A stretch of 28,505 nt of DNA from a virus. Shown here piece by piece: positions 1 to 28,505 of this stretch. The notes beneath the pieces were generated by a model. It ran no database searches and was not told the DNA's origin. It saw only the letters and a list, made by a program, of their open reading frames with translations. The stretch lies in the IMG/VR virus record IMGVR_UViG_3300029957_000035, positions 1 through 28,505 of that record; one strand, 5' to 3'. Each line of letters opens with the position of its first letter. Positions within the stretch are counted from its first letter, which is position 1. The position numbers and the translations under genes were made by a program.

Positions 1-4
1 TTGC

Positions 5-250
5 TCACGCGGGCACCCACAGTTCGTTGTTCAGATCGCGCAGGTGGACAAGACCGGCATGATCAGCAGGTTCGTTGCCTATCATCGTCAGGATCGTGCC
101 GGGTTCAGGATGCACGTTTTCCTGTGCGACCAGTATGCGCTGCAAGGCTTCCCCCATGATCGAACAAGCTTCATCGCGCGTGTCGGCAGCGACACGTGCG
201 GAGACAAATTTGCGATCAGGTTGGGTGAAGATGAACAGCCAGAGTTTCAC
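5..250 (-). CDS. Small unknown protein after the distal tail protein
   Basis: An 81-residue protein starting with GTG; its start overlaps the stop of the DUF2460-type gene by GTGA, which indicates translational coupling. I do not recognise a family. The protein is soluble-looking, begins with a hydrophobic strand (KLWLFIFTQ) and has mixed acidic and aliphatic content, with no membrane segment or cysteine pair. In gene-transfer-agent-like clusters the next genes would be tail-tip proteins (DUF2163, NlpC/P60, host-specificity protein), and those would lie beyond the left edge. A role in tail-tip assembly is suggested only by position. Confidence 0.75.
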   Translation of the reverse strand: MKLWLFIFTQPDRKFVSARVAADTRDEACSIMGEALQRILVAQENVHPEPGTILTMIGNEPADHAGLVHLRDLNNELWVPA

Positions 251-873
251 TTTATACTCGTGAAGGAAAGCTTCTTGAGTTCGTAGACGTAAGAAAGGAA
301 TTTGCTGAAGTCGATTGTGTCGTCATCGAAGCGGCACGGATAGTAGTAGTTGAACGTCACCGTGATCGCGCCGGTCGGCGCTGCGGTGAATGTCACGACA
401 CCCGGTGTCGATGATGACCAGTCGCTGACCGTGTAGTCGGTGCCGTACACCTTTGTGACGCCAGCAACCTTCAGGATGAAATTCGTGCCGCCGCCGATCA
501 GGTTCGGCGCAGTGACGGGTTCCGCGTACCCGCCGAAAAGCTTGACCAACTGGAACGTGGTGACGACACCGGCACCTGTTCCGATTAACTGGTTCGCGAC
601 GTTGTTGTCATCCACGTCCGTGTACAAGAAGCTGTCCCAGCCACCTTGCAACGTGTTGAAGAACGCCAGCATCTGCTGGAACTCCGTGGACGCGCCGATG
701 CCACCTTGACGAAGACCGTTGAATGCAAGCTGCCATTTGTACCGTGGATACGACCAGTCAGCAATGCGCACTTCCTTGCCGCTGACAGAAGTCTGCACGC
801 GCGTCTTCCAGATCGGTGAACGAATAGCTGGCCACGCCAAGATCGGCATCGCTGGAAGAACGGATACGCTCAT
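247..873 (-). CDS. Distal tail protein, DUF2460 / TIGR02217-like
   Basis: This 208-residue protein resembles the DUF2460 family, which includes the distal tail protein of the Rhodobacter capsulatus gene transfer agent (the ring between the tube and the tail tip). Features seen are an N-terminal region with a Y-x-R-x-K-W-x-L-x-F pattern near residues 43-52, a segment about filling a fixed window (FFNTLQGGWDSFLYTD), and a C-terminal YYYPCRFDDDTIDF region typical of the family. Length fits the family (about 200 residues). The start ATG overlaps the tape-measure stop (ATGA). Order tape measure then DUF2460 matches gene-transfer-agent-like tails and supports the call. Confidence 0.88.
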   Translation of the reverse strand: MSVSVLPAMPILAWPAIRSPIWKTRVQTSVSGKEVRIADWSYPRYKWQLAFNGLRQGGIGASTEFQQMLAFFNTLQGGWDSFLYTDVDDNNVANQLIGTGAGVVTTFQLVKLFGGYAEPVTAPNLIGGGTNFILKVAGVTKVYGTDYTVSDWSSSTPGVVTFTAAPTGAITVTFNYYYPCRFDDDTIDFSKFLSYVYELKKLSFTSIK

Positions 874-3677
874 GTCGGGTTCGCCATCTTGGTGAAGGCA
901 CCATGGTTGTTGCGCTTGGCTTTCGCGAACGCCGTCACCAGCGCGCTGCTGTTATTGTCGAACAGGCGCTGCACAGACTGGGCGTCCATCGCCGTGATGT
1001 GAACGTGGACGGTGTCACCGCCGCCGCCCAGCGACCCGCCCCCGCCATTGGCCGAAGCCTTGTTGCGGAAGTCTTCAGCGAACGGTTTGGGCAGGATCAT
1101 CTCGCCTTGGTGGATGCGAGCGTTCATGTCGCCGGGAATGTCCCATGCACCTTGCGCGAAGCCTGCGCCGCCAGCGAAGGCGAACGCACCCGCTGCGGCT
1201 GCCATGGACGCGCCGAATTCTGGCGCACCGACATCGATGGGCCACGGTGCCAGCGCAAAGGACGCCACGCCGTTCGCACCGGCCAAGGCGACAGCGGCCT
1301 GCATGGCCAGCGTCGAACTAGCGATCAACGCTGCGGCCTGCGCCACCTGTGCCGTGGCGACAGCCGTGGTCTGCGCGGCCTGCGCTGCGCCCACGGCTGT
1401 CGTCTGTGCGACCTGCCCAGCAGTGACGGCAGTTGTCTGGGCGGTGTTGGCAGCGACGGTCGAAGCGGTCTTGGCAGCCTGCGTCGTGTTGTGGTGCAAC
1501 AGTTCCAGCGCAAGCGTCTTGATCCAGTCCGTCAGCATCTTCATGCCAAGATCGACAAAGGACTGAAGGATGCCGCTGGCGATCTGCTGCATCCCTTGGG
1601 CGAAGGTCTTGCCTTGGAACAGCATGCCGTCGATGGCCGACTTGAACGAATTTTCAATCGAGTTCGTCAGCGTCGTCCACTGCGCCTGTTCTTCCTGACG
1701 CAGTTCCGTGTCGGCCTTGATCACATCGGCGTTGAACTTGCGGACAAGGGCTTCGCGTTCCGTCATGGCTTTGCGCCATTCGTCCGTGCCCTTCACAAGA
1801 CTGGCGTGGTCGGCGTCGAAACGTGCAAGCACCTGCGCTTCAATATCGCGCGTCAGCGCGACTTCCATATCGCGACGATCTTGGGCGCTGATTTCATGCG
1901 CCTTGTATTCGTCATCGATACCCTTCAACGCGGCGCTTAGTTCGGCTTCCTGATCGTTGATGAAGGATTTCAAATCTTCGTCACGCACCTTCTGCGCGTG
2001 AACCATCGCGTCATCGGTGATCTTCTCAAGACGCGCCAGATGCTGCTGTGTCAGGACTTCGCGTTCAGCTTCATCCTGTGCAAGCTTCGCCTTGTCGCCA
2101 GCGTCCGCTTTTTCCTTGCGGTCGATGGCCTGCATCTGGATGTTGTAGAGTTCGTTTTCATGCTTGATCGTGTTGTTTTCGTAGTCTTGATACGTTTCAA
2201 GACCCAGCTTCAGCAGCGTGTCATCGGTCTGCTGTTCGCGCTTGATGCGTTCGGCGGCAGCCTTTTCTTCGATGGTCGCCAGTTCTTCGGCAGCCTTCTG
2301 CGCGGCGCTGTTCTTCTTCTCCGTGACAGGTGCGTCAAGCTGCGGCTTAAAGTCGGGTTCTTTCACCTTCGGCGTAATGGTCACAGACGGGATGTCCGTG
2401 CTGTCACGCATCGCCTTCACGTCATTGTGCAGCTTGGTTTCAATAGCCAGCACATTTGCAGCGTGGGTCTTTTCGCTGTCTTCGATCTTCTGAAGCGCGT
2501 CGTCCCAGTCGGCGGCGGCTTTCGACATGTCCAGCGACGCGACATCGATGAACGCCTGCCCCAGTGCGTGGATCAGGATTTCGCTTTCATCTACGAACGT
2601 CTTGATGTCATCGCCCAGAATGCCGATCCATGCAGCGGTCGCATCGATGGCAGTGGCGACCAGCTTCAGGACATCCAGAAGAAGTTCGAACGCCCCGGAC
2701 AGCGTGCTGCTGGCCGTCGATGTGACGCCCAGCGATGTGGCGACTTTTTCAAGTGCCGTCCACACGGTGGTGACTGCGTTCCACAGCGCGGTGCCGATAG
2801 CGATCAGCGGGTTCCACACCTGTTCGACAGCTTCGGTGCTGGTGACTGTCGCCTTCACCTGCTGCACGAACGCCGTGAAGTCATCGATCAGCGCGACGAT
2901 GGTTGGTTTCATCTTCATAAAGGCAGTGATCGCACCGCCTTCGATGGCCTGACCGATGTCATACAGCTTGTCGTGGACTTCCGTCATCGCGGCGGCGGTC
3001 GGCCCATCCAGTACCACGCCCAGATCGGTGGCGTGCTGTTTCAACTGATCAAGACCAGCAGCGCCCTGATCCAGTATCGGTATCATGTCCGCGCCAGCGC
3101 GACCGAACAGTGATATGGCGATGGCGGTCTTGGCAGGACCATCTGCGGTCGCAGCGAACTTGTCTGCGATCACAGGCAGCAAGCTGTCCAGCGACGTGTA
3201 CTTGTTCTTCAGTTCGTCCGTGGTGATGCCGAGCGAACGGAACGCTGCCGCCTGCATGCCGGTGCCTGACTGGGCAGCCGTCATGTTGCGTTCAAGACGT
3301 TCCAGCATGCGCGCGGCACCTTCGCCGCTTACATCCACCAAGCCAGCGGCGTATGCGAACGCCGTGACTTCTTCGACGGACATGCCCAGTTCTTTGGACA
3401 TAATACCGGCCTTGTCTCCAAGGTCGGCCATTGCCGAAGCGAAGCCGTAGATCGCTTCGGTGACTTGCTTGATCGCTTCGTAGGCGATAGTGATTTCAGC
3501 AACCATGAACGCTTTGCTGAGTTCGTCACCAAGACCCTTGGCGGCGTCCCCGGCATCGCTCATGCCGTCTTTCATGCCATCGGCGGCTTGCCGAATAGCA
3601 TTCTGCGCCTGCTGCATCTTGTCCAGCAGATCGGTGATGGTCGCAGTGATCTGGACGTTGATGTCGCCATCGGCCAT
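870..3677 (-). CDS. Tail tape measure protein
   Basis: A 935-residue protein, the longest in the window, located directly after the tail chaperone genes as expected for a tape measure that sets tail length and is threaded through the tube. The N-terminal 60 residues are helical and Q/A/D rich; residues about 85-260 hold the conserved hydrophobic core (ELGMSVEEVTAFAYAAG, SLFGRAGADMIPIL). A long charged coiled coil follows (about 470-690). Residues 733-785 are an Ala/Thr/Gln tract of roughly 11-residue units built on QTTAV. A hydrophobic Gly/Ala segment follows, and the C-terminus has the common tape-measure pattern GDMNARIHQGEMIL. A ribosome site AAGGA lies 9 nt before ATG. At about 1.5 angstrom per residue the predicted tail is roughly 140 nm. 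Confidence 0.93.
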   Translation of the reverse strand: MADGDINVQITATITDLLDKMQQAQNAIRQAADGMKDGMSDAGDAAKGLGDELSKAFMVAEITIAYEAIKQVTEAIYGFASAMADLGDKAGIMSKELGMSVEEVTAFAYAAGLVDVSGEGAARMLERLERNMTAAQSGTGMQAAAFRSLGITTDELKNKYTSLDSLLPVIADKFAATADGPAKTAIAISLFGRAGADMIPILDQGAAGLDQLKQHATDLGVVLDGPTAAAMTEVHDKLYDIGQAIEGGAITAFMKMKPTIVALIDDFTAFVQQVKATVTSTEAVEQVWNPLIAIGTALWNAVTTVWTALEKVATSLGVTSTASSTLSGAFELLLDVLKLVATAIDATAAWIGILGDDIKTFVDESEILIHALGQAFIDVASLDMSKAAADWDDALQKIEDSEKTHAANVLAIETKLHNDVKAMRDSTDIPSVTITPKVKEPDFKPQLDAPVTEKKNSAAQKAAEELATIEEKAAAERIKREQQTDDTLLKLGLETYQDYENNTIKHENELYNIQMQAIDRKEKADAGDKAKLAQDEAEREVLTQQHLARLEKITDDAMVHAQKVRDEDLKSFINDQEAELSAALKGIDDEYKAHEISAQDRRDMEVALTRDIEAQVLARFDADHASLVKGTDEWRKAMTEREALVRKFNADVIKADTELRQEEQAQWTTLTNSIENSFKSAIDGMLFQGKTFAQGMQQIASGILQSFVDLGMKMLTDWIKTLALELLHHNTTQAAKTASTVAANTAQTTAVTAGQVAQTTAVGAAQAAQTTAVATAQVAQAAALIASSTLAMQAAVALAGANGVASFALAPWPIDVGAPEFGASMAAAAGAFAFAGGAGFAQGAWDIPGDMNARIHQGEMILPKPFAEDFRNKASANGGGGSLGGGGDTVHVHITAMDAQSVQRLFDNNSSALVTAFAKAKRNNHGAFTKMANPT

Positions 3678-3682
3678 TCACG

Positions 3683-4066
3683 TCAGTCCTTCTTGGCAAC
3701 GATCACAGGGGTATCAAGCAACCCAGCCGCACGTGCAATCGGCGTCAGCGCGTTGATCATCTCCAATGTTCCAAGCGGAAGATCGTCAAATTCTTCGCGC
3801 GTAAGATCGGGCGATCCGCGTGTCAGCGCGGTGAAGACGATTTCCAGCATCGTGTCGTAGTGGTCCTGTGACAGGTACGACGCGAGCTTGTCCATGCTGC
3901 CGCCTTCAACCTTCGCGCTGGCGAGGATGTGGGGTAGGATGACTGTCAGTTTCGGAACGATTATGCGGTTCTGCTTGGGACCAAGCTTCGGCAGCGGCCA
4001 GTCTTGATCGCCAATGGTGATCGTAGTCGTGCCCGCGTCAGCAGGCTTCGAATGCGCAACGCTCAT
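3683..4066 (-). CDS. Tail assembly chaperone-like protein, short paralogue
   Basis: A 127-residue protein immediately upstream of the tape measure, the position of tail assembly chaperones (lambda G/GT-like). It has a strong AAGGAG ribosome site 9 nt before ATG, so it is made independently. Its core is clearly homologous to the neighbouring longer protein: both contain a W-P-(L/I)-P segment, then D-x-x-(L/V)-(D/E)-IVF-x-ALTRG-x-PD and a following (E/D)-(E/D)-F-(D/E)-D-x-P region, then an A-GL end. The function is inferred from position and the paralogy rather than from a recognised catalytic motif. Confidence 0.8.
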   Translation of the reverse strand: MSVAHSKPADAGTTTITIGDQDWPLPKLGPKQNRIIVPKLTVILPHILASAKVEGGSMDKLASYLSQDHYDTMLEIVFTALTRGSPDLTREEFDDLPLGTLEMINALTPIARAAGLLDTPVIVAKKD

Positions 4067-4077
4067 CTTCTTCTCCT

Positions 4078-4707
4078 TCAGTTTATTTTTATATCGCCTT
4101 CAGGGAACATGTTCAGCAGCCGGTCAACGGTGCTGGCGTCCATCGGTTCGATGTCGTCCTGAACTTCTGCGTCAGGTTTATATTTCAGATAGCCAGCAGC
4201 CACGACTGGCAGCGGCGGGTACTTCTTCCATGCTGCGTACTGGGCGTTCATGCGCGCGACCGTCAGCGCGTCTTCCCAGTAGTCAGGCGTGGTGCCCGGC
4301 AGGAAGTTGCAGAACTCTGCGATCACCGCGTCCCAGTCCGGCCACTCAGGTTTGACCGATAGCGGGCCGGGTTTCTTCTTGTCGTCACGCAGGCCGGTCT
4401 GGCGCATGATGACCGGAACCGCTTCGCGCAGTTCGGTGGTGGAGACTGGCCAGTCTTCGAAGTCATCCTTGTCGATGTCAGGATGTCCGCGCGTCAGCGC
4501 CATGAACACGATGTCCACCAGCGCGTCGTAGCTGTTGGCTTGCAGGCGGTCCATGGCAGGAAGGATGAAGCGAAGCTGGCGCGGCGCAAACGGTGGAATG
4601 GGCCACGCCAGCCCGGCAACTACGATTGATGGGTATTCAATCAGAAGCTTCCGGTTCGGCTTCAGCCGGTCCTGCATCAACGGGTGAAGCGGGTTCGACT
4701 TCGGCAT
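4078..4707 (-). CDS. Tail assembly chaperone-like protein, long paralogue
   Basis: I place the start at ATG 4707 (AAGG about 10 nt upstream), giving 209 residues; a GTG/ATG further upstream would run deep into the preceding small gene. The first 110 residues are paralogous to the 127-residue protein that follows (shared ALTRG-x-PD motif). The C-terminal 90 residues (W-x-D-W-D-x-V-I-A-E-F pattern, then a Y/P-rich region) are absent from the short copy. The overall plan, a short form and a long form sharing an N-terminal domain, recalls lambda G and GT, but here the forms come from two genes. The start overlaps the preceding 62-residue gene by 71 nt, which is unusually long. Confidence 0.78.
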   Translation of the reverse strand: MPKSNPLHPLMQDRLKPNRKLLIEYPSIVVAGLAWPIPPFAPRQLRFILPAMDRLQANSYDALVDIVFMALTRGHPDIDKDDFEDWPVSTTELREAVPVIMRQTGLRDDKKKPGPLSVKPEWPDWDAVIAEFCNFLPGTTPDYWEDALTVARMNAQYAAWKKYPPLPVVAAGYLKYKPDAEVQDDIEPMDASTVDRLLNMFPEGDIKIN

Positions 4708-4825
4708 ATCCGTGTGCCTTCGCTGTTTCGACGTGATGGTCAGATACGAGGACTTCGCCGTTCTCATCCGGTGCGTAGACCGAATTTTGAACGGCGAAGC
4801 CTTGCTTGCCCCGCATGCGTTTCAT
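4637..4825 (-). CDS. Small protein with a Y-x-P-D-x-NG-x-(V/I)-x-V domain
   Basis: A 62-residue product with a good start: GGAG overlapping the stop of the upstream tail tube gene, 8 nt before ATG. Residues 9-43 match the N-terminal 50 residues of the 250-residue virion protein at 18253-19005 (pattern Y-x-P-D-x-NG, then V, then A-x-G-Y/W), a small module I associate with phage structural genes without being able to name it securely. The C-terminal third is an acidic Ala/Glu/Pro tail. It sits between the tail tube and chaperone genes and overlaps the next gene by 71 nt. Confidence 0.68.
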   Translation of the reverse strand: MKRMRGKQGFAVQNSVYAPDENGEVLVSDHHVETAKAHGYAEVEPASPVDAGPAEAEPEASD

Positions 4826-4830
4826 TCAAC

Positions 4831-5577
4831 TTACTCCGATGTCACGATGCTGCCCCAGTTGTTCGAACCGTCCGCGAACGCTTGGAACTCAAAGTCGTTG
4901 ATGGTGTAGTCCGTGTTCTTCATCGGCATGTTCATCTTGGTCGCGCGACATGCGTTAAACTTCATGAACAACGTCTTGGTCGTTCCCTGAACGGTGTAGT
5001 TCTGTTCAAGGATCAACTGGAACTGCGGACCTGTACCCATCAGCGCCGATGTGCCAGCGACGTTCAGCAGCGTCGAGACGGTGTAGCTGTAGGTGTAGAG
5101 CAACGGTATGGTGTTGTCGGCGGCGTTGTGGGTGTAGACGCCGGAACCAGCCGCAGGCGCGACATAGATGCCAGCGCCAGAGGCCGACGCAGCAGGCTGA
5201 AGCTGAAGCCCGGTGCTGACGTAATAGACACCAAGGTCTTCAACGAACGTCGCGGTGTTGGCCATCGTCGCCGTGCCCGCCGCAGGTGTGTGCGCTTCGG
5301 CCACTGAGATTGTCGAACCTGCGTTGACAGTCTCCGTCATGCCCAGCAGCAGCGCATTGAACCCGTCAGCCTGAATGCGGGCGTACTTCGCTTTGCCGGT
5401 GATCTTGAGTTCGGCAGGTGCGATGTCCACCGGCATCTTGTACTGGCCGATCAGTTCCTTGATCGACTGGCTGAAGTCGATTTCAATATCCTGCAAGACG
5501 CCAAGGACGACAGGACGATTGTACAGAACGTCTGTGCGCTTGGCGATTGCGTTGCCTGAACCGAAATTGAGTTGCAT
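4831..5577 (-). CDS. Major tail tube protein, second copy
   Basis: A 248-residue tube protein candidate directly downstream of, and homologous along its entire length to, the gene at 5608-6354. The first 67 residues differ at only 13 positions by my count, and the last 60 (from the MG-x-GPQF region through NACRATKMN and the DFEFQAF segment) are also highly conserved. The middle (about 75-165), probably surface exposed, is strongly diverged. A ribosome site CGGAG lies 8 nt before ATG. The DFEFQAFxD ending and NTDYT(I)xDF pattern are typical of siphovirus tube proteins. Two intact copies suggest a mixed tube or a specialised second subunit. Confidence 0.87.
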   Translation of the reverse strand: MQLNFGSGNAIAKRTDVLYNRPVVLGVLQDIEIDFSQSIKELIGQYKMPVDIAPAELKITGKAKYARIQADGFNALLLGMTETVNAGSTISVAEAHTPAAGTATMANTATFVEDLGVYYVSTGLQLQPAASASGAGIYVAPAAGSGVYTHNAADNTIPLLYTYSYTVSTLLNVAGTSALMGTGPQFQLILEQNYTVQGTTKTLFMKFNACRATKMNMPMKNTDYTINDFEFQAFADGSNNWGSIVTSE

Positions 5578-5607
5578 TGAATTATCTCCGTTTAGTTGAT
5601 CGCCAGC

Positions 5608-6354
5608 TTATTCAGACAGCGCGAGTGTGCCCCAGTTCAGCGACGCGTCCATGAACGCCTGAAATTCGAAGTCCACGATGGTGTAGTCCGTGTTCTTGAA
5701 AGGCGTGTTCATCTTGGTGGCGCGGCAAGCGTTCAGCTTGACGTACATCGTCTTCACGACGCCTTGAACGGTGTAGGTGTTCGACGCCAGCAGTTCGAAC
5801 TGCGGTCCCGAACCCATCAGCGCATTGGCGCCAGCCATGCTGATCAGCGTGGTGACGGTGCGCGTGTAGTTGAAGTACAACGCAGCAGTGTTGTCGCCCG
5901 CGCTGACGGTGTACGTTCCGACGCCGACTGCGCCCGGAATATACTGACCAAGACCCGGCGCAGCAGAGATAGGCTGAAGCTGAATGCCGGTGTTCTGGTA
6001 GAACACACCCTGATCTTCAATGAACGTCGCGCCGAATGCGACAGTATATGTCGTCGCCGCCATCGTGTGCGCTTCGTTGACGATCAGATCGGTGCCCGAT
6101 GCAGCGGTCAGCGTGTTTCCGAACATCAGTGCGTTGAACATGTCGATCTGCATGCGGGCGAACTTCGCCTTGCCTGTGATCTTCAAGGCAGCAGGTGCCA
6201 CATCGACCGGCAGCTTGTACTGGCCGATCAGTTCTTTCACCGACTGGCTGAAGTCGATTTCCAAATCCTGCAAGACACCCAGCAGGACCGGCTTGTTGTT
6301 GGCCACGTCCGTGCGCTTTGCGACAGCAGTGCCGACACCGAAGTTAAGTTGCAT
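5608..6354 (-). CDS. Major tail tube protein, first copy
   Basis: A 248-residue protein with the strongest ribosome site of the tail genes (AAGGAG, 6 nt before ATG), consistent with a highly expressed structural protein. The same tube-protein signature occurs as in the downstream copy: LQDLEIDFSQS near residue 29, ELIGQYKLPVD near 41, NACRATKMN near 207 and a DFEFQAFMD ending. It lies after the tail terminator gene and before the tape measure, the standard position for a major tail protein. It forms a tandem pair with the next gene, with identical length, which points to a gene duplication with subsequent divergence of the central region. Confidence 0.88.
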   Translation of the reverse strand: MQLNFGVGTAVAKRTDVANNKPVLLGVLQDLEIDFSQSVKELIGQYKLPVDVAPAALKITGKAKFARMQIDMFNALMFGNTLTAASGTDLIVNEAHTMAATTYTVAFGATFIEDQGVFYQNTGIQLQPISAAPGLGQYIPGAVGVGTYTVSAGDNTAALYFNYTRTVTTLISMAGANALMGSGPQFELLASNTYTVQGVVKTMYVKLNACRATKMNTPFKNTDYTIVDFEFQAFMDASLNWGTLALSE

Positions 6355-6366
6355 TTCAAACTCCTT

Positions 6367-6846
6367 TTAGACTGGACGTGTGATTTCAAGCGGGATGTAG
6401 GCAAGGCTTTGGGCGTTATCGCCACCCACGCCTTCAACTATGTTTATCTCTGTGACCTTCACGTTGTATGCGATCTGGTTTCCAGTCGCGTCAAACAGCG
6501 GCTTCTGGACCGGCCCCTGCATCGCGAAGTTCACAGGTTCCAGCAATGCCGTCGCGATACCGACAAGGTTGTTGATGTTGGTGGACGGGATGCCCTGCTG
6601 CGTGTCTTCCGTGCGGCTGTAGATGATCCATTCCGCCATGTACCTGACGATGGGCATCGACTTGCTGCTGTAGTCGAATTGGATCGTGCGTTGCGGCACC
6701 TGCACCTGAAAGATCGCAGGCTGCTGATCAGGACGCAGTTCCGTCCATATCTGCCAGCGGCGCGATGTGTAGGCGAAGGCGGGGTTGCCTGCCACCAACG
6801 CCCACAAGGCGGCGAACACTGTTTCAGGGTTGCTGTAAAAACTCAT
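6367..6846 (-). CDS. Tail terminator / tail completion-like protein
   Basis: A 159-residue protein lying between the HK97 gp10-like neck gene and the tail tube genes, the usual site of the tail terminator that caps the tube and joins it to the head. The N-terminus (ETVFAALWALVAGNPAF, then R-x-W-x-I-W-x-EL near residues 29-37) resembles phage minor tail/terminator proteins. An IIYSRTEDTQ segment and a C-terminal strand pair fit a small alpha/beta fold. ATG overlaps the upstream stop (ATGA). Function is assigned from position plus weak sequence resemblance. Confidence 0.72.
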   Translation of the reverse strand: MSFYSNPETVFAALWALVAGNPAFAYTSRRWQIWTELRPDQQPAIFQVQVPQRTIQFDYSSKSMPIVRYMAEWIIYSRTEDTQQGIPSTNINNLVGIATALLEPVNFAMQGPVQKPLFDATGNQIAYNVKVTEINIVEGVGGDNAQSLAYIPLEITRPV

Positions 6847-7352
6847 TCTGGTTTCACCGCTTCTGCGAGTGCTGCGCGGATGTCGGCTTCGCGTTCGCGC
6901 AGTGCGGATCGCATGAAGGACCGTTCCGGCATGACAATGTCGTGTGGCCGTGTGCGCGGGAATTCGCCAGAGTGAACGCGCGACGCCATGTCGTTGCTGA
7001 CGAAGCGCATCATGCCGCTGGCGTCGATCCAGTACGCGGTGCCACCGGGATGGTGGATGGTGCCGCCGAACTCATGGATCGCGCCGTAGCGGACGGAACT
7101 GTCCGAATAGACGTAACCTGCGATCACTCCATAGCCTTCAAGGATACTGGATCGTTGAATGCTGCGGCGAAGTTTGCCGGTGCGAACGTTCAGCACCTGA
7201 CCATCCAGCTTTTGCTGGATCAACGTATACAGCGCCTGTTGCTGCTGGATGACCGCGTTGCGAACCTTGGTGTAAAGGTCTTTGCCGCGCTTCGTCATCG
7301 TGTCCAGTGCGGTCTGGTAGTCCACGATCACGGTGATTTCCGTGTCGCTCAT
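6843..7352 (-). CDS. Neck protein, HK97 gp10-like
   Basis: A 169-residue protein with the classic HK97-gp10 features: an N-terminal helix (residues 15-50), RTGKLRRSI near residues 57-65, VRYGAIHEFGGTI near 86-98, and a C-terminal R-P-H-x-I-x-M-PERSFMRSAL segment followed by a final helix. Proteins of this type sit at the head-tail interface. It is coupled by ATGA overlaps to both the connector gene upstream and the terminator gene downstream. Confidence 0.87.
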   Translation of the reverse strand: MSDTEITVIVDYQTALDTMTKRGKDLYTKVRNAVIQQQQALYTLIQQKLDGQVLNVRTGKLRRSIQRSSILEGYGVIAGYVYSDSSVRYGAIHEFGGTIHHPGGTAYWIDASGMMRFVSNDMASRVHSGEFPRTRPHDIVMPERSFMRSALREREADIRAALAEAVKPE

Positions 7353-8194
7353 ACCATGATCACGCGCTGGTACTGTTGCAGTATCATCTTCACGAAGTCA
7401 GGCACCGCCTTGACCGAATAGGATGTCGTCATCTGCCCGCCGACCGTTTGCGAGTTGACGCCGACACGCGTCATGTAGGCGTAGCGGTCAGCGATCCATT
7501 CGATCAGCGCCTGCTGAAGATCGACCGGCACGAAGTCGTAGCTGATCTTCACGCCCAGACCGACATCGGCAGCAGAGAAGATGTACTGGCCACCAGCCGG
7601 TCCAAGCGCGTACTGGCCGCTGGCCGGTGTCTCACTGTTCACCAATGTCAGCGCAACGCCAGTCGCAGCGAAGGTAACACCTTCATCGTAGACCCATGTC
7701 GGCTGCGTCGTGACCGTGACCACACCGTTCGCTGCGGGGATGGTCTGAAGTTCGTTCAGCACCGTGTAGCCGGTGACGTAGCTGATCTGCGTGCGCATCT
7801 CGCCTTGCGGGAAGCACGACCCGTAGAGCGTCACGCCTTGCGGATTGCCCGGCACAGTGCCGTCCCAGCTTTCAAGATAGTAGCCGTCAGACCAACCCGA
7901 TCCGCTGCCGGGTACGCTGCTGCCGGGCGACACAGGCTGGTTGTCCACGTAGACCGATGTGACAGACAGCACCGGCCATTCGCGCAGTATCATCTTGTGC
8001 GAACCGTAACCGTTGCGCGTTTCGGTGACGGTTGATTTATAAAACGGAACGCGGTTCACGTAGGTCACGCAAAGCTGCGAGAACCGCGTGATCATGCTTT
8101 TCAGGAGGGCGTCATTGGCGCCTGCGCCAGCGCCAGCGGGGGTCTTGTAGACCCACGCCTTCACGTCATCCAGAAGAACAAGATCACCCTTCAT
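7349..8194 (-). CDS. Head-tail connector (phiE125 gp8 / HK97 gp6-like) with extra domain
   Basis: This 281-residue protein has a helical N-terminal region (LLDDVKAWVY, then LLKSMITRFSQLCVTYVNR near residues 29-47), followed by TETRNGYGSHKMILREWPVLSVTSVYVD, the region conserved in phage gp6-like and phiE125 gp8-like connectors. The C-terminal helix LQQALIEWIADRYAYM is also typical. Simple connectors are near 100-200 residues; the excess lies in a Gly/Ser-rich insert (about 95-200) that is probably surface exposed. Its start is about 60 nt after the capsid gene stop, beyond a terminator-like hairpin, and it overlaps the next gene (ATGA). Confidence 0.82.
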   Translation of the reverse strand: MKGDLVLLDDVKAWVYKTPAGAGAGANDALLKSMITRFSQLCVTYVNRVPFYKSTVTETRNGYGSHKMILREWPVLSVTSVYVDNQPVSPGSSVPGSGSGWSDGYYLESWDGTVPGNPQGVTLYGSCFPQGEMRTQISYVTGYTVLNELQTIPAANGVVTVTTQPTWVYDEGVTFAATGVALTLVNSETPASGQYALGPAGGQYIFSAADVGLGVKISYDFVPVDLQQALIEWIADRYAYMTRVGVNSQTVGGQMTTSYSVKAVPDFVKMILQQYQRVIMV

Positions 8195-8217
8195 TCATCA
8201 CCTGTATAGAAAAGGAT

Positions 8218-8243
8218 GCGCGCCAGCAGAGATGCTGGCGCGC
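8218..8243 (-). terminator. Hairpin after the capsid gene, likely partial terminator
   Basis: A perfect 10-bp GC-rich stem (GCGCGCCAGC / GCTGGCGCGC) with a 6-nt loop, just after the major capsid stop. On the minus strand it is followed by ATCCTTTTCTATA, a T-rich but interrupted tail. It may lower transcription into the connector and tail genes relative to capsid. The stem is seen directly; terminator activity is inference. Confidence 0.6.
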
Positions 8244-8256
8244 AAACTTTACTCAC

Positions 8257-9774
8257 TTAACCGTTGCCGATGTTGGTGATGATGCCCATCGAAGGCGGGA
8301 AATAATGCTGAAGAACTTCGTCAGCATAAATGCCGTACTCGTATTTGCGCGAGCGCAGCGGCCATTCGATCTGGTAGTAGTCCTGACGCGTGCGAACCTG
8401 AAACACGTTCGACACATTCGACAGGGGGTAAGGCAACATCGAAGTCGTCGCCAGCAAAGTTCCAGCCGGAAGGTTCGGATGGATTTTGATGTCGATGGTC
8501 TTCGCACCCGTCAGCGAGTAGCGGTTGAAGTAGTTGCGGATCATCATTCCGCCAGCCACTGCATCCTGCACGCTGTTGAACACGAAACGCTGGGCAGCGG
8601 ACGAAGAACCGGACAGCACCTTGTTGGTGATGTTGCGCGCTTCCTGAGAGTTGACCCAGAACGTGTCAGGCGACAGACGGTAGTTGTCCCACATGCTTTT
8701 CAGCATGACTTCGATTTCCGTCACACCACCGAAGGTGTCTGCCGTCAGAGGCGTGCCAGCGCCGTTCGTACCTGTCGCCTGCGTGGCGATATAGGCATTG
8801 GAACCGGACTTGAACGCCTGATAAAGCAGACCATCGAACGCAAGCGCGTTGGTGGACTGATCCGAAGACGGAAGCGAAGACGCAAGCTGCGAACCCGCAC
8901 CAGTCGTGGTCGTGATGACAACGCTGTTGATGGTCGTGATCGCACCAAGGGCTTCGTTACCCGCCGTTCCCCAGAACCATGCGTAGCCAACTGCGCCGGA
9001 CTTGACCGGAACGTTGCAGGTGACGGACTGCGTGGAACCACCGCCGTTCACCACAAGGGTGCCGTTGGTGGACTTCTGGGCCGAACCGCCGCCGAACGTG
9101 TCGGACGAACTGTCAGCATTCGTGCGGTTGATCGACGCCTGAATGCCACCAGTCACCGAACCGTTCAGGAAACCGTCCAGAGAGAGCGCGACGCAGATGA
9201 CCGAGATGGTCATATTGCTGATCGCGCCACCAGTGGTGGCCTGCGTGAAGCCGGTCGGTGTGCCGGTCGTGCCGAGTGCAACGCTGGTGTTGCCGCCAAG
9301 AAGCATGGCTTCTTCGCCAAGCATCAGGGCTTCAAGACCCGTCTTCGCAGCCAGTGCGCGGATGTCGTCAAAACCCTGACCCGCATACTGTGCTTCGAAA
9401 TCGACGTTGCTTTCAATTCCGATGCCCTTGTAGGCAGCGGTGTAGTCGGTCGTGCCGATGGCCATCACGCCGCCACGATTGCCGCCAGACACACCGACAC
9501 GCATGCCGGACGTGTTGATGGCGGTGATCGCACGCCACGCCGCCTGAATGCCACCCTTGCCGCTGACACGCGGCGTGATGTTACGCAAAGGCGTCAGAAC
9601 CGGGTAGAGAAGTTTCGCACCCAGTTCCAGATCGTAGAAAGTCAGGCCGGACACTGCCGATCCTGACTGCGCAAACGTGGACTTGGCCAATCCATCAAGA
9701 CGCGGGTCGCCCATGGGCGAACCCTGTGCCTTGCGGATCAGTTCCAGCGTCTGCTGAAGTTCCGCTTGGTTCAT
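8257..9774 (-). CDS. Major capsid protein, HK97-like fold
   Basis: A 505-residue protein following the protease-scaffold gene, as expected for the capsid subunit. The N-terminus (LQQTLELIRKAQ) is helical, the segment at about 48-70 (YDLELGAKLLYPVLTPLRN) and the E-loop-like region about 75-110 fit HK97-type capsids, and the C-terminal portion ends in a YQIEWPLRSRKYEYGIYAD domain. About residues 165-300 form a Gly/Ser/Thr-rich insert with beta-type segments (TLVVNGGGS, YAWFWGT), likely a surface domain. There is no long N-terminal delta domain; scaffolding probably comes from the C-terminal half of the preceding protein. An AGGA ribosome site precedes ATG. Confidence 0.85.
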   Translation of the reverse strand: MNQAELQQTLELIRKAQGSPMGDPRLDGLAKSTFAQSGSAVSGLTFYDLELGAKLLYPVLTPLRNITPRVSGKGGIQAAWRAITAINTSGMRVGVSGGNRGGVMAIGTTDYTAAYKGIGIESNVDFEAQYAGQGFDDIRALAAKTGLEALMLGEEAMLLGGNTSVALGTTGTPTGFTQATTGGAISNMTISVICVALSLDGFLNGSVTGGIQASINRTNADSSSDTFGGGSAQKSTNGTLVVNGGGSTQSVTCNVPVKSGAVGYAWFWGTAGNEALGAITTINSVVITTTTGAGSQLASSLPSSDQSTNALAFDGLLYQAFKSGSNAYIATQATGTNGAGTPLTADTFGGVTEIEVMLKSMWDNYRLSPDTFWVNSQEARNITNKVLSGSSSAAQRFVFNSVQDAVAGGMMIRNYFNRYSLTGAKTIDIKIHPNLPAGTLLATTSMLPYPLSNVSNVFQVRTRQDYYQIEWPLRSRKYEYGIYADEVLQHYFPPSMGIITNIGNG

Positions 9775-9817
9775 TGTCGTTGTTCCTGTTGTGAGGGTTG
9801 GATGTGTTGCAGTGCTT

Positions 9818-9849
9818 GCGCGTCCCCGCGCATATTTGCCGTCCCCGGC
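9818..9849 (-). other. Two tandem GGGA-tetraloop hairpins in the capsid leader
   Basis: In the 78-nt leader between the protease stop and the capsid start, the minus strand reads GCCG-GGGA-CGGC (9838-9849) and, 6 nt on, GCGCG-GGGA-CGCGC (9818-9831). Both stems are perfect and both are closed by GGGA, a member of the GNRA tetraloop class. The hairpins are short but unusually matched. They could stabilise or regulate the capsid message; function is inference. Confidence 0.45.
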
Positions 9850-9852
9850 GAA

Positions 9853-11724
9853 TTACGTTCCTTGCGGCCCGAACTTCTGGCCGTTCTGTTGCGACAGCTT
9901 GATCAAGAGCATCGAGATTTGATCCGACGTCATCTTGGCAAGCCGTGCTTCGAATGTCGGGTCCGCTGCGGGCAGGCCGCTATCGACGGACTTGTCCAAG
10001 GTAGTCAGGTTGTTGCGGATCGCGCCGCCCGGCATCGGCTGGGCTTCGACTTTCTTCACGCGTTCCAGAACATCCTTCAGCGTGTTGCCGAGTTCGCCAA
10101 GCGACTTCTGCAAGCCATCGCGTTCCGCTGCCATCTTCTTGAGTTCACCAGTGGCGGCAGACTTTTCGGCATGCTCGCAAGTCGCGCCGAGTTCGACCGC
10201 GTTGTCGTGCATCGACTGGACGCGTGTGTCGGAACTCTGCGTTGCCTTCTCTAGAGCGACACCGACCTTCGATGCGCCGAACAATTTGACCAACGCATCG
10301 CGCTTCTTTCCCGGCGCTGCGTAGAGCGCAAGGATGCCGTCATCGATGTCACCGCCGTCTTGGATGATTTCCTGCGTTTCTTCGACCACAAGAGCCTGAA
10401 GCAGTTTCGCGCCATCCATCACCCATGCCTTGAACTGCGCAACGACCGGCGCAGCGTCCATGTCCTGTTCCCAGAACTGTTCGTCCGCGAACGCGTCGCA
10501 AATGCTGTTGATCTGGCTAAGAAGGTCGGACGCGCACGACACGATCCACAGACCCTTCTTCAGACCAAGCGGTGTCGCAGCCTTGGTCGTTTCTGCCGTG
10601 CTGCGTGTCGCCAGTTCCTTGTCCTTGTCGGCATCGACAGCCGTGTCGCCGCCAGTGACGACCTTCGGCCCTGCATCGGTGCCAGCAGCAGGCACGTCGG
10701 CGTTGTTGCCAGCGTTGCCGTCAACAGCCGCGATCTTGGTGGCGGTGTCCGGGTCTTCACCGTCCGCAGCGCCAGTGCCTGCGCCCGGCGCGGCCTGCGC
10801 CATGTCATCATCCTTGACGACATCGGTCTTGCCCAGCGCAGCGTTGATTTCCGCGATCACTTCCGTGACAGGCGCGACGGCCTTGGCGATGGCTTCATCG
10901 GTCGCCAGCTTTTCGTTGTGCGCCAGCGCGTCGGCTTTCTTCTTGAAGGTCGTGCCGTCTTTCGACTTCCACACCTGCTCAACGCCGAAGTCGTCAGCGA
11001 CAGTCTTAGTGACCATCGCGACATCAATGGTGTTATCAGTCTCACCGACCACGACAGGCACTTCTGTCACCGGCGCGGTTTTCTTCAGTGGATCGGCGGC
11101 GCGGTCAAATTCTGCGCGGGCTTCTTCGACGTGCGATGCCCACTTGGTTTCATCGCCAGCCGCCTTCGCCATTTCGCGTGCGCGTGCTGCGACCTGATCG
11201 TTGGTCGGCTGTGTCACTGTCGTCTCCTTGTGTTGGATGAACTTCTTCAGTTCGATGCTGCCGTCGGCCTTGACGACACTGAACGTCGCGTCGGGGATGC
11301 AGGGGTTGTCCACCAGACTGACTTCCGCGACACGCGGTGTGTACTTGGTGACATCGCCATCGACCCAGCGTTTCAGATAGGAACCGCCCATGCTGAAGCC
11401 GGTGTAGCAACCTTCAAGCACGTTGTTCCATTCGACATCGTCCACGACCTTGCCGCACATTTCGATGCGCTTGTTGTCGTCATCGAAAGCGATGTCGGTG
11501 AACTTCCCGGCGACCTTATTGCCGTGCATCACGCGCATGTTGCCGACAGACTTGCCTTCCGTGACCTTGGCGATGTCAGCCGACCACTTCGCGAACTCTG
11601 GCTTGGCGGTCTTGTAGTCCATGCTTTCGCCGGACTTGTCCGGTGTCTCACTGGCGACCGCGCCGTAGACCAAACGCTTGGCGACATCGATCTTGGTGAT
11701 CGGAACAAAGATATTCAATTCCAT
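9853..11724 (-). CDS. Prohead protease fused to scaffold-like region (XkdF / S78-like)
   Basis: I choose ATG 11724 (AAGGAG, 8 nt upstream) over a TTG two codons earlier; this gives 623 residues. The first 160 residues match XkdF-like head maturation serine proteases: MRVMHG (candidate catalytic His67), GCYTGFSMGG (candidate Ser111) and AEVSLVDNPC near 134-142. The remaining 450 residues are Ala/Asp/Lys-rich and mostly helical, with a coiled-coil-like stretch near 525-560, as expected for an internal scaffold removed by self-cleavage. A protease-scaffold fusion explains the absence of a separate scaffold gene. It lies directly upstream of the capsid gene. Confidence 0.86.
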   Translation of the reverse strand: MELNIFVPITKIDVAKRLVYGAVASETPDKSGESMDYKTAKPEFAKWSADIAKVTEGKSVGNMRVMHGNKVAGKFTDIAFDDDNKRIEMCGKVVDDVEWNNVLEGCYTGFSMGGSYLKRWVDGDVTKYTPRVAEVSLVDNPCIPDATFSVVKADGSIELKKFIQHKETTVTQPTNDQVAARAREMAKAAGDETKWASHVEEARAEFDRAADPLKKTAPVTEVPVVVGETDNTIDVAMVTKTVADDFGVEQVWKSKDGTTFKKKADALAHNEKLATDEAIAKAVAPVTEVIAEINAALGKTDVVKDDDMAQAAPGAGTGAADGEDPDTATKIAAVDGNAGNNADVPAAGTDAGPKVVTGGDTAVDADKDKELATRSTAETTKAATPLGLKKGLWIVSCASDLLSQINSICDAFADEQFWEQDMDAAPVVAQFKAWVMDGAKLLQALVVEETQEIIQDGGDIDDGILALYAAPGKKRDALVKLFGASKVGVALEKATQSSDTRVQSMHDNAVELGATCEHAEKSAATGELKKMAAERDGLQKSLGELGNTLKDVLERVKKVEAQPMPGGAIRNNLTTLDKSVDSGLPAADPTFEARLAKMTSDQISMLLIKLSQQNGQKFGPQGT

Positions 11725-11736
11725 TTTCAAAACTCC

Positions 11737-12051
11737 TTAGCTGACCGCACGGCAAGGTACGTGCGAATACAATTCCAGTTTCGATCCGTCTGACATCGTC
11801 GCCACGCAGGCCACGATGTACTTCACGCCGGGCAGGCCGTTGGCGAATGTCTGCGTCGATTGTGTGCCGCTGTTGGTTGGCGCACCTGTCAGGCGCGTCG
11901 CCGCGCTGGCATCTGCACCTGTCGAAGCAACGCACGTCCACACAGCCGACACGATGGTGACGCCAACAGACTTCACGTCCTTGACGAAATCGAACGTCAG
12001 CGGAACGCTTTCAGGTGCGTTGACTTCACTGAAATCCGTCCCGGCATACAT
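11737..12051 (-). CDS. Small beta-sandwich-like virion protein, possible fibre adaptor
   Basis: A 104-residue protein following the repeat-rich fibre-like gene with no gap. Its sequence alternates strands (VPLTFDFVKDV, GVTIVSAVWTCVA, VKYIVACVATMSDGSKLELY), the pattern of a small Ig-like or fibre-adaptor domain found in many phages after a fibre gene. I cannot confirm the family. Two cysteines (about residues 40 and 81) could face each other. The position suggests it helps attach or stabilise the preceding fibre-like protein. Confidence 0.65.
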   Translation of the reverse strand: MYAGTDFSEVNAPESVPLTFDFVKDVKSVGVTIVSAVWTCVASTGADASAATRLTGAPTNSGTQSTQTFANGLPGVKYIVACVATMSDGSKLELYSHVPCRAVS

Positions 12052-13827
12052 TCAGTTGATCCTTTGCAGGCCAAGCTTGCGCTTGATCGCGTTGAAGATT
12101 GAAAGCTGGCGCACCGTGATGTTCTGAAGGAAGAACTTGCGCCCGGCTGGATTGGTCAGGGTCAACGTGCGCCCCGGTATGTTCTGAAGCGTCGTGATGC
12201 GGACGTTCGAATTGGTCAGCAGCCACTTCAGATCAGGGTTGCCGCCAATAGCGCCGCCGACATGCGCGATGAACATCGCCAGATCGGAAGCTTCACGAAC
12301 GTTGTGTGCCAGCGGCAGTAGTTCGCTGGCGATCAGCGATATGACGTTCAGCAGGTGCGCGACCGGCAGCGGACTGTCCGATACCAAGTTCGCGCGGTGC
12401 ATCATCGCGGCGGGCTTGTCACTCTGTTCCGCCACGCGGTGTGCGAGGGGTATGAACGTGTCGGCCTGCGGTGAGATGGCCAGCGATGCGTGAGAGAACA
12501 CCACTAGTTCAGAGAAGCTTTCGAACACCAGATGTTCAACACCAATGACGCGGTCGCCATCTTCAAACACCAGATGTTCCGCGCTGACAGTTTCGTTGGC
12601 TACTTCAGCAACCAGATGTTCGGCGTTGAACGGACGATCCACTTGTTCAGCTACACGATGCGCCAGCGGCATAAATCCATCGGTCGTTTCCGCGAAGCCG
12701 GAACCAAGGTGCATCATGTTGACCAGCGTGTCGCCACGCTCAAAGACAAGATGCTCCGTGATGAACGGACGATCTGCCAGCGCAAGCTGCAAGTGTTCCG
12801 CATAGAACGCTTCAGTGGCTACTTCACCGACAAGATGTTCGACGTAGAACTGGCGGTCTGCTGCCAGCGTTCCACGGTGCATCATCTGGTCGGTCTGATT
12901 GCCCTGTTCAGCGATCAGGTGTTCCGCAAGCACAATGACGTTGGACTGTTCCGCTTGCAGATGTTCGGCGTACAAGAGGCCATTTGCGACCCTGCCACTG
13001 TTGTGGCCCATCATCGCATTTTCATTCGCCACTTCAGCAGACAGATGTTCTGAGAGGAACGGGAAGCCTGCTGTCAGGGCGAAGCCGGATGACGCGAAAG
13101 AGAAGAAAGGAACATCACTTCCGCGCTGAAAGATCGACCACGGATCGCGCGCCCATTTTTCAAGCTGACCGGGATCTAGATATTCGTATGAAAAAAGCGA
13201 AAATCCAAAAAACGCTGCTTTTGCATTCGTCGGATGACCGATCAGAGGCCACGTCGAAGTGAAAGTCGCGGCGGCGGGCGCGGTCGTTCCAATGTCAAGC
13301 TGATAGCCAGCCGCATCAAGGCGCTTGACGAGCAACGCCGTATCCGCACCGCCACCCGTTGTGCGGCACGATCCGGCGATGAAATAAACGCCACCCGACG
13401 CAATCGCCAACGTTGAAGTGAGAAACGCAGTTCCAGCCGAGGCGAGATTGACAAAATTCGTTAGCGTGCAATTAAGCTCAAGCCCCGTTGCTGTAGTCGT
13501 ATTCGTGCTTATTAGTGTGCCAGCCGAACCCGTGCCGTTCGGTATCCAGAGGCACGCGAATGTGAAATTCGCCGGAACGGTTGTCGGACGATTTGAGACT
13601 TCAAGGCAAGCCGTAGCGCTGGCGACATTCGCCGTCAGACCGATAGACCGCTTCATCGCCGCGTTGACGGTGCCGACCGATACACCTTTTTGCTTCGTGA
13701 TTAAATCGCGACATTTGATCGTAGTTCCGCCAGAGTTCGGAACCATCAACCCCATGCAGTTTTTCGCCGCCGGATGCGAACGATTGATTGTGAAACCGCG
13801 AGGATTACCGCGTCGAATAAGGGGCAT
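12052..13827 (-). CDS. Fibre-like virion protein: LamG-like head, 14-residue His repeats, 10-residue C-terminal repeats
   Basis: A 591-residue protein with a good GGGG ribosome site. Residues about 50-235 look like a concanavalin/LamG-type domain, ending in EYLDPGQLEKWARDPWSIF, the segment that closes such domains in many phage proteins. From residue 258 to 530 the chain is a strict repeat: 19 histidines at positions 261, 275, 289, 303, 317, 331, 345, 359, 373, 390, 404, 418, 432, 446, 463, 477, 491, 508 and 522, spaced 14 residues except for three 17-residue steps. Consensus is AEHLVAEVANETVY-like, two short strands and a turn. The last 50 residues are five exact 10-residue units (R-x-L-x-L-x-N). 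Probably a trimeric or solenoid receptor-binding or head-decorating fibre; function is inferred. Confidence 0.8.
   Translation of the reverse strand: MPLIRRGNPRGFTINRSHPAAKNCMGLMVPNSGGTTIKCRDLITKQKGVSVGTVNAAMKRSIGLTANVASATACLEVSNRPTTVPANFTFACLWIPNGTGSAGTLISTNTTTATGLELNCTLTNFVNLASAGTAFLTSTLAIASGGVYFIAGSCRTTGGGADTALLVKRLDAAGYQLDIGTTAPAAATFTSTWPLIGHPTNAKAAFFGFSLFSYEYLDPGQLEKWARDPWSIFQRGSDVPFFSFASSGFALTAGFPFLSEHLSAEVANENAMMGHNSGRVANGLLYAEHLQAEQSNVIVLAEHLIAEQGNQTDQMMHRGTLAADRQFYVEHLVGEVATEAFYAEHLQLALADRPFITEHLVFERGDTLVNMMHLGSGFAETTDGFMPLAHRVAEQVDRPFNAEHLVAEVANETVSAEHLVFEDGDRVIGVEHLVFESFSELVVFSHASLAISPQADTFIPLAHRVAEQSDKPAAMMHRANLVSDSPLPVAHLLNVISLIASELLPLAHNVREASDLAMFIAHVGGAIGGNPDLKWLLTNSNVRITTLQNIPGRTLTLTNPAGRKFFLQNITVRQLSIFNAIKRKLGLQRIN
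12258..13056 (-). repeat. Coding repeat: 14-residue (42-bp) histidine units
   Basis: About nineteen units of 42 bp (three of 51 bp) in the fibre-like gene, encoding x-(E/M/A)-H-(L/R)-x-x-x-x-x-(N/D)-x-x-x-x. Three recurrent flavours are seen: AEHL, MMHR/MMHL and PLAHR. The three longer units all end in (M/I/L)-PLAH. The periodicity is exact at protein level while DNA units have diverged, which argues for selection on structure and against recent slippage. Confidence 0.85.
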
Positions 13828-13837
13828 TGTCTACCCC

Positions 13838-14335
13838 TTAGACGTTGCTCAATTGAATGCCGGTATATTCTGCCGCGAAGGTTGTATTCGGCAGCGCGAC
13901 GCCAGTCTGATTTTCAAAAATCAGTCCCCACTTTTTTGGTAGGACTAGACCGCCGAACAGATCGCGGATTGACGGGATGACGATTGTGGTCGTGACGCTC
14001 GCCGTGTTCGTCGGATGCGTGAACGGCCCAAAGAAAACTGACGGAGAGCCAAGCGCCGTCAACGTCGCATCGGTGCCGACATAGTTGTCGGTGCCGGACG
14101 GATTGCCGAGCCAGTTCGTCCCGTCCTCTGAGAGCGAGCCCCAGATGTTAATATATTTTGGTGCGGCAACAACGCCGACCGCCACTTGGATCATCACGGC
14201 CGCGTCGACATAGAGGAACGACGTGTTGTCTATGGCGGCGCATCCACGAGCACCACCGCTAGCCAACGCGCCGGGCGTCCAAGTGATCGCCGTACCAGCG
14301 CCTGATGCGGAATAGAGCGCCTTGACTGTGGTCAC
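13838..14335 (-). CDS. Unknown beta-rich virion-like protein
   Basis: A 165-residue product starting with GTG, overlapping the upstream stop (GTGA). The composition (Thr, Ala, Gly, Ile, Val; few charged residues) and strand-rich pattern (FLYVDAAVMIQVAVGVV, YINIWGSLSEDGTNW, SVTTTIVIPSI, WGLIFENQTG) suggest a small virion beta-sandwich. I do not recognise the family. It is embedded in a run of unknown virion-type genes between the MuF-like gene and the protease gene. Confidence 0.72.
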   Translation of the reverse strand: MTTVKALYSASGAGTAITWTPGALASGGARGCAAIDNTSFLYVDAAVMIQVAVGVVAAPKYINIWGSLSEDGTNWLGNPSGTDNYVGTDATLTALGSPSVFFGPFTHPTNTASVTTTIVIPSIRDLFGGLVLPKKWGLIFENQTGVALPNTTFAAEYTGIQLSNV

Positions 14336-14784
14336 TTCAGTTGCGTCCCTGTCGCCTCAAAGCACGCATCAAGATCTCCGGGTCCAATCGTCTGCGACGT
14401 GTAACCGTTGGCTTCGACCCACGACACAGTGACATCGCCCAGCGATTGCAGCGTTGACCACTGGTCAGAAGTAATAAGCTTGGAAGCGATCAGCGCCTGA
14501 CCCATCGTGGCAACGACAGGCAGCGTGAAGTCCAGAACGGTCTGGCGCATGTCCATCACCAGATCGACAGCGGCATATGCGGCCATGTTCGGTGGCGACT
14601 GTTCGGATGCGATCTTGATCGCGTACCAAGCTTGGCATTCGCGCAGGTAGTTCACTGCTGCGCCGATGTCCACTGGGCGATTGACTGTCGCGACCATCGC
14701 ATTGAGTTGTGCAAGCTTGTCGTCTGTCGTGGCACCAGTGAGACTTGGCCACACCGCGATCAGCTTGTCGTAGTAAGTCGTCAT
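14332..14784 (-). CDS. Unknown helical protein of the virion block
   Basis: A 150-residue product; I take ATG 14784, which overlaps the upstream stop (ATGA), because the longer open frame to 15030 is arginine/histidine-rich shadow sequence inside the previous gene. The protein looks mainly helical (YYDKLIAVWPSL, DDKLAQLNAMVATV, GAAVNYLRECQAWYAIKIA, MGQALIASKLITSDQW). It might be a small assembly or connector protein. No family recognised. Confidence 0.75.
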   Translation of the reverse strand: MTTYYDKLIAVWPSLTGATTDDKLAQLNAMVATVNRPVDIGAAVNYLRECQAWYAIKIASEQSPPNMAAYAAVDLVMDMRQTVLDFTLPVVATMGQALIASKLITSDQWSTLQSLGDVTVSWVEANGYTSQTIGPGDLDACFEATGTQLK

Positions 14785-15818
14785 CAGGTGCTGTTCCCGG
14801 TGATGCGCAGAGTGGCGCTGGTCTTGGCCGGTGCGGTGCCTGCTGGCAGCACGTACTGCGCCCACACACCTTGTGCGCCTGCGCTGTTGGGCGCTGCGCC
14901 ACTCGGCAGGTTCTGCGGCGACGGAACGTTGATGCCCTGCGGTGCTGCGCCGGATGAGTAAGCAGTGACCGATGGCGGCGTGCTGTTCAAACGATTGGCA
15001 ACGGTCTGCGTGTCGTTCAGCGCGTTGCACAGCGCGAAGTTCAGCGTGCCGCCAGTTGGGTCGGTCTGCTTGGTGATCACAGCCTGCGTCAGCGCGGTGG
15101 CAGTGTCGTTGTTCACTGCGAACACTTTTTCGTAGTAGGTGCGCGACGATCCACCGGGCACGTCAGCCGCGATGTTGTAGAACGCACGACGCACCTGCGC
15201 GATCTTGTTAGGTGACAGATCGAACAGCATGCCTTGGAACACGCTGTAGGTGGTGGCCGATGTCGGCACCGTTCCCCAGTCGCGGTTGACATACGCGAAG
15301 TCGCCGCTGATGCGCACGATGCGGCGCAACTGGAACTGAACGCCCGCAGGCGAGTTGTTCAGGATGCGAACGATCTGGCCGACCGCGACCGACGCACCGT
15401 CGCCAGACTGAAGCTGGATGTAGGGTTCAACAGGCGCAACCGTATTGCTGCCACCTTGCGCGGTGTGCGTTGAAATAGTCGCGGTATGCGCGATGATGGC
15501 GATGTCGCCAACCTGCGCGGTTCCGGTCTGCACGCCTTTCATCAAGCGTTCAAACGACTGCGATCCTGTGACGGGTGTGGTGCCTGTCAGCGTCTTGGCT
15601 TCAGCCTGCGACACGCCAGTGCCGTCAAGGCCGGTGCATGTGATGATGGTCGCAGTGTCCGACGCGCTGGACGAAACATAATCGACTGTGCCGGACGGCG
15701 TGATGTCGTTGAAGAACACCAGCTTGGTGAAGTCCACTGCGCCGCCTGTCAGCGACACATCGTCTTCCGGCATGTTGGCGCTGCCATATACATACAACTC
15801 GTTCTGAGCAACGGTCAT
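14784..15818 (-). CDS. Unknown structural protein, 344 residues
   Basis: A protein with a clear GAGG ribosome site 8 nt before ATG, immediately after the MuF-like frame. It is Thr/Ser/Ala/Val-rich and strand-rich throughout (QSGDGASVAVGQIVRILN, FQLRRIVRISGDFAYVNRDWG, RTYYEKVFAVNNDTATAL), as in virion surface proteins. The C-terminal 80 residues contain a Pro/Ser/Ala-rich low-complexity linker followed by a short strand pair (TSATLRITG). I do not recognise a family; phage decoration, fibre or spike proteins are the candidates on composition and position. Confidence 0.72.
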   Translation of the reverse strand: MTVAQNELYVYGSANMPEDDVSLTGGAVDFTKLVFFNDITPSGTVDYVSSSASDTATIITCTGLDGTGVSQAEAKTLTGTTPVTGSQSFERLMKGVQTGTAQVGDIAIIAHTATISTHTAQGGSNTVAPVEPYIQLQSGDGASVAVGQIVRILNNSPAGVQFQLRRIVRISGDFAYVNRDWGTVPTSATTYSVFQGMLFDLSPNKIAQVRRAFYNIAADVPGGSSRTYYEKVFAVNNDTATALTQAVITKQTDPTGGTLNFALCNALNDTQTVANRLNSTPPSVTAYSSGAAPQGINVPSPQNLPSGAAPNSAGAQGVWAQYVLPAGTAPAKTSATLRITGNST

Positions 15819-15821
15819 TGC

Positions 15822-16562
15822 TTATTCCTCTGTCGTGTAGCCGAGCGCGCAGCGGCAGTTCGGATGCGCAGGTGGCGCGTCATCGCCTGATGGGAAGTCA
15901 TCGTCCAGATCGATTGGACCTTCGTCTTCGTTGTCCTGACAGTCATCGCAGGCTTCATCCGTCACGACCCACGTCTTCTGGATCGTCAGATCGGTCGTGG
16001 CCGCGAGTTCGCGCAGACCTTCCAGTGCGCCTTGGCTTTCCGCGCCAGCGATTTCAGTTTCCGCGATCAGGCTTGCACGCTTGTCGCTGAACGCGTCCAT
16101 CGCGTGGATGCTGTCTGCGATCTGGCCGACATCAAGACCGCTTTCGATGCCGGTCGTGATCACGCGGTTCAGTTCGTTGCGCGTCGCCTCATCGATCTGC
16201 GTGACAAGATCGGCAGCGTGGCTGTTCGCCCAAGCGACAGCCCTGTCGTTCACAGCCCCAAAAAGCTGCGGAGCATCCGTAGAGTTCGCGAACCCAAGCC
16301 CGATGATGGCGTGCGTTCCGCCTTCGTAGGCGGCGGCGGCAAAGTCGGCTGCGCTGTTAGTTCCTGCACTGCCAACTGTGCCAAGTGGGACATCGTTTGC
16401 GATGGTGTTTTTGCGCGTGGCTTTTTCCGCTTTGTAGTGGGCGCGGAAGTACGCGATGACTTCGTTGGCTTGTTCCTTGAACGCGCGGGCATATCGAGCC
16501 TCGATAGCTGTCTTGGCAGAATTGCCCTTCGGCCCAGACGTGGGCGCTATGTGTACATCAAC
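15822..16562 (-). CDS. MuF-like minor head protein, probably made as portal-MuF frameshift fusion
   Basis: The frame encodes 246 residues from the frameshift point. Its C-terminal 150 residues have the Mu gpF / SPP1 gp7 signature: VNDRAVAWAN, a helical IDEATRNELNRVITTGIESGL region, RASLIAETEIAGAES, then C-x2-C and a final H-PNCRC-x-L. The 103 codons upstream of the first possible start (GTG 16253, without a well-placed ribosome site) also read as sensible protein (KEQANEVIAYFRAHYKAEKA). No ATG, GTG or TTG codon was seen in that stretch. The frame meets the portal frame in the -1 register at A AAA AAG, so the likely product is 536 portal residues plus these 246. If a separate product exists it would be about 143 residues from GTG 16253. 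Confidence 0.8.
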   Translation of the reverse strand, partial: VDVHIAPTSGPKGNSAKTAIEARYARAFKEQANEVIAYFRAHYKAEKATRKNTIANDVPLGTVGSAGTNSAADFAAAAYEGGTHAIIGLGFANSTDAPQLFGAVNDRAVAWANSHAADLVTQIDEATRNELNRVITTGIESGLDVGQIADSIHAMDAFSDKRASLIAETEIAGAESQGALEGLRELAATTDLTIQKTWVVTDEACDDCQDNEDEGPIDLDDDFPSGDDAPPAHPNCRCALGYTTEE

Positions 16563-16571
16563 TTTTTTTTT
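16532..16571 (-). promoter_or_regulatory. Candidate -1 programmed frameshift site at the portal gene end
   Basis: The minus strand carries nine consecutive A residues (16571-16563) then G. In the portal frame they read ATA AAA AAA AAG TTG ATG TAC ACA TAG. The in-frame heptamer A AAA AAG (16568-16562) is the dnaX-type slippery sequence. A -1 slip continues as GTT GAT GTA CAC into the MuF-like frame. A 5-bp stem GCCCA/TGGGC with a CGTC loop (16545-16532) lies 16 nt downstream, farther than usual stimulators. Confidence 0.7.
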
Positions 16572-18169
16572 ATGCCGATGCCGTTCTTGGCCAGCAGCTT
16601 GCGAACAGCTTCTGCGTCTGTCGCGTGAATGTGGAACTTCACCGTGCCGGTCGGCGCTTTCGAGCCATCGCCAGTGCCGGTGTCGTTCGCCGTTTCGTTG
16701 TCGTTGCCGACTATGGGGTTGCCCTTCGCATCCGTCTTCGGGTCTTTGCCGTCACCCTGCATGGGCGGGCCACCGTTGTGACCCAGCAGTGGCGGGGGCG
16801 GTTCAGGTTGTTCTAGCGGCACGTAGCCGGTGGTCGTCCACACCAGCGGCGTGTCGGCCAGCGGATCGCTGAACGGCTGAAGACCCTTGGCTGCGCGGCC
16901 TTCGTTGATCGTCAGCAGCGCACCCTTCACATCGTTCAGCGTGATCGTCGCCTGCGTGGCAGCGTCGGCGTCTTCGTCTTCCTGCCAACTAAATTCGACA
17001 TCGTTGTTCTTGAAGACGACGCGGATGACGTAGTCGCACAGTTCCTTGATCCACAACTGGATCGGCATCAAGCCTTCTTCGAGAGAAGCATCCTTGAGAC
17101 TTTGCGCAGTCGCGCGATTAAGATTAGACACAAAGGGAGCAGGGCTGATGCTGAAACAATAGCAAGCGACCCTAGCCAGCCATTCATCGAACACATTTTT
17201 CAGTTCCGCTTCTTTGGTGGGAATGTAGGTCTTGGCAATTCCACCGGGCACGAACTTGGCATGACGGCGCGATGCCGTGTTGCCTTCAAGCATGTTGTCC
17301 CAGTAACGCTGGAACGCATTGATCTGGTCAGGCGTCCACGTGTCGGGCACGCCGATCAAAGCTTCGGGGATGTTGCCTTCGGTGTAGTATTGCGTCTGCC
17401 ATGTCTGGCGGCGCAACGCGATGTTCACCGTGGTCAGCAACTGTTCGGTCGGCCCGAAACCGTAAATCTTTCCAGTGCGGCTGTTGCGCGGACGGTAGAT
17501 GACATCGTCAGTCGTGTAATCGACCGCAGGCATACCCTTCAGCACTTGCTGGTAGGCAGGATATGGAGGCAACGGCGTCCGACCCCACGGATCGATCACG
17601 CGCTTGATCGTTGCGCCGTCGATTGGTTCCAGTGCGAAGACACCACCACCCCGCGTGCGACGGATATAGAGCGTTGGTGCGTCCAAGACAAAAAGGTCTT
17701 CCAGCAGTTCGCGCAGCCACTGCGTCCATCCCATGTTCGTGTCGGGTTGCTGGAAGAATGCTTCCAGTTCCGACGCCTTGTCCATGACCGCTGTCGGCGC
17801 TTCCTGATCGCCCTTTTTGTACAACGCCTTCTTGGGAACGATCTGCCATGGCATGCGGCAGAGTTGGTCCTTGCGCGTTTCAATCAGTAGACGGAGCAAA
17901 TCCCACGCATCGGCCAACTGGCGCAGCACCGGGAAGCTGATCGCTTCGTAGGCGCGCGGCGACTGACTGAGATTGTAGCCAACCGGATAGTCCAGAATGC
18001 GCCCCGCCACATCGGCAGGCGCAAGCGGCATCATCGGGTCAAGCGGCCCGAAGAAGCTTTGCGCTGTGCCGGTGCTGTCGAAGCGTGCGCTTACACGCAG
18101 GACATCATGCCCGCCTGCAAGCGGGCGCACGTTCGAACCGGGCGGGGGATTATCGCGTTCGCCTGACAT
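16547..18169 (-). CDS. Portal protein (HK97/SPP1-type) with unusual C-terminal tail
   Basis: I choose ATG 18169 (540 residues); a TTG lies one codon earlier, and neither has a clear ribosome site. The portal forms the dodecameric DNA gate. Family features are the LRLLIETRKDQLCRMPWQIVP helix region near 91-112, LLEDLFVLDAPTLYIRR near 165-181, a proline-rich segment, and QTQYYTEGNIPEALIGVPDTW then IN-x-F-Q-x-Y-W near 280-310. The last 100 residues are Gly/Asp/Asn/Pro-rich with a GHNGGPP motif, then TVKFHIHATDAEAVRKL, a motif also present at the tape measure C-terminus. The gene ends right after a slippery A-run. Confidence 0.9.
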   Translation of the reverse strand: MSGERDNPPPGSNVRPLAGGHDVLRVSARFDSTGTAQSFFGPLDPMMPLAPADVAGRILDYPVGYNLSQSPRAYEAISFPVLRQLADAWDLLRLLIETRKDQLCRMPWQIVPKKALYKKGDQEAPTAVMDKASELEAFFQQPDTNMGWTQWLRELLEDLFVLDAPTLYIRRTRGGGVFALEPIDGATIKRVIDPWGRTPLPPYPAYQQVLKGMPAVDYTTDDVIYRPRNSRTGKIYGFGPTEQLLTTVNIALRRQTWQTQYYTEGNIPEALIGVPDTWTPDQINAFQRYWDNMLEGNTASRRHAKFVPGGIAKTYIPTKEAELKNVFDEWLARVACYCFSISPAPFVSNLNRATAQSLKDASLEEGLMPIQLWIKELCDYVIRVVFKNNDVEFSWQEDEDADAATQATITLNDVKGALLTINEGRAAKGLQPFSDPLADTPLVWTTTGYVPLEQPEPPPPLLGHNGGPPMQGDGKDPKTDAKGNPIVGNDNETANDTGTGDGSKAPTGTVKFHIHATDAEAVRKLLAKNGIGIKKKLMYT

Positions 18170-18199
18170 CAATTACCAGAAGCAAGGTGAAAGAAAAGC

Positions 18200-18246
18200 G
18201 GCAGGCTGTGAACCGCACAATGGCCAAGTCGAATGGCCAACCTGCC
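18200..18246 (-). terminator. Hairpin with tandem TTGGCCATT between virion gene and portal
   Basis: In the 83-nt gap before the portal start, the minus strand has GGCAGG ... CCTGCC arms enclosing two copies of TTGGCCATT separated by 4 nt, followed by GCTTTTCTTTC. The long loop can form an inner TGGCCA pairing. It looks like a weak terminator, attenuator or RNA-processing site; no activity can be shown from sequence alone. Confidence 0.4.
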
Positions 18247-18252
18247 TGATTA

Positions 18253-19005
18253 CTAGTTCATCGCGTTCATTTCGAGGAATTGCAGCACGACATCGTTGGC
18301 CGCAACACCGTTGCCGGTGACAACAATAGTCATCGTGGCCGCTTCCGACTGCGTCAGCGCAATCGTCGATGCCATACCGCCATGCGTCGCGCCAGCGATC
18401 CAGTTGCCTTGGAAGTATTGCGTGTTCGAACCGGCAGCGCCGTACTTGAACAGGTTGCCGAACAACTGCCAGCCGCCGTTGTTCGTGGTCTGCGAGCCTG
18501 AACTAAGCAGCAACGCGCCGGAACCTGCCGCCGTAACTGTTCCTGCATTCGTCAGCACGCCGCCGACAACTGCCTGACCGGACATGGTCGGGTTGATCCA
18601 CAGCTTCCAGAACTTCGCGTTGCCGGTCGCGCCAGTCATGCCCTGTGCGGTGATCGCAAGACCACGGCCAGCAATGTCGAACGCAGACGCGTCCAGCACG
18701 ATGCCGCCAAGGATGTTGTCCACCGAACCAGTGCCGCTGCCGCCGAAGCCGGTAGCGCCAGCGTTGACCGAACGGAAGATGTTTCCTTCTTCCTTCAGGA
18801 TGCTGAAAGTCGCGGCGGGATACGTCAGACCGCCGAACAGCACAGTGTCGTTGGCCGGTTCTGCATAGTAGTACCAGCCAGCAGCCAGCAGATCGGGCAC
18901 TTCGTAATTCTGCACCGTGATCGCGCCATTCGCATCAGGCACATACTTGTTGCCGAAACGCGACTGGTAGATCGCAGGTGCGGTGGGGTTGAACAGAACG
19001 ATCAT
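18253..19005 (-). CDS. Virion protein, probable decoration or head fibre protein
   Basis: A 250-residue protein coupled to the large terminase gene by ATGA. Residues about 15-48 hold the Y-x-P-D-x-NG-x-(I/V) ... A-x-G-W module shared with the 62-residue protein at 4637-4825. The rest is Gly/Ala/Thr-rich and strand-rich (GGIVLDASAFDIAGRGLAI, AKFWKLWINPTMSGQAVVGG, TMTIVVTGNGV), typical of a jelly-roll or beta-sandwich virion protein. Being between terminase and portal suggests a head role. I do not recognise a named family. Confidence 0.72.
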   Translation of the reverse strand: MIVLFNPTAPAIYQSRFGNKYVPDANGAITVQNYEVPDLLAAGWYYYAEPANDTVLFGGLTYPAATFSILKEEGNIFRSVNAGATGFGGSGTGSVDNILGGIVLDASAFDIAGRGLAITAQGMTGATGNAKFWKLWINPTMSGQAVVGGVLTNAGTVTAAGSGALLLSSGSQTTNNGGWQLFGNLFKYGAAGSNTQYFQGNWIAGATHGGMASTIALTQSEAATMTIVVTGNGVAANDVVLQFLEMNAMN

Positions 19006-20543
19006 TGTGTGGTCTCCATGATTGGTTTGAAACCGTTGCGCTTGAAAGCGTCCACGTCATCTGCTTCCGCGTTTATGCAGCCTTCGCTGTCTGTGTTGTA
19101 CATCGCACCGTATCGGCCAAAGACCGTGCCGATGCCGGGCGGCGCTTTCATGCGCACGTAGACTGGACCTTCCTTGACCGCATCGACTATCGCATCGTTC
19201 TGCATGCGCATGTAGTCGAGTATCGCAAGGCTGTTGTCGGGCGGCACCAGCAGTTCGGTAATCGCCCACACCAGCGCGTCTGCGCGGTCAGGCGAGTGAT
19301 CGCCGGAATATCCTGACGTGCTAAAACCGCAAAGCTGTTCTTCAAGTTCAGGGAAATCGTCGCAATGCACGACGCGGCCCTTCTCATACAACGCAGCGAC
19401 TGGTTCGGCGCGCACATGCTTGCCACGGCTGGCCGTGATCATCTTGATCGGCGCACTGCTGCTGGCGCTGCGCAGAACCGCTTCGACCATCGCGCCGCCG
19501 AAGTTCTGTTCGGCAATGATGCGGCTGGCTTTCCACTTGACGTAGAGTTCGTTCGCTTTCTTGGCCCATTCCAATGGACCCATGCGGCCTGACGCATCTT
19601 CCAGAACGTAGGCGACACCGGCAGCATCCTTGCCAGCCACGACCAAGCCAATCTCATCTGACGACTTGTCTTCGCTGGACGATGCGCCTGACGGATCGAC
19701 CGCAACGACAATTTCCACAAGCTGTTCGATGTCCACCATCACGCGGTGACATGCGTCGATGGTTTCAAGCGTCCACAGCGCGCCTTCGACCACATCGGTG
19801 AACTCACCGCGCAGGAAGCGCGCCTGATCGCGATCAGGCAACGAACGCAACAGCCGCATGTATTCCGGTGCGATGTGCGCTTCATTATCGCCGGGGTTCA
19901 TCTGCATCATCGCGTAGTCATGCGGGTCAGCAAGCGGGCGGCGTGTGTTCGGTTCTTTCAGTTCCACGAATATGCGATGGGTCCAGTGACCCTTCGGCGG
20001 TGGGTTGCAGTCGTAGTAGGCACGCAGCTTCAACCCGGACTTCTGCGCAAGACGTGTGATGACCTTGTTGCGCGACGGGTAGCTGATCTGACTGACTTCG
20101 TTCAGCCAGATCGTGCTGTGTTCCTGTCCAAGGATTTTTTCCGTGCGTTCTTTTTCATCCAGACCGCCGAACAGAACCTTACCGCTGTCAGGTTCGCCGT
20201 TGAACGTGACAGACCAATCGTCCTGCTTCAGCCGGTAGGTGACATCGGGAAACGATCCACGCATCACCGCTGGCAGCGTCTGTTCGATGATACTTTCGCG
20301 CAGATGGTTGAAACGATAGCGCAGAACGGTGTGCGTCGAATGCTTGGCGCGCAGTGCGCGGACGATAACCGCGCGCATGAACAGATACGACTTGCCCGAC
20401 CGCGATCCGCCATACAGCAACTGGTGCGTGGCATTGCCGCGAAGGATCGTGCTGTTCGCCTGCAACTGGCGCGGTGTCAGTTCCTTGCCTTGCAGTCCGA
20501 CATATTTGTCTACGACTTCGGCGTCAGGCGATGACACCGGCAT
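19002..20543 (-). CDS. terL: Terminase large subunit
   Basis: The ATP-driven DNA packaging motor and headful/cos nuclease. I take ATG 20543 (513 residues); an in-frame TTG two codons upstream is possible. Near residues 45-52 is the Walker A loop GGSRSGKS, near 144-149 the Walker B strand TIWLNE, and near 279-286 the RNase-H-like nuclease begins with VVAVDPSG (candidate metal-binding Asp283). Near 427-437 is SPDRADALVWA, the third acidic motif. Length is typical. It overlaps the upstream small gene by about 20 nt and the downstream virion gene by ATGA. Confidence 0.95.
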   Translation of the reverse strand: MPVSSPDAEVVDKYVGLQGKELTPRQLQANSTILRGNATHQLLYGGSRSGKSYLFMRAVIVRALRAKHSTHTVLRYRFNHLRESIIEQTLPAVMRGSFPDVTYRLKQDDWSVTFNGEPDSGKVLFGGLDEKERTEKILGQEHSTIWLNEVSQISYPSRNKVITRLAQKSGLKLRAYYDCNPPPKGHWTHRIFVELKEPNTRRPLADPHDYAMMQMNPGDNEAHIAPEYMRLLRSLPDRDQARFLRGEFTDVVEGALWTLETIDACHRVMVDIEQLVEIVVAVDPSGASSSEDKSSDEIGLVVAGKDAAGVAYVLEDASGRMGPLEWAKKANELYVKWKASRIIAEQNFGGAMVEAVLRSASSSAPIKMITASRGKHVRAEPVAALYEKGRVVHCDDFPELEEQLCGFSTSGYSGDHSPDRADALVWAITELLVPPDNSLAILDYMRMQNDAIVDAVKEGPVYVRMKAPPGIGTVFGRYGAMYNTDSEGCINAEADDVDAFKRNGFKPIMETTQ

Positions 20544-20757
20544 CACCAAGTTGTTCGCGCATGATTTCCTTGCGCGTCAGGTACATCGGCATGCGCGGTT
20601 CGCCCGGCATCTTGCGACGTGCTTCCTTGGTCGCCGCAAGCCAGCGCGCGGACCACACAGCAACGTTCAGCTTGTGGTTCAGAATGATCACGGCATCGCT
20701 GACAACTGCGTGCGATGCGCCCCACTTCTGGATCGACTTCAGGATTTTCAAACTCAT
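20524..20757 (-). CDS. Small unknown protein before large terminase
   Basis: A 77-residue product with a good ribosome site (AGGA, 8 nt before ATG). It overlaps the terminase start by about 20 nt, suggesting coupled translation. The sequence is basic and helical (KILKSIQKWGASHAVVSDAVIILNHKLN, AVWSARWLAATKEARRKM). It might be a packaging accessory or, less likely, the small terminase itself. No family recognised. Confidence 0.7.
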   Translation of the reverse strand: MSLKILKSIQKWGASHAVVSDAVIILNHKLNVAVWSARWLAATKEARRKMPGEPRMPMYLTRKEIMREQLGDAGVIA

Positions 20758-20770
20758 CTCATCTTCCTTT

Positions 20771-20799
20771 CAGCACGGCGTCTGTTGCGCCTTCGTGCT
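20771..20799 (-). other. Hairpin between the 40-residue and 77-residue genes
   Basis: The minus strand reads AGCAC-gaa-GGCG-caacaga-CGCC-GTGCT, an interrupted 9-bp stem starting within the stop codon of the upstream gene. There is no following T-run, so it is more likely an RNA-folding or processing element than a terminator. Confidence 0.35.
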
Positions 20800-20920
20800 A
20801 GTACATCGGGTCTTTGCCGCCGCTGGTGATCCAACAGTGCAGGCCGATGATCGACAGAACGATGAGAACCGACACTGCACCTGCAACGATCAACGCATCG
20901 ACCAGCAGGTGAAGCAGCAT
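20798..20920 (-). CDS. 40-residue single-span membrane protein
   Basis: A short gene starting 2 nt after the stop of the preceding gene, with GGAG about 8 nt before ATG. The product has a hydrophobic segment at residues about 5-29 (LLVDALIVAGAVSVLIVLSIIG) and a short polar C-terminus (TSGGKDPMY). It is too short to assign to a family. Candidates are a small holin-like or phage membrane peptide; the packaging-region location gives no decisive hint. Confidence 0.6.
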   Translation of the reverse strand: MLLHLLVDALIVAGAVSVLIVLSIIGLHCWITSGGKDPMY

Positions 20921-20922
20921 GT

Positions 20923-21366
20923 TCACAACTCCATATCGTCCGGCGACACCAGAAGGATCATGCGCACGTTCGCGTTCGGCATCGTCGGCAGAAGCGGTGC
21001 AGGCTTGGGGTGAATGTAAACTGAAAGGCGCGTCGCAACTTCGACCGTGGCAGAAGACGCTTCAAGGAACATGCGGTACTGCATCTTCATTTCATCGATG
21101 TCATCAGGCGACACAGTCTTGGATGTCACGATCTTCTTCGCGATGGCGTCGAACTTGTCGTGGAACGCATCCGACATCTTGTCGAGGCGCAGCATGTGCT
21201 TGTGCAAAGTCTTGACTGGCGTGTCGGGGCCGTAGGCGATCTTCAGCACATCAGCGTTCGGGCGATCTGCTGCGCCCTTCTTGCGTCCCTGCCTGCCGTG
21301 TTTGCCACGACCGTCCGGCTTCTTCAACGGCGGCAGCACTGTGACTTCTTGGCCAACTTGGGACAT
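20923..21366 (-). CDS. Candidate terminase small subunit
   Basis: A 147-residue protein with a basic N-terminus (KKPDGRGKHGRQGRKKG, residues about 15-31), a central helical region (TLHKHMLRLDKMSDAFHDKFDAIAKKIV) and an acidic end. Small terminases often have a basic DNA-binding part and a helical oligomerisation region, and this gene precedes the large terminase by two short genes. I see no secure helix-turn-helix. The ribosome site is poor: AAGGGA sits about 17 nt before ATG. The call rests mostly on position. Confidence 0.5.
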   Translation of the reverse strand: MSQVGQEVTVLPPLKKPDGRGKHGRQGRKKGAADRPNADVLKIAYGPDTPVKTLHKHMLRLDKMSDAFHDKFDAIAKKIVTSKTVSPDDIDEMKMQYRMFLEASSATVEVATRLSVYIHPKPAPLLPTMPNANVRMILLVSPDDMEL

Positions 21367-21394
21367 TTATTTTCTAAAGAGTTCCCTTTGGAAA

Positions 21395-21931
21395 TCAGGA
21401 AGCTACCGCACCGCGCGATTGTTCGCACGGAGTGCCGGGGGTCGATGGGACCGCACGTGCGATCAGCACCGCCTGATGGCTTAACACGGCTGCGAGAACT
21501 TCCTGATTGAACAGCTTCACATCGACATACAGGACGTTCCGGCGAAGCACCTTTACCGTAAATTTATGTCCAGCGAAAGGGCCTGACGTGACCGCAATCG
21601 CATCACCTAGTGCAAATTGGACTGGCTTGGGGTCTTCGGGGGGTCGCATAGCTGCGAGGGAACTTTTCAGATCGCGGACGAAATCATCAGGCAGCGCAGA
21701 CGGTTCCTCGCGATAGTTCGGCAGCAGGTGATGCACGCCGCGCGTGCCGTTGATCGGCTGCCAGCCATAAGGGTTCTGCTGCTTGTCGAACGCAACGAAA
21801 ATGTACCCCGGAAAAAGCAGGATGCCACCCAGCATCACCGGCAGGAAAATTTCGAACCCTTGAGCCTTCAGATTGTCATGCGCCCAGTGTGCGCGACCGG
21901 GCTTCGTCACAGCGCAATACCACTTGATCAT
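21395..21931 (-). CDS. NusG/RfaH-like transcription elongation factor
   Basis: A 178-residue protein with the NusG N-terminal domain pattern: KWYCAVTKPGRAHWAHDNLKAQGFEIFLPV at residues 3-32, GYIFVAFD near 42-49, and NGTRGVHHLL near 61-70. A KOW-type region follows: FALGDAIAVTSGPFAGHKFTVKVL near 104-128 and VDVKLFNQEV. NusG family proteins bind RNA polymerase and make it resistant to pausing or termination; RfaH-type members are operon-specific. The length matches NusG. The C-terminal 20 residues are unrelated extra tail. It is the first gene after the iteron region and precedes all packaging and virion genes, as expected for a late antiterminator. Confidence 0.85.
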   Translation of the reverse strand: MIKWYCAVTKPGRAHWAHDNLKAQGFEIFLPVMLGGILLFPGYIFVAFDKQQNPYGWQPINGTRGVHHLLPNYREEPSALPDDFVRDLKSSLAAMRPPEDPKPVQFALGDAIAVTSGPFAGHKFTVKVLRRNVLYVDVKLFNQEVLAAVLSHQAVLIARAVPSTPGTPCEQSRGAVAS

Positions 21932-22243
21932 CGTATTTTATTTCCCCTCGTTGAACTGACCCATTTCATCCTGCGTGTTTTGCCTGCGCGCGCGCCCCTG
22001 AACCACGCGCGTCAGGGTGCAAAGGTGCAAAGGTTTTCCCAATACTCCACAGACAGAAATAAGAGACATACACATCACCAATCTATGTTGTTCTCTATTC
22101 TATGTACTAAATACCTTTGCACCCTTTGCACCTAAATAGACTTTGAAGTAGTAAAATCAGGGGTTTCTTCGGGTGCAAAGGTCGGGTGCAAAGCTTTTCG
22201 ACCTTTGCACCCGACCGCAGAAACGCTGGATAGCTTTGCACCC
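21932..22243. promoter_or_regulatory. Candidate replication origin and/or late control region
   Basis: The only gap above 300 bases, between the primase/VapE-type gene and the NusG-like gene. The stretch 22034-22113 is about one-third GC by my count, far below the surrounding DNA, and is framed by the inverted iteron pairs. The architecture (iterons plus AT-rich core beside a replication protein gene) fits an origin. It must also carry or transmit transcription to the late genes; a minus-strand TAGAAT at 22102-22097 is a possible -10 box without a convincing -35. Bases 21932-22014 contain a GC-rich alternating CG run with no gene. Confidence 0.55.
22015..22243. repeat. Iteron-like cluster, eight copies of GGGTGCAAAGG in both orientations
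   Basis: Copies by plus-strand orientation: forward at 22015-22025 and 22024-22033 (overlapping), reverse at 22114-22124 and 22123-22132 (overlapping), forward at 22171-22181 and 22184-22194, reverse at 22202-22212 and 22233-22243. A ninth reverse copy (GCTTTGCACCC) is at 22339-22349 inside the primase gene. Copies 22180-22193 and 22203-22216 form a 14-bp perfect inverted repeat with a 9-nt loop. Irregular spacing excludes CRISPR. Confidence 0.9.
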
Positions 22244-24484
22244 TCACTTCACCACCTTGAAGCCCTTCATCTGGGCCTCCGACAGCATCGTTTCATACGG
22301 GGGCACATACCAGCCACGTTTGCCGTTTACGGTCGCTCGCTTTGCACCCCAATTCTTGAGCGCAGAATTGAGGTCCGTCCACGTCGCCATACGGGGTGGA
22401 AAACCATAGTGCGCCACCAGTTCTTTTGCCCGCGCATGGACCCATGTTTTCGTATTTTCTGGGAACACCAGCGCCCGGTGCCGGATGTCTTCCATGATGT
22501 AGCCGACATCGCTGTCCACGTAGTGATCCTGACAGGCTGCGGCGTGCAGTTTTTCCTCTGCTGCCGACAGCCAGAAAGGGGTCTTCTTTGCCTCTAGGTG
22601 CGCCGCCTGCGCCCATAGCTGCTGCATGTCGATCTTGTGGCCGTACAGGCACTGTTCGACCGCCAGCGGCCAGAAGCGCCGGTCGCCCGTCTGGTCAAGC
22701 AGGAAGCCTTCCGGGTTGACCGTGGCCGCATAGACGGTGCAGCGCGGTTTGGCCGTCTCCGTGCGTCCGTAGGCGTCACGGTAGGTGTCTTCGCGGGTGG
22801 TCAGGAAGTTCTTCAGGGCCGACTGGTCCGACCGCCTGAAGGACGCGTCCAGTTCCCCCAGTTCGGCTATCGGCGTCCGTGTCGCCCTGCGCACCGCGTC
22901 GCGCTCGTTGCTGGTCAGGTTGAGCGACAACCCGGTGGTCACGAACCCTTGAGGCATTAGGGAAGACACCCAGCGCGACTTGCCGATGCCCTGCCCGCCC
23001 TGAAGCGTCAGCACATAGCCGACATCCTGCGGCGGGCGCTTGTAGTTGCGGATCGCGGCCACAGCTTGGATGCACCAGTTGCGCAGCGCGACGCGCTTCC
23101 AAGGTTCGTGCTTTGGATCGCGCAGCACCAGCGTGGCACACAAGGCTTCGAAGCGATCCGTGCCGTCCCACGGCACGGACGTGATCCAGTCTTCTGCCGG
23201 GTGGTACTCGTTGGTCTTGGCGACGTTGTAGATCGCTTCGATGATGTGTGCTGCGCCTTTCATGCGCGTGCGCAGGCAGGCATGGATGATCGTATCGATG
23301 CCCGCGTTCGATTTATCTTCGATAGAGTTGTATCCGATGTCGCTGCGTGTGATCGATAGTTCCATCACGCCGGTCATCGCGTTGTAGCGCGCCTTGGCAC
23401 CGATCAGTCCCATTACCGTTTCGACGCGCACCGCGCTGACGCCTTGGGAGAGTTGCGGGATGCCGCGTGCAGTCATGTCGCAATCCGGCAGCACCATGGG
23501 GCCTAGCGGAACGTTGCGGATCGAACGCGTCAAGCGTTCCAGCAGCGTCATGTCTTCAACCGGGTGCATGATCGCGTCCAGCGATGCGCCGACGCTGTCC
23601 ACCAGCGTTGCAGGCAGCACGGACAGATCAACCTGTGGGTCTTGCGATGCGATCCACTCCTTCAGCGTCGCGGTCGTGCGGTCCTTGCAGTGCGCATGGA
23701 GACACTTGAACGCACCGGGTGATCCGGGGAAGTAATCTGTTCCGCCGCCTTCACTGGTGTGTTCGTCACCCCACGGGCACTGGATCGGCACCCAGCCGCG
23801 CGCGTCTGCTTCGCCTTCAACCATGCCGTTGTCGCGTAGCCAGTCGAACACCGGATCGACTTCGCCATCGGCCAGTGAAGGCGCTGCCTGCGATGCAGCA
23901 GGCTTGTGTTCGACAAGATCGAAGCCAAGACCGTGACGCAGTTCGTCCAGCGTGTAGGCGACATCGTTCCATTCGATCAACTGGGCAGGGAACGGCGGAT
24001 CGTACTTGGTGTTGAGCGAACCCGGCACGCGCATCACCTGTCCTGCACCATTTGGGCGACCGCTGTCCGTCAATCCGGCAGCAACCAGCGATGCGATGAA
24101 CGCGTTCGCTACATCGACAGGCACTGGTTCCTTGAGGCGGTAGCCCCACTGTTCGTTGCCGGGTGATGTCTCAAGTGTGTAGGTGGGCGTCGGGCGCTTT
24201 CCTATCAAGCGCATCTTGCCCACCTTGGTGCCGACATCGTCCAAGACGATCACGAACGTGAAGCGGAAGTCGGTCGCGCGTGCGCGCAAGCGCCGGGCAC
24301 GCGGGTTGTCGGCATGAAGTGTGGTGGGGAAATAGTACAGCGATGAAGAAGGTGACGGCCCCTGCGGAACCCAGCGTTCGCGTGGCCACCCCTTGGGGGT
24401 GGGATAGGAAACAGCTACTACGCCTTGATCTTTATTGACACTAGGGAACAAGTTCGCCAGAAAGGCGTTGATCTTCGTGGTCAT
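22244..24484 (-). CDS. RepB-like primase / VapE-type ATPase
   Basis: A 746-residue replication protein. I choose ATG 24484 (AGGG about 7 nt upstream) over GTG 24502. Residues about 80-210 resemble the RepB-like primase fold (RFTFVIVLDDVG, then GYRLKEPVPVD and AGQVMRVPGSLNTK). Residues about 235-285 contain H-x6-YFPGSPGAFKCLHAHC, a zinc-binding-like segment seen in phage/plasmid primases. From about 430 the protein is virulence-associated protein E-like: Walker A GGQGIGKS with K near 502, IAELGELDASFRRSDQSALKNFL near 545, and TVNPEGFLLDQTGDRRFWPL near 590. These proteins couple priming and helicase or ATPase activity at an origin. The stop abuts the iteron cluster. Confidence 0.87.
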   Translation of the reverse strand: MTTKINAFLANLFPSVNKDQGVVAVSYPTPKGWPRERWVPQGPSPSSSLYYFPTTLHADNPRARRLRARATDFRFTFVIVLDDVGTKVGKMRLIGKRPTPTYTLETSPGNEQWGYRLKEPVPVDVANAFIASLVAAGLTDSGRPNGAGQVMRVPGSLNTKYDPPFPAQLIEWNDVAYTLDELRHGLGFDLVEHKPAASQAAPSLADGEVDPVFDWLRDNGMVEGEADARGWVPIQCPWGDEHTSEGGGTDYFPGSPGAFKCLHAHCKDRTTATLKEWIASQDPQVDLSVLPATLVDSVGASLDAIMHPVEDMTLLERLTRSIRNVPLGPMVLPDCDMTARGIPQLSQGVSAVRVETVMGLIGAKARYNAMTGVMELSITRSDIGYNSIEDKSNAGIDTIIHACLRTRMKGAAHIIEAIYNVAKTNEYHPAEDWITSVPWDGTDRFEALCATLVLRDPKHEPWKRVALRNWCIQAVAAIRNYKRPPQDVGYVLTLQGGQGIGKSRWVSSLMPQGFVTTGLSLNLTSNERDAVRRATRTPIAELGELDASFRRSDQSALKNFLTTREDTYRDAYGRTETAKPRCTVYAATVNPEGFLLDQTGDRRFWPLAVEQCLYGHKIDMQQLWAQAAHLEAKKTPFWLSAAEEKLHAAACQDHYVDSDVGYIMEDIRHRALVFPENTKTWVHARAKELVAHYGFPPRMATWTDLNSALKNWGAKRATVNGKRGWYVPPYETMLSEAQMKGFKVVK

Positions 24485-24523
24485 TGCTTGCCCTTTGATC
24501 ACTTATGGGGGGAACCCCATCAA

Positions 24524-24560
24524 AGACCGCGCTGGCGTCAACCAGCGCGGTCTGTTTTTA
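24524..24560 (+). terminator. Strong terminator hairpin, oriented to the plus strand
   Basis: A perfect 12-bp stem AGACCGCGCTGG/CCAGCGCGGTCT with a 6-nt loop between the two replication genes. On the plus strand it is followed by G then TTTTT, the ideal intrinsic terminator, although every gene is on the minus strand. On the minus strand the tail is only TTTGATGG, so sense termination should be weak. A second small inverted repeat, ATGGGG/CCCCAT, lies at 24505-24520. Confidence 0.7.
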
Positions 24561-24570
24561 TCTGCCGTTG

Positions 24571-25872
24571 TCAGGCAGACTTCAATGCGTTCCAAAAGTT
24601 TTTTTGTTCGGTGTCCTTCTGTCCCAGCACGTACTGGACGGCGGTTTCGACCGTGTCCTGTGCTACTGGTTCATAGGAAAAAACGTGGCTGTTGGCCTGC
24701 CCCCGGCGCACCAGACGGCCAATCGTCTGGTCGTACAGTTCGCGATCATCCGGCAGCGTCCACCATGCAATCGCGTTGCCGCCTTCCTGAATGTTCAGGC
24801 CGTGACCGGCTGATGCAGGATGCAGGAACAGCAGCGGCAGTTCGCGCCTGTTCCAGCGTTCGATGGTCTTGTCGTTGTCCTTCGATCCTCCACCAAGAAA
24901 CGGTGCGTCCGGCCACCGCTGCCGCAGCATCGCAAGCTGTTCGCGATACTCGTATGCGATGATCAGCGGCTGACCCTGTTGCTCATCCACGATGTCCTGC
25001 AACACACGAAGTCGCCAGTCGGTCAGCTTCACAGGCGCTCCAGCGTTGTCGTAGATGAAGCCCGACGCGATCTGGCGCAGCTTGTTGCGCAGCACGCCAG
25101 CACTGCCAGCGACGATGTCCAGATCGGACAACACGGACTGCGCGCGCATGCGGTCGTAGACTTCGCGCAGTTCAGTCGGCAGCGTCAGATGGATCGGCGG
25201 GCGCACGATGGGCGGCAACTCCACCGCGTCATCCTCAAGGATGTAGGTGTAGGGCTTGAGTAGCTTCGCCAGTTCCAGTTCGGTGTGCTTGAACGCAACC
25301 CAGTCGTGACCCTTGAAGTCGGTCGGGTAGAAGAACTGGCGCTTCCACTTGTCGAAACTCTTTCCGACAAGATGGCCAAGACCCACCGCCTGACACATGC
25401 CGTAGACCGACATCAATCCGTTCGGCGTCGGCGTGCCTGTGCTGCCTGTCCTGATCTTGAAGCAGTCCGCGCGCCGCGTTGCCTTCTGGCGCTTGCCTGT
25501 CGGGTTGCGCAGCTTGCTCAGTTCATCGAACACGATGGCGTCGCAGCCATGGTTGGTGTCCAGCAGCGCCGATAAGTTCTCATAATTGACTAAGATCACA
25601 TCGTTGTGGCCTTCGATCTGCTTGCACTTGCCAGTGTAGATGCCGAAGCTGAACGGCATGCCCCACTTCATCGCTTCCTGCCGCCAGACGTTCTCAACAA
25701 CGCGCAACGGCGCAGCGACCATGATGCGCTTGGCCGCATCATCCGTCAGCCAGTCGTTCATTGCCATCATGTTGCACAGCGTCTTGCCTGTGCCCATCCG
25801 CGCGAAAATCATGCTGCTGTCGCGTTCGTACACGAAGCCGGATGCGTCGATCTGGTAGCTGGCGGGCTTCAT
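24571..25872 (-). CDS. SNF2/DEAD-type helicase
   Basis: A 433-residue two-lobed helicase: motif I MGTGKT at residues 26-31, motif Ia VAAPLRVV near 52-59, a DEAH-like box FDELS at 115-119, motif III-like GSTGTPTPN near 143-151, and in lobe two LIIAYEY and SAGHGLNIQEG, with motif VI QTIGRLVRRGQ near 391-401. Such short SNF2-like proteins are common in phage replication modules. The role, unwinding or remodelling at the origin or at branched DNA, is inferred. The start overlaps the upstream stop (ATGA). The hairpin at 24524 separates it from the primase gene. Confidence 0.88.
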   Translation of the reverse strand: MKPASYQIDASGFVYERDSSMIFARMGTGKTLCNMMAMNDWLTDDAAKRIMVAAPLRVVENVWRQEAMKWGMPFSFGIYTGKCKQIEGHNDVILVNYENLSALLDTNHGCDAIVFDELSKLRNPTGKRQKATRRADCFKIRTGSTGTPTPNGLMSVYGMCQAVGLGHLVGKSFDKWKRQFFYPTDFKGHDWVAFKHTELELAKLLKPYTYILEDDAVELPPIVRPPIHLTLPTELREVYDRMRAQSVLSDLDIVAGSAGVLRNKLRQIASGFIYDNAGAPVKLTDWRLRVLQDIVDEQQGQPLIIAYEYREQLAMLRQRWPDAPFLGGGSKDNDKTIERWNRRELPLLFLHPASAGHGLNIQEGGNAIAWWTLPDDRELYDQTIGRLVRRGQANSHVFSYEPVAQDTVETAVQYVLGQKDTEQKNFWNALKSA

Positions 25873-26114
25873 GTCACTACGTTCCCTGCGACGATGTACA
25901 CGAACCCCAAGTCGTGATCGTTGTCGTCAATCACGCGGTCCGTTATGACAAGCCGCCGCGCGATTTCCTCATACAGTCGGGCCGATATGATGAAGAACAT
26001 CGCTTCATCAGGAAGCCGTCCCACCGGGATGGGCTTGCCAAACTCTCCGGGTACATAGGGGCGCAGACGGAAAAGCCTGTGTGGATTTTTCTCAAACCAC
26101 TCTGCGTCGTTCAT
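25869..26114 (-). CDS. Unknown 81-residue protein
   Basis: An open frame with start ATG 26114 in a TGATG junction with the upstream stop (GTG 26117 is an alternative one codon longer). The product is a soluble small protein: N-terminal WFEKNPHRLFRLRPYVPGE, a central helical ISARLYEEIARRLVI, and a strand-rich end. It is conserved-looking and translationally coupled to its neighbours, but I do not recognise the family. It precedes the helicase gene directly. Confidence 0.75.
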   Translation of the reverse strand: MNDAEWFEKNPHRLFRLRPYVPGEFGKPIPVGRLPDEAMFFIISARLYEEIARRLVITDRVIDDNDHDLGFVYIVAGNVVT

Positions 26115-26524
26115 CACGCTGTTTCCAGATGCCGTTCATATAGGCCGAACGAATGCTTGTTAGCGACCGGCTGCTTGACGCCATCGCGGTCGATCCACGT
26201 TTCGTTGTCGAAGACGACATTGTATGAAAAGCCGCGTTCGTCATAGTCCATGTCAACAACGGTCGCCATCTCGCCCTTCTTCAGGAAGTGCGCGCAGTGA
26301 TACCAGCCGCCCTTGGCGTCGATGTCCGCGGCCAGCTTCACGCGATCACCGATCTGGAACTTGGCGAAGCTGAACAGGCCGGTCAGCATCACTTCCAGCT
26401 TGCTGAAGTAGTAGGACGCCGGACCCTTGCGCAGTTCGCCTTCCAGCTTTTCATATGCGGTGCGCATATCGTTCACGCCCCCGATGATCGCCTGCATCTT
26501 CTTCAATGATGTGTTCTGGTTCAT
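26114..26524 (-). CDS. Unknown 136-residue protein with SH3/KOW-like region
   Basis: I take ATG 26524, which overlaps the upstream stop (ATGA); the frame to 26626 is shadow sequence in the preceding gene. The first 55 residues are helical and charged (LKKMQAIIGGVNDMRTAYEKLEGEL). Residues about 58-100 carry KFQIGDRVKLAADID and FLKKGEMATVVDMDYDE, reading like a small SH3/KOW-type beta-barrel as found in phage proteins that bind nucleic acid or protein. Function not known. Confidence 0.75.
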   Translation of the reverse strand: MNQNTSLKKMQAIIGGVNDMRTAYEKLEGELRKGPASYYFSKLEVMLTGLFSFAKFQIGDRVKLAADIDAKGGWYHCAHFLKKGEMATVVDMDYDERGFSYNVVFDNETWIDRDGVKQPVANKHSFGLYERHLETA

Positions 26525-26736
26525 CACATCATCCTCCACACCGTGGCAACGAAAGACAGTACGAATGTCACAACGCTTCCGGCTATCCACGTGACGATCC
26601 ACACTGGCGGTAGGTACGCGTGGCAAGCGAAGATAGACGGGCTACCGCCATACATACACGACACCCCCGCCACGACCATGATCATCACTGCGACGACCAG
26701 ATTGACCATCGACCACACAAATATTTTCTCTACCAT
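26524..26736 (-). CDS. Small membrane protein, two predicted helices
   Basis: A 70-residue protein with hydrophobic segments at about residues 5-27 (VWSMVNLVVAVMIMVVAGVSC) and 42-66 (LPPVWIVTWIAGSVVTFVLSF), separated by a short loop with Cys and Tyr. It is coupled by ATGA overlaps to both neighbours, and GAGG lies about 10 nt before ATG. It could be an inner-membrane protein acting early in infection; a holin is possible but no lysis genes are nearby. Confidence 0.72.
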   Translation of the reverse strand: MVEKIFVWSMVNLVVAVMIMVVAGVSCMYGGSPSIFACHAYLPPVWIVTWIAGSVVTFVLSFVATVWRMM

Positions 26737-27026
26737 CAGCGTGACATCCTCGATTTGATTATCTCTGCCTGTTCCAAGATCGCTTGGAAGTCATCGACGC
26801 TGCGCACGATGAAGTGGTTCAAGCCCATCGTCTGAAGGCGCACCTTCCACACAAGCTGTATCTCGCTCATCACGCCGACCGGCGTCTTGAACTCAATGAA
26901 GGCGACGTAGAACGGCATCGTCAGGATGCGATCCGGCACGCCGCGTTCTCCCTGCCACTTCAGCAGATAGCCGCCATGTTGCGTGGCGCGCTTGCGGCAC
27001 ACCGCTTCCAGTTGACTTTCTCTCAT
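26736..27026 (-). CDS. VRR-NUC domain nuclease
   Basis: A 96-residue PD-(D/E)xK-type nuclease of the VRR-NUC family, which is typically found as a stand-alone domain in phages and acts on branched or flapped DNA. Key residues seen: E3/E7 in the first helix, GVPDR at 29-33, FIEFK at 43-47 (catalytic E45 and K47), and SEIQLVW at 54-60 carrying the conserved Gln. The length fits a minimal domain. It is coupled to the winged-helix gene upstream and the membrane gene downstream through ATGA overlaps. Confidence 0.9.
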   Translation of the reverse strand: MRESQLEAVCRKRATQHGGYLLKWQGERGVPDRILTMPFYVAFIEFKTPVGVMSEIQLVWKVRLQTMGLNHFIVRSVDDFQAILEQAEIIKSRMSR

Positions 27027-27415
27027 GTCAGTGCCGCCTTTGCGACCTCGCGCGACACGTCATCGCCGTTCGCAGCTATGGTTTGTAGTGCGCGTTTCAT
27101 GCGCGCGTGACGTGACAGTGGTGGTGGCGCGTTGCCAAGACCGGCGCACCAGATGATGCAGTGCCGCCTGTGGCGCGGCGGGATTTTTTCGAACCCGGTG
27201 TCGTGTGCGCGACCCTGCGCCACCAAGGTCTTCATGCGCGGCGACACCGTATCGCGTGGCAGGCTCAGGATCGTTGCAATCTCTGGCACTGTTAGCCCGC
27301 TTGGATGTTGTTCAAGGCACTCCACGACAAGCATCTGCAACCGTGTCAGTGCGTCATCCTCCGGCGCAGCACGGTGGCTAGTAGAAGGATCAGTGTGCCT
27401 TGCGAACTCAGTCAT
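27023..27415 (-). CDS. Winged-helix DNA-binding protein
   Basis: A 130-residue protein beginning with TDPSTSHRAA, a segment frequent in phage helix-turn-helix proteins. Residues about 22-75 form a MarR-like winged helix: LQMLVVECLEQHPSGLTVPEIATILSLPRDTVSPRMKTLV, where the second and third helices are evident. A basic stretch (residues about 76-90, PPRHRRHCIIW) follows. It may regulate early or late transcription or take part in replication control. The target site is not identifiable here. ATGA overlaps link it to both neighbours. Confidence 0.83.
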   Translation of the reverse strand: MTEFARHTDPSTSHRAAPEDDALTRLQMLVVECLEQHPSGLTVPEIATILSLPRDTVSPRMKTLVAQGRAHDTGFEKIPPRHRRHCIIWCAGLGNAPPPLSRHARMKRALQTIAANGDDVSREVAKAALT

Positions 27416-27672
27416 GTCAGCCGATCCGCAACCAGCTTGGCGTAACCAGCGATGTCGTGCCAGTGATCATACAGATCGGGGTTGCCTGACAGGATGCGCC
27501 CGATCTTCACGGCGATCATCTCCAAGGCTTCCTTCTGGTCGTCCGCAAGCTTCTTCCAGTTTTCCATCTGATGCATCACGCGCTTGATGTTCTGAATGTT
27601 CTGCGCGTTGTCCGTAAAGACACCGTACTGCGCACCGCGCTGCTTCAACGTTTCACTGATGTCTTGGGCCAA
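27412..27672 (-). CDS. DUF6378-like small phage protein
   Basis: An 86-residue protein starting with TTG; GGGAG lies 7 nt before it, at the end of the preceding gene, which supports this start. The pattern L-x-x-RGAQYG-x-F near residue 10, then Q-KEALEMIAVKIGRIL and HDIAGYAKLVADRL, matches a family common in phages and labelled DUF6378, whose helical fold may be related to all-alpha pyrophosphatases. The biochemical role is not known to me. It overlaps the winged-helix gene by ATGA. Confidence 0.82.
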   Translation of the reverse strand: MAQDISETLKQRGAQYGVFTDNAQNIQNIKRVMHQMENWKKLADDQKEALEMIAVKIGRILSGNPDLYDHWHDIAGYAKLVADRLT

Positions 27673-27683
27673 TTAAAGTCTCC

Positions 27684-27836
27684 CTACTTTTCCAGAAGTG
27701 TGGCGAAAGAGATTGGTTTGTGCATCTCGATCTCAATCAATTCGTTGACCCACTCTTTCGTCTCTTGCTCGCACTGACGCTGGTGACGCTCGACGCATCG
27801 GGCGATCAGTTCTTTCAGATGGTCTTCGCGGGTCAT
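27684..27836 (-). CDS. Small charged helical protein
   Basis: A 50-residue product starting at ATG with GGGAG 9 nt upstream. The sequence is mostly a single charged helix (REDHLKELIARCVERHQR, then EWVNELIEIEMHK) with two cysteines. The stop TAG is fused to the ribosome site GGGAG of the following gene. Function unknown; the size is typical of phage early proteins. Confidence 0.65.
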   Translation of the reverse strand: MTREDHLKELIARCVERHQRQCEQETKEWVNELIEIEMHKPISFATLLEK

Positions 27837-27842
27837 TCCAAG

Positions 27843-27867
27843 CGCTCCCTACTTTCCGTCGCCGGTA
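27843..27867. repeat. 25-bp direct repeat, copy 1 (gene end plus ribosome site)
   Basis: Identical over 25 bp to 28351-28375. On the minus strand it encodes the last codons TGDGK (partly), TAG and the GGGAGCG ribosome site of the next gene. A shorter 12-bp match (CTCCCTACTTTT) is at 27680-27691, at the third gene junction in the same run. Confidence 0.9.
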
Positions 27868-28058
27868 ATGACAACATTGCGAACCGGATCTTCGTGCTTT
27901 CGAGTGTAGACAGTCATATTGCTGGTGGCCTCGAACGTCATGGTGTTCTCTGGCTCATCGAACGACACTCTTGGGGCGGGTTGCGAGAGGTGGTGATGGC
28001 GCATGAATTTAGTGGAGACCCATTCCCCACATTCACCGCACTTCCATTCTCGCTCCAC
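27849..28058 (-). CDS. Small zinc-binding-like protein
   Basis: I choose GTG 28058 because GAGGAGG (28070-28064) sits 5 nt before it; the longer frame to 28271 overlaps the preceding gene and reads as arginine/serine-rich shadow. The 69-residue product has C-x2-C (residues 7 and 10) and an HHH cluster (21-23), a plausible C2H2-type metal site. It ends in ITGDGK followed by TAG. The 25-bp junction sequence at its 3' end is duplicated downstream of the gene at the window edge. Confidence 0.6.
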   Translation of the reverse strand: MEREWKCGECGEWVSTKFMRHHHLSQPAPRVSFDEPENTMTFEATSNMTVYTRKHEDPVRNVVITGDGK

Positions 28059-28074
28059 GCGGGCCTCCTCTTTC

Positions 28075-28344
28075 TTACGCTGCCTTAGCGCCAAGTTTAG
28101 CCGCTGCGTCCGGCAGGATCGACTCGCCGCAGAACGGGCAGTGATTAAACATAACGCCTTTCTTGGTATGGTCGCCGCTTCGGACGCCATAGAGATAACG
28201 CTGAGTGTCGTCGCCTCGGTTGATGATCGTCGCGACGAAGATGCCCTTGCGCTTCTCCATCCAGTTGCCATCCACCACCGCAGCGAGTGCGTGACACGGC
28301 TTGACGCTTCCGTCTTTCAGTTTGCAGGGCCAGTCCTTCGCCAC
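28075..28344 (-). CDS. Zinc-ribbon-like small protein
   Basis: An 89-residue protein with a GTG start and GGGAG 9 nt upstream. Cys pairs at residues 6 and 18 (spaced, within DWPCKLKDGSVKPCHAL) and CPFCGES near 69-75 resemble a zinc-ribbon. The middle (IFVATIINRGDDTQRYLYGVRSGDHTKKG) is strand-rich. Such proteins often have a nucleic-acid or protein-binding role, but I cannot name one here. Confidence 0.65.
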   Translation of the reverse strand: MAKDWPCKLKDGSVKPCHALAAVVDGNWMEKRKGIFVATIINRGDDTQRYLYGVRSGDHTKKGVMFNHCPFCGESILPDAAAKLGAKAA

Positions 28345-28350
28345 GTCAAT

Positions 28351-28375
28351 CGCTCCCTACTTTCCGTCGCCGGTA
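28351..28375. repeat. 25-bp direct repeat, copy 2
   Basis: The second perfect copy of the junction repeat, at the 3' end of the partial gene at the window edge. It provides GGGAG for the GTG-started zinc-ribbon-like gene. Confidence 0.9.
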
Positions 28376-28505
28376 GCGACAAGCTTCTTGCGTCTCATGC
28401 CACGATAGGCAGCAACCCACTGGCGACGAAAGTCTGCCTGTTCCTTGAGACGCTCTACATGGTTCGCCGCGCCGACTATTTCCATCGCCGTGATGATGTC
28501 ATTGT
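28357..28505 (-). CDS. Partial small basic protein at the window edge
   Basis: The 3' part of a gene whose start may be outside the window. The readable 48 codons give NDIITAMEIVGAANHVERL then a basic helix (RRQWVAAYRGMRRKK) and end in ATGDGK. An internal ATG (codon 7) is possible but has no clear ribosome site. The last five codons and the TAG-GGAG junction match those of the gene at 27849. Confidence 0.5.
   Translation of the reverse strand, partial: NDIITAMEIVGAANHVERLKEQADFRRQWVAAYRGMRRKKLVATGDGK

Follow-up and report, generated by a model that had tools for sequence, protein, structure and literature searches.

Predicted slippage at a nine-adenine run joins a phage portal gene to its MuF extension, an arrangement that recurs among relatives

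The frameshift that yields the lambda tail chaperones gpG and gpGT, reportedly described by Xu et al. in 2004, is a conserved case of recoding in phage structural genes, with varied heptamers and a C-terminal extension present on a minority of the product. The locus analyzed here differs from it in being a head (portal) gene with a MuF extension and in showing two apparent mechanisms. E. coli dnaX makes short and long forms of one subunit at an A_AAA_AAG heptamer accompanied by a Shine-Dalgarno motif and a hairpin. The window (i.e., the whole stretch of DNA that we analyzed, 28,505 bases) likewise has A_AAA_AAG in register and putative short and long forms of one subunit, and some of its relatives possess the full combination of Shine-Dalgarno motif, A-heptamer and hairpin, whereas the window itself lacks a Shine-Dalgarno motif and a significant hairpin and has the roles of the two frames reversed. 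Thermus thermophilus dnaX is similar to the window in that nine A's without ribosomal stimulators give two products and stops lie nearby in the frames that do not encode the long form (PMC5009743). In Thermus, the nine-A/T run leads to extra A's in the mRNA, and bacterial RNA polymerase slips efficiently on runs of nine A or T (PMC5009743). The differences are that the gene is another one, that in the window the 0-frame encodes the short form and the long form would arise by slippage, and that slippage in the window is predicted. A -1 frameshift also gives a second form of a capsid component in the major head protein of Lactobacillus phage A2, as summarized in a later paper (Garcia et al. 2004, cited in PMC10885494), but that is another protein and involves no portal-MuF pair.

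The MuF protein of phage SPP1, gp7, binds the portal, enters the procapsid interior in one to two copies per capsid, and helps infection to start (PMC6316719; PMC5576092). SPP1 differs from the window in that its portal (gp6) and MuF (gp7) are encoded by separate genes and linked non-covalently. Actinophages with a fused portal-MuF (Arthrobacter phage Sonali; Microbacterium clusters EA3, EA5, EA8 and EB; PMC7302621) show the same domain order in one protein, but theirs is a one-frame fusion for which no recoding is described. Among the unconfirmed hits of a 2024 frameshift predictor are MuF-like genes, and its authors suggest that genes found fused in other genomes can hint at frameshifting (PMC10885494). 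In the open-licence literature on portal, MuF, frameshifting and slippage, we found no description of portal-MuF recoding, and an earlier report elsewhere is possible; the portal is named neither in the accessible part of a recoding review nor in a 2013 survey of frame transitions. Judging from the relatives, a slippery portal-MuF junction is a recurrent and seemingly unreported feature of a whole phage family.

The window corresponds to a linear virus record of IMG/VR, on the minus strand of which the terminase large subunit, a 250-aa protein, the portal, the MuF frame and a 344-aa protein of no assigned function follow one another in this order. The features relevant here are as follows (window positions).

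19002 to 20549, minus strand: terminase large subunit, upstream of the portal (phrog_979, E 1.4e-64)
18253 to 19005, minus strand: 250-aa protein between terminase and portal
16547 to 18169, minus strand: portal, short 0-frame form, 540 aa (start ATG 18169; alternative start TTG 18172)
16563 to 16571, minus strand: A9 slippery run at the portal/MuF junction (0-frame ATA AAA AAA AAG)
16547 to 16549, minus strand: TAG stop of the short portal, 13 nt past A9
16532 to 16545, minus strand: 5-bp stem GCCCA-CGTC-TGGGC, beginning 17 nt past the run
15822 to 16562, minus strand: MuF extension, -1 frame, 246 aa plus stop (Pfam and phrog_2662 matches)
12052 to 13827, minus strand: 591-aa protein

No PHROG match was obtained for the 250-aa or the 591-aa protein. 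Elsewhere in the window, two adjoining minus-strand genes (4831-5577 and 5608-6354) both match phrog_8234 and represent a tandem duplication, and the gene at 7349-8194 matches the same family weakly. The two genes ahead of the tape measure gene (window 3683-4767, minus strand) are separate genes. Inspection by eye revealed no site of the lambda G/T kind ahead of that gene, and the second of the two genes has its own ATG with GAAGGAG, so that no frameshift of the lambda G/T type is evident there.

The portal matches Pfam Phage_portal PF04860 (E 2.6e-20) and profile positions 31-441 of phrog_2662 (E 1.4e-73), and it shares 51% identity with the portal region of Brevundimonas phage Polewnik. Its 0-frame ends in GGC ATA AAA AAA AAG TTG ATG TAC ACA TAG, where the A9 run contains A_AAA_AAA and A_AAA_AAG, both in register. 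Relative to the portal, the MuF frame lies in -1 and is open from 16751 to its stop at 15822; it scores 46.9 bits against Pfam Phage_Mu_F PF04233 (curated cut-off 29.6) and matches profile positions 487-708 of phrog_2662 (E 8.2e-27), with the conserved MuF domain starting 285 nt past the run. Neither the portal nor MuF gave a sequence match to solved structures. Since phrog_2662, a 717-position "portal protein" family, spans the junction, and since one uninterrupted ORF covers portal and MuF in some relatives (Brevundimonas phages Polewnik and Strzyga, Arthrobacter phage Sonali, and the metagenome contig L002), homology identifies the -1 frame as the C-terminal part of a portal-MuF protein, whose coding sense extends far upstream of the first possible start in that frame. 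An initial annotation, made from the DNA alone, had proposed a crossing into the -1 register at A9 just ahead of the portal stop, and the sequence bears out its coordinates as well as the arithmetic of the fusion (536 + 246 = 782 residues). Its statement that the MuF frame reads as protein before any start also agrees with our data, as the phrog_2662 match begins at residue 16 of the frame, while no ATG, GTG or TTG occurs in frame before GTG 16253, 309 nt past the run.

Apart from this A9 (T9), no A/T run in the 28.5 kb of the window reaches 8 bases; base composition predicts 0.04 runs of at least 9, and synonymous resampling of the 3' codons of the portal yielded A9 or longer in 1% of trials. 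The third frame, which is neither portal nor MuF, stops 2 nt past A9, so that neither of the two frames without MuF stays open for more than 13 nt (resampled p 0.01). Across the class of long-run sites, such close stops in the two frames are only modestly enriched (mean percentile 0.35) and thus weak evidence. The initial annotation had called the site dnaX-type and pointed to the 5-bp stem. The general logic and the in-register A_AAA_AAG stand, but the E. coli version, with Shine-Dalgarno motif and hairpin, is absent: the stem is present 17 nt past the run, yet it folds no better than dinucleotide shuffles (z -0.46) and is probably not a stimulator, leading us to reject a stimulating hairpin at this site, and upstream of A9 no Shine-Dalgarno motif was found (anti-Shine-Dalgarno pairing of -1.7 kcal/mol versus a mean of -8.9 at the A6-A7 sites described below).

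Relatives were gathered from portal alignments, given that plain protein scans with the window proteins returned no viral contigs for the portal and only 2 for MuF. The alignments comprised 306 loci in 184 clusters at 90% amino acid identity (first set), two further scans supplied 40 new clusters as a held-out set, and only a few more loci came from searching 399 genomes of one order; most of the sequences compared are metagenome contigs. Both domains are present in 140 clusters of the two sets, and in 33 of them MuF occupies the -1 frame, with A9 or A10 at the junction in 25, another in-register slippery heptamer in 4, and mostly an ordinary start in the remaining 4. A run of at least seven A's occurs in none of the 7 clusters with MuF in +1. 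Viewed from the run instead, MuF is in -1 in 25 clusters with 9-10 A's, in frame in 17 and in +1 in none, and the run lengths over both sets are A7 in 12 clusters, A8 in none, A9 in 20, A10 in 22, and 11 or more in none.

More specifically, MuF follows the portal in 100 of the 184 first-set clusters: in one ORF in 72, in -1 in 23, in +1 in 4, and split within the same frame in 1. A9 or A10 is found at the junction in 20 of the 23 -1 clusters, as opposed to 2.5 expected to have A9 or longer under synonymous resampling with their own codon usage. The other three comprise L182 (A_AAA_AAG with GGAG upstream), L199 (ATG preceded by GAGG) and L145, in which we found no slippery site. None of the four +1 cases has an A-run; L003, L027 and L029 have an ATG start, and L195 a possible GTG start. 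The MuF of L003 (about 6585-7490) also seems, by eye, to contain an intein-like insertion (CLPGGT...VTHN) just before the last Cys motif. In the held-out set, five of the 10 -1 clusters have A9 or A10 (L460, L335, L326, L391, L327), three have C_CCT_TTN just ahead of the portal stop (L324, L328, L329), L446 has no heptamer and an ATG preceded by GGGAGG, and L374 has only ATGs. The comparison of homologous phages proposed in the initial annotation thus turned up both fused genes and the slippery site, with -1 A9/A10 junctions in many clusters.

Slippery sites are also found where portal and MuF share one frame; a locus of the A9/A10 type in the Limnobacter litoralis prophage (L151), for instance, has the fusion as its 0-frame. 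Counting X_XXY_YYZ heptamers in register at the same distance from MuF as the junction, we obtained 46 positives among the 72 one-frame genes, where 8.5 would be expected and where control windows gave 3.3%; the heptamers include A_AAA_AAA, A_AAA_AAG, G_GGA_AAA, C_CCT_TTT, C_CCT_TTC and others. In several of the C_CCT_TTT genes, a -1 slip would meet a stop at once (CCC TTT TGA) and give a short portal. The contrast was weaker among held-out one-frame genes, of which 9 of 27 have an in-register site (3.1 expected; controls 7/108), and no recognizable slippery site was found in 23 of the 72 first-set and 18 of the 27 held-out one-frame relatives. For portals with a non-MuF C-terminus, the heptamer showed no excess (6/42 versus 5.3 expected), so that the slippery site goes with MuF rather than with portals generally, and the proposition that every C-terminal extension of these portals lies behind a slippery site was rejected on the same count. 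Other C-terminal domains replace MuF in L008, L010, L041, L088, L103 and L119, several of them following an 'RDxxGRWT'-like linker; those of L041 and L088 resemble lysozyme by eye, and all may possibly be cargo carried on portal subunits. A-runs lie near the junction in a few non-MuF extensions (toward the 3' end of the portal ORF in L122, A10, and L119, A8; also L161, A9).

Two classes of A-run site can be distinguished by their surroundings. Leaving aside L199 (ordinary ATG) and L188 (A6 out of register), a Shine-Dalgarno motif precedes 12 of 15 A6-A7 sites versus 5 of 34 A9-A10 sites (Fisher 2e-5), and the A6-A7 sites exceed the others both in the strength of anti-Shine-Dalgarno pairing, by a wide margin (p 3e-7), and in that of the hairpins downstream (p 0.003); these p-values assume independent clusters although related phages are not entirely independent. 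A9-A10 sites, including that of the window, mostly have neither signal and occur in any codon register. From these contrasts we infer two mechanisms: the A6-A7 sites conform to the E. coli dnaX pattern of ribosomal frameshifting, and the A9-A10 sites, with A8 missing between the classes, suggest RNA polymerase slippage as in Thermus dnaX. For the window, its A9 without Shine-Dalgarno motif or hairpin leads us, on these sequence signals, to lean toward polymerase rather than ribosomal slippage.

We therefore think it very probable that recoding at this junction gives a 782-residue portal-MuF as a minority product beside the short portal, and hence two portal proteins from one gene. Standard decoding would yield the 540-residue portal ending in KKKLMYT, and a minority of reads would continue in the -1 frame after A9 to give portal-MuF (KKK-VDVH...). 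In the likelier route, RNA polymerase would slip on the A9 template and part of the mRNA would gain one A (or the equivalent modulo 3), which standard ribosomes would then read as the fusion; this route may be supplemented or supplanted by ribosomes slipping into -1 on A_AAA_AAG. The portal ring would be mixed, with mostly short subunits and a few having MuF inside the head, keeping MuF copy number low relative to the dodecameric portal. The initial annotation's central idea, that recoding joins portal and MuF, is strongly supported by the relatives; the site itself fits the long-run class that polymerase slippage explains better, with ribosomal slippage as the less likely alternative.

The same two products could come purely from ribosomal -1 frameshifting at A_AAA_AAG, a less probable reading whose probability overlaps with that of the recoding explanation as a whole. 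The in-register E. coli dnaX heptamer in the window, the -1 direction kept throughout, and the A6/A7, G_GGA_AAN and C_CCT_TTN sites of relatives, often with a Shine-Dalgarno motif and of ribosomal appearance, all speak for it; against it are the lack of a Shine-Dalgarno motif and significant hairpin both in the window and in the A9-A10 class, and the skip in run length from 7 to 9-10, which matches the 9-nt runs of polymerase slippage (PMC5009743).

A sequencing or assembly indel would be an unlikely explanation, by which the true run is A10 and portal-MuF is one in-frame gene in the window. Homopolymers are error-prone, the window's nearest relatives mostly have one-frame genes, and a single base next to A10 separates L133 (one frame) from its near-identical counterpart L189 (-1). 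On a portal tree of 100 clusters, the window forms a long branch in a mostly alphaproteobacterial subclade (L003, L004, L011, L020, L027, L029, L032, L139 and others), in the rest of which no A9 was found, but instead C_CCT_TTN sites, separate starts or no recognizable site. The window's A9 is thus, as far as these sequences tell, an independent case, and on the window's own evidence a one-base error is possible. On the other side, 25 clusters share the -1 arrangement, which does not vary between distinct contigs of one cluster (L203/L205/L210/L218; L279/L280; L238/L250), random errors would also yield +1, which was never seen with a run, and A10, if real, would still be slippery as in L152, L168 and L169. 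The recurrence of the same design elsewhere makes sequencing error the less likely reading. On this quick tree with many weak forks, the A9-A10 -1 state needs 11 changes, of which well-supported branches force at least 5, indicating that the arrangement arose or was lost repeatedly. DNA-level phase variation was rejected as the main explanation, as run length is constant in most clusters and only one pair (L133/L189) is switched.

Independent translation of MuF, from GTG 16253 or from a non-canonical start codon, is very improbable even though some relatives start a separate MuF from ATG or GTG (L003, L027, L029, L446, L358), because GTG 16253 has no ribosome site and lies inside the conserved domain, so that a start there would drop the homologous N-terminal part. 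Relatives that combine an independent MuF start with no heptamer, which the initial annotation had held to count against slippage, do exist (L003, L027, L029, L446, L199), but the window has no such start codon; given relatives with a separate MuF start, covalent fusion is not indispensable. A genuine inactivating frameshift with MuF in decay, conceivable insofar as SPP1 gp7 is dispensable for assembly (PMC6316719), is equally improbable for a frame that is open over 246 codons with its Cys/His motif intact and a break that coincides exactly with the A-run and takes the same -1 direction as that of the relatives.

For the family at large, we consider it rather probable that recoding at the portal-MuF junction builds mixed rings, and that lineages readily exchange one kind of slippage (ribosomal or polymerase) and one kind of fusion (in-frame or shifted) for the other, suggesting selection on the ratio of short to long form and not on the route. 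The portal is the ring by which DNA enters the capsid, and its twelve subunits are usually taken to be identical; were a few of them to bear MuF through recoding, the ring would be asymmetric by construction. The proposed role is that building MuF into a minority of ring subunits would fix its low number, which, if true, answers how MuF stays low-copy per head in these phages. In genomes of this kind, MuF will be split off or missed by gene-calling programs. As a parallel to dnaX, the family lends itself to comparing the ribosomal with the polymerase solution to the same problem in homologous genes.
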